This document shows positions 1-64,000 of a DNA stretch of 64,000 bases, in pieces (the first letter of the stretch is position 1; each line of letters opens with the position of its first letter). The stretch lies in NCBI RefSeq assembly GCF_008802355.1, contig NZ_VZRA01000001.1, forward strand, positions 1,358,525 to 1,422,524, given 5' to 3'. The stretch comes from Oryzomonas sagensis (GTDB taxonomy: Bacteria > Desulfobacterota > Desulfuromonadia > Geobacterales > Pseudopelobacteraceae). The notes below the pieces were generated by a model. It saw nothing but the letters and a program-made list of their open reading frames with translations. It was not told where the DNA came from and ran no database searches. Both the position numbers and the translations under genes were made by a program.

Positions 1-657
1 CGTCACGCCGAGCAGTTCTATCTCGAAGACCAGCGCTGCGTTGGCCGGAATGGGGCCGGCACCCCGTTCACCGTAGGCGGTTGCCGCCGGACAGACCAGT
101 TTGGCCTTGCCGCCCGTTTTCATCATCTGCACCCCTTCGGTCCAGCAGGCGATTACCCCGCTGAGGGGAAACTCGGCAGGCTCGCCGCGTTTGTAGGAAC
201 TGTCGAACTCCGTCCCGTCGATCAGCGTGCCGCGATAATGTACCTTGACCTTGTCGCTGGCTGCCGGGGAAACGCCATTACCTTCCTTCAAGGGCTGGTA
301 GACTATGCCCGTCTTGGTCGTGACCGCTCCCTTTTCCTTGGCCGCCTTGGCGAGGAATTCCTGAGCTGCGGCAGCCTGCTTCTCTCCCAGGGCGTTGCGG
401 CGTGCGGTGGCCAGTTCCTGGGTCTTCTTCTGATAGACATTCACATCCACGAGGGGTTTTGCCCCGGTGATGCCGTCCGCCAGCCCCTGCTTCACCAGAT
501 CGAGTTCTGCCGGGGTGAGGTTGAATACGGACAGTTGGCGGGCGACAATGAGGCCAATGGCATACATGGTCTTTTGTTCTTCGGTTTGCGGAGCTTCGGC
601 AGCAAAAGCCGGGAGAGCAATCAGGGTGACAAGTACGGCCAAGAATAATCTGCGCAT
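1..657 (-). CDS. FKBP-type peptidyl-prolyl isomerase, C-terminus cut off by window edge
   Basis: Read on the minus strand from ATG at 657, the frame stays open for 219 codons to base 1, so the stop lies outside the window. It starts with a signal peptide (MRRLFLAVLVTLIALPAFA), so the protein is exported. A helical stretch of about 100 residues follows, of the kind found at the N-terminus of Mip/FkpA proteins and used for dimerisation. The FKBP fold then begins with VKVHYRGTLIDGTEFDSSY and continues through GVQMMKTGGKAKLVCP and AYGERGAGPIPANAALVFEI, where the Tyr-Gly and aromatic/aliphatic active-site residues are typical. The expected role is proline isomerisation during folding of periplasmic proteins. 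Only a few C-terminal residues should be missing. Confidence 0.93.
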   Translation of the reverse strand, partial: MRRLFLAVLVTLIALPAFAAEAPQTEEQKTMYAIGLIVARQLSVFNLTPAELDLVKQGLADGITGAKPLVDVNVYQKKTQELATARRNALGEKQAAAAQEFLAKAAKEKGAVTTKTGIVYQPLKEGNGVSPAASDKVKVHYRGTLIDGTEFDSSYKRGEPAEFPLSGVIACWTEGVQMMKTGGKAKLVCPAATAYGERGAGPIPANAALVFEIELLGVT

Positions 658-1066
658 GTTTTTCCTTTCGACGCTCGTGGATTTAAAGAAATTACATCTT
701 AGCAGAATTGACGGCTGAGACAACAAATAGATGCACTCCGGCGCGCTCTTGGGCAAAACCGTAATTCTCATGGGATGTGACCGTGGCGGGGGTGTTCACC
801 TTTCTTGCTTTTTTCGGCTGTCGACTATATGATTCCCCCACTGCGTATACGAAACGAGGGTCCCCTTCTCCTCTGGTGGAGCAACAAGCGCCGCGCCGCA
901 AGGATTAGTGGGAGCAGAGCTGCGGAGGTCTGCCGATAAGGCCGCCCGTAAGGAGCCGGGCGCCACCGGTCGGCGCACGGAACCAGACGTTGTGTGATGT
1001 CGCCAGTTGCAGAAGGTGCAATACCATATGGCCGGCTTTGATCGGCCTGCTCCCAAGGATTGATGA
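658..1066. other. Intergenic region between divergent genes, no gene seen
   Basis: About 400 bases separate the FKBP gene (leftward) from the HDOD gene (rightward). Short frames exist on both strands but none looks like a protein or has a convincing ribosome binding site. Promoters for both genes should lie here. I could not assign a -35/-10 pair with confidence. Confidence 0.5.
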
Positions 1067-1912
1067 ATGCCTATTTCGCTGACGATCCGGCGGCTTCTGT
1101 CGATACAGCCTGTTGATCTGCCGGTCTTCCATCCCATAGCCCTCAAACTGATCCATCTGCTCTCCGATTGCAATTTCACCATCGATGAACTGGCGAGCAC
1201 CGCCAACGACGACCAGGCCCTTGCCGGCCAGATCCTGAATATGGCGAATTCGTCCAGTTACAGTGGGCGGGTCAAGGTGGAAACGATCAAGGATGCCCTT
1301 ATCCGGCTGGGGGCGCATCACGTTTCCAACTTGGCCATGGCGGCCTCCCAGGCGGCGCTCCACGCCTCGCACAACGGTACGGTCAATGCCATCATGCAGG
1401 AGTTGTGGCTCCACTCCCACGGCTGCGCCGTCGGCTGCCGCTGGGTGGCCATGAACACCGGTCACCGCGGCTTGGCGGAGCAGGCCTATCTGGCGGGTTT
1501 GCTCCACGATGTGGGCAAGTTGTATCTGATCAAGGCCCTGGAGCGGATAACCAACACAGGGGTTGCCCTGGCCGCGCTGGAGCGGGAGCTGTTGTTGGAA
1601 ATTTTCGGCGAATTGCATGTGGAACAGGGAACCCGCCTGATGGAGCATTGGAGCATGCCCGCCGTCTACCGTGCTGCCGTTGACAAACATTCCGGCGAGC
1701 ATTTTGATCCCGATGATATGGTTCTTGTTATTGTCCGGCTTGTGAACGCGGCTACCAGAACCTGCGGCTTAAGTCTGGGCGCCGGACCGGACCGGCCGCT
1801 TGTGGAATTCCCCGAGGCGGCCCGGCTCGGCATGAGCGAACAGCAGTTTACAGAGCTTGGGAAGGTGCTGGAAGCGTCCCGCAGTGTGTCTTTCCTGCCT
1901 GCTCCGGCATGA
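1067..1912 (+). CDS. HDOD domain protein
   Basis: A 281-residue protein consisting almost entirely of an HDOD domain, an HD-related output/regulatory fold common in Geobacter-type bacteria and usually tied to signalling. Visible marks are the N-terminal segment with PVFHPIALKLIHLL, the stretch NDDQALAGQILNMANSSSYS typical of the family, and the HD-like motif AGLLHDVGKLYL near residue 150. No receiver or GGDEF domain is attached. It stands alone, with a 50-base gap before the next gene on the same strand. HDOD proteins often lack demonstrated enzymatic activity, so I assign a signalling role only by family. Confidence 0.85.
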   Translation: MPISLTIRRLLSIQPVDLPVFHPIALKLIHLLSDCNFTIDELASTANDDQALAGQILNMANSSSYSGRVKVETIKDALIRLGAHHVSNLAMAASQAALHASHNGTVNAIMQELWLHSHGCAVGCRWVAMNTGHRGLAEQAYLAGLLHDVGKLYLIKALERITNTGVALAALERELLLEIFGELHVEQGTRLMEHWSMPAVYRAAVDKHSGEHFDPDDMVLVIVRLVNAATRTCGLSLGAGPDRPLVEFPEAARLGMSEQQFTELGKVLEASRSVSFLPAPA

Positions 1913-1962
1913 TGTGCCGGCAGCTGCATCGGCGATTTCCCGCTCTTTCGGAGTAAGGTGCC

Positions 1963-2634
1963 ATGACGAAAAATCTGAAAACGGCGTGCCTTCTGGCGCT
2001 TGTTGTTGTCTGCGTGACATGGCGGGAAGCCTACCCGTTCTGCTTCGATGAGGCCGGAGAGATGTATGGCATCAACCCCTTGGTCCTGAGGGCCATTGCC
2101 AAGGTCGAGTCGAATTTCGTGCCTGAAACGATCAACAAAAACAGTAACGGCACCTTCGACATCGGGTTGATGCAGATCAACACCATCTGGAAACCGGTGC
2201 TCGGCGAGGCGCGATGGAACTATCTCGGAGATGCCTGCTACAATACGAAGACCGGCGCATGGATACTGGCCGGCTGCATCAGCAAATACGGCTATAACTG
2301 GAAGGCCATCGGTTGCTACAACAGCCGGACGCCGGAAAAAAGCGAAGTCTATGCCAAGAAGGTCTTCAGCCATTTAAAACAGCTGGAACATCATAAAGAA
2401 GCCCAGCCCGTGGACAACAAGATGAAGGCGGTCATGCTGGACCAGATAAACGGTCTGGTCGAATCCGCACAGCAGGGCCGGGGGGAGAAAAAGGTCGTCA
2501 AGTTCGTCCCCTATGTGCGCGTGTCCCGCCAGACCCTGCGCAAACCACCGCCCCTTCCTCCCCGGGAGGCGGGGCCGCAGCCGCTCTCCGGCAATGACCT
2601 GCCGAAGCCCCTCCCTTCTCCCGCAGCCAACTAG
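1963..2634 (+). CDS. Lytic transglycosylase, SLT domain (IagB/VirB1-like)
   Basis: A 223-residue exported protein. After an N-terminal signal segment (residues 1-25) the SLT lysozyme-like domain begins with FDEAGEMYGINPLVLRAIAKV. The catalytic glutamate is in KVESNF, and the family motifs GLMQIN and CYNSR follow. This is the short IagB/VirB1 type that locally opens peptidoglycan, often for secretion or pilus assemblies, although no such genes are adjacent here. The last 50 residues are proline-rich and probably disordered. The start at 1963 follows GGAGTAAGG-like sequence. Confidence 0.9.
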   Translation: MTKNLKTACLLALVVVCVTWREAYPFCFDEAGEMYGINPLVLRAIAKVESNFVPETINKNSNGTFDIGLMQINTIWKPVLGEARWNYLGDACYNTKTGAWILAGCISKYGYNWKAIGCYNSRTPEKSEVYAKKVFSHLKQLEHHKEAQPVDNKMKAVMLDQINGLVESAQQGRGEKKVVKFVPYVRVSRQTLRKPPPLPPREAGPQPLSGNDLPKPLPSPAAN

Positions 2635-2729
2635 TGTTGCGCGCTTCCCCTTGGTTGTAGCCTTGATTGATGGTATGGTGCTGCCGATCCCTTTCCTGCA
2701 AGCCGAAACGCCATGGAGAACCACTCACG

Positions 2730-3719
2730 ATGCCTGAAAGCCCCCATCCTTTCCAGACCCTTATCCCCGGCTTCATCATGGATGCCGTCGAGAGCCAGGG
2801 GTTTCGTTGCGATTGCCGCACCCTTGCCCTGAACAGTTACGAGAACCGCGTGTACCAGGTCGGCATCGAGGAGGGGCTGCCCCTGATCGCCAAGTTCTAC
2901 CGCCCCGGCCGCTGGAGCGACGAGCAGATCGTCGAAGAACACCGCTTCTGCTTCGAGTTGGCCGAACATGAACTGCCGGTGGTGGCCCCCTGGACCAATG
3001 CCGCCGGCGAGAGCCTCTTTCGCCACGCCGGGTTCCGTTTCGCCCTCTACCCGCGCCAGGGAGGGCATGCCCCGGAGTTCGACAATCTGGACAACCTGCT
3101 GATCCTGGGCCGTATGTTGGGCAGAATCCATCTCATAGGCGCCGTGCAGCCGTTTGCCTCCCGGCCGACCTTGGACAGCCGGAGTTTCGGCCATGCCAGC
3201 GTCGAGCTGATCCGGGAGCGCTTTATCCCGGAGGAGTACCGGGCAAGCTACACCGCCGTGACCGACCAATTGCTGGCGGCTGTGGACGGTATCCTGGCCG
3301 AGGCCGGGCCGATCCGTTACCTCCGCTCCCATGGCGACTGCCACAGCGGCAACATCCTGTGGCGCGACAATGCCCCTCACTTCGTGGATTTCGATGATGC
3401 GCGCATGGCCCCGGCGGTTCAGGACCTCTGGATGATGCTCTCCGGTGACCGCCAGCGGCGGAGCGCCCAATTGGAAGTGTTGCTGGAGGGGTACAACGAA
3501 TTCTTCGACTTCAATCCGGCGGAGCTGCGCCTGGTCGAGGCCCTGCGCGCCCTGCGCATGCTCCATTACAGCGCCTGGCTCGCCAACCGCTGGGAAGACC
3601 CGATCTTTCCCGCCACGTTCCCCTGGTTCAACACCGTCCGCTACTGGGGAGAGCACATCCTCGACCTGCGCGAGCAGCTGGCCGCCCTCGGGGAACCGCC
3701 GCTGGAACTGGTGGGATAG
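2730..3719 (+). CDS. srkA: SrkA/RdoA-like serine/threonine protein kinase
   Basis: A 329-residue kinase of the aminoglycoside-phosphotransferase fold, matching the YihE/RdoA/SrkA family, which in Enterobacteria protects against stress-induced death. The nucleotide-binding lysine is in the segment LIAKFYRPGRW, the catalytic loop is HGDCHSGNILW with Asp and Asn, and the metal-binding segment is HFVDFDDARMAPAVQDLW. The downstream ATG at 2730 is preferred because it follows CCACTCACG and aligns with the usual family start. An upstream in-frame start would add 21 residues without similarity. A hairpin terminator follows the gene. Confidence 0.88.
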   Translation: MPESPHPFQTLIPGFIMDAVESQGFRCDCRTLALNSYENRVYQVGIEEGLPLIAKFYRPGRWSDEQIVEEHRFCFELAEHELPVVAPWTNAAGESLFRHAGFRFALYPRQGGHAPEFDNLDNLLILGRMLGRIHLIGAVQPFASRPTLDSRSFGHASVELIRERFIPEEYRASYTAVTDQLLAAVDGILAEAGPIRYLRSHGDCHSGNILWRDNAPHFVDFDDARMAPAVQDLWMMLSGDRQRRSAQLEVLLEGYNEFFDFNPAELRLVEALRALRMLHYSAWLANRWEDPIFPATFPWFNTVRYWGEHILDLREQLAALGEPPLELVG

Positions 3720-3785
3720 GGGATGGCAGCGCGGTTGGGGGCCTTCCGGCCGGCGGCGCTCTTCCAATTCATGCAGGAAAGAAAA

Positions 3786-3815
3786 AAGGGGCTCGTGGGA
3801 GCCCCTTGATTTTAG
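3786..3815 (+). terminator. Intrinsic terminator after srkA-like gene
   Basis: A stem AAGGGGCTC / GAGCCCCTT with a four-base loop is followed by GATTTT. It lies between convergent genes and may serve both directions, because an A-run precedes the stem. Confidence 0.75.
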
Positions 3816-3854
3816 CAATTAGTCTTGTGTAACTGATTGTTTTAACTCGTCGAG

Positions 3855-4295
3855 CTACCCGCAGCGGAGCAGTTTTTTCCCGTCCTGGAACAGGACCTGC
3901 ATCTTGTTGGGCGTAACCATGACCTTGACGACGCCGAGGCCGAACACGGGGTGAGCCACCAGGCTGTTCACGCGGAACTTGCCATTCATATCGTACGGGA
4001 GCGCGCGTCCCGGCTCCATGGCCGGGCTGAGGGATTCCCACTCTTCCCGCTCGGCGGCTCCCGGGTCCTTCCGCGCTTTGCGGGGGGCAGCGGCTGCCGC
4101 TGTCCTGGTTGTCCTTGCCGCCGGTTCCTTGGTTGTCTTCTCGCCACGGTAATTATGCATCCCGCGGCAGGTATTGCACTCGACCCTGATGATCTTGTCC
4201 CCGACCATGGCGACAATGGTATGATTGAGCACTGCCCGGCAGCGCGTGCAGCGCGCCTCGATACAGTCCCCTGCCGCTAATTTTTTGGTTGCCAT
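3855..4295 (-). CDS. Zinc-ribbon protein with C-terminal HPxFGxG motif
   Basis: A 146-residue protein with three visible parts. The N-terminus carries two CxxC pairs (CTRC near residue 16 and CNTC near residue 41) that would bind one zinc ion. A middle segment is rich in Lys, Arg and Ala and is probably disordered. The C-terminus contains VAHPVFGLGVVKV followed by a short beta stretch ending in GKKLLRCG, a pattern seen in small nucleic-acid-binding modules such as the tail of UvrD-like helicases and DUF3553. A role in nucleic acid binding is inferred only. It is a single gene read toward srkA. Confidence 0.7.
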   Translation of the reverse strand: MATKKLAAGDCIEARCTRCRAVLNHTIVAMVGDKIIRVECNTCRGMHNYRGEKTTKEPAARTTRTAAAAAPRKARKDPGAAEREEWESLSPAMEPGRALPYDMNGKFRVNSLVAHPVFGLGVVKVMVTPNKMQVLFQDGKKLLRCG

Positions 4296-4705
4296 GCTGC
4301 TCTCCCGTATTCCCGACTATTAAATTTTCTGCATTCATCACAATAAAAAAACTCCGGACTGCTCCGGAGCATTATGTGGCGACGCACGTGACACGGTCTG
4401 CACCGTGATGGTATCGTCCACGGATGTTCCAGCGTACCAGCTTTCCTGGGGTGCTGTCAAACAAAACAGGCCCCGCCGGACCTGCCGCCCCGGCGGACGC
4501 CGTGCCGCCGCTCAGACATCCCCTTGAAATACGACAAGAAACAGCGCTGCGCACCGTTTCTTTGCTGCCTCCGGCGGGGAGTGGGCTGCCAAATGCGCGC
4601 CCGTCGGTTGCGGCCCTCACTGATTTGTGATACTACTTCCTAAACGCCTCGTTTCTCCGGAAGAACCGGGGGGACCGATATTCCGAAGCAAGGAGCCGTA
4701 TAATC
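4296..4705. other. Intergenic region upstream of folD
   Basis: About 410 bases without a convincing gene. It contains a hairpin CTCCGGA / TCCGGAG near 4350 and GC-rich stem-capable sequence around 4470-4580. I looked for a ZTP or THF riboswitch ahead of folD and did not find the conserved cores. A promoter for folD should lie in the last 150 bases. Confidence 0.45.
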
Positions 4706-5578
4706 ATGGAACTGCTGGACGGTAAGAAGTGCGCTGAGAGCCTGGTGGCCGATATTTCCCGGAAGGTCGCCGGTTATATCGGTTCCGGCCTGCGCAAGCC
4801 GCATATGACCATCATCCTGGTCGGCACGCACGCCCCCAGCGAATCCTATGTCAAATCCAAGATCGCCTCCTGCGGGAGAGCCGGGTTCGAGGGGAACCTG
4901 ATCCGCCTGCCGGAAACGGTCACGGAACAGGAGCTGTTGGCGAAGATCAATGGTATCAACAACGACCCGAGCACCGACGGCGTGATCGTCCAACTGCCGC
5001 TCCCCTCCCATATCAACGAGCAGAACGTCATCAATGCCATCGCCCCGGAAAAGGACATCGACGGCTTCCACCCCACCAACTTCGGCCGCATGGCCCTCGG
5101 CCAGAAGGCCTTTCGCCCGGCGACCGCCTACGGCATCTGCAAGTTGTTGCAGTTCTACGATATACCGATCAGGGGGAAACACTGCGTCGTCATCGGCCGC
5201 TCGAACATCGTCGGCAAGCCGATCTCCATCATGCTGGCCAATGATTTCGATATCGGCAATGCCACCGTCACCCTGACCCATATCGAAACCCCGCGGCCGC
5301 TCCTGCTGGACGAGACGCGCCGGGCCGATATCGTGATCGTGGCGGTGGGCATCCCCGGCTTTGTCAGCGAGGACATGGTCAAGGAGGGGGTGGTGCTGAT
5401 CGATGTGGGCATCAACCGGCTGGAGAACGGCAAGCTGGTGGGGGATGTGGATTTCGCTGCGGTCGCCCCCAAGTGCTCCTGGATCACCCCGGTGCCGGGC
5501 GGTGTCGGTCGTATGACCGTGGCGGCCCTGATGATCAACACCCTGATGGCCTACGAGAACAATTTCAATTTGACCTGA
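4706..5578 (+). CDS. folD: Bifunctional methylenetetrahydrofolate dehydrogenase / cyclohydrolase
   Basis: A 290-residue cytosolic enzyme interconverting 5,10-methylene-THF, 5,10-methenyl-THF and 10-formyl-THF. Family signatures are clear: [15 protein letters not shown] with the catalytic Tyr and Lys, [10 protein letters not shown], the NADP-site segment GRSNIVGKP, and [15 protein letters not shown] near the C-terminus. Length is normal for FolD. The start at 4706 follows AAGGAGCCG. It is followed after 54 bases by the oxidase cluster on the same strand, but there is no functional link that I can see. Confidence 0.97.
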
Positions 5579-5631
5579 GGCCAAGGCAACGGGCCGCGAC
5601 ATGGCGCTGGAACCGACGGGTGGATACTATT

Positions 5632-6513
5632 ATGGCATGTTTGAGTGGCACAACGGCTCGGATGGCTCGCTGCGGGGCGGCAATGCTGCTCGCGGTGCTC
5701 ATGCTGTGCCCCTGCAGGGCCGGTGCCCACAGCGAAGAAGCCTCTCAAAAACACCAGGCCGGCGATCCCTTCCCGGAAGAAGGGGGGGCGGCGGTCGGGG
5801 TCGATGAGCGGTTGGGTGCCAAAATCCCCCTGGACGCAACCTTTCGCGACGAGGCGGGGAGGACGGTCCGCTTGCGGGACCTGATCACCGGGCCGACCAT
5901 CATTCTCCCGGTGTACTACAGCTGCGCCAATGTGTGCAACTACCTGCAAGGGGGGCTGGCGCGGGTCCTGCCGACCCTGAAGAACAGACCGGCGACCGAA
6001 TACCGCGTCATTTCCTTCAGCTTCGACGAGAGCGAAACGCCGCAACTCGCCGCCCGCTACAAGCGCATGTACCTGACCTCCATGAATGTCCCCTTTCCCG
6101 AGGACGGCTGGCGCTTTCTCACCGGCGACGCCGCAAGCATCCGGCGCGTGACCGCTGCCGCCGGGTATCGTTTCCAACGCCGGGGGCGGGACTTCATCCA
6201 TCCGGTGACGACCCTGGTGGTCGCCGGGGACGGCACCATCGTCCGGTATCTGTACGGCACGACCTTCCTGGCCAAGGATGTGTCCCTGGCCCTGCTGGAG
6301 GCGCGGGAGGGGAAGGCGGGGGCCTCCATCCGCAAGGTGATGGAGTTCTGCTTCAGCTTCGATCCCACGGGCAAGACCTATGTCTTCAACCTGCTGCGGG
6401 TGAGCGCCACGGTGGTGATCCTCTGCGCCGGGGGCTTCCTGGCCTTTTTGCTGCTGGGCGGGGCAACGCGAAGAAAACCGGGCACCCTTGCCGACAAGAA
6501 GGAGCAGGATTAA
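5632..6513 (+). CDS. SCO1/SenC/PrrC-type copper chaperone with C-terminal membrane anchor
   Basis: A thioredoxin-fold protein of the Sco family that delivers copper to the CuA site of cytochrome oxidase. The copper ligands are visible as YSCANVCNYL (C-x3-C) and the histidine in GRDFIHPVTTLVV. An N-terminal signal peptide and a C-terminal hydrophobic helix (about residues 255-275) would tether it outside the inner membrane. It is the first gene of the oxidase cluster, 100 bases before ctaD. The start is uncertain: ATG at 5632 gives the signal peptide a short leader, and ATG at 5665 is also possible. The copper-site residues are intact, so it should be functional. Confidence 0.88.
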   Translation: MACLSGTTARMARCGAAMLLAVLMLCPCRAGAHSEEASQKHQAGDPFPEEGGAAVGVDERLGAKIPLDATFRDEAGRTVRLRDLITGPTIILPVYYSCANVCNYLQGGLARVLPTLKNRPATEYRVISFSFDESETPQLAARYKRMYLTSMNVPFPEDGWRFLTGDAASIRRVTAAAGYRFQRRGRDFIHPVTTLVVAGDGTIVRYLYGTTFLAKDVSLALLEAREGKAGASIRKVMEFCFSFDPTGKTYVFNLLRVSATVVILCAGGFLAFLLLGGATRRKPGTLADKKEQD

Positions 6514-6615
6514 CAGGATACCGGCCGGAGCCTACCCCGTTTTTTCCGTTATCCCGCGCGGTGACGATTTTACCGTTCACCGCGAACATCGTTCTTCACC
6601 TTTCCGGGAGGTTTG

Positions 6616-8228
6616 ATGACCACCGTTCAGCCTACGCAGCCAAGTTTCTGGAACGATACCGGCAGGAGCGGCCTCGCAGCCTGGATATTCTCCACCGACC
6701 ATAAGCGGATCGGACTGCTCTATTTCTACTCCACCTTCGGTTTCTTCCTGGTGGGGGTCCTGCTGGGGCTCTTGCTCAGGATCGAGCTGATGGCGCCGGG
6801 GCGCACCATCATGGGGCCCCAGACCTACAATGCCCTCTTTACCGTGCATGGCGTGGTGATGATCTTCCTCTTCATCATCCCCGGTTTCCAGGGCTCCTTC
6901 GGCAACCTGGTCATGCCGATCCAGATCGGCGCCCGCGACGTGGCGTTCCCCCGCCTGAACCTGTTCTCCTGGTGGCTCTACATCATGGGTGCCGTGATCA
7001 TCCTCGCCTCGCTCTTCACCGGCGGCGGTCCGCCCGACACCGGCTGGACCTTCTATGTCCCCTTCAGCTCCCGCACCGGCACCAACGTCTCCCTGGCGGT
7101 GTTCGGGGTCTTCGTGGTCGGCTTCTCGTCGATCCTGACCGGTCTCAACTTCATCACCACCATCCACCGCCTGCGGGCCGAGGGGATGACCTGGGGCAGG
7201 CTCCCCCTGTTCGTCTGGTCCCTGTACGCCACGGCCTGGGTGCAGATATTGGCCACGCCGATCCTGGCCATCACCCTGGTGCTGGTCATGGCCGAGCGGC
7301 TCCTGGGCACCGGCCTGTTCGATCCCGGCCGGGGGGGCGACCCGGTCATGTACCAGCATCTGTTCTGGATCTATTCCCACCCGGCGGTCTACATCATGAT
7401 CCTGCCCGGCATGGGGGTGATCTCGGACGTGATCCCGGTCTTCTCCCGCAAGCCGATCTTCGGCTACAAGATGATCGCCTTTTCCAGCATCGCCATCGCG
7501 GCCTTCGGCTCCCTGGTCTGGGGACACCACATGTTCACCAGCGGCATGAGCGACACCGCCATCCTGGTCTTCTCGTTTCTGACCTTCATCGTCGCCATCC
7601 CCTCCGCCATCAAGGTATTCAACTGGGTGTCCACCCTCTACAAGGGCTCCATCTCCCTGGACGCGCCCATGCTGTTCGCCCTTTCCTTTATCCTGCTCTT
7701 CTCCATCGGCGGCTTGAGCGGCCTGATCCTGGGGGCGGCCGCCACCGACGTCCACGTGCACGACACCCATTTCGTGGTGGGGCATTTTCATTACGTGATC
7801 TTCGGCGGCGCCGGTTTCGCCTTCTTTGCTGCCATGCACTACTGGCTGCCCAAGTTCTACGGCCGCCGCTATGCCGAAAAACCGGCCATCGTGGCCTGGG
7901 CGCTCATGTTCGTCGGGTTCAACGTCATGTACTTCACCATGCAGGTGCTCGGCATGAAGGGGATGCCGCGACGCTACTACGATTACCTGCCCGAGTTCGC
8001 CACCCTCAACCTGGTGGCCACCGTCGGCAGTTGGATTCTGGCGGCCGGACTGATCGTCATGCTGGTGAATCTGTTCCGCGGCCTGTTCCGGGGAGAGCCG
8101 TTCACGGGCAATCCCTGGGGGGGGGCGACCCTGGAGTGGACGACCGCCACGCCGCCCCCCACGGAAAACTTCGAAGAGGAGCCGGTCGTCACCCACGGCC
8201 CCTACGACTTCAGGGGGACCGGTATCCC

Positions 8229-8232
<4 letters not shown>
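6616..8232 (+). CDS. ctaD: Cytochrome c oxidase subunit I, A2 type
   Basis: A 538-residue polytopic haem-copper oxidase subunit that binds haem a and the haem a3-CuB site. Ligand motifs are present: TVHGVVMIF (haem a His), WIYSHPAVYIMILPGMG (CuB His and the cross-linked Tyr), WGHHMFTSG (CuB His pair) and HFVVGHFHYV (haem a3 and a). The segment has YSHPAV in place of the GHPEV glutamate, which defines the A2 class of D-channel. The start follows GGGAGGTTTG. The gene overlaps ctaE by four bases (ATGA), so the two are co-translated. Confidence 0.97.
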
Positions 8233-8825
<593 letters not shown>

Positions 8826-8834
8826 GAGTCCCGC

Positions 8835-9125
8835 ATGACGTCCGACACGAGTGCCCATCATATCGTAGGTTACGGCAAGCTGGCGCAGGTCTGGCTGGCC
8901 CTGTTGGCCCTGACCGCCCTGACCGTTCTGATCACCCGTGTCGAACTGGGCGGCTACAAGGTGCTGGGGGCGCTGACCATCGCCTGCCTCAAGTCGGGGC
9001 TCGTGATCGCATTCTTCATGCACATGAAGTACGAGGGGCGGCTCTTGCGCTGGCTTTTGTTCGTGGCCCTGGTGACCCTGGCCATCTTCATAGGCTTTAC
9101 CTTCTTCGACGTGCTCTACCGCTGA
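8835..9125 (+). CDS. ctaF: Cytochrome c oxidase subunit IV (CtaF-like)
   Basis: A 96-residue protein with three predicted membrane helices, matching the prokaryotic cytochrome c oxidase subunit IV family. Family-like features are the segment GYKVLGALTIACLKSGLVIAF and the following FMHMKYEGRLLRWL. It is a small accessory subunit needed for assembly or stability rather than catalysis. It sits between ctaE and coxB with 9-base spacing on each side. Confidence 0.9.
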   Translation: MTSDTSAHHIVGYGKLAQVWLALLALTALTVLITRVELGGYKVLGALTIACLKSGLVIAFFMHMKYEGRLLRWLLFVALVTLAIFIGFTFFDVLYR

Positions 9126-9134
9126 GGAGCTACC

Positions 9135-10346
9135 GTGAATAGCGCATATCTCACCACCACGACCGAAGCCATCGACCCGGTCTTCATGTTCATCTTCGGG
9201 GCCTGCCTGGTACTCTTGGCCGGCATCACCGCGGCCATGGTGTTCTTTGTGGTCCGCTACCACCGTTCCCGGGCTCCGGAACCGACCTCCCAGGTCGCGG
9301 GCAATCTCTGGCTGGAAATCGTCTGGATCGTGCTCCCGACCCTTCTGGTGCTGGTCATGTTCTACTACGGCTGGGCGGGCTATCTGGCGCTGCGCAACGT
9401 GCCCACGGGGGCCATGGAGGTGACCGCCACGGCCCGCATGTGGTCGTGGAGCTTTGCCTACGCCAACGGGAGGACCAGTGACAAGCTGTATGTGCCGGTG
9501 AACAAGCCGGTGAGGGTGGAACTGGTTTCCCGGGATGTGATCCACGGATTCTACCTGCCCGCCTTCCGGGTCAAGCGGGATGTGGTGCCGGGGATGAAGA
9601 ACCATGCCTGGTTCGTGGCCACCAAGCCCGGCTCCTACGACCTGTTCTGCTCCCAGTACTGCGGCACCGGCCATTCGGCCATGATCACCACCGTGGAGGC
9701 GCTGCCCGCGGCGGAGTTTGCCGCCTGGCTGGAACAGCGGACCGGCAAGGGGGAACTGCCCGGCCATGAACTCCTGGAAAAGCATGGCTGTCTGGGATGT
9801 CACACCCTGGATGGCACGCCGGGGGTCGGACCAACGCTCAAGGGGATCTGGGGGCGAAGCGAGACGGTCCTGAGCAATGGTGCGGAGCGGCATATCACCG
9901 TGGACGAGGCCTATCTGCGGCGCTCGCTGCTGGAACCGAACGCCGATGTGGTCAAGGGCTTCCAGCCGATCATGCCTCCCTTTGCCGGGGTGCTCACGGA
10001 GGGGGAGATCAAGGCGATCATCGCGTACCTCCGCACCGGCGGCGTCGCTTCCCCCAAACTCGACGGCAGGAAGCTGGCCCAGGAAAAGGGGTGTCTGGTC
10101 TGTCATTCCCTGGACGGCAGCCGTGGCGTCGGCCCCACCTTCAAGGGGCTGTTCGGCACCCGGGTTACGGTGCTGCGGGGGAAGACCAAGACCATTGTTA
10201 CGGCCGACGAAGGATATCTGCGGGAGTCGATCCGCCAACCGGCGGCCGCCGTGGTGGAAGGGTTTCAGGCGATCATGCCCGCCGATCCCGCCCTGTCGGA
10301 CGATGAGGTGACGGCCCTGGTGGGATTCATCGAGGGGCTCAGGTGA
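9135..10346 (+). CDS. coxB: Cytochrome c oxidase subunit II with two fused haem-c domains
   Basis: A 403-residue subunit II. Two N-terminal membrane helices (about residues 15-40 and 60-85) lead to a cupredoxin domain whose CuA site reads FCSQYCGTGHSAM, with the usual Glu replaced by Gln. Two tandem class-I cytochrome c domains follow: CLGCH at residues 219-223 and CLVCH at 320-324, each with a distal Met (PIMPPFAG, AIMPADPA). The domains share the pattern GVGPT(L/F)KG and look like an internal duplication. caa3 oxidases normally carry one such domain. The start is GTG after GAGGAGC. The gene overlaps ctaB by four bases. Confidence 0.95.
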   Translation: MNSAYLTTTTEAIDPVFMFIFGACLVLLAGITAAMVFFVVRYHRSRAPEPTSQVAGNLWLEIVWIVLPTLLVLVMFYYGWAGYLALRNVPTGAMEVTATARMWSWSFAYANGRTSDKLYVPVNKPVRVELVSRDVIHGFYLPAFRVKRDVVPGMKNHAWFVATKPGSYDLFCSQYCGTGHSAMITTVEALPAAEFAAWLEQRTGKGELPGHELLEKHGCLGCHTLDGTPGVGPTLKGIWGRSETVLSNGAERHITVDEAYLRRSLLEPNADVVKGFQPIMPPFAGVLTEGEIKAIIAYLRTGGVASPKLDGRKLAQEKGCLVCHSLDGSRGVGPTFKGLFGTRVTVLRGKTKTIVTADEGYLRESIRQPAAAVVEGFQAIMPADPALSDDEVTALVGFIEGLR

Positions 10347-11158
10347 TTGCCCCCCTGCTCAGGCTGTTCCGGCCGCGTTTGGCGCTCTTGAACGGCGTTG
10401 CCGCAGCGGGGGGCTACCTCCTCCACCCGGCCGGGGTGCGGGTCCTCTCCCTGGGGGCGCTTCTGGGCGGGGTGGCGCTCCTGGCCGCCGGGGGCTCCGC
10501 CATCAACCAGGTGGTAGAGCGGGACCTGGACCGCCTGATGGTGCGCACCAACCGGCGTCCCCTTCCCCAAGGCGACCTGACGCCCCTTTCCGCAACGGTC
10601 ATCGGCGCGGCCGCCGTGACGGGCGGCCTGCTGCTCCTGGCAGCTGCCGGCGGTTTACGCCCCCCGCTGCTCGGCGCCGCGGCCCTGGTGTGGTATCTGG
10701 CGGTCTATACCCCCCTCAAGCGCCGCACCTCCCTTGCCCTGGCAGCGGGAGCGGCGTGCGGCGCTGCGCCGCCGCTGATCGGCTGGTGCCTGGCCGGGGG
10801 GAGCCCGGCGGATTACCGGGTCATGTTCCTGGCCGGGCTTTTGTACCTGTGGCAGATTCCCCATTTCTGGCTCTTCCAGCGCCGCCATGCCGCCGATTAC
10901 CGCGCCGCCGGCATCCCGCTCCTCCGCCCTCCGGTCGGGGAGACCGGCCTGGTGTGGCTCTGGATGGCCGCTCTGACCGCCGCCGCCATGCTTTTGCCGG
11001 CCTTCGGCATCATCGGGCGGCAGGCCGCCCTCTGGTATGCCCTCTTTCCCCTGCCGCTGGCCGTCATCTCCCTGGCCCGTTCCGAAAGATTCCTCTTCCC
11101 GTACCTCAACCTGTTTCCGCTGCTGGTGACCGTCACGCTCTCCCTCGGCCGTTTTTGA
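10343..11158 (+). CDS. ctaB: Protohaem IX farnesyltransferase (haem O synthase)
   Basis: A 271-residue polytopic prenyltransferase of the UbiA superfamily that adds a farnesyl group to haem B, giving haem O for the oxidase. The first Asp-rich motif is NQVVERDLDRLMVRTNRRPL. The second conserved loop contains YTPLKRRTS, and the segment QIPHFWLF is characteristic of CtaB/CyoE. The GTG start overlaps the coxB stop, so expression is coupled to the enzyme it serves. No ctaA (haem A synthase) is found in the window, so whether the enzyme uses haem A or O cannot be judged here. Confidence 0.95.
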   Translation: MIAPLLRLFRPRLALLNGVAAAGGYLLHPAGVRVLSLGALLGGVALLAAGGSAINQVVERDLDRLMVRTNRRPLPQGDLTPLSATVIGAAAVTGGLLLLAAAGGLRPPLLGAAALVWYLAVYTPLKRRTSLALAAGAACGAAPPLIGWCLAGGSPADYRVMFLAGLLYLWQIPHFWLFQRRHAADYRAAGIPLLRPPVGETGLVWLWMAALTAAAMLLPAFGIIGRQAALWYALFPLPLAVISLARSERFLFPYLNLFPLLVTVTLSLGRF

Positions 11159-11204
11159 ACCGGCACATTGTTGCCGCCATCGATACCTTGCTCAGGAGGC
11201 TGTC

Positions 11205-11576
11205 ATGTTCAGAATAACGATGCAGGCCTGTGCGGTTGTGCTGGTTGCCGTGTTTCTGCCGGGAGGGTGCAGCAATGAACCGCCCCAGGGGCGGGAACGC
11301 CCCCCGGCGGCAGCGCCCCGGCAGCAACAGGTGCAGAGGGGTGAGGAGTTGTTCAGGCAGTACTGCGCCGCCTGCCATCCCGATGGCGGCAATGTCAGCG
11401 ACCCGGAACGCACCCTGCGGGGGCGGGCCCTGCGCTCGCACCATATCACCAGGCCCCAGGATATCGTGCGGATCATGCGTACCCCCATTTCACGCATGAT
11501 CCGCTTCGATGCGGCAACCCTGTCCGACGAGGATGCCGGGGCAATCGCCGAGTATGTGCTGTACGCCTTCAGGTAG
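11205..11576 (+). CDS. Small lipoprotein cytochrome c, one haem
   Basis: A 123-residue protein with a signal sequence ending in a lipobox-like FLPGGCSN, so it is probably anchored to a membrane by lipidation. One haem-c site, CAACH, sits in EELFRQYCAACHPDGGNV, with a candidate methionine ligand in RTPISRMIRF. It follows ctaB by 46 bases in the same direction and is probably the last gene of the oxidase operon, where it could feed electrons to the haem-c domains of CoxB. A ribosome site CAGGAGG precedes the ATG. Confidence 0.88.
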   Translation: MFRITMQACAVVLVAVFLPGGCSNEPPQGRERPPAAAPRQQQVQRGEELFRQYCAACHPDGGNVSDPERTLRGRALRSHHITRPQDIVRIMRTPISRMIRFDAATLSDEDAGAIAEYVLYAFR

Positions 11577-11726
11577 GATGGATACACGGGCAGGGGGCTG
11601 CCGCTGGTGCCACGGCGGTGAGCGCCCCGGTTGGTTGCTTTTTTTCGCCGGCATGATACTATCGGGCACACATTTCTCCCCGCGGACCGTTTTGGCTGGT
11701 TTTCGAGGTCGCAAGGCAGGTACGTC

Positions 11727-12347
11727 ATGACGATATTCAGGGTGTTTGGTGCCGTAGCAGTTTTCTTTGTGGCTGTTTCACTCGCGGCTGTTCCCTCTTC
11801 AAACGTGTGGGCCGCGGAAGGGGCACGTGGGGGCAACGATCCGGCAATCCCCGCGTCGGCCGATCAGGTCTCGCCGGCTCCCCAAAAGAGTCTCGGCGCG
11901 GTTGTCCCCAAGAAGATGAAAAAGAAAAAATCGTCGGCCAAGGGCAAGGCGTTGCGCCCGGCGTCTTCGGCGGTCGTCGAAACCGCTCCCGGCAAAAGGC
12001 TCTCCATCGGGGAGGTCATGGCACTCCTGAAAACGGGGCGGGACCTGTCGGGCAGGAACCTGAGCGGCATGAACCTGACGGGGGTTAATCTCAGCAAGTG
12101 CAACCTGAAAGGCGTTGATCTGAGTAATGCCAACCTGGAGCGCGCCGACCTGGGGGAATCGGACTTGGAGCGGGCCAATCTTGCCGGCGCAAACCTGCGG
12201 ATGGCCAGCCTGAAGTTGAGCGGCCTCACCGGCTCGAATCTGGAAAACGCCATTCTTGACGGGGCCATCTGGCAGGATGGCAGGATCTGCGGGAAAGGGT
12301 CCCATGGCATGTGCCGGGAAGCTGTTTCGCCCTTTGCTTCCAAGTAA
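11727..12347 (+). CDS. Exported pentapeptide-repeat protein
   Basis: A 206-residue protein with a signal peptide (MTIFRVFGAVAVFFVAV and on to VWAAEG). A Lys-rich linker (near KKMKKKKSSAKGKA) is followed at about residues 105-195 by pentapeptide repeats of the A(D/N)Lxx type, for example LSGRNLSGMNLTGVNLSKCN and NANLERADLGESDLERANL. These fold as a right-handed square beta-helix. No enzymatic domain is seen and the function is unknown. ATG at 11727 is chosen because it begins the signal peptide. It ends before a strong bidirectional terminator. Confidence 0.85.
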   Translation: MTIFRVFGAVAVFFVAVSLAAVPSSNVWAAEGARGGNDPAIPASADQVSPAPQKSLGAVVPKKMKKKKSSAKGKALRPASSAVVETAPGKRLSIGEVMALLKTGRDLSGRNLSGMNLTGVNLSKCNLKGVDLSNANLERADLGESDLERANLAGANLRMASLKLSGLTGSNLENAILDGAIWQDGRICGKGSHGMCREAVSPFASK

Positions 12348-12405
12348 TCCGGCCTGAATCCGGGCACGATACCCGACCAATAGTTATTTACGGACACGTT
12401 CTCAA

Positions 12406-12438
12406 CGACAAAAGGCGGCCATTGGCCGCCTTTTGTCG
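12406..12438. terminator. Bidirectional intrinsic terminator
   Basis: A near-perfect stem CGACAAAAGGCGGCC / GGCCGCCTTTTGTCG with a three-base loop, with A-run and T-run on the two sides. It lies between the convergent pentapeptide and zinc-ribbon genes. Confidence 0.85.
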
Positions 12439-12484
12439 TGGTTGTGTGTCTGCGTTGTTCTTCAGTCCGGGCAAGGCTGCGTCG

Positions 12485-12700
12485 TTACGCCGCCAGATGG
12501 AGATCGTCGTTTTCCGTATACTTGGAGAACGCCTTGAGGAAGGATTTTTCCTTGCCGTTCTTGATGGTCTCCGTCAACGTACTATCCGTCGTCCGGGTCG
12601 TTCCACAGAACAGACAGGTCACCACATTCTCGGCGGACCCATCCGCAGCGGAATCAATCCCGAAATAGTGTCCATTGGTGTTGCATACTGGGCATGTCAT
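12485..12700 (-). CDS. Small zinc-ribbon protein
   Basis: A 71-residue protein with CPVC at residues 3-6 and CLFC near residue 29, a spacing suited to a single zinc ribbon. The C-terminal half is charged and likely helical. No catalytic domain is present. A ribosome site AGGAGA lies upstream of the ATG. Its upstream region is unusually AT-rich and holds four copies of a short palindrome (see the operator array), so it may be under dedicated control. The function is unknown. The coding signal is supported mainly by the paired cysteines and ribosome site. Confidence 0.7.
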   Translation of the reverse strand: MTCPVCNTNGHYFGIDSAADGSAENVVTCLFCGTTRTTDSTLTETIKNGKEKSFLKAFSKYTENDDLHLAA

Positions 12701-12733
12701 GATTCTTCTCCTCTTTAAACTATCACTTTAATT

Positions 12734-12876
12734 TAGTAATACTATAAACGGCGTATTTGAAAAAAGCAAGTGGTAATACCAAAATTATTCAAACAAAACA
12801 AAATGTTACACGATTGTTGTATTACTGAATAGATATGTTTTCTATTTTTGAGCGCAAACATGATTTAGTATTACTA
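12734..12876. promoter_or_regulatory. Array of four GTAWTAC palindromes upstream of the zinc-ribbon gene
   Basis: Four 11-base palindromic boxes with the same core occur in about 145 bases: TAGTAATACTA (12734-12744), TGGTAATACCA (12771-12781), TTGTATTACTG (12817-12827) and TAGTATTACTA (12866-12876). The first, second and fourth are perfect dyads apart from the central base. The region is strongly AT-rich, unlike its neighbours. This looks like a cluster of operator sites for one dimeric regulator acting on the leftward gene at 12700. No regulator gene is adjacent. Confidence 0.55.
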
Positions 12877-13064
12877 TAAATAATTGAAATAAAAACAAAA
12901 AAATAAATCAAACAATATTTTGTAATTAAATGGCACGCCGCCGGCTTCGCTGTCGATTCGGCAGCGGGTGACGGCGCGGCACGCTAGCGGATGGGCATAA
13001 ACCGTCAGAATAGAGGGGAAAAGCCGTGCGTGGGGGACGGGACTTCCGCGTGGCCGGGCGGAAA
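12877..13064. other. Intergenic remainder, no gene seen
   Basis: AT-rich sequence up to about 12930, then GC-rich sequence. No convincing open frame, RNA gene or repeat was recognised. It separates the divergent zinc-ribbon upstream region from the end of the leftward oxidoreductase gene. Confidence 0.4.
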
Positions 13065-13086
13065 AGGCGGCCGATGGCCGCCTGGG
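13065..13086 (-). terminator. Intrinsic terminator after the YhdH-type gene
   Basis: The stem AGGCGGCC / GGCCGCCT has a three-base loop. Read on the minus strand it is followed by TTTTCC, 30 bases after the stop of the oxidoreductase gene. Confidence 0.65.
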
Positions 13087-13112
13087 AAGAACAGGTGCGG
13101 CATGGCTGGCAT

Positions 13113-14114
13113 TCAGTCGGAGAGGTTGACGACGGTCCTCCCCCGGAGTCCGCCGTGCAGCATGGTCTGGATCTTTTGCTCAAGTTCATTGAGACCGCAT
13201 TCGACGGCCATCCCGGCGAGGGTGTCCAATTTCCAGTCGTCCGCCAGGCGGTTCCAGACGGTGACGCGCGGTCCCATGGGGCATTGTACCGAGTCGATCC
13301 CCAAAAGTCCCACGCCTCTCAGAATGAAGGGGAAGACGTTGGCCGGAAGTTCCGAGGAACCGACCAGGCCGCAGCAGGTGACGGTCCCGCCGTAACGGGT
13401 CCCTTTGAGGATCGCCGCCAGGACGGTTCCTCCCACCACATCCACGGCGCCGGCCCAACGCTCCTTCATGAGCGGGCGCTCGCTCCCCTGCAGCAGTTCG
13501 TCGCGGCTGATGACCTCGGCGGCCCCGAGGGAGCGAAGGAACTCCCGTTCATGCTCCTTGCCGCTGGCTGCCACGACCCGGTAGCCGGCCTTTGCCAGCA
13601 GGCCAACGGCGATGCTTCCGACGCCTCCGGTGGCTCCGCTGACGAGGACGTCGCCGCTGGCCGGCCGCACCCCCGCCTCCATGAGCCGAAGCACCGAGAG
13701 TGCGGCGGTGAAACCGGCCGTGCCGAGTATCATGCTCTCCCGGAGGCTCAAGCCCGGCGGAAGTTTCAGCACCCAGGCCGCGGGTACGCGGATGTACTGC
13801 CCGAAACCGCCGGGGGTGCCCATGCCCAGGTCGTAGCCGGTGACGATCACCCGGTCGCCGGGGGAGAGGGCATCCGTGGAAGAGGCCGCAACCTCGCCGG
13901 CCGCATCCACACCCGGGGTATGGGGGAAGTTGCGGCTGACGCCGGGGTGGCCCGTGGCGGAAAGGGCATCCTTGTAGTTGAGGGAGGAGAAGTGGACCCT
14001 GATGATGACCTCTCCCGGCGGAAGGTCGCCGATCCGCCGTTCTCCGATGCGGCGCGTAAAGATCCCTTTGTGCGGCTCCTCGACGATCATGGCCTTGAAA
14101 ACGGTATCTTCCAT
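13113..14114 (-). CDS. YhdH/AcuI-type zinc-free MDR oxidoreductase (acryloyl-CoA reductase family)
   Basis: A 333-residue medium-chain dehydrogenase/reductase of the YhdH/YhfP/AcuI group. The N-terminal catalytic domain has HFSSLNYKDALSATG and GVDAAGEV. The Rossmann domain has the NADPH-binding signature VLVSGATGGVGSIAVGLLA. The C-terminal segment GIDSVQCPMGPRVTVWNRLA is characteristic of this group. Members reduce acryloyl-CoA or quinone-like enones with NADPH, and substrate specificity cannot be read from sequence. ATG at 14114 is preferred, with GAGGAGCGAGCCC before it. The gene is monocistronic. Confidence 0.9.
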   Translation of the reverse strand: MEDTVFKAMIVEEPHKGIFTRRIGERRIGDLPPGEVIIRVHFSSLNYKDALSATGHPGVSRNFPHTPGVDAAGEVAASSTDALSPGDRVIVTGYDLGMGTPGGFGQYIRVPAAWVLKLPPGLSLRESMILGTAGFTAALSVLRLMEAGVRPASGDVLVSGATGGVGSIAVGLLAKAGYRVVAASGKEHEREFLRSLGAAEVISRDELLQGSERPLMKERWAGAVDVVGGTVLAAILKGTRYGGTVTCCGLVGSSELPANVFPFILRGVGLLGIDSVQCPMGPRVTVWNRLADDWKLDTLAGMAVECGLNELEQKIQTMLHGGLRGRTVVNLSD

Positions 14115-14471
14115 GGGCTCGCTCCTCTCGTGGCTTTGGGGAGGGGTTCTCCCCTCAAAGAAACATACCCCAATATACATGATTCACAAGCGCCGTCATG
14201 GAGCATTGCCATGGGGAATTCGAACGCCACTCCCCCGTGGGGCACCACGGTTTTCTGCTCTCCCTCGGCGTGGGCGAGCAGGAGACCGTGGCGATCGGGA
14301 TCTGATCGTGAACCGAGGGGACGTAGCAACACCACATAGCGATACGACTGACGGAGCAATTGGCCCTGTGCAGACAGGGGGTAAATAGAAATAAAAGTGC
14401 TAAAGGTAACGCTGTTTGATGACGATGGGCCTAAAGTTGTATAAAATCCTGACTCAACGAGGAGTACTTAG
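14115..14471. other. Intergenic region between oxidoreductase and MCP genes
   Basis: About 355 bases without a gene. It contains a small hairpin CCCTGTGCAGACAGGG near 14365. CTAAAGTT at about 14431 resembles a FliA -35 box, but the matching -10 is poor. No GEMM-type aptamer was found ahead of this MCP, in contrast with the one at 33.5 kb. Confidence 0.4.
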
Positions 14472-16121
14472 ATGGTTCATCGGCAGGTTTCCCGTTTCAG
14501 CATTCTGCAGCAGATCATTGCCCTGGCGTGCGTATCCATGGCCGGGTTCATGGTTTTTTCCCTCACGGCGTTCACCGTGCTCCACAAGGTAAAGGTCAAT
14601 GGTCCGGTATACGGAGAGATCGTGCAGGGCAAGGACCTGGTTGCCGATATTCTGCCTCCCCCCGAATATATCATCGAACCGTATCTGATTGTCCTCCAGG
14701 CGCTGCACGAGCCGGATAAAACCAAGCAACAGCAGCTCTACGATAGCTTCACCAAGCTGAAGAAAGAGTACGAAGAACGCCATGCCTACTGGCAAAAGGA
14801 GTTGCCGGAGGGAGAGATGAAACAGCTTCTGGTGGATGGTTCCTATAACCCGGCCATGATGTTCTTCGACAAGGCCGTCAAGGAATTCTTTCCGGCTATC
14901 CAGCAAGGGGACAGGGCGAAAGCCGATGACATCGTAAAAACGTCCCTTGCCGGACTCTACGACACTCACCGCAAGCAGATCGACAAGCTGGTGGCCCTTA
15001 CCGAGGCGAAAGGGAGCCTGATAGAAAAGGACACGGATAAACTGTTGGGTCGGTCCCAGGCGATCATGATCGGAGTTTGCTTCGTGGTGCTTCTGGGATG
15101 CGCCATCCTGAGCACCCTGATTATCAGAAGCATCAGCGGCACCTTTGCCTACTGCAGTTCCATAACCGACCGGATTGCCGCCGGCGACCTCTCCCTTGAG
15201 GTTGCCGTTGCCGGGCGCGGCAGCGTGCGGACGATGCTCTGCAGCCTGAAGAGCATGGTAGACGGTTTTCGCGATGTCATCGGCCGGGTCAGCGCGACCT
15301 CCGCCGATCTGGCCAACGCTTCCCGAAACCTTTCCGTGACCTCGCAGAGCATTGCCGATACGACCGAAAAGGTCGCCTCGGAGTCGGAAAGCGTCGCGAC
15401 CGCCGGCGAGCAGATGGCCGGCACGTCCCACGAGATCTCCCGGAACTGCCATGTGGCTGCCGACAATTCCCAGGCGTCCAGTTCCATAGCGACGACCGGC
15501 GTGGATGTGGTGCAGCAGACCATCACGGTCATGGAACGGATTGCGGGACAGGTGAGGGCGCTCTCGGCCACGGTAGAGACCCTGGGGCGGCGGAGCGACC
15601 AGATCGGCGCGATCATCGTGACCATCGAGGATATTGCGGACCAGACGAATCTGCTGGCGCTCAATGCTGCCATCGAGGCGGCCCGGGCCGGCGAGCAGGG
15701 ACGGGGATTTGCCGTTGTCGCCGACGAGGTCCGGGCGCTGGCGGAACGAACCACCACGGCGACCCGCGAGATCGGCGAGATGATCAAGGTTATTCAAACG
15801 GAGACCAGCGGGGCTGTCAGGGCTATGGAAGAGGGGGTCCGGGAGGTGGAAGGGGGGACTGCCGTGGCTGGCAAGTCGCAGCATGCCCTGCACGAGATAC
15901 AGGAACAGGTTAATTCCGTTTCGCTCCAGATCAGCCAGATTGCCACGGCAGCCGAAGAGCAGACGGCCACCACCGAACAGATCAGCAGCAATATCCAGCA
16001 TATAACCCTGCTTGTCCAGGATACGGCAAAAGGTTCCCACGAGTGCGCAGATTCGGCCTCACGGCTTGCCGGATTGGCCGACGGCCTTCAAGCCGTTGTC
16101 AATCGTTTCAGGCTGGCCTGA
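14472..16121 (+). CDS. Methyl-accepting chemotaxis protein
   Basis: A 549-residue transmembrane receptor. The first membrane helix is at about residues 14-36 and the second at 197-219. A periplasmic sensor of about 160 residues, predicted helical, lies between them. A HAMP-like segment ([20 protein letters not shown]) leads to the long cytoplasmic coiled coil. The hairpin tip is the standard [20 protein letters not shown] beginning near residue 386, which contacts CheA and CheW. No CheR-binding pentapeptide is visible at the C-terminus. The start follows GAGGAGTACTTAG. It is an orphan gene here and its ligand is unknown. Confidence 0.95.
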
Positions 16122-16157
16122 CGGTAGCGTTGTCGGGAGAAATCGGGCAATAGTAGA

Positions 16158-16200
16158 ACAAAAGCCAATGGCAGCCGCTGGCCGCCATGGGCTTTTGTGT
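16158..16200 (+). terminator. Intrinsic terminator after MCP gene
   Basis: An inverted repeat ACAAAAGCC-ATGGC / GCCAT-GGCTTTTGT surrounds a GC-rich loop and ends in TTTTGTGT. It lies between the MCP gene and the convergent DUF3820 gene. Confidence 0.7.
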
Positions 16201-16225
16201 GGTGGGCCGATGTCGATAAGCGAGG

Positions 16226-16453
16226 TCAGCGTAACGGATCGAAGAGGTATTCCAGACCGTTGGCCTTGATCTCATAAATGGTCCGCAGCTGGTCGCCCAG
16301 TTTGCCCTGGGGAAAACCCTGCTGGCCGAACCAGACCACGTAGGGCTCGGGCAGGTCGATCAAGAGCCGCCCCTGGTATTTGCCGAAGGGCATGCGGGCT
16401 TCCGCCAAATCGAGCAATTTCTGCGGATCAAAGAGTTGTACCGATGTGTCCAT
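16226..16453 (-). CDS. DUF3820 family protein
   Basis: A 75-residue protein matching the DUF3820 pattern: MPFGKYQGRLLIDLPEPYVV followed by WFGQQGFPQGKLGDQL. Such modules occur alone or attached to exonuclease domains, and their biochemical role is not established. It lies three bases after the dus gene and is the third gene of the operon GGDEF - dus - DUF3820. It ends in a basic-to-neutral tail, FDPLR. Confidence 0.82.
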   Translation of the reverse strand: MDTSVQLFDPQKLLDLAEARMPFGKYQGRLLIDLPEPYVVWFGQQGFPQGKLGDQLRTIYEIKANGLEYLFDPLR

Positions 16454-16456
16454 AGT

Positions 16457-17482
16457 TTACTCCAGTTCTGTGAGCCGGGCGCTGAACGCCGCCATGGTTT
16501 TGGCCTTGCGGAGCTGCCGGACCGCCTTGTCAAAGTCGGCATCGTCAAAGGTTGCCAGCACCCCCTTGACCTTGTTCAGGACCTGGGTCTCCCCGCAGAA
16601 CAGCTCTCCGTAACGGGCCAGAAGCTCCTTGAGGTATCGTTGCAGCATGGCTGCCCGTTCGGCCTTGGCCGGTTCGGCAGGGGCGCTGCCGCGCAACCGT
16701 TGGAACAGCAGCGGGTCGGCAATGGCACCCCTGCCCAGCATGAGGCCGACGGCGCCGCTTTCCTCCAGCAGGCGGGTCCCGTCGGCGGCCGTGCGGATAT
16801 CCCCATTGGCGACGACCGGCAACCGGGTCTGCCGCACTACGCGGGCGGTGATGCCGTGGTCCGCCGCTCCCCGGTATTCCTGGATCACCGTGCGGGGATG
16901 CAGCACGAGGAAATCAACGCCGGCGGCTTCGAAGAGGGGGAGCAGTTCGAAGATTTGATTGGGATCGTCATAGCCGGCGCGGAGCTTGATGGAAAAACCG
17001 CCCCTAATGGCGTTGCGCAGGGCGAAGATGATCTCCTCCAGCAGTTCGGGGCGTTGCAGCATGCCGCCGCCGGTCAGGCCGCTGGTCATCCTCCCGTAGG
17101 GGCAGCCCAGGTTGAGATTGATATGCGCGGCCCCGGCGGCCTGGGCGGAGCGGGCGGCGGAGACCAGGGCCTCGCAGCCGTGACCGATCAACTGCACCAC
17201 CAAGGGGACGCCCCCCTCCTGAGGAGCGATCTCGCGCAGGTCGGTGGCCGAGAGTCGGCGTACCGGGGCGGCGGCATTGACCCGCATGAATTCGGTAAAG
17301 ACCGTATCGGGGCGGACCCAGTCGATGAACAGCCGCCGCATGGCCCGGTTGGTCAGCCCCTGCATGGGGGCCAGCATCAGGGGGGGATGGCCCGGCTGCC
17401 AGGGGAGCGGGGGAGTGGGGGAGATGGACGGCGCTTCGGCCGTGTGGACGGTATGGTGCGCGTTCGGGGCCGGTTCCCTCAT
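16457..17482 (-). CDS. dus: tRNA-dihydrouridine synthase
   Basis: A 341-residue flavoprotein that reduces uridines in the D-loop of tRNA. The TIM-barrel FMN domain begins with LMLAPMQGLTNRAMRRLF. The catalytic cysteine is in HINLNLGCPYGRMTSG, and the FMN phosphate site is near LPVVANGDIRTA and GLMLGRGAIADPLL. The N-terminal 30 residues are a Pro/His-rich extension not typical of the family, so a later start is possible, although no better ribosome site was seen. Its ATG overlaps the upstream GGDEF gene stop by four bases. Confidence 0.93.
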   Translation of the reverse strand: MREPAPNAHHTVHTAEAPSISPTPPLPWQPGHPPLMLAPMQGLTNRAMRRLFIDWVRPDTVFTEFMRVNAAAPVRRLSATDLREIAPQEGGVPLVVQLIGHGCEALVSAARSAQAAGAAHINLNLGCPYGRMTSGLTGGGMLQRPELLEEIIFALRNAIRGGFSIKLRAGYDDPNQIFELLPLFEAAGVDFLVLHPRTVIQEYRGAADHGITARVVRQTRLPVVANGDIRTAADGTRLLEESGAVGLMLGRGAIADPLLFQRLRGSAPAEPAKAERAAMLQRYLKELLARYGELFCGETQVLNKVKGVLATFDDADFDKAVRQLRKAKTMAAFSARLTELE

Positions 17483-18711
17483 CTGTCCCCCCCGAGGCAG
17501 ACCTGGTTCCGGCCCCTGTTCTTTGCCTTGTAGAGCGCGTTGTCTGCCGCCTTGAGCACCTCTTGGGGCGATGCCTGGCGGCCGCCCGTTTCGGCCACGC
17601 CGATGCTGACCGTCACCGATACCTCACCGGTCTTGCGCGAAGCGGAGCGGCGGCTCTTGCCCCGCTCCTCGTCCCTGGGCCGGTCCTCCCCGCGCAGGGT
17701 CATGCGGTAATCGCCGATTGCCTGGCGAAGCCGCTCCAGGTGCGGGAGCGCCTCCTTGGCGCTCTTGCCCGGAAACAGCACCGTAAACTCCTCGCCGCCG
17801 TAGCGGAACGGCGAGCCGCCCCCGGTCATGTTCATCAGGCGCGCCCCCACCATTTTCAACACCTGGTCCCCCACATCGTGACCGTAGCTGTCGTTGAAGT
17901 CTTTGAAATGGTCCACATCCACCATGGCGATGGCGTAACGACTCCCCAGGCCCGGCAGTTGCTCGTTGAGCACGCGCCGGGAGAGAAGACCGGTCAGATC
18001 GTCGCGGAACGCCATGTTGTAGGAATCCTGAATAACGGCCATGATCAGGATGAGGGCGGAAGCGGCACAGAATGTCTCCGGCACATGGGGGGACCACATC
18101 CACCGGAACACCACGAAGAGGGTGACGCAACTGGCGAATACGCTCCCCTCGATGGGGGAACCGAGGGACACCGCCCGCCGCACGGCAATGCCGGCCGCCA
18201 GGAGGATCAGGACCAGGCACAGTTGCGGCATGGCGAAGCGCTCAAGGGCCGGCCAGTTGATAAGCGGTCGCGTCAAGGCGACCCACAGGGCATGCAGGTC
18301 AAGGCGAATCGTCAACCACACGGCGCCGATCTCCGTGGCGACGAAGAGCAGGCGCATGCGCCCCGCCATGCTCCAGAACCCCTTTTCACGCATCAGGGCA
18401 ACGAGGAGGATGTTGAACGGAACAACCACCGACACGGCGCGATACACGAGCCATGCCTCCGGGGTGTCGGTCCCGTGGGTGAGCTGGGTGCGAAAGAGGT
18501 GGTAACAGACCCCCACGGCCAGCAGGGCCAGGAAGACCCGTCCCCGCCGGAAATGGCAGGCAAGGAGCATCCCCACGATGTACAGCAGGTAGGTGACGAG
18601 GGGCACCAATCCCTGCTGTTCCTGCGGAAGCAGGGGGATTCGGAAGACGATGACCCAGGCGGCAAAAAGAACGGTCATCGGGACAAGAATTGTGGAGATT
18701 TTTCTGAGCAT
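17479..18711 (-). CDS. Membrane diguanylate cyclase (GGDEF)
   Basis: A polytopic protein with about six or seven hydrophobic segments in the first 250 residues, followed by a GGDEF domain that would make c-di-GMP from two GTP. The active site is RYGGEEF, an accepted variant. DVDHFKDFND carries the metal-binding Asp and SVTVSIGVAET closes the domain. A basic insert rich in Arg and Asp (EDRPRDEERGKSRR) sits between the active site and the end. No RxxD inhibitory site is obvious. I start it at 18711 because the longer ATG at 18747 falls inside a terminator-like hairpin; 18732 is also possible. Confidence 0.88.
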   Translation of the reverse strand: MLRKISTILVPMTVLFAAWVIVFRIPLLPQEQQGLVPLVTYLLYIVGMLLACHFRRGRVFLALLAVGVCYHLFRTQLTHGTDTPEAWLVYRAVSVVVPFNILLVALMREKGFWSMAGRMRLLFVATEIGAVWLTIRLDLHALWVALTRPLINWPALERFAMPQLCLVLILLAAGIAVRRAVSLGSPIEGSVFASCVTLFVVFRWMWSPHVPETFCAASALILIMAVIQDSYNMAFRDDLTGLLSRRVLNEQLPGLGSRYAIAMVDVDHFKDFNDSYGHDVGDQVLKMVGARLMNMTGGGSPFRYGGEEFTVLFPGKSAKEALPHLERLRQAIGDYRMTLRGEDRPRDEERGKSRRSASRKTGEVSVTVSIGVAETGGRQASPQEVLKAADNALYKAKNRGRNQVCLGGDR

Positions 18712-18734
18712 GGGAATGGCACAGAATAGCATAA

Positions 18735-18778
18735 AGCCGGGCGGCATCCAAGGTTCAATCTCTGGATGCCGCCCGGCT
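18735..18778 (-). terminator. Perfect 16-bp hairpin between the His-rich gene and the GGDEF gene
   Basis: The arms AGCCGGGCGGCATCCA and TGGATGCCGCCCGGCT are perfectly complementary with a 12-base loop. On the minus strand TTTAT follows, so it probably terminates the transcript of the His-rich gene at 18851-19183. It overlaps one candidate start of the GGDEF gene. Confidence 0.65.
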
Positions 18779-18850
18779 GTATCCCGTTCCCGTCATGCTG
18801 TTTGAGATGCCCGGCCCGCGCCCCGGGCGAATCGTGGCCGGGGCTGCCGG

Positions 18851-19183
18851 TCAGCGTCCCGGTTTTTGGAACGACCGGATCTGCTCGTTGGTTTCTTTCA
18901 GTTTCTTGTTCAATAGCTGCAGCTCTTCACGGGTGTAGACCGTTGCCCCCTTATCCCGTATCTCGGTTTGAATCCGTTGGATACGCTGCTGGATCGTATC
19001 GACCTCGCGGGCGCACTCTTTCAGAAGCATGTCGCATTCTTTTGCGCACTGGTCATCCTGATGGTTGTGCATGGTCTCATGGGTCATATCCATGGAAGCG
19101 TGATCGTCGTGTTCGTGGGCTTGGGACAGCACCGGGACGGACAGGGCCAGAACGGCGGCCAGTACTACGGTAATTTTCTTCAT
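18851..19183 (-). CDS. Small His-rich periplasmic protein, putative metal binding
   Basis: A 110-residue protein with a cleavable signal peptide (MKKITVVLAAVLALSVPVL, then SQA). The mature N-terminus is dense in His, Asp and Met: HEHDDHASMDMTHETMHNHQ, followed by CAKECDMLLKEC. The rest is a predicted coiled coil (QQRIQRIQTEIRDK to KKLKETNEQIRS). The His/Met cluster suggests binding of copper, zinc or nickel in the periplasm. It is divergent from a CDF-like transporter gene 240 bases away, which fits a role in metal handling. Both links are inference. Confidence 0.75.
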   Translation of the reverse strand: MKKITVVLAAVLALSVPVLSQAHEHDDHASMDMTHETMHNHQDDQCAKECDMLLKECAREVDTIQQRIQRIQTEIRDKGATVYTREELQLLNKKLKETNEQIRSFQKPGR

Positions 19184-19425
19184 GGTGACGGTCTCCTTTG
19201 ATCGAAAAAAATCTCGTGTGCCTTCAGGAAAGCATGCGGTGTGCCAAAACCATAACCGGCTGATATAAATGTAATTTGTATCGATGCATCGTTATCGGTG
19301 TGAAGAATATTCGACACCGTGCGGAGGATATTCCGCTGTTTGTCCTAAACTTGCGCGCATATTTGTTGTAAGATCGAAAATGGCCCAGCCGCTCTTGGGC
19401 CGAAGACAGCGAGGATACAACGGAT

Positions 19426-20076
19426 ATGCTTCACTCCACCCGAAACAAGCTTTACGCCAAGGCCAACTTCCTGGCGCTGTTCACCATCGTGTATAATTTC
19501 ATTGAGGGTGCTGCTTCCATGTGGCTTGGCGCCGCCGACGAAACCCTGACGCTCTTCGGATTCGGGGTGGATTCGTTCATCGAGGTGGTTTCGGCCATCG
19601 GCGTCTGGCACATGTTGAAAAGGATCAGGGGCAACAACGGGGAAACCAGGGATGAGTTCGAGCAGCGGGCGTTGCGGATAACCGGCGGCTCCTTTTACTG
19701 CCTGGCGGCGGGCCTGTTTCTGACTGCCGTGGTGAGCATCGGCCGACAGCATAAGCCGCAGACGACGGTGTGGGGGATCGTGGTTTCGCTGGTCTCGATC
19801 TCCTTTATGTGGGCTCTGATTCACCATAAGGTCAAGGTCGGCAGGGCGCTCGATTCTGCCGCCATCCTGGCCGATGCGGCCTGTTCGCGGGCCTGTATGT
19901 ACCTGTCGCTGGCCCTTCTGGCGGCCAGCCTGGGGTACGAAGTGACCGGGATCGGCAGTCTCGATGCCGTGGGCGCCATGCTGATCGCCTGGCTGAGTTG
20001 GCGGGAGGGGAGCGAGGCGTTTGGGAAGGCCAAGGGGATGACCTGCTGTTGCGCTGGGAAGTGCGGCGGGGAATAA
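19426..20076 (+). CDS. CDF-like cation efflux membrane protein
   Basis: A 216-residue protein with about six membrane helices. The segments NFIEGAASMWLGAADETLTL, GFGVDSFIEVVSAIGVWHML and AAILADAACSRACMYLSLAL resemble the paired Asp-containing helices II and V of cation diffusion facilitators, in the short form without a C-terminal cytoplasmic domain (TMEM163-like). Asp and Glu in these helices would form the metal site. It ends with a cysteine cluster, MTCCCAGKC, that could bind soft metals. Metal efflux is the likely role, with the metal unknown. Confidence 0.78.
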   Translation: MLHSTRNKLYAKANFLALFTIVYNFIEGAASMWLGAADETLTLFGFGVDSFIEVVSAIGVWHMLKRIRGNNGETRDEFEQRALRITGGSFYCLAAGLFLTAVVSIGRQHKPQTTVWGIVVSLVSISFMWALIHHKVKVGRALDSAAILADAACSRACMYLSLALLAASLGYEVTGIGSLDAVGAMLIAWLSWREGSEAFGKAKGMTCCCAGKCGGE

Positions 20077-20140
20077 TGGCAGGGAGTCGCGGCCGCCCGG
20101 GTTGCGGCGGCCACGACTTCAAGATGTGCAATCGGGTGGA

Positions 20141-21520
20141 TCAGGGCCTGCCGTTGGAGCCTCGCCATTGGCGCTGCTTCCCGCTACGCGCGGTTTCGGG
20201 TTTGGCGCCCGGCTTCGCCGTCGGTTGCGCCTTGGACGCTTTCGTCTCCTCCCCGGCGACCTCGCTCTTGGTCCTGAATGGTCCGGAACCGCTGGCAGGG
20301 GTTTTCGCCTGCTGCCGGGCGTGGCTTTTGGCCGCCGGCCGGCGGTTGCCCATCTCGTGGGGATGCCGCTTGAATTCCTCATCCTTCGCCGGGGCCGGAA
20401 CCGTGTAGTCGAAATCCGGCAGCGTCTTGCGCTCGATCTGTTTGCCCAAGAGCTTTTCCAACGTCCTGATGGCGCCGGCGTCATCCCTGGTAACGAACGT
20501 TATGGCCTCCCCGGTGCGCTCCGCCCTGCCGGTCCGCCCGATCCTGTGCACGTAGAATTCGGCCGTCTCCGGCATATCCAGATTCAGGACCAGTCCTATC
20601 AACGATACATCGATCCCCCGGGCGGCGATATCGGTGGCAACCAGAATCCGGTACGAACCGTCCCTGAATCCGTCCATGGCTTCCTGGCGCCGGTTCTGGG
20701 AAAGGTTGCCCTGCAGCGATGCGGCCTGGTAGCCGGCCTTGACCAGCAACTCGCCGACCCGTTTCGCCCGGTGCTTGGTCCTGGTGAAGACCAGCACCGA
20801 ACCCTCGGTATGCTTTTCCAGTATTTTCATCAACAGGGCCGTTTTCAGGTGCTGTTCGACCGGATACAGGGAGTGGCGCACCGTGGTGGCGGGCTTGATC
20901 GTGTCGACCTGCACCGTCACGGGAGCCTTCAGCATCTCTTCTGCCAGCTTCCGGATCTCGTCCGGCATGGTTGCCGAAAACAGGAGGGTCTGCCTCTTGG
21001 GGGGGAGTTTCTGGAGGATCTTCTTGATCGTGGGCAGAAATCCCATGTCGAACATCTGGTCGGCCTCGTCGAGGACCAGCACCTCGACATTGTCGAGCAC
21101 TGCCACCCCTTGCTGCATGAGGTCGAGCAGCCGTCCGGGACAGGCCACGATGATCTCGGTGCCTTTTTTGAGGGCGGCTATCTGGGGCGTCTGGCCGACG
21201 CCGCCGTAAACCGTGGCGCTTTTCAGGCCGGTCTGCCCTGCGAACAGTCGGAAGGACGCCTCGATCTGTTCCGCAAGTTCCCGGGTCGGGGCGATGACCA
21301 GAGCGCGGGTCGCATGGCGCGCCCCCTTGCTCAGCCGATCGAGTATGGGCAGCGCGAAGGCGGCCGTCTTGCCGGTCCCGGTCTGGGCCAGGCCGAGCAC
21401 ATCGCGTCCCTCCATTATCTTGGGTATGGCTTCCTTCTGGATCGGTGTCGGGTGCGAGTAGCCTGCCTCGCGGATGCCGGCTGACACGGCCGGGTGAAAC
21501 TTGAACTGGGTGAAACCCAT
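20141..21520 (-). CDS. rhlE: DEAD-box RNA helicase, RhlE type
   Basis: A 459-residue ATP-dependent RNA helicase. Motifs appear in order: Q motif (HPTPIQKEAIPKI, with P and T in place), motif I AQTGTGKTAAF, Ia PTRELAEQI, II VLDEADQMFD, III FSATMP, V ATDIAARGIDV and VI HRIGRTGRAER. The last 80 residues are a basic, Ala/Lys/Pro-rich tail that probably binds RNA. It would act in ribosome assembly or RNA turnover. Its leader carries a consensus -35 promoter and an intrinsic terminator just ahead of the ATG, so expression may be attenuated. Confidence 0.95.
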   Translation of the reverse strand: MGFTQFKFHPAVSAGIREAGYSHPTPIQKEAIPKIMEGRDVLGLAQTGTGKTAAFALPILDRLSKGARHATRALVIAPTRELAEQIEASFRLFAGQTGLKSATVYGGVGQTPQIAALKKGTEIIVACPGRLLDLMQQGVAVLDNVEVLVLDEADQMFDMGFLPTIKKILQKLPPKRQTLLFSATMPDEIRKLAEEMLKAPVTVQVDTIKPATTVRHSLYPVEQHLKTALLMKILEKHTEGSVLVFTRTKHRAKRVGELLVKAGYQAASLQGNLSQNRRQEAMDGFRDGSYRILVATDIAARGIDVSLIGLVLNLDMPETAEFYVHRIGRTGRAERTGEAITFVTRDDAGAIRTLEKLLGKQIERKTLPDFDYTVPAPAKDEEFKRHPHEMGNRRPAAKSHARQQAKTPASGSGPFRTKSEVAGEETKASKAQPTAKPGAKPETARSGKQRQWRGSNGRP

Positions 21521-21549
21521 AATTGCCTCTCTGTTTCCGTTGGTTTTAC

Positions 21550-21576
21550 AAAAAAAAGCCCCGGCTATTCCGGGGC
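21550..21576 (-). terminator. Intrinsic terminator inside the rhlE leader (possible attenuator)
   Basis: The stem GCCCCGG / CCGGGGC with a five-base loop is followed on the minus strand by a run of at least seven T residues. It lies about 30 bases before the rhlE ATG at 21520 and about 40 bases after the likely transcription start. Confidence 0.75.
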
Positions 21577-21620
21577 CTACGATGACGTGACGTGTTATCC
21601 GGTACTGCTAATTTAGTTAA

Positions 21621-21649
21621 AGATAACAGTTTTTGACAGATTATGTCAA
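21621..21649 (-). promoter_or_regulatory. Sigma-70-type promoter reading toward rhlE
   Basis: On the minus strand TTGACA (21649-21644), a 17-base spacer, and TTATCT (21626-21621) form a promoter with a consensus -35 and a four-of-six -10. The -35 is also one arm of a dyad, TTGACA-N5-TGTCAA (21633-21649), which could be an operator. Transcription would start near 21614. Confidence 0.6.
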
Positions 21650-21700
21650 GCGATCTGTTGGACGGTGGCCACGGGGGCGGTCTGCACCCGCGGAAATGAA

Positions 21701-21723
21701 AGGCCCGCGAACTTCGCGGGCCT
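21701..21723 (-). terminator. Strong hairpin upstream of the rhlE promoter
   Basis: GGCCCGCGA / TCGCGGGCC forms a stable stem. On the minus strand TTTCATTT follows, a weak T-run. It may end a transcript coming from the FKBP side. From about 21724 to 22000 I see no gene; a 67-codon frame at 21742 has no ribosome site or recognisable features. Confidence 0.4.
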
Positions 21724-22000
21724 CTGTCGACGTCTATCCTTGTGCCCTTTTCAAGGGCTATTCCGGCCGTACCGCCTGCCGGGTCTCTGCTGCACCATGA
21801 TTTTCGGGTGAAACTTCCTCTATGTCTCCCCCTCCTTGTCGTGGCGGTCTGTTCCAGTAGCGCTACTGTAATTACAGTATACCTCCGGGAAACACATATG
21901 AAAAGACTGTTAAATAATTTATTTCAGTGTACAATTTCAATTTGAGCCTCATGCGGGGATGTCCGGCGGGTGTCGGGCCGCAGAACCTGCCCACAATAGA

Positions 22001-22026
22001 AAAAGGCGGCCCGAAGGCCGCCTTTT
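22001..22026. terminator. Bidirectional intrinsic terminator after the SlyD-type gene
   Basis: AAAAGGCGGCC / GGCCGCCTTTT with a four-base loop, 34 bases after the stop of the FKBP gene on the minus strand. Confidence 0.8.
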
Positions 22027-22059
22027 CCCTGTGGTTATGCGGGGCTGTGTCTCAACGCC

Positions 22060-22566
22060 TCACAGTATCTCCAGCAACGATACTTCGAAGGTGAGATCCT
22101 CGCCGGCCAGGGGGTGATTGGCGTCGAAAGTGACGCTCTCCGCGTTTGCCTCGATGACCATAACGCCCAGTTCTTCTTCTTCCTCATTGGCGAGCACCAG
22201 CTCGTCGCCCACCACCGGGTCCAGGTCGTCCGGGAGGTCGCTGCGCGGTACGGTGAAGATCCGCTCCTTGTCGTACTCGCCGAAGGCGCTGGCGGCCGGG
22301 ATAACGACGGTCTTCTTGTCGCCCGGAGCCATGCCGACCAGGGCCTCGTCGACCTGGGGAAACAACTCCCCCTCGCCGATGGTCAGTGTCATCGGCCCGC
22401 TTTCGCACCCGCACCCGCAATCGTCATCGCCGCAGTCGCCATCTTCCTCGCAACCGCACTCATCGGAATCGCACTCGCTCTCCAGAGTTGAATCAAAAAC
22501 GGTACCATCTTCCAGCGTGCCGGTGTAGTCGATTTTTACCTTGTCGCCTTGTTTTGCCTGTGCCAT
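22060..22566 (-). CDS. slyD: SlyD-type FKBP isomerase with a seven-cysteine acidic insert
   Basis: A 168-residue cytosolic peptidyl-prolyl isomerase of the SlyD class. The FKBP part starts with KVKIDYTGTLEDGTVFDST. The insert-in-flap chaperone region is recognisable from GEYDKERIFTVPRSDLP to FDANHPLAGEDLTFEV, the last being the SlyD hallmark. Between the first strands (residues 29-57) an extra acidic loop carries seven cysteines at 32, 37, 39, 45, 50, 52 and 54. Typical SlyD proteins hold their metal-binding residues in a C-terminal His-rich tail, which is absent here. ATG at 22566 is chosen over longer starts. Metal binding by the loop is inference. Confidence 0.92.
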   Translation of the reverse strand: MAQAKQGDKVKIDYTGTLEDGTVFDSTLESECDSDECGCEEDGDCGDDDCGCGCESGPMTLTIGEGELFPQVDEALVGMAPGDKKTVVIPAASAFGEYDKERIFTVPRSDLPDDLDPVVGDELVLANEEEEELGVMVIEANAESVTFDANHPLAGEDLTFEVSLLEIL

Positions 22567-22686
22567 GTGTCTCATACCTCTCATCTGTAATGCGGCTCAT
22601 CGCCGTTGTCTCTTCCTCTAAGGTACGAGAGAAGATGGTCGTTCGTCTACAAAAATCGTGCAGACCCCCACAACGCCTGGGGTGGC

Positions 22687-22713
22687 GGGCGGCTCCGACC
22701 GCCGGAGCCGCCC
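22687..22713 (-). terminator. GC-rich hairpin after the NfnB-like gene
   Basis: GGGCGGCTCC / GGAGCCGCCC, a perfect 10-bp stem, five bases past the stop at 22718. There is no T-run, so termination efficiency is uncertain. Confidence 0.5.
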
Positions 22714-22717
22714 ACGG

Positions 22718-24124
22718 TCAGGACAGGAAGGTGGAGATGGCCGCTGCGGCCTGTTTGCCGTCCCCCATGGCCAGGATGACGGTCGCCCCGCCCCGGACGA
22801 TGTCGCCGCCGGCGAAGACCCCCTCAATATTGGTAAGGCCGTTCCCGTCGGCAACGATGTTGCCCCACTTGTTCAGGGCCAGATCGGGAGCCGTTGCCGT
22901 CAGGAGCGGGTTGGCCCCCGTGCCGACCGCGTTGACGATCACATCGGCCGGGACATCGTACTGGGCCCCCTCCACCGGCACCGGTTTGCGCCGGCCCGAG
23001 GCGTCCGGTTCGCCCAGTTCCATGCGCTGGCAGCGCAGGGAGGTCGCCCAGCCGTCGCCTGCGCTCAAGATGGCCACCGGCGCGGTCAGCATGAGAAACT
23101 CGACCCCCTCCTCCTTGGCGTGTTTGATCTCCTCCACGCGGGCGGGCATCTCGGCCTCGCTGCGGCGATAGACGATCATGGCCCGATCCGCGCCCAGCCG
23201 CCGGGCGGTGCGCACGCAGTCCATGGCCGTGTTGCCGCCGCCGATGACCGCCACGTTGTGCCCCTTGATGATCGGCGTACTGGCGTCGGCCAGGCGTCCG
23301 GCCCCCATCAGGTTGACCCTGGTCAGGTATTCGTTGGCCGAGTAGACCCCTTTCAGGTTCTCCCCCGGGATGTTGAGCATGGTCGGCAGACCGGCCCCGT
23401 TGGCGATGAATACCGCGTCGAATTCCTGGCGGAGTTGGGCCAGAGTGAGGGTCTTGCCGACGATCACGTTGCATTCGATGGTAACGCCCAGGGCCCGCAG
23501 GCGGTCGACCTCCACGTCGATGATCGCCTTGGGGAGGCGGAATTCGGGGATGCCGTAACGCAACACCCCGCCGGTGTCGTGCAGCGCCTCGAAGATCACC
23601 ACGCCATGACCGGCGCGGGCCAACTCGCCGGCCGCGGTGAGTCCGGCCGGGCCGCACCCCACCACGGCCACCCGCTTGCCGGTAGGCGGTGGGGGTGTTT
23701 CCGCGCCGAGTCGGGCGGCGTTTTTCATGGCCCAGTCGGCCACGAAGCGCTCCAGGTAGCCGATGGCCACGGCCTCGCCCTTGATCCCGCGCACGCATTT
23801 GGCCTCGCACTGGGTTTCCTGGGGGCAGACCCGGCCGCAGACGGCGGGCAGCGCGTTGTCGTGCTGCAGGATGCGGGCGGCGCCGGGCAGGTCGTTGTCC
23901 GCCAGCCTGCCTATGAATTCGGGGATCGAGACCCCGACCGGGCACCCCTCGACGCACTGACGGTTCTTGCACTGGATGCAACGCTGCGCCTCGCGGATTG
24001 CATCGTCCTCTGCAAGCCCGCGGTTGACCTCTTCAAAGTTGGCACTGCGTATGGTTGCCGCCAATTCCGGCATCCTGGCCCGGTCGATGGCGAGACGTTC
24101 CTTGGTTGTCATGGGTGTGGTCAT
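22718..24124 (-). CDS. NADPH-binding Fe-S flavoprotein, GltD/NfnB/SudA-like large subunit
   Basis: A 468-residue protein annotated in many genomes as NADPH-dependent glutamate synthase small subunit. The N-terminal domain has Fe-S cysteines in CIQCKNRQCVEGCPVGVSI and CGRVCPQETQCEAKCVRG. Two dinucleotide folds follow, VAVVGCGPAGLTAAGEL for FAD and VAVIGGGNTAMDCVRTA for NADPH, and the C-terminus has FAGGDIVRGGATVILAMGDG. The partner gene immediately upstream encodes an FAD/[2Fe-2S] subunit, so the pair is an NfnAB (transhydrogenase) or SudAB (sulfide dehydrogenase) type complex rather than true glutamate synthase, for which no large subunit is present. The start overlaps the upstream stop by four bases. 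Confidence 0.93.
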   Translation of the reverse strand: MTTPMTTKERLAIDRARMPELAATIRSANFEEVNRGLAEDDAIREAQRCIQCKNRQCVEGCPVGVSIPEFIGRLADNDLPGAARILQHDNALPAVCGRVCPQETQCEAKCVRGIKGEAVAIGYLERFVADWAMKNAARLGAETPPPPTGKRVAVVGCGPAGLTAAGELARAGHGVVIFEALHDTGGVLRYGIPEFRLPKAIIDVEVDRLRALGVTIECNVIVGKTLTLAQLRQEFDAVFIANGAGLPTMLNIPGENLKGVYSANEYLTRVNLMGAGRLADASTPIIKGHNVAVIGGGNTAMDCVRTARRLGADRAMIVYRRSEAEMPARVEEIKHAKEEGVEFLMLTAPVAILSAGDGWATSLRCQRMELGEPDASGRRKPVPVEGAQYDVPADVIVNAVGTGANPLLTATAPDLALNKWGNIVADGNGLTNIEGVFAGGDIVRGGATVILAMGDGKQAAAAISTFLS

Positions 24125-24954
24125 GGCTGCACCTGCCTGTTCAGTTTGCAATCGGCGGCCTCGTGGCCGCGATAAGTGGAAAGACGGTCAAAAAGGTTTT
24201 CGAAGTCTACCTCGTGGGCGTCGAATTCAGGCCCGTCCACGCAGGCGAACTTCGGTTCGCCTCCCACCAGCACGCGGCACCCGCCGCACATGCCGGTCCC
24301 GTCGATCATGATCGGGTTGAGGCTGACGACCGTCGTGATGCCCAAGGGGCGGGTAAGCTCGGCCACGGCCCGCATCATCGGCACCGGGCCGATGGCGAAC
24401 ACCGCCTTTGGGCAGGTGTCGGGATTGGCCATCAGGTCGGCCAGCTCGGCGGTAACAAACCCCTTGCGCCCCATGCTGCCGTCCTCGGTGGTGACCAGCA
24501 CCTCCTTGGAAAAGGCCGACAACTCGTCCTTCAGGATGATGTAGGACTCGGCGCGGCCGCCGATGATGGTGGTTACGTCGTTGCCCGCCGCGGCAAGCGC
24601 CTTGGCCAGGGGGTAGAGGACCGCCGTCCCCACGCCGCCGCCTATGCAGGCCACCCGTCCCCACGCTTCGATGTGGGTCGGCAGACCGAGCGGTCCGGCC
24701 ACGTCGCGCAGAAAGCCGCCGGCAGGTATGGCGACGATCGTGCGCGTCGATGCGCCGATAGCCTGAATGAACAGGGTGATGGTGCCGGCTGCGTTGTCGG
24801 CGTCACCGATGGTGAGGGGAATACGCTCTTCCCCCGGTGCTGAACGAACGATGACGAACTGTCCCGGTTTTCGGGACGCCGCCACCCGCGGGGCTCTGAC
24901 CACCATGCGGTGGAGAGACGGTGCAAGGACGTCGTTGCTTACTACTTCGAACAT
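24121..24954 (-). CDS. FAD/NAD-binding [2Fe-2S] subunit, NfnA/SudB-like
   Basis: A 277-residue protein of the ferredoxin-NADP reductase family, small partner of the preceding Fe-S flavoprotein. The FAD-binding barrel is at the N-terminus (PGQFVIVRSAPGEERIPLTI). The NAD-binding domain includes CIGGGVGTAVLYPLAKAL. The [2Fe-2S] site is near the C-terminus in GTGMCGGCRVLVGG with a further Cys in KFACVDGPEF. In NfnAB complexes this subunit binds NADH and takes part in flavin-based electron bifurcation. Which complex this is cannot be settled from sequence alone. ATG at 24954 is chosen from similarity at the N-terminus. Confidence 0.92.
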   Translation of the reverse strand: MFEVVSNDVLAPSLHRMVVRAPRVAASRKPGQFVIVRSAPGEERIPLTIGDADNAAGTITLFIQAIGASTRTIVAIPAGGFLRDVAGPLGLPTHIEAWGRVACIGGGVGTAVLYPLAKALAAAGNDVTTIIGGRAESYIILKDELSAFSKEVLVTTEDGSMGRKGFVTAELADLMANPDTCPKAVFAIGPVPMMRAVAELTRPLGITTVVSLNPIMIDGTGMCGGCRVLVGGEPKFACVDGPEFDAHEVDFENLFDRLSTYRGHEAADCKLNRQVQP

Positions 24955-25241
24955 GTCAATACCTGCCCAAATGAGATATACGGCCCGAAGGCCGACGATA
25001 TGGTATCCGACATGGTGAAGCAAACACAAGATTGTATACGGTCGGCACACTCCGGGTGACGATCCGCTTAAGCGGCAAAATCTTGCGTTTGTCGTGGGGC
25101 ACGATGCCTAGGTGGTTGGCAACGAGACGGCCGTCGTGGTAGACTTTCAAGGCATGATCGACTACGCTAAGGCGAGCCGCTGACCGGGATCGACGTGATG
25201 GCCGGCGCAGGTGAAGGGCCGGCGGAAAGGGGCTGCGGCCA

Positions 25242-25577
25242 ATGGGCAGATTCATCGACATCGGCGCACGGGAGTGGAAGCAGGTGCGGCCGGACGTGGC
25301 CCACGGGGTGCTGGGCACGACCATCCTCGACGAGACGGTCACCATGACCGTGACCCGCGTCGTGCCGGGGAGCGGCTTTGCGGCCCATCACGACGCCTAC
25401 GGCCACCTGCTCTACTTCCTGTCCGGCTCGGGCGTGGTCGGGGTGGCCGGTGAGGAAACAGCCATACGGCCGGGGCTGGCGGTCCGCATCCGGGCGGGTG
25501 AAGAACACTATTACCGCAATACCGGGACAGACGAGCTTACCCTGATATCGGTCAATATCCCCGAGGGGGAGCGTTAG
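25242..25577 (+). CDS. Single-domain cupin protein
   Basis: A 111-residue cupin. The first cupin motif is GSGFAAHHDAYGHLLYFLSG with two or three candidate His metal ligands, and the second is RAGEEHYYRNTGTDELTLI with one His. The short length suggests a single-domain barrel, which often dimerises. Substrate and metal are unknown. The AAGGGG upstream of the ATG is a weak ribosome site. It is divergent from the NfnAB operon and followed after 63 bases by an EamA transporter gene. Confidence 0.82.
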   Translation: MGRFIDIGAREWKQVRPDVAHGVLGTTILDETVTMTVTRVVPGSGFAAHHDAYGHLLYFLSGSGVVGVAGEETAIRPGLAVRIRAGEEHYYRNTGTDELTLISVNIPEGER

Positions 25578-25640
25578 CAACCAGGCAGGCACTTGTGGCA
25601 GATACTTCAGGGAATACTATGATCGGGGGCCGACGACAGG

Positions 25641-26570
25641 GTGACGAACGACGCACAGCAGGCCGGCAGGGCAGGGATATATTGCAAGCTGGTCCTGACG
25701 ACCTTTTTCTGGGGCGGCACCTTTGTGGCCGCCCGTTTTGCGGTGCATGAAGCGCCGCCGTTCTTTGCCGCAAGCTGTCGCTTTGCGATCGCGGCCGTGG
25801 TGCTGATGGCGCTGGTGGCCCGGCAGGCGCAGCGCAGGGGCGAAGCCGTGCCGGTGCCCCGCAGCCTGCGTGAGGTGCTGGGCCTGTTCTCCCTTGGCCT
25901 GACCGGGATTTTTTGCTACAACGCCTTCTTTTTCAGCGGCCTGAAGCTGACCGGCGCGGCCAACGGCTCCCTCATCGTCGCCATCAACCCGCTGCTCACG
26001 GCGGTGTTGTCCGCCTGGTGGCTGCGGGAACGGATCAGGCCGCTCCAGGGTGTCGGGCTGGCGGTCTCCCTGGCCGGCGTCGGGGTGATCGTCACCCGGG
26101 GCGATCCCGGCGTGCTCCGCACCCTGACCTTCAACCACGGCGATCTGCTGTTGCTCGGGGCGCCGCTCAGTTGGGCGGCCTATTCGATCCTGGGCAAACG
26201 GGCCATGGGCACCTTTTCCCCCCTGGTGGCGACCGCCTATGCCGCCCTGTCCGGCACCCTGCTCCTGATCCCTGCCGCCGTACTGGAGGCGCTGGGCGGG
26301 GCCGGGCCGCACCGTTTCAGCATCCTGGGGTGGGTGGCCATCCTGCAACTGGCCCTGCTCGGCACGGTGGCCGGCTTTGTCTGGTGGTACGAAGGGGTCA
26401 AGGCCCTTGGAGCCAGCCGGGCGGCCCTGTTCGTCAATCTGGTGCCGGTCTTCGGCACCCTGTTGGCGGCCCTGCTGTTGGGGGAACGGCTCGGGTGGCC
26501 CCAGTTGTGGGGGGGCATGCTGGTCATCGCCGGGGTGTGCGGCGGAACGGTCCGCCTGAAGGCTGGCTGA
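25641..26570 (+). CDS. EamA-family (DMT) transporter
   Basis: A 309-residue membrane protein with ten predicted helices in two EamA repeats. The first repeat begins LVLTTFFWGGTFVAARFAV and the second begins LLLLGAPLSWAAYSILGKRA. The ends of repeats carry the usual NPLLTAVLSAWWL and NLVPVFGTLLAALLLGE. Members export amino acids, nucleotides or other metabolites. The substrate here is unknown. The start is probably GTG at 25641, with no strong ribosome site. Confidence 0.9.
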   Translation: MTNDAQQAGRAGIYCKLVLTTFFWGGTFVAARFAVHEAPPFFAASCRFAIAAVVLMALVARQAQRRGEAVPVPRSLREVLGLFSLGLTGIFCYNAFFFSGLKLTGAANGSLIVAINPLLTAVLSAWWLRERIRPLQGVGLAVSLAGVGVIVTRGDPGVLRTLTFNHGDLLLLGAPLSWAAYSILGKRAMGTFSPLVATAYAALSGTLLLIPAAVLEALGGAGPHRFSILGWVAILQLALLGTVAGFVWWYEGVKALGASRAALFVNLVPVFGTLLAALLLGERLGWPQLWGGMLVIAGVCGGTVRLKAG

Positions 26571-26635
26571 GCGGCGTTCACCGGTTGTGCTATACTTCAT
26601 TCACAGAATCGTATCCCCGGAAGGAGGAGTATGCC

Positions 26636-28093
26636 ATGTCCCTTCCTCCCCAACTACGCAAGGTTGCCCCCACGGTCTGGGAACTCCCCGTGTCATACAA
26701 GGACGGCATGCTGGTCCCGGCGCGGATCATCGCCACGGAAGGGCTGTTGGCCGGCATGGAGGCGGGGGTCTTCGAGCAGACGGCCAACGTGGCCTGCCTG
26801 CCCGGCATTCTGAAATACGCCTACTGCATGCCCGACGGCCACTGGGGGTACGGCTTCCCCATCGGCGGCGTGGCGGCCATGGACCCGACGAGCGGCGTGA
26901 TCTCCCCCGGCGGGATCGGCTTCGACATCAACTGCGGCATGCGCCTGGTGCTGACCACCCTGACCGAGGAGGAGGTGCGGCCGCGCCTGCGCCAGCTGGT
27001 GGACCTGATGTTCGCCCGTATCCCCACCGGGGTCGGCTGCACCGGTTTCGTGCGCTGCTCCCGCAGCGAGTTCCGCCAGGTGCTGGAGAAAGGCTCCCAC
27101 TGGTGCCGGGAGAAAGGCTACGCCTGGCCCGAGGACCTGGAGATGACCGAGGAGGGGGGCTGCTTCGGCGGCGCCGATCCCGACGCGGTGAGCGACAAGG
27201 CCACCCTGCGCGGCTTCGACCAGATCGGCACCCTGGGCTCCGGCAACCACTACTGTGAGATCCAGGTGGCCCGGCCCGAAAACATCTTCGATGCCGCCAC
27301 GGCCCGCTCCTTCGGCATCACCATCCCCAACCAGGTGGTGGTCATGTTCCACTGCGGCAGCCGCGGTTTCGGCCACCAGGTGGCCACCGACTACCTGCAG
27401 AGCTTCCTGCGGGTCATGACCACCAAGTACGGCATCCAGCTCCCCGATCGGGAGCTGGCCTGCGCCCCGTTCCGCTCTCCCGAGGGGCAGGCCTATTTCG
27501 CGGCCATGAAATGCGCCGTCAACATGGGGTTCGCCAACCGCCAGGTGATCCTGTACCGTCTGCGGGAGGTGTTCTCCCAGATATTCCACCGTTCCCCCGA
27601 GGAGTTGGGGATGCGCATGGTCTACGACGTGGCCCACAACACGGCCAAGCTGGAGCGCCATCTGGTGGACGGCACGCTGCGGGAGGTGCTGGTGCACCGC
27701 AAAGGGGCCACCCGCGCCTTCGGCCCCGGCATGGCCGGCATCCCCGCGTGCTACCGGGAGACCGGCCAGCCGGTGATCATCGGCGGCAGCATGGAGACCG
27801 GCTCCTATCTGCTGGCAGGGGAGGCGGGGGCGGCGGCCACCTTCTTCACCACGGCCCACGGCAGCGGCCGCACCATGAGCCGCCACCAGGCCAAGAAGAT
27901 GGTCAGGGGGCAGAAGCTCCTGGGCGAGATGGAGCAGCGGGGGATTTACGTGCGTACCGATTCCTGGGGCGGCCTGGCCGAAGAAGCCGGTTTTGCCTAC
28001 AAGGATATCGATCTGGTTACCGCCGCCACCGAAGAGGCCGGGCTCTCCCGGCGGGTGGTCAAGCTGGTGCCCATGGGCAACATCAAGGGGTAG
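26636..28093 (+). CDS. rtcB: RNA-splicing ligase RtcB
   Basis: A 485-residue GTP- and Mn-dependent RNA ligase joining 2',3'-cyclic phosphate or 3'-phosphate ends to 5'-OH ends. Metal and guanylate-binding motifs are visible: GIGFDINCGMRLV (Cys ligand), GSGNHYCEIQVA, MFHCGSRGFGHQVATDY and TTAHGSGRTMSR, where the His is the guanylylated residue. The start at 26636 follows AAGGAGGAGTATGCC. The archease cofactor gene follows after two bases, so this is a complete RtcB repair pair. No RtcR regulator or RtcA gene is adjacent. Confidence 0.97.
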   Translation: MSLPPQLRKVAPTVWELPVSYKDGMLVPARIIATEGLLAGMEAGVFEQTANVACLPGILKYAYCMPDGHWGYGFPIGGVAAMDPTSGVISPGGIGFDINCGMRLVLTTLTEEEVRPRLRQLVDLMFARIPTGVGCTGFVRCSRSEFRQVLEKGSHWCREKGYAWPEDLEMTEEGGCFGGADPDAVSDKATLRGFDQIGTLGSGNHYCEIQVARPENIFDAATARSFGITIPNQVVVMFHCGSRGFGHQVATDYLQSFLRVMTTKYGIQLPDRELACAPFRSPEGQAYFAAMKCAVNMGFANRQVILYRLREVFSQIFHRSPEELGMRMVYDVAHNTAKLERHLVDGTLREVLVHRKGATRAFGPGMAGIPACYRETGQPVIIGGSMETGSYLLAGEAGAAATFFTTAHGSGRTMSRHQAKKMVRGQKLLGEMEQRGIYVRTDSWGGLAEEAGFAYKDIDLVTAATEEAGLSRRVVKLVPMGNIKG

Positions 28094-28095
28094 CC

Positions 28096-28527
28096 ATGCC
28101 CTACCGGTTCCTGGACGACATCGCCACGGCCGACGTGGCCTTCGAGGCGTGGGGGGCAACACGGGAAGAGTTGTTTGCGGCCGGCGCGGATGCCCTGCTG
28201 CGCACCATGGTCCATGACCCCAAGGTGGTGGAACGCCGGGAAGAACAGGCCGTCACGGTGGATGACGCGGACCTGGACCTGCTGCTCTTCTCCTTCCTGC
28301 AGGAACTGGTCTTTCTCAAGGATGCCCGGCGGCTGCTGTTGCACCCGGAGAAGGTGCGGATCGCGGAGGAAGGGGGACGCTTCCGGCTGGATGCGGTCCT
28401 GCGGGGCGAGGGGATCGACCGGCAGCGGCATCCCCTGGTGGTGGACGTCAAGGCGGTCACCCTGCACCGTCTGCGGGTCGCCTGCGAGGCCGGCGTGTGG
28501 CGCGCCGTGGTGGTGCTGGACGTATAA
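28096..28527 (+). CDS. Archease
   Basis: A 143-residue protein that activates RtcB turnover by promoting its guanylylation. It begins YRFLDDIATADVAFEAWG, includes LDLLLFSFLQELVFLKDAR, and ends with LHRLRVACEAGVWRAVVVLD, the normal archease layout with conserved acidic residues near the N-terminus. It is translated immediately after rtcB. Confidence 0.94.
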   Translation: MPYRFLDDIATADVAFEAWGATREELFAAGADALLRTMVHDPKVVERREEQAVTVDDADLDLLLFSFLQELVFLKDARRLLLHPEKVRIAEEGGRFRLDAVLRGEGIDRQRHPLVVDVKAVTLHRLRVACEAGVWRAVVVLDV

Positions 28528-28538
28528 AGGTACTAGGC

Positions 28539-28712
28539 CTGAATACGTGACGCCGCCATGCCTCCGCTGGTCCGGAAGGCCTCTGCCCCTGCGTTTTAAG
28601 AGCTTGCGACGATCAGACGGAGTACGGGCCTCGTGAGTGAGTTGTTGCGACACGGCGGCGTGCGGGCTCCGGCTCTTCCGGACACTACGGCATTCCGGCG
28701 TCACGTATTCAG
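28539..28712. repeat. 174-bp palindromic (MITE-like) element
   Basis: The ends are a perfect 17-bp inverted repeat, CTGAATACGTGACGCCG and CGGCGTCACGTATTCAG. A second inner inverted pair, GTCCGGAAG / CTTCCGGAC, extends the palindrome. It contains no gene. The element fills the gap between archease and ovoA. It could fold as one long hairpin in RNA. Confidence 0.65.
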
Positions 28713-28811
28713 TTAGAGTTAAAGAAGCCGCATCGCTTGCCGCCCGTCGCCGTTGGGGTATACTGCTCTCTACACTAAGTTATCTCCCGTTACGGACAGA
28801 GAGGATATGCC

Positions 28812-30929
28812 ATGGACCTGAAGGATACCCGCACCACCATCCTCAACGAGGGGGACCCGGAACAGAAACGGGCCGAGATCCTGGATTATTTCCATAGAAC
28901 GTTCGACATCGACGAGAAACTCTACGAGACGCTCCGGCACGACGACACCTTTTACCTGCGGCCCGACCGGCTGCGGCACCCGCTGATCTTCTACTTCGGC
29001 CATACCGCAACCTTCTTCATCAACAAGCTGACCATCGCCAAGGCGATCGACAGCCGCATCAACCCCCGCTTCGAGTCCCTGTTCGCCGTGGGTGTGGATG
29101 AGATGTCCTGGGACGACCTGGATGCCACCCACTACGACTGGCCGACCCGCCAGGAGGTCAAGGAATACCGCGACAAGGTCCGGGAACGGGTGGACGGCCT
29201 GATCCGCCGCCTGCCGCTCAAACTGCCCATTACCTGGGACGATCCGTTCTGGGCCGTCATGATGGGCATCGAACACGAGCGTATCCACCTGGAAACTTCG
29301 TCGGTGCTGATCCGTCAACTGCCCATCGACCAGGTGGTGCAGCTTCCCTTCTGGGCGATCTGCACCGAGGCGGGGGAACCGCCGGAAAACCGGCTGCTTC
29401 AGGTCGCGGGTGGCCCGGTGGTCCTGGGCAAGGCCGCGGATCATCCGCTCTACGGCTGGGACAACGAATACGGCCACCACGAGGCCACGGTAGCCGGGTT
29501 CAAGGCCTCCCAATGCCTGGTGTCCAATCGGGAGTTCCTGGCCTTTGTCCAGGCCGGAGGGTACGGGGAGCGGCAGTGGTGGACCGAGGAGGGGTGGAAC
29601 TGGCGGGAGTTCAGACAGGCCGGGCATCCGCTCTTCTGGATCAAGAGCGATGGCGGCTGGAAGCTGCGCACCATGGCCCAGGAGATCGATCTCCCCTGGA
29701 ACTGGCCGGTGGAGGTCAACTGTCTGGAGGCCAAGGCTTTCTGCGCCTGGAAGGCGGCCGCTGCCGGGCTCCCCATCCGCCTGCCGACCGAGGACGAATG
29801 GAACCGGCTCCGGGACGTGTGCGCCATCCCGGACCAGCCCTGGTGGGAGAAGGCGCCGGGCAACATCAACCTGGAGTACTGGTCGTCGTCCTGCCCCGTG
29901 GACCGTTTCCGTTCCGGCGATTTCTTCGACGTGGTGGGCAATGTGTGGCAGTGGACCGAGACCCCCATCTACCCCTTCCACGGTTTCCGGATTCATCCGT
30001 GGTACGACGATTTCTCAACCCCGACCTTCGATACCCGCCACAACCTGATAAAGGGCGGCTCGTGGATTTCCACCGGCAACGAGGCGACGCGGGATTCGCG
30101 CTATGCCTTCCGCCGGCATTTCTTCCAGCACGCCGGGTTCCGTTACGTGGAGAGCACGGCGCCGGTGGAGGTGCATCAGGACCAGTACGAGACCGACACC
30201 CTGACGGCCCAGTATTGCGACGCCCACTACGGGGAGGAGCACTTCGGCGTGGCCAACTTTCCGGCGACCTGCGCACAGTTCTGCCTGGAGGCGATGGCGG
30301 GACGCTCCAAGGGCCGGGCCCTGGACCTGGGGTGCGCCCTGGGGCGGGCCTCTTTCGAACTGGCCCGGGGCGGTTTTCAAAAGGTGACCGGGCTGGATTT
30401 CTCCACCCGCTTCTTCCGCCTGGCGGCCCGCATGCAGGAGGAGGGCTACCTGCGCTACGCCTTCCCCGAGGAGGGGGAAATCCTCTCCTTCCACGAGGTC
30501 GGCCTGGCCGACCTGGGATTGGAGGGGGGGCGCGACCGGGTGGAGTTTTCTCAGGCCGACGCCTGCAACCTGCCGGAAAAATTCACCGGCTACGACCTGG
30601 TGCTGGCGGCCAACCTGATCGACCGGCTCTACTCGCCCCGCCGTTTCCTCTCCACCATCCACGAACGCATCAACCCGGGCGGGGTGCTGGTGATCACCTC
30701 TCCCTACACCTGGCTGGAGGAGTTCACCAAAAAAGAAGAGTGGCTCGGGGGGTACAAGGATGCGGGCGAGAACGTGACCTCGCTGGAGGGGCTGGAGAAC
30801 GCCCTGGCCCCCCGTTTCCGCATGCTGGGCGAACCGCGCGACATCCCCTTCGTGATTCGCGAGACCCGGCGCAAGTTCCAGCACACCGTTGCCGAGATGA
30901 CCGTATGGGAGTTGAAAGGGGGGCGTTGA
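28812..30929 (+). CDS. ovoA: OvoA: 5-histidylcysteine sulfoxide synthase / mercaptohistidine N-methyltransferase
   Basis: A 705-residue trifunctional-layout protein that starts ovothiol biosynthesis. The N-terminal DinB-like domain has the iron-binding motif H155-x3-H159-x-E161 (IEHERIHLE). The central sulfatase-modifying-factor (FGE) domain is marked by GWDNEYGHHEATV, RLPTEDEWNRL, VGNVWQWTETPIYPF and KGGSWISTGN. The C-terminal S-adenosylmethionine methyltransferase begins with ALDLGCALGRASFELA near residue 500. This three-domain order with the 4-mercaptohistidine methyltransferase distinguishes OvoA from EgtB. No separate beta-lyase is adjacent. The stop codon lies in the start of a repeat element. 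Confidence 0.93.
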   Translation: MDLKDTRTTILNEGDPEQKRAEILDYFHRTFDIDEKLYETLRHDDTFYLRPDRLRHPLIFYFGHTATFFINKLTIAKAIDSRINPRFESLFAVGVDEMSWDDLDATHYDWPTRQEVKEYRDKVRERVDGLIRRLPLKLPITWDDPFWAVMMGIEHERIHLETSSVLIRQLPIDQVVQLPFWAICTEAGEPPENRLLQVAGGPVVLGKAADHPLYGWDNEYGHHEATVAGFKASQCLVSNREFLAFVQAGGYGERQWWTEEGWNWREFRQAGHPLFWIKSDGGWKLRTMAQEIDLPWNWPVEVNCLEAKAFCAWKAAAAGLPIRLPTEDEWNRLRDVCAIPDQPWWEKAPGNINLEYWSSSCPVDRFRSGDFFDVVGNVWQWTETPIYPFHGFRIHPWYDDFSTPTFDTRHNLIKGGSWISTGNEATRDSRYAFRRHFFQHAGFRYVESTAPVEVHQDQYETDTLTAQYCDAHYGEEHFGVANFPATCAQFCLEAMAGRSKGRALDLGCALGRASFELARGGFQKVTGLDFSTRFFRLAARMQEEGYLRYAFPEEGEILSFHEVGLADLGLEGGRDRVEFSQADACNLPEKFTGYDLVLAANLIDRLYSPRRFLSTIHERINPGGVLVITSPYTWLEEFTKKEEWLGGYKDAGENVTSLEGLENALAPRFRMLGEPRDIPFVIRETRRKFQHTVAEMTVWELKGGR

Positions 30930-31118
30930 AAAACAGCCGTCAGACCTTCGTCCTCGAAAGCCCTTTCGTGCGGCGTCGCGCTGCGGTCCCTCACCCAATC
31001 CCTCTCCCGGAGGGAGAGGGCACGGCATGCTCTCCCCCTCTGGGGGAGAGATAGAGAGAGGGCTGCCTCCTCGGGGCTTGTCTCGCGGGTGCGGCGAGCT
31101 GGCTATTTTTTGAAAACC
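30926..31118. repeat. Dispersed palindromic element, second copy (disrupted)
   Basis: The left end, GTTGAAAAACAGCC, followed by CGTCCTCGAAAGCCCTTTCG, is the reverse complement of the right half of the element at 60029-60214 with few differences. The right end is CGAGCTGGCTATTTTTTGAA, again matching. The ovoA stop codon TGA is within the left end. The middle is replaced by another G/C-rich palindromic element. Confidence 0.65.
30988..31063. repeat. Nested G/C-rich palindromic element (CCCTCACCC type)
   Basis: It starts CCCTCACCC, holds two hairpins (CCCTCTCCCGGAGGGAGAGG and CTCCCCCTCTGGGGGAG), and ends in GAGAGAGGG. It appears to sit inside the other element. A related sequence lies inside polA at 61842-61923. 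Confidence 0.6.
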
Positions 31119-31150
31119 CCGGTTTTTCACAGTCTACTATGGAGGGAACC

Positions 31151-31354
31151 ATGAACGAACGGATTACCGAACTGGAATTGCGTTTCATGCAGCAGGAACA
31201 CACCATCCAGGAATTGAACGACACCGTCTGCCGCCAGGAAATGACCATTGAACGGCTGGTGCGGGAGCAGAGCCTGATTCGCGAGCAGCTCCGCCTGCTG
31301 GCGCCTTCCATCAACCGCAGCGCCGACGAGGAGGAGCCGCCGCCCCATTACTGA
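31151..31354 (+). CDS. slyX: SlyX-family small coiled-coil protein
   Basis: A 67-residue protein, nearly all helical: ELELRFMQQEHTIQELNDTV then RQEMTIERLVREQSLIRE, ending in a Pro-Pro-His-Tyr tail (EEPPPHY). The layout and terminal motif match SlyX, whose function is unknown. ATG at 31151 is chosen because GGAGGGAACC precedes it; the ATG at 31139 overlaps that ribosome site. Confidence 0.88.
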   Translation: MNERITELELRFMQQEHTIQELNDTVCRQEMTIERLVREQSLIREQLRLLAPSINRSADEEEPPPHY

Positions 31355-31477
31355 GGGACTAGGTATGCACCTGATTGGTTTATTAATAAAGCATTTATAA
31401 TTTGTTTTGACCATGGATTCGTGGTATACAATTTTGCTTTCGTATTTTTACTAGTGTATTTTTAATCGTTAATCGAT

Positions 31478-31558
31478 CTCATCGAAGAGGCAAAACCAGG
31501 GTAACCTGGCGACGCAAAGCTACCTGTCCAGTGCCGGCTGGATAGAGGGGCCGCCGAA
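31478..31558 (+). ncRNA. GEMM-I cyclic-dinucleotide riboswitch
   Basis: The conserved core of GEMM-I is present in order: GGCAAAACC, a hairpin CCAGG-GTAA-CCTGG closed by a GNRA tetraloop, the invariant block GACGCAAAGC, then a second helix (CCTGTCCAG / CTGGATAGAGG) and the closing GGCCGCCGAA. The GNRA loop and the CCTGT helix stand where the tetraloop and its receptor dock in the Vc2 aptamer. The first junction has one extra A, so the position that selects c-di-GMP over 3',3'-cGAMP cannot be assigned by eye. A terminator follows 25 bases later and cheW starts at 31677. Confidence 0.85.
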
Positions 31559-31582
31559 GTGACACAATACGACCATTGTGAC

Positions 31583-31618
31583 AAGGCCCACCTTTGCGTA
31601 AAAGGTTGGGCCTTTTTT
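31583..31618 (+). terminator. Riboswitch expression-platform terminator ahead of cheW
   Basis: AAGGCCCACCTTT / AAAGGTTGGGCCTTTTTT forms a strong hairpin with a T6 tract. Between aptamer and terminator is a small hairpin CACAAT-ACGACC-ATTGTG that may take part in switching. The arrangement implies transcriptional control of the operon. Confidence 0.85.
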
Positions 31619-31676
31619 GTACCATGATCGTTATCACTGTCTGCGGATTGGGCGCGGAGCGCCGAAAGGAGAGTCA

Positions 31677-32171
31677 ATGTCGAACGCACTGGTACCGATA
31701 ACGGGGGCTGGCGGGTCGAGTGAGCTGGCCCAACTGGTCAGCTTCAACATCTGCAACGAGGAATACGGGGTCGAGGTCCTGAAGGTGCGGGAGATCATCC
31801 GCATGACCACCATCACCCACATGCCCAACACCCCGCCCTACGTGGAGGGGGTCATCAACCTGCGGGGCAAGGTCATCCCGATCATGTCCATGCGCAAGCG
31901 GTTCGGCCTGGCCGAGACGGCCAGCGACAGCCAGACCCGCATCATCGTCATCGATATCGCCGGGTCCCTGACCGGCTTCATCGTCGACTCGGTAGCGGAG
32001 GTGATCCGCATCACCGGCAGCGAGATCCAGCCGCCCCCCAGCATGACCAGCGGCGGCCTCGAACAGGAATTCATCGTCGGCGTCGTCAACCGGGCCGACC
32101 GCATGCTCATCCTGCTCGACCCGGACAAAATGCTCTCCCGGACCGAACGGGAGTACCTGGGCGAGTGCTGA
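31677..32171 (+). CDS. cheW: CheW chemotaxis adaptor protein
   Basis: A 164-residue CheW that couples receptors to the CheA kinase. Landmarks are QLVSFNICNEEYGVEVLKVR, NTPPYVEGVINLRGKVIPIM with the conserved NLRG, and FIVGVVNRADRMLILLDPDK near the end. The start at 31677 follows GAAAGGAGAGTCA. It is the first gene of the riboswitch-controlled set cheW - EAL/HDOD - MCP; gaps are 45 and 78 bases. No cheA is nearby, so the adaptor must work with a kinase encoded elsewhere. Confidence 0.95.
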   Translation: MSNALVPITGAGGSSELAQLVSFNICNEEYGVEVLKVREIIRMTTITHMPNTPPYVEGVINLRGKVIPIMSMRKRFGLAETASDSQTRIIVIDIAGSLTGFIVDSVAEVIRITGSEIQPPPSMTSGGLEQEFIVGVVNRADRMLILLDPDKMLSRTEREYLGEC

Positions 32172-32216
32172 CCATGACTGCCCCCGTGGGCGCCCACAAC
32201 CAGACAGAGGAAAGCA

Positions 32217-33443
32217 ATGCACGATGAAGCATATCTGATCGGCCGACAGCCGATCCTGAACGGACGGGAAGAGATCGCGGCCTTCGAGCTGCTCTTCAGA
32301 TCGCCGGACTCGGTCACGTCCGCCCGGTTCTCGAGCCCGCTGCGGGCCAGCTCCCAGGTAATCGTCGCCACCCTCTCCGCCATGGGCATCGAAACGCTCC
32401 TGGGCCGGCAGCACGGTTTTGTCAACGTAGACACCGAGCTCCTCATGAGCGACGTCATCGAACTTCTGCCCCCCGAGCGGATCGGACTGGAACTGCTGGA
32501 AAACGTCGAACCCCACCCCGAAATCGTCAAACGGTGCCGGGCGCTCAAATCCCGGGGCTACCGGCTGGTCCTGGACGACCACGAATACAGCCCCGCCTTC
32601 GAGCCCCTCTACGCCGGCCTGGTGGACATCGTCAAGATCGACCTGGTGAAGACCCCCCTCACCGACCTCCCCGCCATGGTGGAACGCCTGCGGCGCTACC
32701 CGGTCAAACTGCTGGCCGAAAAGGTCGAAACCCGCGGCGTCTTCCTGCGCTGCCGCAGCCTGGGCATGGAACTGTTCCAGGGGTATTTCTTCGCCCGTCC
32801 CAGCCTGATCCAGAAACAGCGGGTGGCAAACGCCCTCTCCGGCTTCCTCACCCTCATGCAGCAACTGGCCACCGGCGCCGAGACCGATGAGATCGAGGCC
32901 ACCTTCAAGGAAAACCCGGCCCTGGTCTACAAGCTCCTCATGCTGGTCAACTCCGTCTCCGTCGGCCTGCACGAGAAGATCCGCACCATTCGCCACGCCC
33001 TCACCATCATCGGACGGCAGCAACTCAAACGCTGGGTGCAGATAGCCCTCTTCGCCGGTGACGGCCGCCAGGGCGCCGACAACCCGATCATGCACCTGGC
33101 GGTGGCCCGGGCCACCTTCATGGAAGAGCTGGCCCGCACGCCGCCGCGCATCGACATGTGCGCTCCCGACGAAGCGTTCATGGTCGGCATCCTCTCGGTG
33201 CTGAAGGATGTGTACGAGATTCCCATGGACGAAGTGGTGACCAGCCTGGGGCTTTCCGACGACATCCGCAACGCGTTATCGGACCGCAAGGGTGAGATGA
33301 GCGTCCTGCTCTCCCTGGCAAAAATGCTTGAGGAGAACGCCTTCGGCGAGGCCGCCGAATGCTTCGAGGTGCTGGGAATTCCGCTCCTGTCGGTGCTGGA
33401 CTGCCAGAGAAAGGCCTTCAATTGGCATTTGGGGGCGGCGTGA
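32217..33443 (+). CDS. EAL/HDOD two-domain signalling protein (YuxH-like)
   Basis: A 408-residue protein with an N-terminal EAL-type domain (about 1-200) and a C-terminal HDOD domain (about 200-400). In the EAL part the motif reads AFELLFR, followed by FVNVD, LELLENV, LVLDDHEYS, IVKIDLVK, LLAEKVET and FQGYFF. These carry the Glu, Asn, Asp-Asp, Lys and Glu expected for metal and c-di-GMP binding, although DDFG is changed to DDHE. The HDOD part has the ENPALVYKLLMLVNSVSV stretch. Most relatives are thought to be non-catalytic. It sits in an operon behind a cyclic-dinucleotide riboswitch. Confidence 0.9.
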   Translation: MHDEAYLIGRQPILNGREEIAAFELLFRSPDSVTSARFSSPLRASSQVIVATLSAMGIETLLGRQHGFVNVDTELLMSDVIELLPPERIGLELLENVEPHPEIVKRCRALKSRGYRLVLDDHEYSPAFEPLYAGLVDIVKIDLVKTPLTDLPAMVERLRRYPVKLLAEKVETRGVFLRCRSLGMELFQGYFFARPSLIQKQRVANALSGFLTLMQQLATGAETDEIEATFKENPALVYKLLMLVNSVSVGLHEKIRTIRHALTIIGRQQLKRWVQIALFAGDGRQGADNPIMHLAVARATFMEELARTPPRIDMCAPDEAFMVGILSVLKDVYEIPMDEVVTSLGLSDDIRNALSDRKGEMSVLLSLAKMLEENAFGEAAECFEVLGIPLLSVLDCQRKAFNWHLGAA

Positions 33444-33521
33444 CACCCTCGCGCCATGCCGGCAAGCAGAAAAGAGCATTGCATTGTTATTGGCGCTGAA
33501 GCCATATTCCTGGAGGTAGCA

Positions 33522-35141
33522 ATGAAAAATCTGACCATCGGAACCCGCCTGCTGGCGGGATTTTCTATCGTTTCGCTCTTGCTGGTCATCGTGATCGCCA
33601 CGGCGGTCAACGGTCTCTACACGAGTGGCGACCAGTTGGAAAACGTCAATCGCGTCAGCGACCTGAGCGCCAGGGTCGCAAAAGCGCAGATGAACCTCAA
33701 AAACATCGACGAATCCATCAAGGGGCTGATCCTGGCCGACACCCCCGCGGACCGGGAAAAGTTGACCGCCCGCATCGTGGAATACCGGAAAACATATCGC
33801 GACAATGTCGCCTTTGTTGAGAAAAACACCAAGACACCCGAAGGCAAAAAGCTGGTTGAAAAACTTAAAAATGTCGCTATTGCCGGGGATGAGGTTAATA
33901 AAAGACTCACCGATGCGGCCCTGGCCGGCGACGGCACCCTGTTCAAGTCCCTGATGCACAGCGAGGGAGAAGCGGCGATCGGGCGGACGACCCAGGCCGC
34001 CGACGCCTTGCTGGATTTTTACGAAAAACGGGTCAACCTGCGGGTGGCGAGCGCCAAAGATGCCGGTAAAACGGCCATGGAGGTGATCTACGGCCTTGGA
34101 CTGGCGTCCCTTGTCCTGAGCATCCTGACCGCCTTGGCCATCACCCGCAGCATCAAACGGCCTCTGGGCGAGATCGTGGGTTCCATTACCCATATTGCCG
34201 ACGGAGACCTGACCCGTCGCGTCGCGTACGGGAGCAGGGATGAACTGGGGCAGCTGTGCGCCCATTTTAACGACTTCGTCGGCAGGTTTCAGAATATCAT
34301 GCTGCAGCTCATCACCGATGCCGGCAAGGTCGCTTCGGCCTCAACGCAACTCATGAGCACGGCGCACCTGATGGCGGAAGGTTCCGAGGAGGTCGTCGCC
34401 CAGGCCAGCACCGTTGCGACCGCCGGCGAGGAGATGGCCGCGACCTCCAACGACATCGCCCAGAATTGCCATATGGCGGCCGAGAGCGCCCAGCGCGCCA
34501 ACGATGCCGCCGTGGAAGGCTCCGGCGTGGTGCAGGCGACGGTTGCCGTTATGGGCTCGATAGCGGAGCGCGTCAAGAGTGCGGCAAAGACCGTCGAGTC
34601 GCTTGGCGCACGCTCGGACCAGATCGGCGCCATCGTCGGGACCATCGAAGATATCGCCGATCAGACGAATCTTCTGGCCTTGAACGCCGCCATCGAAGCG
34701 GCCCGTGCCGGTGAGCAGGGACGCGGTTTTGCCGTTGTCGCCGACGAAGTCCGGGCACTCGCCGAACGGACGACGCGCGCAACCAAAGAGATCTCGGACA
34801 TGATCAAGTCCATCCAAAGCGAAACCAGAAGCGCCGTCTCCGCCATGGAAGAGGGCAACAGCGAGGTCGAGCGGGGAACCCAGGAGGCCGGCCGCTCGGG
34901 GAGGGCGCTTGAGGATATTCTGGAGCAGATCAACGCCGTCACCCAGCAGGCGAACCAGATAGCCACCGCCGCCGAAGAACAGACCGCTACGACCGGCGAG
35001 ATCAGCAGCAACATGATGCAGATAACCACCGTCGTGCAAAGGACCTCGCGCGGCGCGGGTGAAACGGCGGAAGCAGCCAAGAGCCTGTCGGCCATGTCGG
35101 AGGAGTTGCAACGCATGGTCAGCCAGTTCAAAGTGACGTAA
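33522..35141 (+). CDS. Methyl-accepting chemotaxis protein with four-helix-bundle-like sensor
   Basis: A 539-residue receptor. Membrane helices are at about residues 10-32 and 185-210. The 150-residue periplasmic part between them is predicted helical, with the pattern [20 protein letters not shown] typical of the four-helix-bundle MCP sensor. A HAMP domain ([20 protein letters not shown]) and the signalling coiled coil follow. The tip [20 protein letters not shown] begins near residue 377. The C-terminal half is clearly related to the MCP at 14472-16121. ATG at 33522 follows TCCTGGAGGTAGCA. It is the third gene of the riboswitch-controlled operon. Confidence 0.94.
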
Positions 35142-35361
35142 GTCGGCCAGCGCTTGCCGGCCGGAAAACGTCCCGGGCATGCTCGGGCGCTCTTGACGCG
35201 GCAATAAAAAACCTGTACGTTTGCACGATACGGCCAAAGGGGGTTGCGGGATTCTTTCCGCATCTCCCTTTTGCGTTATGGCTGCCGGTCGCCGGCGACG
35301 CCATGGTATACTTTACCGGAGGGCCCGGCGATTATTACTGCTGCATCCCAGGAGAAGCATT

Positions 35362-36789
<1,428 letters not shown>

Positions 36790-36791
36790 CC

Positions 36792-37373
36792 ATGGAACGG
36801 GGCAGTGCGCTGTTAATCGTGGATGTGCAGAACGATTTCTGCCCCGGCGGGGCGCTTGCCGTGCCGGACGGCGACGGGGTGGCGGTGCCGCTCAGCCGGG
36901 CCGCGGAACGGTTCAGGGGGGCAGGGCTGCCGGTATTTGCCAGCCGCGATTGGCACCCTGCCGTGACGAGGCATTTCAAGGAGTACGGCGGGATGTGGCC
37001 GCCGCACTGCGTGCAGGGGAGCCGGGGGGCCGATTTTCACCCCGCTCTGAGCCTGCCGCCGGGCACGACGGTTATCTCCAAGGGGACCGCACCCGATAGC
37101 GACAGCTATTCGGCCTTCGAGGGGATCCGCGAAGACGGGGCCACCCTGGGGGCATGCCTTGCCGCTCTGGGAGTGGGCCATCTCTACGTCGGCGGCCTGG
37201 CCACCGACTACTGCGTGCGTTCGTCGGCCCTGGATGCCGTACGGGCGGGCCTCACGGTGACGGTATTGACGGATTGCGTGGCAGGGGTGGAGCTGCAACC
37301 GGGGGACTCGGCCCGTGCCCTGGAGGAGATGGCGGAAGCCGGGGTGCGCTTTGCCACGGTTGACGGGATATAG
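36792..37373 (+). CDS. pncA: Nicotinamidase (isochorismatase family)
   Basis: A 193-residue amidase that turns nicotinamide into nicotinate, the substrate of the enzyme encoded just upstream. The catalytic Asp is in LLIVDVQNDFCPGG, the metal ligands are in ASRDWHP, the catalytic Lys is in VISKGTAPDSDSYSAF, and the nucleophilic Cys is in GLATDYCVRSSALDA. All are in the normal order and spacing. The next 600 bases contain no intact gene until the AT-rich HEPN gene. Confidence 0.95.
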   Translation: MERGSALLIVDVQNDFCPGGALAVPDGDGVAVPLSRAAERFRGAGLPVFASRDWHPAVTRHFKEYGGMWPPHCVQGSRGADFHPALSLPPGTTVISKGTAPDSDSYSAFEGIREDGATLGACLAALGVGHLYVGGLATDYCVRSSALDAVRAGLTVTVLTDCVAGVELQPGDSARALEEMAEAGVRFATVDGI

Positions 37374-37418
37374 TGCCCCAGGATGACTATACCCCAAAGA
37401 ACAGGTTGGCGCCGGTTC

Positions 37419-37437
37419 CCCCCTTTGGCAAAGGGGG
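37419..37437. repeat. CCCCCTTTGGCAAAGGGGG palindrome
   Basis: A perfect dyad of 19 bases soon after pncA. Sequences of this type occur as ends or fragments of dispersed repeats in many bacteria; there is no second copy in this window. Confidence 0.4.
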
Positions 37438-37500
37438 AAGACAAACAGTAGCTTTGTTCTGGTCACAGTCCCGTTGTTTTTTGTAAGTAAGTGTCCTCAC

Positions 37501-37533
37501 TGATACAATTTTTTCTGTATCAAAATGATACAG
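37501..37533. promoter_or_regulatory. Cluster of GATACA boxes
   Basis: Three copies in 33 bases: TGATACA (37501), TGTATCA (37516) and TGATACA (37526). The last two form the palindrome CTGTATCA-AAA-TGATACAG. This could be an operator, or alternative stems next to the terminator that follows. Confidence 0.35.
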
Positions 37534-37535
37534 TA

Positions 37536-37572
37536 AAAGGCTCCCAAGCAGGTTTTGGGGCCTTTTTTTTTT
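37536..37572 (+). terminator. Intrinsic terminator, end of pncB-pncA operon region
   Basis: AAAGGCTCCCAA / TTTTGGGGCCTTT followed by a T8-9 tract. It marks the right border of the GC-rich core chromosome before the accessory island. From 37573 to 37757 the sequence is AT-rich with a palindrome ATGTTAAT-TTT-ATTAACAT near 37607 and no gene. Confidence 0.75.
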
Positions 37573-37757
37573 ATGTGAAAACAGAAGGTTGAGGGCGGGA
37601 ACGTTTTATGTTAATTTTATTAACATTTTGATTTTACATTGAAATTTGAGTTTGCGGGGTGTAGAAGGGCAAGAGAAAGTGCACAGAGATCGGCGGTGTT
37701 AAAGGGTAGGTTGAAAATATGTAGAATGTTGAACTGCCCCTTAGAGGGTGTCCCTTA

Positions 37758-37795
37758 AAATTTGAGTTTTGGAGACCTGACCCCCTGTTAGTTTC
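37758..37795 (+). repeat. RAYT-associated repeat, copy 1
   Basis: A 38-base sequence containing TTTGGAGACCTGACCCC, matching copy 3 (40207-40244) at all but one base and matching copy 2 (39198-39222) in inverse orientation. A shorter related piece, TTGAAATTTGAGTTT, lies at 37639-37653. Confidence 0.8.
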
Positions 37796-37799
37796 AAAA

Positions 37800-37874
37800 G
37801 ACAGAGATTTTCACTTTGGGGTTGGTACCAACATTGATGGCCCTGAATTTCAGGAGTGGATTATTAGTCGCTGA
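37800..37874 (+). pseudogene. Possible 3' remnant of a lost cassette gene
   Basis: The frame ending TGA at 37872-37874 encodes a plausible protein C-terminus (DRDFHFGVGTNIDGPEF, then QEWIISR). There is no start, because copy 1 of the repeat interrupts it upstream. The stop lies nine bases before an attC-like structure, which is the normal position of a cassette gene end. The coding assignment is tentative. Confidence 0.3.
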
Positions 37875-37882
37875 TCTTAGCA

Positions 37883-37944
37883 GCCAACACGCGGCGACAG
37901 CGGTCTCCGCTGACGCTCCGTCGCTGGCGCCTTGAGACGTTGGC
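37883..37944 (+). other. Integron attC-like recombination site
   Basis: The 62-base segment has nested imperfect dyads: outer GCCAAC / GTTGGC, unpaired spacers of unequal length (ACGC and TTGAGAC), inner GGCG-A-CAGCG / CGCTG-G-CGCC with an extra-helical base, and a variable central loop. Size, asymmetry and the order RYYYAAC-like to GTTRRRY-like agree with attC sites of integron cassettes. The outer boxes deviate from consensus (GTTGGCC). No integrase gene is in the window. Confidence 0.45.
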
Positions 37945-37978
37945 CACAGTACTACAGCTGCTTCTGAGAGAGGAACAA

Positions 37979-39067
37979 ATGAGTTATTGCTCTGAAAATA
38001 TTTTGCCAGCAGACACCAAAATACGAAACTTGCAAGATCTAGTTGAGTTGTTAGGTTACAAAAAAATTAAGATCGCCTACAAAATACCTGGTGAAATTGC
38101 TCATTATTACTGGTTCGAAGAAGAAGAGTACCGTTCATATACTGGCATAGAGCTTTCGATATATAGAACTGAACAAGGTGAAGTATCTGTCCAAACAAGA
38201 TCGAGAATTGCACGGAGTTACTGGGACCTTGCGCACCAGAATGAAACGATACGACGCATAAGAAGCTATTTCGGAGGTATATTTAGCACTGATGCTGGAG
38301 CTAATAGGTATGAACATGTTGAGGGAACACCACCAACACAAGCTCAATCAGGCTGTCATCGCGCATTCCAACGATTTGGTAGCAATATTATTAAAGCCAT
38401 GAGATATATTGATGAGCGATCATTTACATCAGACAGAATTAAGTATAATGAGCTAGAATTTCTACAAGCCTATAGCCCGAGAGTACTTTCAAATAATCTA
38501 CTTTTGCCATTTATGACTAGCGTTCTCGAAGATTATTTTAAATCTACATTTATTTCTATATTGAAATCATCTGAAAAGAAAGAAACTTTCTTTAAAGGAA
38601 ATCGGTTCTCTTCAGAGCACCTCACCCTGATATCTGATAGACAATTAAGTGTAGAGGACGCCACTGCAGAATCCCTTTCATTCCAAAATATTAATTCAAT
38701 TTGCCAGCACTTTAAGAGCTTAGAGCCTAAACTCGATTTAGCTGGTGTGCTCAGGAAACCTTACCGCAGGAGAAAAGAGTCGCTTTTCGATAGCCTCGAA
38801 AGAATGGTAAAACGGAGGCACCTAATTATCCATCAAGCAACTATTGATATTACTTTAAAGGACATAGATGCTGCCCGAATGATCGATGATTTACAGGAGT
38901 CGGTTGTCCGTTGCTATAAGCGAATTACAGATTTCTATATGTGGGAATTCGACCAAGGGTGGGGCTGCTCAAGTGCAGTTTCTAGAGTGCGAAAAACATC
39001 CAGCAGTATGGACGAGAATCTGGTGGAAAATCTTCGGGGCGGAGAGGGCCAAGCTTTGGAGAATTGA
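37979..39067 (+). CDS. AT-rich HEPN-motif protein of unknown function
   Basis: A 362-residue soluble protein. The family is not recognised. Near the C-terminus is RRHLIIHQATIDI, an R280-x4-H285 motif in a helical context (SLFDSLERMVKR before, DAARMIDDLQESVVRCYKRI after). This is the signature of HEPN domains, many of which are RNases in toxin or anti-phage systems. The N-terminal 250 residues have no clear motif. Base composition and codon use are far more AT-rich than all neighbours, pointing to recent transfer. ATG at 37979 follows AGAGAGGAACAA. It lies between RAYT repeats and just after an attC-like site. An RNase role is inference. Confidence 0.75.
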   Translation: MSYCSENILPADTKIRNLQDLVELLGYKKIKIAYKIPGEIAHYYWFEEEEYRSYTGIELSIYRTEQGEVSVQTRSRIARSYWDLAHQNETIRRIRSYFGGIFSTDAGANRYEHVEGTPPTQAQSGCHRAFQRFGSNIIKAMRYIDERSFTSDRIKYNELEFLQAYSPRVLSNNLLLPFMTSVLEDYFKSTFISILKSSEKKETFFKGNRFSSEHLTLISDRQLSVEDATAESLSFQNINSICQHFKSLEPKLDLAGVLRKPYRRRKESLFDSLERMVKRRHLIIHQATIDITLKDIDAARMIDDLQESVVRCYKRITDFYMWEFDQGWGCSSAVSRVRKTSSSMDENLVENLRGGEGQALEN

Positions 39068-39197
39068 ACGATAAGTGAAAGCCAACCAATCGTGGCAGTT
39101 ATACTTCGCGTCGCTCAGCTTCTACGCTCTCCACCGATCCAATGCTAAGAATTATTTTGACATGTGGGAAGCTATGAATTGAAAAGGGAGCTTACAA

Positions 39198-39222
39198 GGG
39201 GTCAGGTCTCCAAAATTCAAAT
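39198..39222 (-). repeat. RAYT-associated repeat, copy 2 (inverted)
   Basis: The segment contains GGGGTCAGGTCTCCAAAA, the reverse complement of copies 1 and 3 over 25 bases with one mismatch. With copy 1 it brackets the HEPN gene, and with copy 3 it brackets the RAYT gene. Confidence 0.8.
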
Positions 39223-39275
39223 ATGATGGTATGCTTTGATCTGGTAAATAAATTTATCAGCCAAAGGGGATTGCC

Positions 39276-40214
39276 ATGGCGCGATCTTTGCGAATTGAGT
39301 ATCCGGGAGCATTCTACCATGTCACATCGAGAGGCAACGAGCGTAAGGATATTTTCAAAAGCCAGAGGGATCGTGAAAAGTTCCTGGACTACCTGGAATC
39401 ATCGGTAGAACGCTATGGGGCGATAATCCATACCTATTGCCTGATGAGTAACCACTACCACTTGTTATTGGAGACACCGGCAGGGAACCTGTCCCAGATC
39501 ATGCATCACATAAACGGAGCGTACACCACCTATTTCAACACCAAACGAAAACGGGCCGGGCATCTGTTTCAGGGGAGGTACAAGGCATTGCTCGTGGAAT
39601 TTGATGAATACGCCCAAGAACTGAGCCGCTACATACATCTGAACCCGGTGAGAGTCGGGATGGTAGCGCGCCCGGAAGAATATCGGTGGTCAAGCTACCA
39701 GTGCTATACGGGCCAAGCTTCCGCGCCCGCGTGGCTTCAGACGAAGGTGATACTTGAATATTTTGGAAAACGTGAAGCGGAATCAAAGAAGAAATATCGC
39801 GGATTTGTCGAAAGTCTGCTTGGGAAAGAATACGATAACCCGGCCAGGAGCGTATCTGGAACCACCGTGTTAGGCACGCCCGGTTTCCTGGAAAAGATTA
39901 CGGCAGCTCACCTTGCGGGAAAGGATGTGGACAGGTCAGTCCCGGAAATCCGGCGACTAAAGGCCTCTCCCGAACCGGCGGAAATAATCGAGGCCGCAGC
40001 AGCAATAATAGGCGAGAACACAAAACTGGCCCGACAGGTGGGAATGTATCTTTGCCATAAGTATAGCGGCAAGAAGTTACGTAAAATTGGCGAGCAGTTC
40101 GGCGTAGGGGAAACTGCGATATCAGAAGCGCACCGCCTGCTGGCAAGAAAAATGGAAGTGGACAAAAAATTGTCAGAAGATGTTGAACGTGTGAAGTTAA
40201 TCCTTGAAATTTGA
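39276..40214 (+). CDS. REP-associated tyrosine transposase (RAYT) with DnaA-like C-terminus
   Basis: A 312-residue Y1/HUH transposase of the TnpA-REP group. The HUH motif is N59-HYH-LLLE, the catalytic tyrosine is Y119 in SRYIHLNPVRVG, and the domain begins with the typical RIEYPGAFYHVTSRGNERK. After about residue 220 there is a domain resembling DnaA domain IV, with KLARQVGMYLCHKYSGKKLR and KIGEQFGVGETAISEAHRLL. RAYTs act on repeats scattered in the genome, usually as single-copy domesticated genes. The stop codon lies inside repeat copy 3. It appears intact. Confidence 0.92.
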   Translation: MARSLRIEYPGAFYHVTSRGNERKDIFKSQRDREKFLDYLESSVERYGAIIHTYCLMSNHYHLLLETPAGNLSQIMHHINGAYTTYFNTKRKRAGHLFQGRYKALLVEFDEYAQELSRYIHLNPVRVGMVARPEEYRWSSYQCYTGQASAPAWLQTKVILEYFGKREAESKKKYRGFVESLLGKEYDNPARSVSGTTVLGTPGFLEKITAAHLAGKDVDRSVPEIRRLKASPEPAEIIEAAAAIIGENTKLARQVGMYLCHKYSGKKLRKIGEQFGVGETAISEAHRLLARKMEVDKKLSEDVERVKLILEI

Positions 40215-40244
40215 GTTTTGGAGACCTGACCCCATGTTAGTTTC
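40207..40244 (+). repeat. RAYT-associated repeat, copy 3
   Basis: A direct copy of 37758-37795 with one base difference, overlapping the last codons and stop of the RAYT gene. Confidence 0.85.
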
Positions 40245-40475
40245 CTCACGCCGCCCGGGCCAGGCGGGGGGTATGGGGAGACACTCATTAAAATACGCTG
40301 CTGTCAACCGAGGTAAGACCCTGAAAGGGCAGGCCTACATTCAACATTTTTCTTTGATAGAAGAGGAACTCTGCCGATCAAAGGAGAATAAAATGGTGCG
40401 ACCATGAAAGGTCGAGTAACCCAATTAAAATTAACGCATGCCAGCCTAACTGTGTAGGAAATGAGGATCAAAGGC

Positions 40476-40505
40476 AAAAAGGGGACAGGCTACTTTTTGA
40501 GAAAA
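40476..40505 (+). repeat. Fragment of a second RAYT-type repeat
   Basis: AAAAAGGGGACAGGCTACTT followed by TTTGAGAAAA has the same layout (G-run, short purine-pyrimidine core, T-run) as the first family. It is a single copy in this window. The stretch 40245-40528 holds no gene. Confidence 0.35.
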
Positions 40506-40528
40506 CAGAAACCTTTATTGCTTCCCTA

Positions 40529-40786
40529 TCATTGTCCGACCAGCAACACGTCAGCGCCTTCAAGGGATAATACTTCGGCGAGCTTTCGGTCGGCGCACAC
40601 AAAGCGGTCTTGTTCAATTTCGCAATATGTTACATATACGGCAGCCTGAAGACTGTCGGGGGTCCGTAGCGACAACTTGCGGGAGTGAGTTGCAAGCAGG
40701 CGGCAGGCCTCCTCGAAAATAAGCGAGGTTATGTTCAGAACTTCAAAGCGGTTTTCCTGGTCGCTGGAAAACCGTTTGAGTACCAC
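40529..40786 (-). pseudogene. Truncated PIN-domain (VapC-like) toxin remnant
   Basis: An 85-codon frame whose product matches only the C-terminal part of a PIN ribonuclease: SLRTPDSLQAAVYV with the mid-domain Asp, then DRFVCADRKLAEVLSLEG with the last catalytic Asp. Full PIN toxins have about 130-140 residues, and the N-terminal strand with the first Asp is missing. An in-frame TGA precedes the apparent GTG start, and the terminator of the next gene lies just upstream. No antitoxin gene is present, so it is a decayed remnant rather than an active module. Confidence 0.7.
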
Positions 40787-40803
40787 TCAAGAGCCTAAAT
40801 AAA

Positions 40804-40827
40804 AAAGGCGACCGCTTGGCCGCCTTT
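40804..40827 (-). terminator. Intrinsic terminator after the DRTGG protein gene
   Basis: On the minus strand AAAGGCGGCC-AAGC-GGTCGCC is followed by TTTTTTATTT, about 20 bases beyond the stop at 40848. Confidence 0.85.
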
Positions 40828-40847
40828 CTCAATTAAAGGGTATATCC

Positions 40848-41990
40848 TCACGCCGCCCGGGCAAGGGGCATCTTGTCGATTGCCGGCGGCGCGCCGCTCT
40901 CGAAAAGCGTTTCTATGGCGTCGAAGTCGATAGCCTGCTCGGCTTGTCCGGTTATCAATGAGATTTTTTCGGTGTCTTCGGCCGAGATCTTGGACACGTG
41001 GCCGCTCAGCGCAGTGAAAGCCTCGGCCGTGGTCTGCTCGATGCGGATATAGGGGATGCCGCTGTCGTCGATGATCCGCTGGGTGATGGCCGACACCGGC
41101 GCATGCCCGGGGATGACCATCCCGGCGATCAGTTTGTGAAACGAAGGGATGTTGTACAGCGACGAGAGGGTGACCAGGAGTTCGTCACGGGAACTCGTGG
41201 AAATCAGCATGGTCGATTCCCGCAGGTTGTCGATGACCTTCTGGGAGGAGGCGGCACCCAACTGGAAGTGATGGATGATGCGCATTTTCTTGTTCTGGTC
41301 CCCCATCAACGGCCGTTCGAGCAATTTGGCGACATTTTGCAGCGTCGGGTCGGCCAGGACCGGCGAGTAATCGAAGGCCCCGCAGACCCGGATCTGTTTG
41401 CTCTCGAAATAACGCTCCAGGTAGGACAGGGACGATGCGCGCTTTTCCGCCAGCAGTTTGTTGACCAGCAGCATGCGTACATCTACGCCCTCCTGCTCAT
41501 ACAACGCCAGATTGAGCCGCACGGAATCGATAACGTTGCCGATGCCCCCCCCCGCCACCATCACGACCGGCGCATCCAGCAGCTTGGCCATGTCGGCGTT
41601 GTTGAGGCCGATAACCGAGCCGACGCCGCCGTGGCCCGCCCCCTCGATCAGGAGCAGATCGTAGCGTGATTCCAGCTCCCGGCAGGCCGTGGCAACCTTC
41701 TCCATGGCCCACTCGCGGGACAGCTCGCCGTCCACAAATTTCTTGGTGGCGCCTTTGCCGATAACCAATGGCGACATGAGGGCGATCTCGTGCTCCAGGC
41801 CAAAGACCTGGGCCATCAGGGCCGCGTCCTTGTCCACGATGACGCCGTCGAACTCAAAGCATTTGGGACCCAGCGGCTTGATATAGCCGACCCGTTCATA
41901 CCGCTGCCGCGCCAGATGCATCAGCGACAGGCTGATGGTGGTTTTACCGCAGTTCTGGCCGGTGGCGGCGATGAAGAGTTTTTTGCACAT
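40848..41990 (-). CDS. P-loop DRTGG-domain protein (phosphotransacetylase N-terminal type)
   Basis: A 380-residue protein with an N-terminal BioD/CobQ-like nucleotide-binding domain (P-loop in FIAATGQNCGKTTISLSLMH, then LLLIEGAGHGGVGSVIGLNN) and a C-terminal DRTGG domain (about residues 210-325). This pair also forms the N-terminal regulatory part of long phosphotransacetylases, but the catalytic Pta domain is absent. Stand-alone versions have no settled function and a nucleotide-dependent regulatory role is inferred. The start is ATG at 41990, because the P-loop should begin close to the N-terminus and AGGGAG lies ten bases before it. Confidence 0.85.
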   Translation of the reverse strand: MCKKLFIAATGQNCGKTTISLSLMHLARQRYERVGYIKPLGPKCFEFDGVIVDKDAALMAQVFGLEHEIALMSPLVIGKGATKKFVDGELSREWAMEKVATACRELESRYDLLLIEGAGHGGVGSVIGLNNADMAKLLDAPVVMVAGGGIGNVIDSVRLNLALYEQEGVDVRMLLVNKLLAEKRASSLSYLERYFESKQIRVCGAFDYSPVLADPTLQNVAKLLERPLMGDQNKKMRIIHHFQLGAASSQKVIDNLRESTMLISTSSRDELLVTLSSLYNIPSFHKLIAGMVIPGHAPVSAITQRIIDDSGIPYIRIEQTTAEAFTALSGHVSKISAEDTEKISLITGQAEQAIDFDAIETLFESGAPPAIDKMPLARAA

Positions 41991-42182
41991 GGCCGAATAC
42001 TCCCTGAACGTACAAGACATACGGGTAACGCGCTTAGTATAGCGGGCGGCTTCGTCATTACCAATCACGTATACCTGTAGACGTGTATACTATTGCGGCG
42101 GGGGGCGAAATCCGGTGCCCGGCGTTCCGTCCCGTGCTATAGTGGCGACGGCACGTGGTGCGATGCGCGAAAGGAGTTTCCC

Positions 42183-42842
42183 ATGGACAATCTGCTGGAT
42201 GCTGTGGAGGTGCGGGTTCTCGGCTGTCTGATCGAAAAGGAGATGACCACGCCGGAGTATTATCCCCTGACCCTGAACGGGCTCACCGCTGCCTGCAACC
42301 AGAAGTCGAACCGCGACCCGATCATGGCCCTGGCCGAGGATGAGGTGGTTCGTGCCCTGGACGGGCTGCGTTTCAAACAGTTGGCGGTGGTTTCGGCCGA
42401 CGGCGGGCGGGTGCCCAAATACCGCCATATCCTGGCGGAGAAGCTGGGGTTGGTACCGGCTGAACAGGCTGTTGTCTGTGAAATGATGGTGCGCGGCCCC
42501 CAGACCGTGGGGGAGCTGCGCACCAGGGGCGAGCGGATGCATCCTTTTGCCGATCTGGCTGCGGTGGAGGAGGTGCTGAGGGAGTTGATGGCGCGCGAAA
42601 CGCCGCTGGTGATGCGCCTGCCCCGTCAGCCGGGGCGGAAGGAATCCCGCTATGCCCAGCTTTTTGGCGGCGAGCCCGAACCCGTGCCGGGTGAAGGCGC
42701 TCCGCCGCCCGAAGCGGCCCGGCAGCGGGTGATGGCGGAGCATGAACGGATCGGGAGGCTTGAAGAGGAGGTTGCCCTCCTGCGGACCGAGGTGGCTGCC
42801 CTGCGCCGGGCGGTGGAGGAGTTCAAGGCTCAGTTTGAGTAG
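42183..42842 (+). CDS. yceH: YceH-family protein (DUF480)
   Basis: A 219-residue protein of two tandem winged-helix domains. Characteristic segments are EVRVLGCLIEKEMTTPEYYP, LTAACNQKSNRDPIM and RGPQTVGELRTRGERMHPFA. The C-terminus is a short coiled coil (RIGRLEEEVALLRTEVAALR). The function of the family is unknown, though the winged helices suggest DNA binding. ATG at 42183 follows AAAGGAGTTTCCC. Its end overlaps the convergent hflX gene by 20 bases. Confidence 0.92.
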   Translation: MDNLLDAVEVRVLGCLIEKEMTTPEYYPLTLNGLTAACNQKSNRDPIMALAEDEVVRALDGLRFKQLAVVSADGGRVPKYRHILAEKLGLVPAEQAVVCEMMVRGPQTVGELRTRGERMHPFADLAAVEEVLRELMARETPLVMRLPRQPGRKESRYAQLFGGEPEPVPGEGAPPPEAARQRVMAEHERIGRLEEEVALLRTEVAALRRAVEEFKAQFE

Positions 42843-44577
42843 TGGTCCCGAAATCGGTCTGCTCGGATGGCCAGAAGCGCCGCTGCAACTCCTCCAGCAG
42901 CGGCGCCAGGCTCTTCCGGTCCCGGGCCGAGATGGTCAGCCCCCCCGTGGTGCGGGCGACCTGGCGCACCTTGAGGAAGGCCACCGTGTCCTTCTTTTTC
43001 AGGTCGTTCAGGATGTCGGCCTTGTTGAAGACCAGCAGTTCCGGTTTTTCCCCCAGCCCCAACTCGGCAAGAATGGCCCGCACCTGGGCGATCTGGTCCT
43101 CGAAGCGGGGATTGGCCGCATCCACCATGTGCAGCAGCAGGTCGGCGTCCTGCAACTCTTCCAGGGTGGCCTTGAAGGCCCCCAGCAGGGAGGCGGGCAG
43201 GGAACGGATGAAGCCGACCGTATCGGTGATGATCACCTCCCGCTCCCGGGGAAAGCGGAGGCGGCGGGTGGAGGTATCCAGGGTGGCGAAGAGCAGGTCT
43301 TCGGTAAAGACCTCGCTCTGGGTCAGGGCGTTCAGGAGGGTGGATTTGCCGGCATTGGTGTAGCCGACGATGGAGATGATCGGCACGCCGGCCTTGACCC
43401 GCTGGCGGCGGCGCTGATCGCGGCCCCGGGAGAGTTCCTTCAGTTCCCGCTCCAGGCTGGCGATACGGTCGCGGATACGGCGGCGGTCGGTCTCCAGTTT
43501 GGTTTCGCCCGGTCCGCGTCCGCCGATGCCCCCCATCAGCCGCGACATCTGCACACCCCGGCCGGTGAGGCGCGGCAGCAGGTACTTGAGCTGGGCCAGT
43601 TCCACCTGGACCTTGCCGTCCAGGCTCTTGGCCCGGCGGGCGAAGATGTCCAGGATCAGCTGGCTGCGGTCGATGACCTTCAGTTCGGTCATGGCCGAGA
43701 TGGAACGGATCTGGGCCGGCGTCAGCTCCTGGTCGAAGACCAGCATGGTGGCGCCCCGCTGGAGGGCGCGGATGACCACGTCGCGCATCTTGCCCTCGCC
43801 CATGAGGAAGCGGGGGTTGAGCTTGCGGGGGCGCTGGATGAAGGCGTCCAGCGCCTCGATGCTGGCGGTTCTGGCCAGTTCGCGCAGTTCGGCGATGGAA
43901 TCCTCGGCATCCTGGCGCGTCCCGCCGGTGGTGACCGAGATCAGGATGGCGCGCTCCAGTGCCTCGCCGCCCCGGCTCGTTGTGCGTACGGCCCGCTCCA
44001 GGTCGGCTTCCAGCTCGGAAAAGAAATGGCTGCAGTCCAGGTCGATGCGCTCAAGCGGCGCCACGGGACCGGTAACGGTGGAGGGGCCGCCGTGGGCCGG
44101 GGAGAGGTGCGCTATCTGGGCGGAGACCTGGTGCCGTTCCGGGGTGAAGAGCAGGGCGGCCAGCAGGTCGAGGCGCAGCAGGGCGAGGTCGGTGATATCG
44201 TCTTCGCTGACCGGTTCGTTCTTGAGGTGGGTGTGGATCAGGCGCAGCCCCCGCAGCGGATGCTTGCCCAGGGGGTAGTCCCGCAGTTCGGGGATAACGA
44301 GCCCCTTTTCGTCCCCCACGACGACGTACTCCACCATGCCCTGGCGGTTGACCAGGATGCCGAGCTGGCGGCGGATGTCGGAGGATATCTCGACGAGGCG
44401 GGCGGCCAGTTCGGAGGAGCAGAACTCGGCCGGCGGGACGCGCCTCCGGTAGAGGCGTTCCAACGCCTGGATCTGGCTTTGTTTGAGTCCTGCGAGATTG
44501 CCGTAAGGTTCTTTGATGGGAAGGCTCCGGGGAACATCGGGCAAAGGTGGAAATCCACCCTTGCCCGAGTGTTGCAT
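42823..44577 (-). CDS. hflX: GTPase HflX with long N-terminal extension
   Basis: A 584-residue ribosome-associated GTPase, about 150 residues longer than the E. coli protein. The HflX domain spans roughly 190-390 with GRGPGETKLETDRRRIRDRI, and the GTPase motifs are GYTNAGKST (G1), DTVGFIRSLP (G3) and NKADIL (G4). The N-terminal 190 residues, including KEPYGNLAGLKQSQIQALER and GLRLIHTHLKNEPVSEDD, form an additional domain seen in the long HflX forms. It splits stalled ribosomes. Its ATG overlaps the fabI stop by one base, so translation is coupled. Confidence 0.95.
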   Translation of the reverse strand: MQHSGKGGFPPLPDVPRSLPIKEPYGNLAGLKQSQIQALERLYRRRVPPAEFCSSELAARLVEISSDIRRQLGILVNRQGMVEYVVVGDEKGLVIPELRDYPLGKHPLRGLRLIHTHLKNEPVSEDDITDLALLRLDLLAALLFTPERHQVSAQIAHLSPAHGGPSTVTGPVAPLERIDLDCSHFFSELEADLERAVRTTSRGGEALERAILISVTTGGTRQDAEDSIAELRELARTASIEALDAFIQRPRKLNPRFLMGEGKMRDVVIRALQRGATMLVFDQELTPAQIRSISAMTELKVIDRSQLILDIFARRAKSLDGKVQVELAQLKYLLPRLTGRGVQMSRLMGGIGGRGPGETKLETDRRRIRDRIASLERELKELSRGRDQRRRQRVKAGVPIISIVGYTNAGKSTLLNALTQSEVFTEDLLFATLDTSTRRLRFPREREVIITDTVGFIRSLPASLLGAFKATLEELQDADLLLHMVDAANPRFEDQIAQVRAILAELGLGEKPELLVFNKADILNDLKKKDTVAFLKVRQVARTTGGLTISARDRKSLAPLLEELQRRFWPSEQTDFGTTTQTEP

Positions 44578-45347
44578 TATAGGCCGATTACGTTATAGCC
44601 GCCGTCCACGTAGTGGATCTCGCCGGTCACGCCGCTGGCCAGCTCGCTGCACAGGTAGACCGCGGAGCGGGCCACGTCTTCCTGGGTGATGGTGCGGCGC
44701 AGGGGGGCCTTGGACTCCACGTGGTTGAGGATGTGGATAAAGCCGTTCACGCCGGAAGCGGCCAGCGTACGGATGGGGCCGGCGGAGATGGCGTTGACGC
44801 GGATGCCTTCGGGGCCGAGCGCCTCGGACAGGTAGCGTACGGATGCCTCCAGGGCCGCCTTGGCCACCCCCATGACGTTGTAGCTCGGGAATACCTTCAC
44901 GGCGCCATGGTAGGTAAGGGTCAGCGCCGCAGCGTTACGCCCCTGCATCATCGGCTGGGCCGCCTTCAGTATGCCGAGGAGGGAATAGACGCTGATGTCC
45001 ATGGCGGTGGCAAAACCCTCGCGGGTGGTATTGACGATGGTTCCCTTCAACTCTTCCTTGTTGGCGAAGGCCACGGCATGGATGATGATGTCGATGCCGT
45101 CCCACCGCTTGCCCAGTTCCGCGAAGACGGCATTGATGTCGTCGTCGCTGGTGACGTTGCAGGGGAGGACCGCCGCGGCGCTCACCGATTCGGCCAGCGG
45201 CCGGACCCGTTTTTCGATCGCCTCGCCGGCATAGGTGATGGCCAGTTCGGCCCCCTGCTCATGAAAAGCCCGGGCGATGGCCCAGGCGATGCTCTTTTCG
45301 TTTGCTACCCCGAAAATCAGTACTTTTTTGCCCTGCAACAACGGCAT
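44577..45347 (-). CDS. fabI: Enoyl-[acyl-carrier-protein] reductase (NADH)
   Basis: A 256-residue short-chain dehydrogenase that completes each cycle of fatty acid elongation. FabI features are GVANEKSIAWAIARAFHEQG at the cofactor site, HAVAFANKEELKG and the catalytic Tyr/Lys in PSYNVMGVAKAALEASVRYL, with RVNAISAGPIRTLAASG near the end. This is the triclosan-target type and not FabK or FabV. It is transcribed with hflX downstream. Confidence 0.96.
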   Translation of the reverse strand: MPLLQGKKVLIFGVANEKSIAWAIARAFHEQGAELAITYAGEAIEKRVRPLAESVSAAAVLPCNVTSDDDINAVFAELGKRWDGIDIIIHAVAFANKEELKGTIVNTTREGFATAMDISVYSLLGILKAAQPMMQGRNAAALTLTYHGAVKVFPSYNVMGVAKAALEASVRYLSEALGPEGIRVNAISAGPIRTLAASGVNGFIHILNHVESKAPLRRTITQEDVARSAVYLCSELASGVTGEIHYVDGGYNVIGL

Positions 45348-45402
45348 CTCTCATGTCCTCCGATTCTTATTGGTGCGGTGAATAGTACAATAAAACGGTT
45401 GC

Positions 45403-45693
45403 TTAGGCAAGGGGGGGAGGGGCGGGTGCGTCATCGGGCCGGTCCTGGCCCGGCGCCGCGGTGTCCGTAACATGCGGGATAGTCTCGACTGCGGCAGGCC
45501 GGTCGGGCTGGTGGAGCGCCGCCAACCGGTTTTCCACCTCAGACAGCCGTTTTTCGATGCGTTCCATCACTTCCAGTGTGCGGTCCTGTTTCCCCTTGAT
45601 GGCGAACACCACGAACGGCATGATGAGCCAGATAATCGCCAAAAAGAAGCCGATAATGCTCATCATGACCATGAAACCGCCAAATATTTCCAT
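45403..45693 (-). CDS. Small membrane protein with coiled coil
   Basis: A 96-residue protein: one long hydrophobic segment at about residues 5-30 (MMSIIGFFLAIIWLIMPFVV), a basic turn, a coiled coil (RTLEVMERIEKRLSEVENRL) and a Pro/Ala-rich acidic tail. No known domain. ATG at 45693 with GGAGAA before it is preferred over the longer frame. It is transcribed in the same direction as fabI and hflX, 55 bases upstream of fabI. Function unknown. Confidence 0.75.
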   Translation of the reverse strand: MEIFGGFMVMMSIIGFFLAIIWLIMPFVVFAIKGKQDRTLEVMERIEKRLSEVENRLAALHQPDRPAAVETIPHVTDTAAPGQDRPDDAPAPPPLA

Positions 45694-45918
45694 GTGTTCT
45701 CCGATACTGCGTAATAATTGATCATCTATACCACAGCGCACGGGAAATGTTAAGGTGTTTCCGTCCGGGAACTGAGGAAAAAAAGTACCTAAGAACGCTG
45801 TCCGATCATTGTTGCCGCCGCCAGTGCGGCCATTTTTGCCACCGGGAGCAAAAAGCGGTGAAAAATTACCGTGAAATGTGGTAAGTTAAAACGATTTGAT
45901 AACAGAAAAGGTGAATGC

Positions 45919-46539
45919 GTGACGCTTATTCCCATAACCTCCCCCCGATTTATTGATGCGGAGTCGCTGGCTTCCCAGCCGGCCTGGAACGAAATTTTTG
46001 GTAACGACAACCCCCTGGCGCTGGAGATCGGCTGCGGTACGGGGCATTTCGTGGCCCAGATGGCCCAGTTGCATCCCGACTGGAATTTCATCGCCGTGGA
46101 TTACTACAACAAGGGGTGCCTGAAGACCTCAAAACGGGCCGATAAGGCGGGGCTGGACAACGTGCGGGTTATCCGCGCCGAGGCCCGCTCCTTCATGGAA
46201 CGTTGCATCCCCCGTTGCTCCCTGCGGATGGTGGTCATCAACTGCCCCGATCCGTGGCCCAAAAAGCGTCACCGCAAGCGGCGGCTGGTCAATGCCGAGT
46301 TCGTCGGCTATCTGTCGGAATTCATGCTGCCCGGCGGCGATTTCCATTTTGCCACGGACTTCGATGACTATGGCGAGGATGTGGCCCGCTTCATGCCGGA
46401 CATGCCCGGGTTCGCCAACGTCCTTGCCCCCGATCCCTACCGGCATGCCCTGGCGGGGTATCCGCTTTCCAAGTACATGCTCAAATTCATGGACGCCGGC
46501 AAACAGATTTACTTTGTCCACTACCGCAAGGCTTCATAG
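45919..46539 (+). CDS. trmB: tRNA (guanine-46-N7)-methyltransferase
   Basis: A 206-residue SAM-dependent methyltransferase that makes m7G46 in tRNA. The SAM site is [17 protein letters not shown], followed by the acidic [11 protein letters not shown]. The catalytic/tRNA-binding region is [20 protein letters not shown], a TrmB hallmark, and the C-terminus has [18 protein letters not shown]. The start is taken as GTG at 45919 with AAAGGTGA just before it; the upstream ATG would add 16 residues of poor similarity. Confidence 0.93.
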
Positions 46540-46565
46540 AGGGCGTTGAAAACGGGGGTACAGCC

Positions 46566-46910
46566 ATGGAGGAATCCAGGACGGACAGGGAGATCAGTTT
46601 TTTCAGGCCGCGCGGAACCGCCATGCGTGGCGAGGTCCGGGTCATCTGGCTGGTCCTGGCCGGTTGGTTTGCCGCCATCGTCGGTATCCAGGCCGGTGTC
46701 TACCTGCTGGAAATCAACTATTCGGAGCTTTTGCTCGAAGAGATGACCTTTTTCAACCTGCCGATCCATTTCTGGCTGACCGGCCAGGTGCTGCCCCTCT
46801 GGTTCATCGTTCTCTGCGTGCTCTTCAACATCTGGATGGACCGTCATGCGGCCCGCCGCCTGGACGGCGCTCTGCGCTTCCGGGCCCGTTCCGGCCGGGA
46901 GGATGAGTAA
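46566..46910 (+). CDS. DUF4212 small subunit of a sodium/solute symporter
   Basis: A 114-residue protein with two membrane helices, at about residues 27-50 (VIWLVLAGWFAAIVGIQAGV) and 72-95 (WLTGQVLPLWFIVLCVLFNI), ending in a basic cytoplasmic tail with IWMDRHAARRLDG. This is the DUF4212 protein that precedes VC_2705-type symporters. It ends directly before the symporter gene at 46911 and presumably forms part of the transporter. It plays the same positional role as DUF485 next to ActP. Confidence 0.88.
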   Translation: MEESRTDREISFFRPRGTAMRGEVRVIWLVLAGWFAAIVGIQAGVYLLEINYSELLLEEMTFFNLPIHFWLTGQVLPLWFIVLCVLFNIWMDRHAARRLDGALRFRARSGREDE

Positions 46911-48437
46911 ATGACCGAATCCGCGGTGCAGCTTCTGCCCCTGGCCATCGTGGTCGGCATGTTTGCCCTGTTCATCGTCTCGGGACTGCGCACCAGCAGC
47001 AGGCAGGCCTCCGAGTACGGTGTCGCCGGCGGGTACACCGGGCGGATCGGCATCGGCGCCGCCATTGCCAGCAACTGGATGAGCGCGGCCAGCTTTCTGG
47101 GACTGGCCGGCATGTTCTACCTCACGGGGTACTACGCCATGGCCTTCGTGGTCGGCTGGACCGGCGGCTATGTCCTGCTGCTGGTGCTCATGGCCACCCA
47201 GATCCGGCGCTTCGGCAAGTACACCGCCCCGGACTTCGTCGGCTTCCGCTATGAATCCGAGGCGGCACGCACCCTGGCGGCGCTCATCGCCATCGGTATC
47301 GCCGTCATCTACGGTGTCGCCCAGTTCCGCGGCATCGCCCTGATCGTCTCGTGGCTGTTCGGCATCGCCTATACCCCGGCGGTGGTCGTCGGCGCCGCGC
47401 TGGTGGTGGGGTTCGTGGTCGTATCCGGCGCCCTCGGGGTGGCGCGGAATCAAAAACTGCACTACTTCGTGCTGATCACGGCCTTTATCCTGCCGCTGAT
47501 GCTCATGGCCCGCAAGCTGGGCTACTTCTGGATACTCCCCCAGTTCGGCTACGGCGCCGCCATCAGGGACCTGCAGCAGCAATTCGGCTTCGCCTGGTCG
47601 GAGCCGTTCGCCACGGTCACACCCTTTCGCTGGCTGGCGCTCTGTTTTACCCTCATGTTCGGCACGGCCGGCCTGCCCCACGTCCTCTCCCGCTTCTACA
47701 TGGCCCCGTCCATCCGGGATGCCCGTTGGGGGGTGGTGTGGGGGCTGTTCTTCATTGCCCTGATCTACTGGTCGGCCCCGGCCTACGGCGTCCTGGCCCG
47801 CCTGTTCGAGGCCCGCGGCGGCATCGTGCCGAACAGCTCCGACCCGATGGTGGCGGATATGGCGGTGCTTTCCGCCGCCCGTTACAGCGGCCTGCCCCTG
47901 TGGTGTATCGGGCTGTTGGCCGCCGGCGGGATGAGCGCCGCCTTTTCCACGGTGGCGGGCATGCTTCTGACCGGTTCGGCCTCGTTTTCCTACGATATCT
48001 ATCCCCGCCTGATCAGGCCGAACGCCAGCGAGACGGACAAGGTCGTTGCCGCAAAAGGTTTTTTTCTGCTCCTGGCGGTGCTCGTCATGACGCTGGCCCT
48101 CAGGCCGTGGGGCATGATCGCCGAGATCGCGGCCCTGGCCTTCGCCCTGGCCGGCAATACCATCTTCCCGGCCTTCCTGCTGGGGATCTGGTGGGGGAGG
48201 GCCAACGCCGCCGGGGTCATCAGCGGCATGCTGGCCGGGGTGGCGATTACCTTTGCCCCGCTCCTGGCGGGCATCCTGCCGTTTCTCGCGTCCCTGCCGC
48301 CCGCCACGTCGTCGGCCTTCATCGGCGCGCCGCTGGTCATTCTGGTCATGGTGGCGGTTTCGCTCCTGACCCCGCCGCCGGGCGACGGGATCAAGCTGTT
48401 TCTTGCCCGCAACGTACATGACACTGCGGAGGAGTGA
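46911..48437 (+). CDS. Sodium:solute symporter, ActP/VC_2705 type (probably acetate or another monocarboxylate)
   Basis: A 508-residue SSS-family carrier with about 13 membrane helices. Landmarks are GYTGRIGIGAAIASNWMSAA, IRRFGKYTAPDFVGFRYES, FGTAGLPHVLSRFYMAPS and GLLAAGGMSAAFSTVAGMLL. The SSS sodium-site region near the last of these looks intact. In Geobacter-type organisms related carriers take up acetate, the usual electron donor; that substrate is inferred. Downstream the DUF294-like gene overlaps its stop by one base. Confidence 0.9.
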   Translation: MTESAVQLLPLAIVVGMFALFIVSGLRTSSRQASEYGVAGGYTGRIGIGAAIASNWMSAASFLGLAGMFYLTGYYAMAFVVGWTGGYVLLLVLMATQIRRFGKYTAPDFVGFRYESEAARTLAALIAIGIAVIYGVAQFRGIALIVSWLFGIAYTPAVVVGAALVVGFVVVSGALGVARNQKLHYFVLITAFILPLMLMARKLGYFWILPQFGYGAAIRDLQQQFGFAWSEPFATVTPFRWLALCFTLMFGTAGLPHVLSRFYMAPSIRDARWGVVWGLFFIALIYWSAPAYGVLARLFEARGGIVPNSSDPMVADMAVLSAARYSGLPLWCIGLLAAGGMSAAFSTVAGMLLTGSASFSYDIYPRLIRPNASETDKVVAAKGFFLLLAVLVMTLALRPWGMIAEIAALAFALAGNTIFPAFLLGIWWGRANAAGVISGMLAGVAITFAPLLAGILPFLASLPPATSSAFIGAPLVILVMVAVSLLTPPPGDGIKLFLARNVHDTAEE

Positions 48438-49672
48438 TGGCGGTTCTGGCCACGGCAAAGGGGAGCGATATCACCACCTGGCGGGCTGCCGGGGAGTTTG
48501 GCGCCGCCTTCCGTCAGGCGCTTTTGAAGCGGAGCGCTTCCTGCCGCTCCGAGGAGGCGGAGGGGCTGTTCGACGAGACCTGCCGGGAGCTTGAGGCGCT
48601 TGCCGGGGAAAACGACGAACGGATGGCGCGACTCGATCGGATCGTCGTCGAGACGACGGCAAGCGTGGACCCGATCCGTCTCGGGGAACTGTGTGCCGTC
48701 TTCTATGCGGAACTCTACGACCACTTCGGCCGCTACGGTTCCTGCGTGGCCTTTTACCAGTGCAGCGCGCTCTTTTTGCACGCGTTGAGCGGTTCCCTGC
48801 ACCGCTCCACCCTGATCCAACTGGGGGAGTCGGGCACGGGGCTGCATGACACGACGCTCGTGGCAATGGGAACGGCCGGCCGCCGGGAGTTTTCCCCCTG
48901 CTGCCCGTTGCCGTTGGCGCTGGTCCTTGGGCGGGACGACAATAGCGACCCGGAAGCGGGTTTCCGGTATGCCCGTATTCTCCAGGAGGGTTTTGCGGCC
49001 TGCGGCCTGCAGGTCGATGGCGACGTCGCCCCGGTACATCCTCCGTGGCGGGGCAGCCTGCCGGAGTGGGACCGGCGCCTGGAACAAGGTCTGGCGAGGG
49101 GGAAGCAGAAGGAGCTGGTCGAACTGCTCAGGTTGGCCGATCATGAAGCCCTTTTTTCCTCCGGGGGAGGGGGAAGCGAGTTCCGGGAGCTTGTGCTGCC
49201 GCGCCTGCAACAGGACCGCCGGGCCGTGGGCGATCTTGTGACCCGCCTCACAAGGCTGTCCAACGGCATAGGGATGATGGGGGGGTGGCGCCTGGAGAAG
49301 AGCGGCCCGCAGCGCGGACTGTTCCGGCTGTTCGAACATGCCCTGCTGCCGCTCTCGGCCGCGGTCGCCGCCCTGTCCCTGATCCACCGGGTCGGCGCCC
49401 CCGATATCCCCCAGCGCATCCGGGCGCTGCTCGGGCGCCAGGCATTGGATGTGGACACCGCCGAACGTTTGCTGCAGTCCTGGCATACCCTGAACGAGTT
49501 GCGCCTGACGCGGGAGCGTGAATGTTTCCCGGCCCGGAACAATGGGGCGGCTCTCTACCTGGACATCACGAACCTGAACGAAGATACCCTCGGTATGTTC
49601 AGGGAGGCGCTGGAGACCGTCGGGACGGTCCAGCGTCTGGTGAGTGCCGTCTATAACGGGACGGAAGAGTAG
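48437..49672 (+). CDS. DUF294-like putative nucleotidyltransferase, active site degenerate
   Basis: A 411-residue protein with the layout of the DUF294 group: an N-terminal helical part, a nucleotidyltransferase-like domain near residue 140 and a helical DUF294_C part at the end (PLSAAVAALSLIHRVGAPDI, RLLQSWHTLNELRLTRERE). The normal GSxGRxE...TDqDnA motif is replaced by GTAGRREFSPCCPLPLALVL, so the catalytic aspartates are gone. No CBS or cNMP domain is attached. Relatives often accompany ActP-type symporters, and this copy may be regulatory. The ATG overlaps the symporter stop, with GGAGGAG just before. Confidence 0.75.
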   Translation: MAVLATAKGSDITTWRAAGEFGAAFRQALLKRSASCRSEEAEGLFDETCRELEALAGENDERMARLDRIVVETTASVDPIRLGELCAVFYAELYDHFGRYGSCVAFYQCSALFLHALSGSLHRSTLIQLGESGTGLHDTTLVAMGTAGRREFSPCCPLPLALVLGRDDNSDPEAGFRYARILQEGFAACGLQVDGDVAPVHPPWRGSLPEWDRRLEQGLARGKQKELVELLRLADHEALFSSGGGGSEFRELVLPRLQQDRRAVGDLVTRLTRLSNGIGMMGGWRLEKSGPQRGLFRLFEHALLPLSAAVAALSLIHRVGAPDIPQRIRALLGRQALDVDTAERLLQSWHTLNELRLTRERECFPARNNGAALYLDITNLNEDTLGMFREALETVGTVQRLVSAVYNGTEE

Positions 49673-49677
49673 CCGCC

Positions 49678-50529
49678 GTGCTGATCTCGCTCTCCACCGG
49701 CAGCCTCTTCACGCTCCCCTTGCCGCGGATCCTGGACCTCGCGGCGGCCGCCGGTTTTGACGGGGTCGAGTTGATCATCAACCAGGACTTCCAGAAGATC
49801 AACCCGGTCAGGCTGATCAGATCGCTGCAACAGATCACGGTGATCCACTCCATCCATGCGCCCTTCATGCCCCTGGATGGCTGGGGCGGCCCGGCGGATT
49901 CCCTGCGGCGGAGCGTGGCCCTGGCCGCGGAATGCGGCATCCCGCTGGTGAATTTTCATCCGCCGTCGTGGATGAGCTTTGAGATCGGCTACTGGCGCTG
50001 GCTCTACAGCGTGATCGATTTTCAGCAGGACGTGGGGATGGACGGCCTGGTGATCGTCACCCTGGAGAACATGCCCTGGGTGGGCAGGATGAAGATCAAC
50101 CCCCATATCCTGTCCAGTACCCAGCGGATGATCGAGTTTCTCCGTGACCACAACCTGTTCATGACCTTCGACTGCACCCATATGGGATCGGGCAAGGCCA
50201 ATTTCATCAACGACTTTTACCAGTTTTACGAATCAGGGCGCATCAGGAACATCCATTTTTCCGATTACGGGCAGGGGCGGGAGCATCTTTTGCCGGGGCA
50301 CGGCATGCTGCCGCTGACCCGCTTCCTGAACCACTTGCGAAACACCGATTATCAGAGTACGGTAACGCTGGAACTCGATCCGTCCGAATTCCCCAAAGCG
50401 GAGCATATCATCCTGGAAAGCCTGAAAGAAATCCTGATGTACCTGCGCACCGAAACCGGCAAGCACGACGATGCGGTATTGAATTACGACCGGGGCTTTC
50501 AGGCCGTTCCCCTGCCCGAGGCGGGGTAG
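49678..50529 (+). CDS. Xylose isomerase-like TIM-barrel protein, possibly CbiR-like
   Basis: A 283-residue TIM barrel of the AP-endonuclease-2 / sugar phosphate isomerase superfamily. Probable metal ligands lie in VIHSIHAPFM, VTLENMPW, MTFDCTHMGSG, IHFSDYGQG and TLELDPSEF, in the order typical of the fold. The reaction is not readable from sequence. One possibility is a cobamide-remodelling phosphodiesterase (CbiR belongs to this superfamily), suggested only by the B12-related genes downstream. The start is GTG, with GGAAGAG before it, five bases after the DUF294 gene. Confidence 0.78.
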   Translation: MLISLSTGSLFTLPLPRILDLAAAAGFDGVELIINQDFQKINPVRLIRSLQQITVIHSIHAPFMPLDGWGGPADSLRRSVALAAECGIPLVNFHPPSWMSFEIGYWRWLYSVIDFQQDVGMDGLVIVTLENMPWVGRMKINPHILSSTQRMIEFLRDHNLFMTFDCTHMGSGKANFINDFYQFYESGRIRNIHFSDYGQGREHLLPGHGMLPLTRFLNHLRNTDYQSTVTLELDPSEFPKAEHIILESLKEILMYLRTETGKHDDAVLNYDRGFQAVPLPEAG

Positions 50530-50589
50530 CCGCCGCCCGACGGCGGCATATCCGGTTTTTTATCTTTTTTTTCCGAGTGACCACCCTGC

Positions 50590-51468
50590 ATGTCTGACAA
50601 ATATATCGAAAAAACCTTTATCTATCTCCTGGTAATCTCCGTGGCGCTGCATGTCGGCATGTTCGCCCTGATGTACTACCTGCCCCACGAACAGAAGCCG
50701 CCTCCCAAGGAGCCGGTGTTCATCGACATACAGCAGATGCCGGAGCTGAAGTCCCAGCAGCCCGCGCAGCAGGAGACAAAGCGCTTCTCCGATCAACGGC
50801 GGCGTGTCCCCCGTGAGACGGCTCCCCGCGGGAATGCCCCCCGGGACAGCTTCGGGCCGGCGCCGCAGCCGGCCGCAAAGCCCCAGCCTCAGCCCCAGGA
50901 GGCCGGGAGGAGCGCGCAACGGCAGGCCCCGCCGGGCAGGCAGTCCCAGGCGTCGCCCCCGAGACGTCAGGAATCCCCCCTGGCACCCGGTTCGTCGGTT
51001 TCCAGCCTGCTCAGGCCAAAGTCCCAGAGCAGCGCGCCGCAGATTTCCCCGCACCAACTCTTCCCGAGTGCGCAGCGTCTGGCCAAGCTGGAAGAGGGGT
51101 ATCGCCGCAAATTCGAGAATGACGTAGCCGAGGGGGATACCCGCTTTCTCAACAGCGACGACATCCAGTTCGGTTCGTTCCTGCGCCACTTCGAAACCGC
51201 CGTGTACGGCGTCTGGCGCTACCCCCAGGAAGCGGCCATGAAGGGGATCGAGGGGGTCACGCCGGTGCGGATCACCTTCAATCGGCGCGGAGAGATCGCC
51301 AAGGTGGAACTGCTGGAAAGCTCCGGCGCACGGATACTGGATGACGAGGTCCTGCGCACCCTGCGCTCCATAGGCCCGGTGGGGTCGTTCCCCCGGGGCT
51401 ACGACAAGGAGGAATTTCACCTGATAGCCTTCTTTCAGTACGGCGGTGCCAGGAGGTCGCTGCGCTGA
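50590..51468 (+). CDS. tonB: TonB-like energy transducer
   Basis: A 292-residue protein with one N-terminal membrane helix (residues 9-30, including LLVISVALHVGMFALMYYL), a long Pro/Gln/Arg-rich periplasmic linker (about 40-150) and a C-terminal TonB domain: AVYGVWRYPQEAAMKG, VRITFNRRGEIAKVELLESS and ILDDEVLRTLRSIG. No ExbB, ExbD or TonB-dependent receptor gene is adjacent. It would energise outer-membrane uptake; B12 is a candidate because of the cobalamin genes that follow, but this is inference. Confidence 0.87.
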   Translation: MSDKYIEKTFIYLLVISVALHVGMFALMYYLPHEQKPPPKEPVFIDIQQMPELKSQQPAQQETKRFSDQRRRVPRETAPRGNAPRDSFGPAPQPAAKPQPQPQEAGRSAQRQAPPGRQSQASPPRRQESPLAPGSSVSSLLRPKSQSSAPQISPHQLFPSAQRLAKLEEGYRRKFENDVAEGDTRFLNSDDIQFGSFLRHFETAVYGVWRYPQEAAMKGIEGVTPVRITFNRRGEIAKVELLESSGARILDDEVLRTLRSIGPVGSFPRGYDKEEFHLIAFFQYGGARRSLR

Positions 51469-51526
51469 GAACGTGGACCGGGGTCTGATATGCGTTGCTG
51501 CTGGAATTTCTTATGGAGGTGGGAGC

Positions 51527-54511
51527 GTGGGAGACAAACGGCGTAACCTGCTTTTTCTGCTTTTTGCCCTGTCCGGTTTTTCGGGGCTCATTTATGAATC
51601 AATATGGACGCACTATCTGAAACTCTTCCTTGGGCATTCAGCGTATGCCCAGACGTTGGTATTGGCCATTTTCATGGGGGGCATGGCCATCGGATCATGG
51701 CTCTGCAGCCGCTACTCGACCCGCTGGAAGAATGTTCTCCTGGGATATGCGGTCGTTGAAGCCGTAATTGGACTGTGCGCCCTTGTTTTTCATACCGCGT
51801 TTGTCTCCATCACCGCTGTCTCTTATTCCGCCATAATTCCTCGACTGCCCGATCCCGTCAGCATCACTATTTTCAAGTGGGCCCTCTCGGCGCTTATGAT
51901 CCTGCCCCAATCGGTGCTGTTGGGCATGACCTTTCCCCTGATGAGTTCCGCGCTACTGCGCCTTTTTCCCGACAAACCGGGCAGGACCGTTGCGATGCTG
52001 TACTTCGCCAACAGTATCGGCGCGGTGATCGGCGTCCTTGTCAGCGGCTTTCTGCTCATCCGCCTCGTGGGGTTGCCGTGGACCATCGGCAGTGCCGGTT
52101 GCATCAATATCGTCCTGGCCCTTGCGGTCTGGTCCCTGAGCGGAAGAGACGGGAGGGGAGGCGATCAGCGCGTCGCTCCGCCGGCGGAGGCCCCTTCCGG
52201 CCAGGTGGACGTCGCGCTCCATCGGTTGCTCCTGTTTGCGTCACTGGTTACCGGCATTGCTTCGTTTATCTATGAAGTGGGCTGGATTCGGATGCTGAGC
52301 TTGGTTCTGGGGGCGTCGACCCACGCCTTTGAACTGATGCTCGGCGCATTCATCCTTGGCCTGGCCTTCGGAGGATTGTGGATTCAGCGGCGTATCGACC
52401 AGATCGGGCTTCCGTTCCGCTATCTCGCCCACGTTCAGGTGGTTATGGGAGCACTGGCCCTTTTGACCTTGCCGTTGTACGGAGAGACCTTTGAGGTCAT
52501 GAAATGGCTCGTCAAATCCTTGCCTAAGACCGATGCGGGCTATGCGCTCTTCAACGTCTCAAGCAGCGCCATCGCCATCTCGATCATGCTGCCCGCCACC
52601 TTCTGCGCGGGAATGACCCTGCCGCTCATAACCTTGCTTCTTATCAAAGCCGGACACGGCGAGCGAAGCATCGGCGCCGTCTATGCCGCCAATACGGTCG
52701 GCGCGATCATCGGGGTTTTTTTCGCTATCCATGTCGGGATGCCGTTGTTGGGATTGAAGGGGCTGATCACCTGCGGGGCCGGCCTGGATATCGCCCTTGG
52801 CCTGGTCTTGCTCTGGAGCGCCGGCGCTCGACAGCGCAGCTACCGGTGGCCTGTCATCGTCACCGGAGGCGCGGTCTGCGCTGTTATTGCAACAGTGCTG
52901 TTGGTCGATCTCGACCTCGTCAAGATGGGGTCCGGGGTATACCGCTACGGGACGCTGCTCCCGCGGAATTTCGTGCAGCACATATACCACCGCGACGGCA
53001 AGACCGCGACGGTCGACGTCTTCCTGGACAGCCTGGGCACCATGCGCATCAATACCAACGGTAAAACAGATGCGGCGATCATGATGGACGGGAGACCCGC
53101 CGGGAAGGATGAAGCCACGATGATCCTGGCCGCGCTCATCCCCATGCTGCTCCAACCGCAGGCCACGTCGGCGGCTTCGATCGGATTGGGTTCGGGGCTT
53201 ACCACCCATACCCTGCTGGGTAACCCGTCGCTCCACAGGGTGGACACGGTCGAGATCGAACAGGGCATGATTGACGGGGCCAAATGCTTCAGGCCAACGG
53301 TCGGCCTGGCGTATTCCGATCCGCGCAGCAGGATCTACGTGGATGATGCAAAAACGTTTTTTTCGTCACATGGGCAACAGTACGACATCATTGTTTCCGA
53401 ACCGTCAAACCCCTGGGTCAGCGGGGTTTCGGGACTGTTCTCGGAAGAATTCTACCGGCTGGTCAAGCGTAGCATGACTCCCGATGGCGTTTTCGTTCAA
53501 TGGGTACAACTCTACGAGATTAATGTCGATCTGGTCGTCTCCGTCTTAAAGGCCATTTCCGATAATTTTTCCGACTATGCCGTCTATGCCTCAAATGATG
53601 TCGATATCATCATCGTCGCCAAGAAACACGGCGCATTGGCGGGCTTGGATGCGGACCTCCTGAAAAAGCCGCTGCTCTCCGCGGCAGCGAAGAGGATACA
53701 GGTCGAAAGCCTCCAGGATATCGCTTTCCGCAGGGTCGGCACCAAGCGGATGCTGGAGAAATTGATCCAATCGTACCCGATCCGCGCCAATTCCGATTAT
53801 TATCCCGTCTTGGACCAGAATGCCGCCCGTACCCGTTTCCTTGGCGACAGCGCCCAGGAATTGCTTTTCTTTGCAGAAACCTGTTTGCCCTCGTTGGATG
53901 CGCTGTCCGGCTCATCCTCCCCACGACAGCACACCGATATCGCTCCGACGGCACTCTTCCCGAGATCGCAGAATGCCGTTACCGCAATGGCCGTCAGGGA
54001 TTATTTCGTCTCAGGCGTTTTCAGCCCTCGCTACCCGAATGTTCCCGAGAATGACAAGAAACAGGCCATGCAATTGAAACGGCTTTGCTACGAGCGCAAT
54101 GCGATTCCTGACCCGAACGAGAGGATAGAGAGCATCTTCGTTACGGCGCTAAATGTTCTCCCCTATCTTGATCCGTCCGAGCTCGAAACGATCTGGAAAA
54201 TCCTGGAGTCGGGACCGTGCGCCGCGTCTCTTCCTGCGATGGATCGGCAGCTCCTCGCTTTTTTTCGGGCGGTAGGCAGGCATGACGGCGTTAGCATGGT
54301 CGCCACTTCCCGTTCTCTCCTCGAAATGCCGAATAATTTCAATGCATCGGCATTGAAGCATCTTGTCGGTTCGGCAATGATAGGAAGCCTGATGCAGGGC
54401 AAGAAGGAAGAATCGTACCGGTTGTGGCTGCACTATAAGGCGGCGCTATTTCAAGGCCAGGAACCGGATTTGCTGTTTCGCATGCTCGTAGCCGAGAGCA
54501 CGGCACGCTGA
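51527..54511 (+). CDS. Membrane-fused spermidine synthase-like protein
   Basis: A 994-residue protein. The first half has two sets of hydrophobic helices (FLLFALSGFSGLIYESIWTH near the start; SLVTGIASFIYEVGWIRMLS at about residue 240) typical of the fused MFS/spermidine synthase group. From about residue 540 comes a spermidine synthase-like Rossmann domain: SIGLGSGLTTHTLL, VDTVEIEQGMIDGAK and DIIVSEPSNPWVSGVSGLFS. The last 200 residues are an unassigned helical tail. The family is widespread and rarely characterised; aminopropyl transfer is not shown. The start is GTG at 51527 with GGAGGTGGGA upstream. Confidence 0.85.
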   Translation: MGDKRRNLLFLLFALSGFSGLIYESIWTHYLKLFLGHSAYAQTLVLAIFMGGMAIGSWLCSRYSTRWKNVLLGYAVVEAVIGLCALVFHTAFVSITAVSYSAIIPRLPDPVSITIFKWALSALMILPQSVLLGMTFPLMSSALLRLFPDKPGRTVAMLYFANSIGAVIGVLVSGFLLIRLVGLPWTIGSAGCINIVLALAVWSLSGRDGRGGDQRVAPPAEAPSGQVDVALHRLLLFASLVTGIASFIYEVGWIRMLSLVLGASTHAFELMLGAFILGLAFGGLWIQRRIDQIGLPFRYLAHVQVVMGALALLTLPLYGETFEVMKWLVKSLPKTDAGYALFNVSSSAIAISIMLPATFCAGMTLPLITLLLIKAGHGERSIGAVYAANTVGAIIGVFFAIHVGMPLLGLKGLITCGAGLDIALGLVLLWSAGARQRSYRWPVIVTGGAVCAVIATVLLVDLDLVKMGSGVYRYGTLLPRNFVQHIYHRDGKTATVDVFLDSLGTMRINTNGKTDAAIMMDGRPAGKDEATMILAALIPMLLQPQATSAASIGLGSGLTTHTLLGNPSLHRVDTVEIEQGMIDGAKCFRPTVGLAYSDPRSRIYVDDAKTFFSSHGQQYDIIVSEPSNPWVSGVSGLFSEEFYRLVKRSMTPDGVFVQWVQLYEINVDLVVSVLKAISDNFSDYAVYASNDVDIIIVAKKHGALAGLDADLLKKPLLSAAAKRIQVESLQDIAFRRVGTKRMLEKLIQSYPIRANSDYYPVLDQNAARTRFLGDSAQELLFFAETCLPSLDALSGSSSPRQHTDIAPTALFPRSQNAVTAMAVRDYFVSGVFSPRYPNVPENDKKQAMQLKRLCYERNAIPDPNERIESIFVTALNVLPYLDPSELETIWKILESGPCAASLPAMDRQLLAFFRAVGRHDGVSMVATSRSLLEMPNNFNASALKHLVGSAMIGSLMQGKKEESYRLWLHYKAALFQGQEPDLLFRMLVAESTAR

Positions 54512-54536
54512 GGAAAACGGGGGGATTCTTGCGTAG

Positions 54537-55937
54537 ATGAAAACTCATGCCTTTCTCATAGCCGCCCCCCAGAGCGGTTCCGGCAAGACCACCGTGGCCC
54601 TGGCCGTCATGGCCGCCTTCAAACGTCGCGGCATGACGGTTGCACCCTTCAAGTGCGGCCCGGATTTCATCGATCCCGGCTACCATCGCCTGGCCACCGG
54701 CCGCCCCTCCGTCAACCTGGACGGCTGGATGTGCCCGGAGACGTTCGTGGCCGATACCTTCCGCCTGCAGGGGAAGGGGGCCGACGTGGCGGTCATCGAA
54801 GGTGCCATGGGGCTGTTCGACGGCATCGGCCACGCATCCATGGAGGGGAGCAGCGCCCAGGTGGCCGCCATTTGCGGCGTGCCGGTGGTGCTGGTGGTCA
54901 ACGCCCGTGGCATGGCGGCCAGCGCGGCGGCCCTGGTCAAAGGGTTTGCCGGATACGACGAGCGCGTCAGGATTGCCGGCGTGATTTTCAACAATGTGGG
55001 GAGCGAGTCCCACGGCGAGTTGCTGCGCCGATCCCTGGCAGCGGCACTGCCGGAGTTGACGGTGTTCGGCTGCATCCCCCGGGACGACTCCCTGGGGATA
55101 CCGTCGCGGCACCTGGGGTTGGTCACGGCCGAGGACAACCCGCTGTCGCCCGACTACCTGGAGCGCCTGGCCGTTCTGGCGGAGAACCGTCTGGACCTGG
55201 GGGGGCTGGCAGACATTCAGGTCCTCCCCGGCCCCCCTGTTCCAAAGGCTGGGACTTCGCGGGATGCCGCCACGGGGGGGATGCCGCCCGTCCGTATCGC
55301 CGTGGCCCGGGACGCGGCCTTCTGCTTCGTGTACGAGGACAACCTGCGCCTGTTGCGGGAGGCGGGCGCCGAGATTGTCCCGTTTTCGCCCCTGGCGGAG
55401 GCGCGCCTGCCGGCCGATATCCATGGCATCTACCTGCCGGGAGGGTACCCGGAACTGCATGCCGGGCGCCTGGCCGCCAACGGCGCCATGAAAGCCGCCG
55501 TGCGGGACGCCGTCGAGGCGGGCATGCCGGTGTATGCCGAGTGCGGCGGCTTCATCTACCTGACCCGCGGCATGGAGGCCGGGGAGGGGCAACCGGCGGT
55601 CGATTTCGTCGGCGTCTTCCCGGTACGGGCGCGCATGTTGCCGAAACGCAAGGCGCTCGGGTATCGCCAGGTCGAATGTGCGGCGCATTCCGGTGCCGTA
55701 GCCGCCGGGGGGAGCGCCCGCGGCCACGAGTTCCACTATTCGGAGGTCGGGACGATGCCCGATCGCATCGAGCGGTGTTACCGGGTGTCCCGGCAGGGGA
55801 GGGAGCTCGGCAGGGAAGGGTATCGTTACAAAAACTGCCTGGCGTCCTACATCCACCTGCATTTCGGCAGCAACGGGGGGATCGCGCCGGCCTTTGCCGA
55901 TGCCTGCCGAAAGTTTGAGGTATCCCCGAATTCGTGA
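54537..55937 (+). CDS. cbiA: Cobyrinic acid a,c-diamide synthase
   Basis: A 466-residue ATP- and glutamine-dependent amidase of cobalamin synthesis. The N-terminal BioD-like domain has the P-loop in [20 protein letters not shown], then [11 protein letters not shown] and [11 protein letters not shown]. The C-terminal class-I glutamine amidotransferase domain has the Cys nucleophile in [15 protein letters not shown] and [10 protein letters not shown]. It is adjacent to a cobalamin riboswitch, which regulates the downstream genes and not this one. An anaerobic (cbi-type) pathway is implied, but other cbi genes lie outside the window. Confidence 0.95.
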
Positions 55938-56044
55938 CGCCTTCACGGCTCATCTCCCCGCGGCATGATGCCTCATGGGCGGCGACGGCCCCCGGGCGCT
56001 CGATCCACTTTCAGACTGGATTCGGGTTGTCTTTTGCCTATTGC

Positions 56045-56215
56045 CGTGCTACAAAATTAAAATTACTTCCGGTCCAAGGGAAGCCGGTGCGAATCCGGCG
56101 CTGCCCCGCAACTGTAAGGGGGGACTGTCACCGCAGGAGGCCACTGTCCGTAACGGATGGGAAGGCGCGGTGACGGGACGATCCCCGAGTCAGGAGACCT
56201 GGCTGGAAGCCGCAT
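56045..56215 (+). ncRNA. Cobalamin riboswitch
   Basis: The B12 box region is unmistakable: GGGAAGCCGGTGCGAATCCG, then CGCTGCCCCGCAACTGTAAG, and further down GAGTCAGGAGACCTGGC. The aptamer ends about 35 bases before the cbiM ATG, with the ribosome site GGGAGC close behind. No clear T-run terminator is seen between them, so control of translation initiation is more likely than termination. Confidence 0.95.
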
Positions 56216-56247
56216 AAGCACTCCAACCGTGGGGAAGGGAGCGTACC

Positions 56248-56997
56248 ATGAAACATCCTGCGTTACTGTTGTTGTCCGTTTGCCTGCCTGTCGTTCTTTT
56301 GCCGTCCTCTTCATTCGCCATGCACATCTCCGAGGGGATTCTGCCCTTTTCCTGGGCAGCGGTCTGGTTTGCCGCGTCGGCGCCCTTTCTGGCCCTGGGG
56401 CTGCGCAGCCTGACGCGCCGCTCGGCCCATGACCTGTCCAGCAAGCCGCTGGTGGGGATGGTGGCGGCCGTGGTGTTCGTCATCTCCTGCATGCCGGTGC
56501 CGGTGCCGACCGCCGGGACCTGTTCCCACCCCTGCGGTACGGGGTTAGCCGCGATCCTGCTCGGCCCGGCCATGGGGGTGGTGGTGGCGGCGGTCGCCCT
56601 GTTGATCCAGGCGCTCTTCCTCTCCCATGGCGGCCTCTCCACCTGGGGCGCCAATCTCTTTGCCATGGGGGTTGTCGGTTCCTTTACCGGGTTTATCGTG
56701 TTTCGGGCCGTGCGCGCCTGCGGTGCCGGACCGATTGCGGCCGCCTTCGTGGCCGGGCTCCTGGCCGATTGGGCTACCTATGCCACGACCTCCATGATCC
56801 TGGCGGCCGGTATCCGGGGGACGAGCCCGTTCTGGCCCCTGGCCGGCAAGATCGCCCTGGCGTTCGTTCCCACCCAGGTGCCCCTAGGGATCATCGAAGG
56901 GGTCATCACCGCGGGCATGGTGTCCCTGTTGCGCAAAAAACGCCCGGACCTGCTCGCCCGCACCGCTTTGGCGGGAGTCGACGGGGGAAAACGATGA
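56248..56997 (+). CDS. cbiM: Cobalt ECF transporter substrate-binding membrane protein CbiM
   Basis: A 249-residue membrane protein that binds and transports Co2+. The N-terminus is a signal-like segment ending before MHISEGILPFSWAAV, the conserved start of mature CbiM, where the N-terminal Met-His participates in metal binding. Other family marks are PVPVPTAGTCSHPCGTGLAA, ILLGPAMGVVVAAVALLIQA and the QVPLGIIEGVITAG stretch. The gene is under the cobalamin riboswitch, so it should be shut off when B12 is sufficient. The CbiQ and CbiO energising genes are absent here. Confidence 0.95.
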   Translation: MKHPALLLLSVCLPVVLLPSSSFAMHISEGILPFSWAAVWFAASAPFLALGLRSLTRRSAHDLSSKPLVGMVAAVVFVISCMPVPVPTAGTCSHPCGTGLAAILLGPAMGVVVAAVALLIQALFLSHGGLSTWGANLFAMGVVGSFTGFIVFRAVRACGAGPIAAAFVAGLLADWATYATTSMILAAGIRGTSPFWPLAGKIALAFVPTQVPLGIIEGVITAGMVSLLRKKRPDLLARTALAGVDGGKR

Positions 56998-57269
56998 AAC
57001 GCCGCATCATCATGATAAGCGCGTTGTTGTGGTCGGTGGCAACGGTTTCCCCGGCAGCGGAACCGTGGCTGGGAATCGATGAAACCGTTGTCCAGAAGAT
57101 CGCCCGGGAACATGGCCGTGAGGCCAGAAAGCCGCTGATCGACACCGGCGAGGGGGATATACAGCTGTTCGTGTTCCTGCTGGCGGGGGCGGTGGGCGGT
57201 TTTGCGGCCGGGTATTGCTGGCGCGCCCTTTTGGACGGCAGGAAGAAGGATGACAGGACTAAGGAGTGA
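56994..57269 (+). CDS. CbiN-like small membrane protein
   Basis: A 91-residue protein with a hydrophobic N-terminal segment (MKRRIIMISALLWSVATVSP), an extracytoplasmic stretch of about 37 residues, and a second membrane helix (LFVFLLAGAVGGFAAGYCWR) with a basic end. This topology and length match CbiN, which cooperates with CbiM in cobalt transport, although sequence similarity is weak by eye. It overlaps cbiM by four bases (ATGA). The ends of this gene and of recO overlap by 11 bases on opposite strands. Confidence 0.75.
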   Translation: MKRRIIMISALLWSVATVSPAAEPWLGIDETVVQKIAREHGREARKPLIDTGEGDIQLFVFLLAGAVGGFAAGYCWRALLDGRKKDDRTKE

Positions 57270-57990
57270 CCTGCCCCAGGAATTCCAGGCTCTTCAACCG
57301 GCGTCCGGCATGGGTGGCGATGGCCCGGTCCAGAAGCGCCCCCCCCTCCGTCAGGAGGTCGGGCGGAAAGACGACCTTGCCGAAGGTGCCGGTGGTCATG
57401 CAGGCGCCCAGGGCTTTGAGGGCTGAGGGATGCAGCGGCCTGCCGGTCGGGGCGCAGACCCGGCACACCGCTTCGCCGTTCTCCTGCAACAGTGCTCCGG
57501 CAGTGCCGAAAGGCGTGTCGCAGCGGGGACAGCTCTCCAGCGAGGGGCGATAGCCCAGGATGTTCAACAGATTGATTTCAAAGAAACGGCGGTCGCTGTC
57601 ATCGGCCGCCGTTTCCGTTTCCAGGCGATCCAGGTAGGCGGCCAGCAAGCGGTAGAGCCGCGGCAGGGGGGGGCCTTCGGGGGTCATGGCCTCCACCACC
57701 TCGCAGGCATAGAGCGCATGGGCAATGGCTGGCAGGTCGCCGCGGATGCGGGGGTAGATGGTGACGATCTCGGCCTGTTGCAGGCCTGCCAGCCCCTCCT
57801 TGACCCGGACCTGGGCCTCGATGCGGGCAAAGGCCTCCAGCGCCGCGCCGAACCGCTTGCGGCTCGTGCGCGCACCGCGGGCAAAGGCCCTGATGCGGCC
57901 ATGCTCCAGGGAAAACAGCGACGCGATCCGGTCGCTATCGCCGTAATCGAGCGTCGAGAGGACTATGGCCTGAAGCTTTTCGGCATGCAT
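57259..57990 (-). CDS. recO: DNA repair protein RecO
   Basis: A 243-residue protein of recombinational repair that loads RecA with RecR onto SSB-coated DNA. The OB-fold N-terminus includes IVLSTLDYGDSDRIASLFSL and GRIRAFARGARTSRKRFG. The middle holds CEVVEAMTPEGPPLPRLYRL, and the zinc-binding cysteines are in ESCPRCDTPFG and EAVCRVCAP. Length and order are normal. It is monocistronic and convergent with the cbiM-cbiN-like pair. Confidence 0.95.
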   Translation of the reverse strand: MHAEKLQAIVLSTLDYGDSDRIASLFSLEHGRIRAFARGARTSRKRFGAALEAFARIEAQVRVKEGLAGLQQAEIVTIYPRIRGDLPAIAHALYACEVVEAMTPEGPPLPRLYRLLAAYLDRLETETAADDSDRRFFEINLLNILGYRPSLESCPRCDTPFGTAGALLQENGEAVCRVCAPTGRPLHPSALKALGACMTTGTFGKVVFPPDLLTEGGALLDRAIATHAGRRLKSLEFLGQVTP

Positions 57991-58095
57991 GGGCGGCCTA
58001 TTGATCTGTTGAAATGTGGGATGGATTTATTTATTCTAGGCCAAGACACAAGGCAAGAAAAAAGTTCACGTACCCCTTTCTCACGAGGAGGCAGC

Positions 58096-59349
58096 ATGGT
58101 CCGTTTCCCCCTATCGGTTTCCGTGGTCGCCCTGGGCCTGTTCGCCCTGGCCGCCTGTGCCCCCGTCGGCAGGCAGGTGATGGGCGACCCCCAGGATCCT
58201 TATCCGCTCACGGCGCCGCCCCGTATCGGCCAGATCGTCCACCTGCCGACCGGCACCCTGGTCAGCCCGGCCCAGATGCTGGCCGTGGCCACGGACGCGC
58301 GTATCGTCTACGTCGGCGAGACCCATGACAACCCCGCCTCCCACCGCCTGGAGCTCCAGGTCCTCCAGGCTCTCGCCGAGCGCTATCCCGGGCGCCTGGC
58401 ACTGGGCATGGAGATGTTCGTGCGTTCCCAGCAGCCGGCCCTCGACCGCTGGGTCGCCGGCGAACTGGATGAAAAGGCCTTTCTCAAAGAATCCCGCTGG
58501 TTCGACAACTGGAACATGGATTTTGCCTATTACCGCGACCTTTTGAACCTCGCCCGCGAACGGCACATCCCGGTCATCGCCCTGGATGCCGAGAAGAGCC
58601 TGGTGAAGGCGGTGCGCAGCACGGCCCCGGAACACCTTAGCCCGGCCGAGCGGGCCCAGCTGCCGGAACTCGACCTGACCGATCCCTACCAGCGCGGCCT
58701 GGTGACGGCCATCTTCGGCGATCACAGCCACGGGGGGATGGCGATCGATGGCTTTATCCGCGCCCAGACCATCCGGGACGAGACCATGGCCGAATCCGCG
58801 GCCCGCTACCTGGCAAGCCCGGCCGGCAAGGACAAACACCTGCTGGTGGTCGCCGGGGGTGACCATGTGAGCAGCGGTTTCGGCATCCCGCGCCGGGTCT
58901 TCCGCCGTCTCCCCGCCTCCTCGGTCATCATCGGCGGCAAGGAACTCGACATCCCGCCCGACAAACAGGATCGCCTGATGAACGTCACGGTCCCCGATTT
59001 CCCCATGGTGCCGTACGATTTCCTGGTGTACCAGGCCTACGAGGACCTGCCCGAACCGGGGATCCGTCTCGGCGTGATGATCGAGCCGGCGCCCGGCGGC
59101 CGCGGTCTGGCGGTAAAGGGGGTGCTGCCCGGCTCCAATGCCGAACGGGCCGGCCTGCAACCGGGGGACATCCTGCTCTCCCTCGACGGCGAACCCCTGA
59201 CGGGACATTTTGACCTGACCTATGCCGTGCAGCGGAAACATCCCGGCGACCGCGGGGTGGTGCTGGTCGAACGGCAGGGGAAGAGCCTGAAGCAGGAGAT
59301 CGTGTTCCTGGCCCCACAGAAGGGGCATCAGCACGGCAAACAGCCGTAA
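58096..59349 (+). CDS. ChaN-family lipoprotein with C-terminal PDZ domain
   Basis: A 417-residue protein with a lipoprotein signal (ALGLFALAACAPVG, lipobox Cys about residue 20). The ChaN-type haem/iron-binding domain spans roughly 45-310: RIVYVGETHDNPASHRLELQ, ALGMEMFVRSQQPALDRWVA, GDHSHGGM and VVAGGDHVSSGFGIP. A PDZ domain follows from about 330 (GLAVKGVLPGSNAERAGLQP, then GDILLSLDGEPL). The family has been linked to haem or iron uptake, and the PDZ fusion suggests binding of a protein partner. The ATG follows GAGGAGGCAGC. Confidence 0.88.
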   Translation: MVRFPLSVSVVALGLFALAACAPVGRQVMGDPQDPYPLTAPPRIGQIVHLPTGTLVSPAQMLAVATDARIVYVGETHDNPASHRLELQVLQALAERYPGRLALGMEMFVRSQQPALDRWVAGELDEKAFLKESRWFDNWNMDFAYYRDLLNLARERHIPVIALDAEKSLVKAVRSTAPEHLSPAERAQLPELDLTDPYQRGLVTAIFGDHSHGGMAIDGFIRAQTIRDETMAESAARYLASPAGKDKHLLVVAGGDHVSSGFGIPRRVFRRLPASSVIIGGKELDIPPDKQDRLMNVTVPDFPMVPYDFLVYQAYEDLPEPGIRLGVMIEPAPGGRGLAVKGVLPGSNAERAGLQPGDILLSLDGEPLTGHFDLTYAVQRKHPGDRGVVLVERQGKSLKQEIVFLAPQKGHQHGKQP

Positions 59350-59377
59350 TCACATCACGGCGGAGCGGGAGGGGCTC

Positions 59378-60022
59378 ATGGAGAGAAAACGGGTGGGGAT
59401 CGTGTTGTTCGACGCCGTCGAGGTGCTCGACTTCTGCGGGCCGTACGAGGTCTTTTCCGCGGTGCGGCTTGACGAGGCGAAGCGGCGCGAGGAGCCCTCG
59501 CCCTTCGAACTGCTGCTGGTGGCCGAGAAAGGCGATACCGTCACCGCCTCGGGCGGGATGAGGGTCACGCCCGACGCTACCTTTGCGACCTGTCCCCGGT
59601 TGGATATCCTGGTCGTGCCGGGCGGCTGGGGCACCCGCAGGGAACTGGGCAATCCGGCCATGCTCCAGTGGCTGCGGGAGCGCAATGCCCACGTGGAGAC
59701 CCTGACCTCGGTCTGCACCGGAGCCATGCTGCTGGGCAAAGCCTGCCTGCTCGACGGGCTGCACGCCACGACCCACTGGCGTTCCCTGGATTGGATGCGC
59801 GACTCGTTTCCGGCCGTGACGGTGGAATACGGCCGGCACGTGGTGGAGGACGGGCGGGTCGTGACCTCGGCCGGCATCTCGGCCGGGATCGACATGGCGC
59901 TCAAGGTGGTTGCCCGTTACCACGGCGAGGAGGTGGCGCGGGCCACGGCCCGGCACATGGAGTACCCCTATCCCGACAGCAATGCGCGCAGGGTGCCGTT
60001 GCCGCCTCTCGCAGGCTGTTGA
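59378..60022 (+). CDS. DJ-1/PfpI-family protein
   Basis: A 214-residue protein of the class-I glutamine amidotransferase-like DJ-1/PfpI superfamily. It begins VGIVLFDAVEVLDFCGPYEV, and the nucleophile elbow is SVCTGAMLLGKACLLDG with Cys. The later segment GRVVTSAGISAGIDMALKVV is typical of the AraC-type sensor subgroup, but the helix-turn-helix that follows in FtrA/GlxA regulators is missing. Isonitrile hydratase or glyoxalase-like activity is possible and unproven. Its last codons and stop lie at the edge of a dispersed repeat. Confidence 0.88.
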   Translation: MERKRVGIVLFDAVEVLDFCGPYEVFSAVRLDEAKRREEPSPFELLLVAEKGDTVTASGGMRVTPDATFATCPRLDILVVPGGWGTRRELGNPAMLQWLRERNAHVETLTSVCTGAMLLGKACLLDGLHATTHWRSLDWMRDSFPAVTVEYGRHVVEDGRVVTSAGISAGIDMALKVVARYHGEEVARATARHMEYPYPDSNARRVPLPPLAGC

Positions 60023-60028
60023 AAACCT

Positions 60029-60214
60029 CAGGTTGTTCAAAAATAGTCAGATCGTTGCCTCCGCAGAAGGCCCTGCGGAGGCGTAGCAGCGCTACGCCGC
60101 ACAATTCAGCTTGCTGAATTGGACCGCGAAGGCGCCCGAAGGGTGAGGCCAAAGGCCTCAGTCACAAAAGGGCTTTCGAGGACGGCTGCGAGATGGCTAT
60201 TTTTCAACAACCTG
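60029..60214. repeat. 186-bp dispersed palindromic element between DJ-1 and polA
   Basis: The left end (60029-60054) and the inverted right end (60189-60214) match at 22 of 26 positions; both contain CAGGTTGTT and AAAAATAG. A further CAGGCTGTTGAAAA at 60012 contains the stop codon of the DJ-1 gene, and the polA stop begins at the right end (CTAG). The inside holds CTCCGCAGAAGGCCCTGCGGAG hairpins split over two arms and the CTTTCGAGGACGGCTG segment shared with 30926-31118. Confidence 0.7.
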
Positions 60215-62980
60215 CTAGTGCGCCTCGCTCCAGTTCTTCCCATAGCTGATGTCCACCTTGAGCGGCACCTTCAGCTCCACGGCGCGGGACATCTCCTCCT
60301 CCACCAAGCGTTCCATGGGGAGCAGTTCCTCCTCCGGTATCTCGAAGACCAGTTCGTCGTGCACCTGCATGGTCAGGCGGCTCTTCAGCCCTTCGGCCCG
60401 TATCCGTCCGTCCACCCGGATCATGGCGCTCTTGATGATGTCGGCCGCCGAGCCCTGGATGGGGTAGTTGATGGCGTTGCGCTGGGCGAAGGCCCGCACG
60501 TTGCCGTTGGTGCTGTGGATATCCGGTATGGGAAGTCGCCTGCCCAGGATGGTTGTGACGTATCCGGTCTCTTCCGCCCGGCGGATGCAGGAATCCAGGA
60601 AGCCGACCGCGCCGCTGTGGCGCTCCTTGTAGGCGGCGATGAACTCCTCGGCCGTCTTGCGGGCAATGCCCAACTGCTTTGCCAGGCTGAAGGCTCCTTG
60701 GCCGTAGATGATGCCGAAGTTGATGGTCTTGGCCTGGCGGCGCATCTCGCTGGTAACCATCTCGGGGAACAGGCCGAAGACCTCGGCCGCGGTGCGGGTG
60801 TGGATGTCTTCGTCGTGGGCGAAGGCGTGGCAGAAGACCGGGTCGCCGGAGAGGTGGGCCAGCACGCGCAGTTCGATCTGGGAGTAGTCGGCCGAGAGGA
60901 TGACGTGCCCCGGCGGGGCGATGAAGGCGTGGCGGATACGGCGTCCCTCATCGGTGCGGACCGGGATGTTCTGGAGGTTGGGGTCGGAGGACGAGAGCCG
61001 TCCGGTGGCGGTGACGGTCTGGTTGTAGGAGGTGTGCACCCGGCCGGTCCTGGGGCAGACCAGGCGCTCCAGGGCGTCGCTGTAGGTGGACTTGAGCTTG
61101 GTCAGGCCCCGGTAATCCACGATCAGGCGGGCAACCTCATGCTCCTCGGCCAGGGCGCTCAACACCTCGTTGTCCGTGGACCAGCCGGTCTTGCCCTTGG
61201 TCTTCTTGCCGGTCTTCAGTCCCATGCGTTCGAAGAGCACCTCGCCCAGCTGCTTGGGGGAATTGAGATTGAAGGGGGCGCCGGCTATGGCGAAGATCTG
61301 CCCCTCCAGTTCCGCCAGGCGGGTTGAAAAGTCCCGGGAAAGTTCCTTCAGCAGCGCCCTGTCGAGCAATACCCCGTAATTTTCCATATCGGCCAGGATC
61401 GTCACCAGCGGCATCTCCAGGGTGTGGAAAAGTTGTTCAAGGCCGGTTTCAGCCAGCTCCGGCTCGAATTTGCGCCGCAGGAGCCAGGTGGCGTCCGCAT
61501 CTTCGCAGGCATAGCGGGAGGCGGCCGCCACCGCCACCTGGGAAAAATTCTTCTGTCCCTTGCCGGTGCCGGTCACCTCGCTGTAGCTGATCATGCGGTG
61601 GTTGAGGTGTTCCTGGGCCAGGGCGTCCAGGCCGTGTCCGCTCCGGGCCGGGTTGAGCACATAGGAGGCCAGCATGGTGTCGAACCAGACCCCCGCGACC
61701 GTAATGCCGCTGTTGGCCAGCACCTGCATATCGAACTTGATGTTTTGTCCGACCTTGCGCAGTCCGGGATGTGCGAACAGGGGGCGCAAGCGTTCCAGCA
61801 CCCTGTCCCGCGGGAGCTGATCGGGGGCAAGCGGGGCGCCGCCCTCACCCTGTTCCCCGGCTTGAGAGTGCGCCGCAAACAACGTCCCCTCCCCGCCGGG
61901 AAGAGACGGGGAGGGGGATGAGGTTATGTGCCCCACCGGGATATAGTAGGCCTCATGGTCGCGAAAGGAGAACGACAGGCCGACGATCTCGGCCAGGCGC
62001 GGGTCGAGGCTGGTGGTCTCCAGGTCGAAGGCGAATTCGCCGGCCTGCTCCAGGGCCGCGGCCAACGCCTCCAACTCCCCGGCCGCGGTGACGGTCCGGT
62101 AGCCCTCGCAGGAGAGGGTTGCGTGGCCGGTCAGCTCCTTGATCAGGGTGGTGAAGCCGTACTGTTTGAAAAAGGCGTTCAGGGTCGGGGTGTCCGGTTC
62201 CCGGGCGGCCAGTTCGTCCAGGTCGATCTCCAGCGGTACGTTACGCTCGATGGTGGCCAGCTTGCGCGACAGGAGCGCCTGGTCGCGGAATTCCCGAAGT
62301 TTTTCGCCGTTCTTTCCCTTGACCTCGCCCGCCCGTTCCAAAAGGGCATCCAGGGTGCCGAACTCCTGAAGCAGTTTGATGGCGGTCTTCTCGCCGATGC
62401 CCGGCACGCCGGGGATGTTGTCCGAACTGTCGCCGGCCAGGCCGAGGATATCCGGCACCAGATCAGGCACGACGCCGAAGCGCTCGTTCACCTCGGCCAG
62501 GCCTGACCGTTTGTCCTTCATGGTATCCAGCAATGTGACGTTTTCAGTCACAATCTGCATCAGGTCCTTGTCGCCGGTCACCACCACGACCCGGCCGCCA
62601 TTGGCGCTGTAACGGGCGGCCAGGGCGCCGATGATGTCGTCCGCCTCGAACCCCTCCAACTCCAGGGCCGGGATGTTGAAAGCGCGTACCACCTCGCGGA
62701 TCGGCCCGACCTGCTGGCGCAGGTCATCCGGCATGGCGGCCCGGTTGGCCTTGTATTCCGGGTAGATTTCGGTGCGGAAGGTGATCCTGCCGGCATCGAA
62801 GACCACCGCCAGCTGCTTGGGATCATGATCCTTGATCAACTTGAGCAACATCTGAATGAAGCCGTAGATGGCGTTGGTCGGATGGCCGCTGGGAGATGAC
62901 AGGTGGCGGATGGCGTAATAAGCCCGGTAGATGTAGGAGGAACCATCGATCAGGTAGAGGGTGTCGTTGGGGCTGTTCAT
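60215..62980 (-). CDS. polA: DNA polymerase I
   Basis: A 921-residue three-domain enzyme. The 5'-3' nuclease (about 1-290) starts LYLIDGSSYIYRAYYAI and has GDKDLMQIV and LAGDSSDNIPGVPGIGEKTA. The 3'-5' exonuclease (about 310-530) retains the proofreading Asp-x-Glu in FAFDLETTSLDP. The polymerase domain has ADYSQIELRVLAHLS (A), RRQAKTINFGIIYGQGAFSL (B) and MQVHDELVFE (C). Residues 352-379 are an extra Ser/Pro/Gly-rich stretch produced by an embedded repeat, after YYIPVGH. ATG at 62980 is the correct start; the longer frame overlaps the upstream gene. Confidence 0.96.
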   Translation of the reverse strand: MNSPNDTLYLIDGSSYIYRAYYAIRHLSSPSGHPTNAIYGFIQMLLKLIKDHDPKQLAVVFDAGRITFRTEIYPEYKANRAAMPDDLRQQVGPIREVVRAFNIPALELEGFEADDIIGALAARYSANGGRVVVVTGDKDLMQIVTENVTLLDTMKDKRSGLAEVNERFGVVPDLVPDILGLAGDSSDNIPGVPGIGEKTAIKLLQEFGTLDALLERAGEVKGKNGEKLREFRDQALLSRKLATIERNVPLEIDLDELAAREPDTPTLNAFFKQYGFTTLIKELTGHATLSCEGYRTVTAAGELEALAAALEQAGEFAFDLETTSLDPRLAEIVGLSFSFRDHEAYYIPVGHITSSPSPSLPGGEGTLFAAHSQAGEQGEGGAPLAPDQLPRDRVLERLRPLFAHPGLRKVGQNIKFDMQVLANSGITVAGVWFDTMLASYVLNPARSGHGLDALAQEHLNHRMISYSEVTGTGKGQKNFSQVAVAAASRYACEDADATWLLRRKFEPELAETGLEQLFHTLEMPLVTILADMENYGVLLDRALLKELSRDFSTRLAELEGQIFAIAGAPFNLNSPKQLGEVLFERMGLKTGKKTKGKTGWSTDNEVLSALAEEHEVARLIVDYRGLTKLKSTYSDALERLVCPRTGRVHTSYNQTVTATGRLSSSDPNLQNIPVRTDEGRRIRHAFIAPPGHVILSADYSQIELRVLAHLSGDPVFCHAFAHDEDIHTRTAAEVFGLFPEMVTSEMRRQAKTINFGIIYGQGAFSLAKQLGIARKTAEEFIAAYKERHSGAVGFLDSCIRRAEETGYVTTILGRRLPIPDIHSTNGNVRAFAQRNAINYPIQGSAADIIKSAMIRVDGRIRAEGLKSRLTMQVHDELVFEIPEEELLPMERLVEEEMSRAVELKVPLKVDISYGKNWSEAH
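61842..61923. repeat. Palindromic repeat inserted in frame within polA
   Basis: The ends are CCCTCACCC (61842) and the inverted GGGGATGAGG (to 61923). Inside is a strong stem CCCCTCCCCG / CGGGGAGGGG. It resembles the element at 30988-31063. On the polA strand it is translated as a low-complexity peptide without stops. Confidence 0.65.
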
Positions 62981-63165
62981 GGTGAGTTTTTCTCCGCCTG
63001 TTCCCGCGTGAACAGCACAAAGGCCATGCTCGGCCTCCGGCTGGAGTCGCGCATGGCAAACTGCATGCTGTCGAAGCGCCACCCCTTTGCGCTCCATTCG
63101 TTGAGCGTCTCTTCGATGGCCTCTTCGGTAACGGTACCCAGTTCGATCACTTTATAGGTCGGCAT
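62977..63165 (-). CDS. DUF4177 small protein
   Basis: A 62-residue protein beginning MPTYKVIELGTVTEEAIEET and containing LNEWSAKGWRFDSMQF, then RRPSMAFVLFTRE, the compact alpha-beta pattern of DUF4177. The function is unknown. It overlaps the polA start by four bases (ATGA), so it is the first gene of a polA transcript. ATG at 63165 is preceded by GAGGTACGAAC. Confidence 0.85.
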   Translation of the reverse strand: MPTYKVIELGTVTEEAIEETLNEWSAKGWRFDSMQFAMRDSSRRPSMAFVLFTREQAEKNSP

Positions 63166-63230
63166 GTTCGTACCTCGGCGTTTTCGGCAATAGTAGCCAA
63201 CGCCGGGCATATCTTCAAGCGGAAACGAAG

Positions 63231-63256
63231 AAGGCGGCCTGAAAGCCGCCCTCGTT
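63231..63256 (-). terminator. Intrinsic terminator after the iclR-type gene
   Basis: GGGCGGC-TTTCAG-GCCGCC on the minus strand followed by TTCTTCGTTT, 25 bases after the stop at 63279. Confidence 0.65.
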
Positions 63257-63278
63257 GTGGACTTGATGGTTGGTGTCG

Positions 63279-64000
63279 TTATTGAAAACCGAGCTTGGAG
63301 GATATCTCCTTGGCGGCCTTTGTCACCAGCGGGATGAGTTCCTTTTCCAGGCGTTCGTCCGTGAAGCGCATGGACGGACCGGAGATGCTGACCGCGCCTA
63401 TGATCCGGCGGGTATAGTCGCGGATCGGCGCGCTGACGCACTTGACGCCCACATCCAGTTCCTCGTTGTCGATGGCGTAGCCCTGCTCGGCGATGGTCTT
63501 CAACTGTTTTTTGAGAAGGTCGCGGTCGGTAACGGTATTCTTCGTGTACTGCTTGATCTCTCTGGGCGGGAGGTAGTTTTCCAACTCCTCGTCGCTCATA
63601 TGGGCGATCTGAACCTTGCCCGCGGCGGTGCAGTAGGCCGGCAGCCTTGAGCCGACCCGCGGGACGACGCGGACGGTCATGTCGGTCTCCACCGCATCCA
63701 GGTAGATGATGTTGAAGTCCTTGAGGATCGCCACGTAGGTGGTCTCGTTGCACTCCTTGACCAGGGCTTCCAGAATCGGTTTCGACTGACGCAGAAGGCC
63801 CATTTGGCGGATGAAGGTCTGCCCGAGTTCCAGGGTCTTGAGGCCGAGGCGATAGTTCTCGGTCACACGGTTCTGCTCGATGTAGCCCCGCGCCTCCAGC
63901 GTCGCAAGAAGCCTGAATACGTTGTTTTTATGCAGTTTCAGGCGTTTGCTGAGTTCGGTGACGCCCAACTCGTCCGTTTCGCCGTGGAATTGCTCCAGCA
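63279..64000 (-). CDS. IclR-family transcriptional regulator, N-terminus cut off by window edge
   Basis: The minus-strand frame is open through base 64000 (LEQFHGETDELGVTELSKRL just inside the edge), so about 10-20 N-terminal residues are outside. The winged helix-turn-helix is ELSKRLKLHKNNVFRLLATL, followed by EARGYIEQN. The C-terminal IclR effector domain has VPRVGSRLPAYCTAAGKVQI and GYAIDNEELDVGVKCVSAPI and ends in GAVSISGPSMRFTDERL, all typical. The regulated genes and ligand are unknown. It lies upstream of DUF4177-polA but is separated from them by a terminator. Confidence 0.94.
   Translation of the reverse strand, partial: LEQFHGETDELGVTELSKRLKLHKNNVFRLLATLEARGYIEQNRVTENYRLGLKTLELGQTFIRQMGLLRQSKPILEALVKECNETTYVAILKDFNIIYLDAVETDMTVRVVPRVGSRLPAYCTAAGKVQIAHMSDEELENYLPPREIKQYTKNTVTDRDLLKKQLKTIAEQGYAIDNEELDVGVKCVSAPIRDYTRRIIGAVSISGPSMRFTDERLEKELIPLVTKAAKEISSKLGFQ

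Follow-up and report, generated by a model that had tools for sequence, protein, structure and literature searches.

The 64,000-nucleotide stretch of Oryzomonas sagensis DNA analyzed here (the window) contains a real GEMM-I riboswitch at positions 31479–31558, and this element probably acts as a c-di-GMP-sensing, type Ia transcriptional OFF switch for the genes that follow it, which encode CheW, an EAL-HDOD protein and a methyl-accepting chemotaxis protein (MCP). We infer its ligand, its direction of switching and its effect in the cell from alignments and computed folds. The first-pass annotation had already placed this operon under riboswitch control; the class, the terminator and the target genes that it named are upheld, and a switching direction, which it did not give, is proposed here. 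The leader is not a chance occurrence, because sister species have kept it together with the terminator and the order of the genes.

A cmscan search of Rfam matched the forward strand at 31479–31558 to RF01051 (c-di-GMP-I) with 59.9 bits (E-value 3.3e-9) against a gathering cut-off of 35 bits, and model positions 1–87 are covered completely, in agreement with the class originally assigned. The motifs quoted at that time, GGCAAAACC, a GNRA loop (GUAA) and GACGCAAAGC, are located at 31489–31521. P2 (model positions 17–32) is a hairpin at 31495–31510 with a GUAA tetraloop and an A17.C32 mismatch at its base. The ligand-binding core, ACGCAAAG, occupies 31512–31519, with the equivalents of C46 and A47 at 31515–31516, and GGGCC (31548–31552) lies at the P3 base, in its 3′ strand; these are the two aptamer strands of the antiterminator described below. 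Upstream, a possible promoter was recognized by eye on the same strand at 31402–31430, consisting of a weak −35 element (TTGTTT), a 17 nt spacer and an extended −10 element (TGG-TATACA). The −10 part is kept in a related genome (G049), and a consensus promoter scan gave no match at this site.

Known GEMM-I types have either G or A at the ligand-selecting position. In the window copy this base had been described as blurred by an extra A in the first junction. Inspection of the position equivalent to Vc2 G20 and Cd1 G11 (Rfam alignment position 11) revealed instead an unambiguous G at 31489, adjoined by Vc2-like G-C and C-G pairs, and the supposed extra base, A31495, is no insertion: it is consensus position 17 and forms the lowest P2 pair, facing C31510. 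The cmscan alignment contains the type Ia residues G31489 (Vc2 G20), C31554 (C92, model position 83) and A31516 (A47) as well as the Vc2-type pairs G12-C37 and C13-G36, the offset between Vc2 and Rfam numbering being a mapping made within the present analysis. The roles of G20, C92 and A47 are described in PMC9049102, and Cd1 G11 has been named the second recognition nucleotide (PMC9262584). GEMM-Ib (cGAMP) RNAs are distinguished by an A at the G20 position, whereas 31489 is G. Indeed, G31489 with its Vc2-like G-C/C-G neighbors makes c-di-GMP the most likely ligand predicted for this aptamer. The A.C mismatch at the P2 base sits beyond the G-C pairs and leaves the register at the selecting base unchanged; in relatives the lowest P2 pair (position 17) is C-G, G-U, A-U or A.C, with A-U in many. 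It could alter affinity or selectivity, because the lower part of P2 has been reported to affect discrimination between c-di-GMP and cGAMP (PMC9262584). In related genomes from this family, the selecting position is C in 9 of 110 GEMM-I loci (L063, L070, L073, L078, L094, L099, L107, L111 and L137) and U in one more, L146.

The strong terminator expected downstream of the aptamer was identified at 31583–31618 (+ strand) as a stem-loop, AAGGCCCACCUUU-GCGUA-AAAGGUUGGGCCUU, followed by U6, which folds at −19.3 kcal/mol. It was missing from a simple terminator scan, probably owing to a one-base bulge in the stem. Between aptamer and terminator lies a linker hairpin (CACAAU...AUUGUG, 31563–31580) that is retained in the antiterminator fold. 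The terminator 5′ arm contains GGCCC at 31585–31589, and the 5′ arm and loop include an octamer at 31592–31599, CUUUGCGU, which is exactly complementary to the core and is referred to as the anticore; the GGGCC/GGCCC helix is nested inside the helix formed by core and anticore. In dinucleotide shuffles, the probability of an 8-nt core complement within the downstream 66 nt was P = 0.004, and that of such a complement with an adjacent GGCCC-type partner was P = 5e-5.

Computed folding of growing transcripts gave aptamer-like structures as far as about 31588. Once the 3′ end has reached 31600–31608, the minimum free energy (MFE) structure is the nested antiterminator (31512–31519/31592–31599 and 31548–31552/31585–31589), in which P2 and the P3 tip are kept. 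Before the terminator completes, the enforced antiterminator has an energy of −44.7 kcal/mol, whereas enforcing the aptamer gives −35.8 to −39.1 kcal/mol. In transcripts that extend to 31612 or further, the terminator class has the lowest energy, and the full-length MFE structure (−54.6 kcal/mol) is the terminator state, with constrained states near-equal at −52.4 and −52.8 kcal/mol; any switching therefore has to be kinetic, which counts against the model. So does the fact that the full antiterminator exists only over a short range of transcript lengths, with the last nucleotides covered by RNA polymerase.

According to the proposed mechanism, at low c-di-GMP the anticore would pair with the core as soon as it is transcribed, and GGCCC would also pair with GGGCC at the P3 foot. 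The resulting antiterminator would dismantle the ligand pocket and sequester the terminator 5′ arm, leading to read-through. With c-di-GMP bound, the core would stay closed and the start of the antiterminator would be blocked; the terminator would then form and the chemotaxis genes would be off. In Cd1, the leader of the Clostridioides difficile flagellar operon, a transient antiterminator likewise destroys the ligand pocket and the ligand promotes termination (PMC9262584). As in this OFF switch, the terminator of the window copy is separate from the aptamer, and its computed antiterminator and the ligand pocket are mutually exclusive. The strands involved are different: the Cd1 antiterminator uses the 3′ aptamer strand around G86/C87, whereas the window copy uses the core and the P3 foot.

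Four Oryzomonas genomes carry the same leader, at five loci in total. It precedes cheW, the EAL/HDOD gene and the MCP gene also in G049 and G052, and in G051 an operon with one extra MCP in front; a second copy in G052 is located elsewhere, before an MCP gene. Across the five loci, aptamer and terminator are near-invariant, as are the nested GGGCC/GGCCC and the anticore, and variation is found in the P3 tip, the loop of the linker hairpin and single terminator-stem positions. Both antiterminator helices are invariant (5/5), and hence there is no covariation signal within this set. In the copy G052b, the terminator stem is changed (the 5′ arm has G for A and the 3′ arm CA for UU) with the anticore unchanged.

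RF01051 has 20 matches in the genome of the window (G000). In fifteen of these RNAs position 11 is A and the adjoining pairs are C-G/U.G, which makes them cGAMP-type; the other five, with G, are the window copy, L002, L003, L004 and L006 (the last assigned by eye). A terminator was detected for 12 cGAMP-type copies, and in every one its 5′ arm lies inside the aptamer, an ON layout; in the window copy and in L004 the arm lies outside it. The latter (G000:C1:754680-754759) is a second G20 GEMM-I RNA, located before genes for a response regulator and CheX. Terminator overlap is also absent from the GEMM-I leaders that precede MCP genes in relatives (L056, L102, L107, L114 and L139). A strict rule in which A20 means ON and G20 means OFF was rejected, since terminator and aptamer overlap in the G20 copies L002 and L003 and are separate in A20 copies of relatives. 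Among chemotaxis-linked loci with a detected terminator, 10 of 10 (about 7 after collapsing orthologues) are non-overlapping, compared with 44 of 75 other loci; that all chemotaxis-linked GEMM-I switches are OFF is suggestive only.

The opposite direction, with c-di-GMP preventing the terminator in the manner of Bc1 and of Geobacter switches of the pilM/pgcA type, appears rather unlikely for the window copy. The GEMM-I RNA Bc1, which precedes an MCP gene, was initially described as an ON switch (PMC11218506), and the pilM cGAMP switch of Geobacter is ON (PMC9262584). However, the shared strand of a pilM-type layout is lacking: the terminator starts at 31583 and the aptamer ends at 31558, and because no aptamer strand is shared, ligand binding cannot directly block the terminator. 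The overlapping, ON-type terminators of the genome all belong to other switches, and the sole fold that competes strongly disrupts the ligand pocket. With regard to the ligand, a preference for cGAMP, or promiscuity, is quite improbable; either would couple chemotaxis to the cGAMP network of the other switches in the genome. The predominance of A at the selectivity position in this genome (15/20), the A.C mismatch at the P2 base and the reported response of the riboswitch before OmcST to both ligands (PMC6456294) would fit such a reading, but G11 with G-C/C-G pairs is of the c-di-GMP type, whereas cGAMP-type copies combine A with C-G/U.G. Finally, the aptamer might be decayed or locked and the terminator might attenuate the operon constitutively, as reported for native Bc1, whose downstream expression is independent of c-di-GMP in vivo (PMC11218506). 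Such a loss of switching is very hard to credit here, as the aptamer, the antiterminator strands and the terminator are conserved while the loops drift and the EAL-HDOD proteins are 83–97% identical.

A pattern search of 277 genomes of the class found the exact anticore at 8 loci in about four lineages, including G022, G037 and G259; it also occurs in further genera and, with G259, in another family. The reversed heptamer occurred at 0 loci in the same search. Reversed core, base swap and shuffles served as controls, and a cross-locus comparison was dropped as a null because the cores are nearly identical across loci. Among 110 loci, complements of at least 8 nt numbered 11 with the true core versus 1 with a core base swapped, and where the core variant has GG, the anticore is changed to match it (GGCTTTCCG, TTTCCGTC). 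In G022 and G259, the anticore lies in the terminator loop region, as at 31592–31599. At L056, L102 and L092 it lies at or past the U tract, where the proposed mechanism would fail; at these loci GCGTCC stands immediately 3′ of the U tract and pairs with a GGACGC core. L006 and L110 have a 9-nt core complement (GGCTTTCCG) well past the terminator, too late for antitermination. The chances seem about even that a recurrent GEMM-I platform with a terminator-loop anticore exists in several lineages, in which ligand and antiterminator would compete for the same eight nucleotides and which would shut chemotaxis genes at high c-di-GMP, with cGAMP switches of opposite layout turning others on.

The downstream genes, all on the forward strand, correspond to those first assigned. 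They are cheW (31677–32171; Pfam CheW, 1.7e-40), a gene for an EAL-HDOD protein with a YuxH-like arrangement (32217–33443; EAL, 2e-10; HDOD, 1e-10) and a gene for a 4HB-HAMP-MCPsignal MCP (33522–35141; Pfam, 5e-46), the ORF of which opens at 33456. Orthologues of the EAL-HDOD protein are 97, 90 and 83% identical, the first being from the nearest named relative, O. japonica. This protein is weakly similar to solved EAL phosphodiesterases; in the alignment, DD, K, E and Q are retained, but the loop that usually follows DD is not. The operon itself lacks cheA. Genome-wide, flagellin gave two matches and the CheW domain 13, indicating that the operon adds a receptor and a coupling protein to existing machinery.

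To date, GEMM-I RNAs before MCP genes are known from Bc1, and OFF switching is known from Cd1. Bc1, located before mcpE in the Bacillus cereus group, likewise combines a GEMM-I RNA with intrinsic termination (PMC11218506), but it has two terminators, a long platform and reported ON or locked behavior. The Vc2/GEMM-Ia aptamer shares the core positions, the GNRA loop, G at the 20-equivalent and C at the 92-equivalent with the window aptamer, which differs in the A.C mismatch at the P2 base and a short P3 tip. The pilM/pgcA GEMM-Ib cGAMP switches of Geobacter have the same fold, come from the same bacterial group and have many counterparts in this genome, yet they carry A at the 20-equivalent and an aptamer-overlapping terminator and are ON switches. 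Riboswitch class and target genes are thus known, and the predicted switching mode is the more unusual part. A search of the open literature, partial in its coverage, yielded no precedent for an antiterminator in which the binding core pairs with the terminator loop, and this absence is weak evidence. In a genome of mostly cGAMP-type, ON-looking GEMM-I RNAs, the window copy looks c-di-GMP-type and OFF and governs an MCP-CheW set. It offers a testable case of near-identical aptamers reading two cyclic dinucleotides with opposite outputs, and the anticore provides a simple sequence rule to predict OFF-type GEMM-I leaders.

Two further elements were observed in the window. A cobalamin riboswitch (RF00174, 114.8 bits) is located at 56053–56221, and a palindromic CCCTCTCCCGGAGGGAGAGGG-type repeat occupies 31000–31063, between a sulfatase-modifying-factor/methyltransferase gene and slyX.
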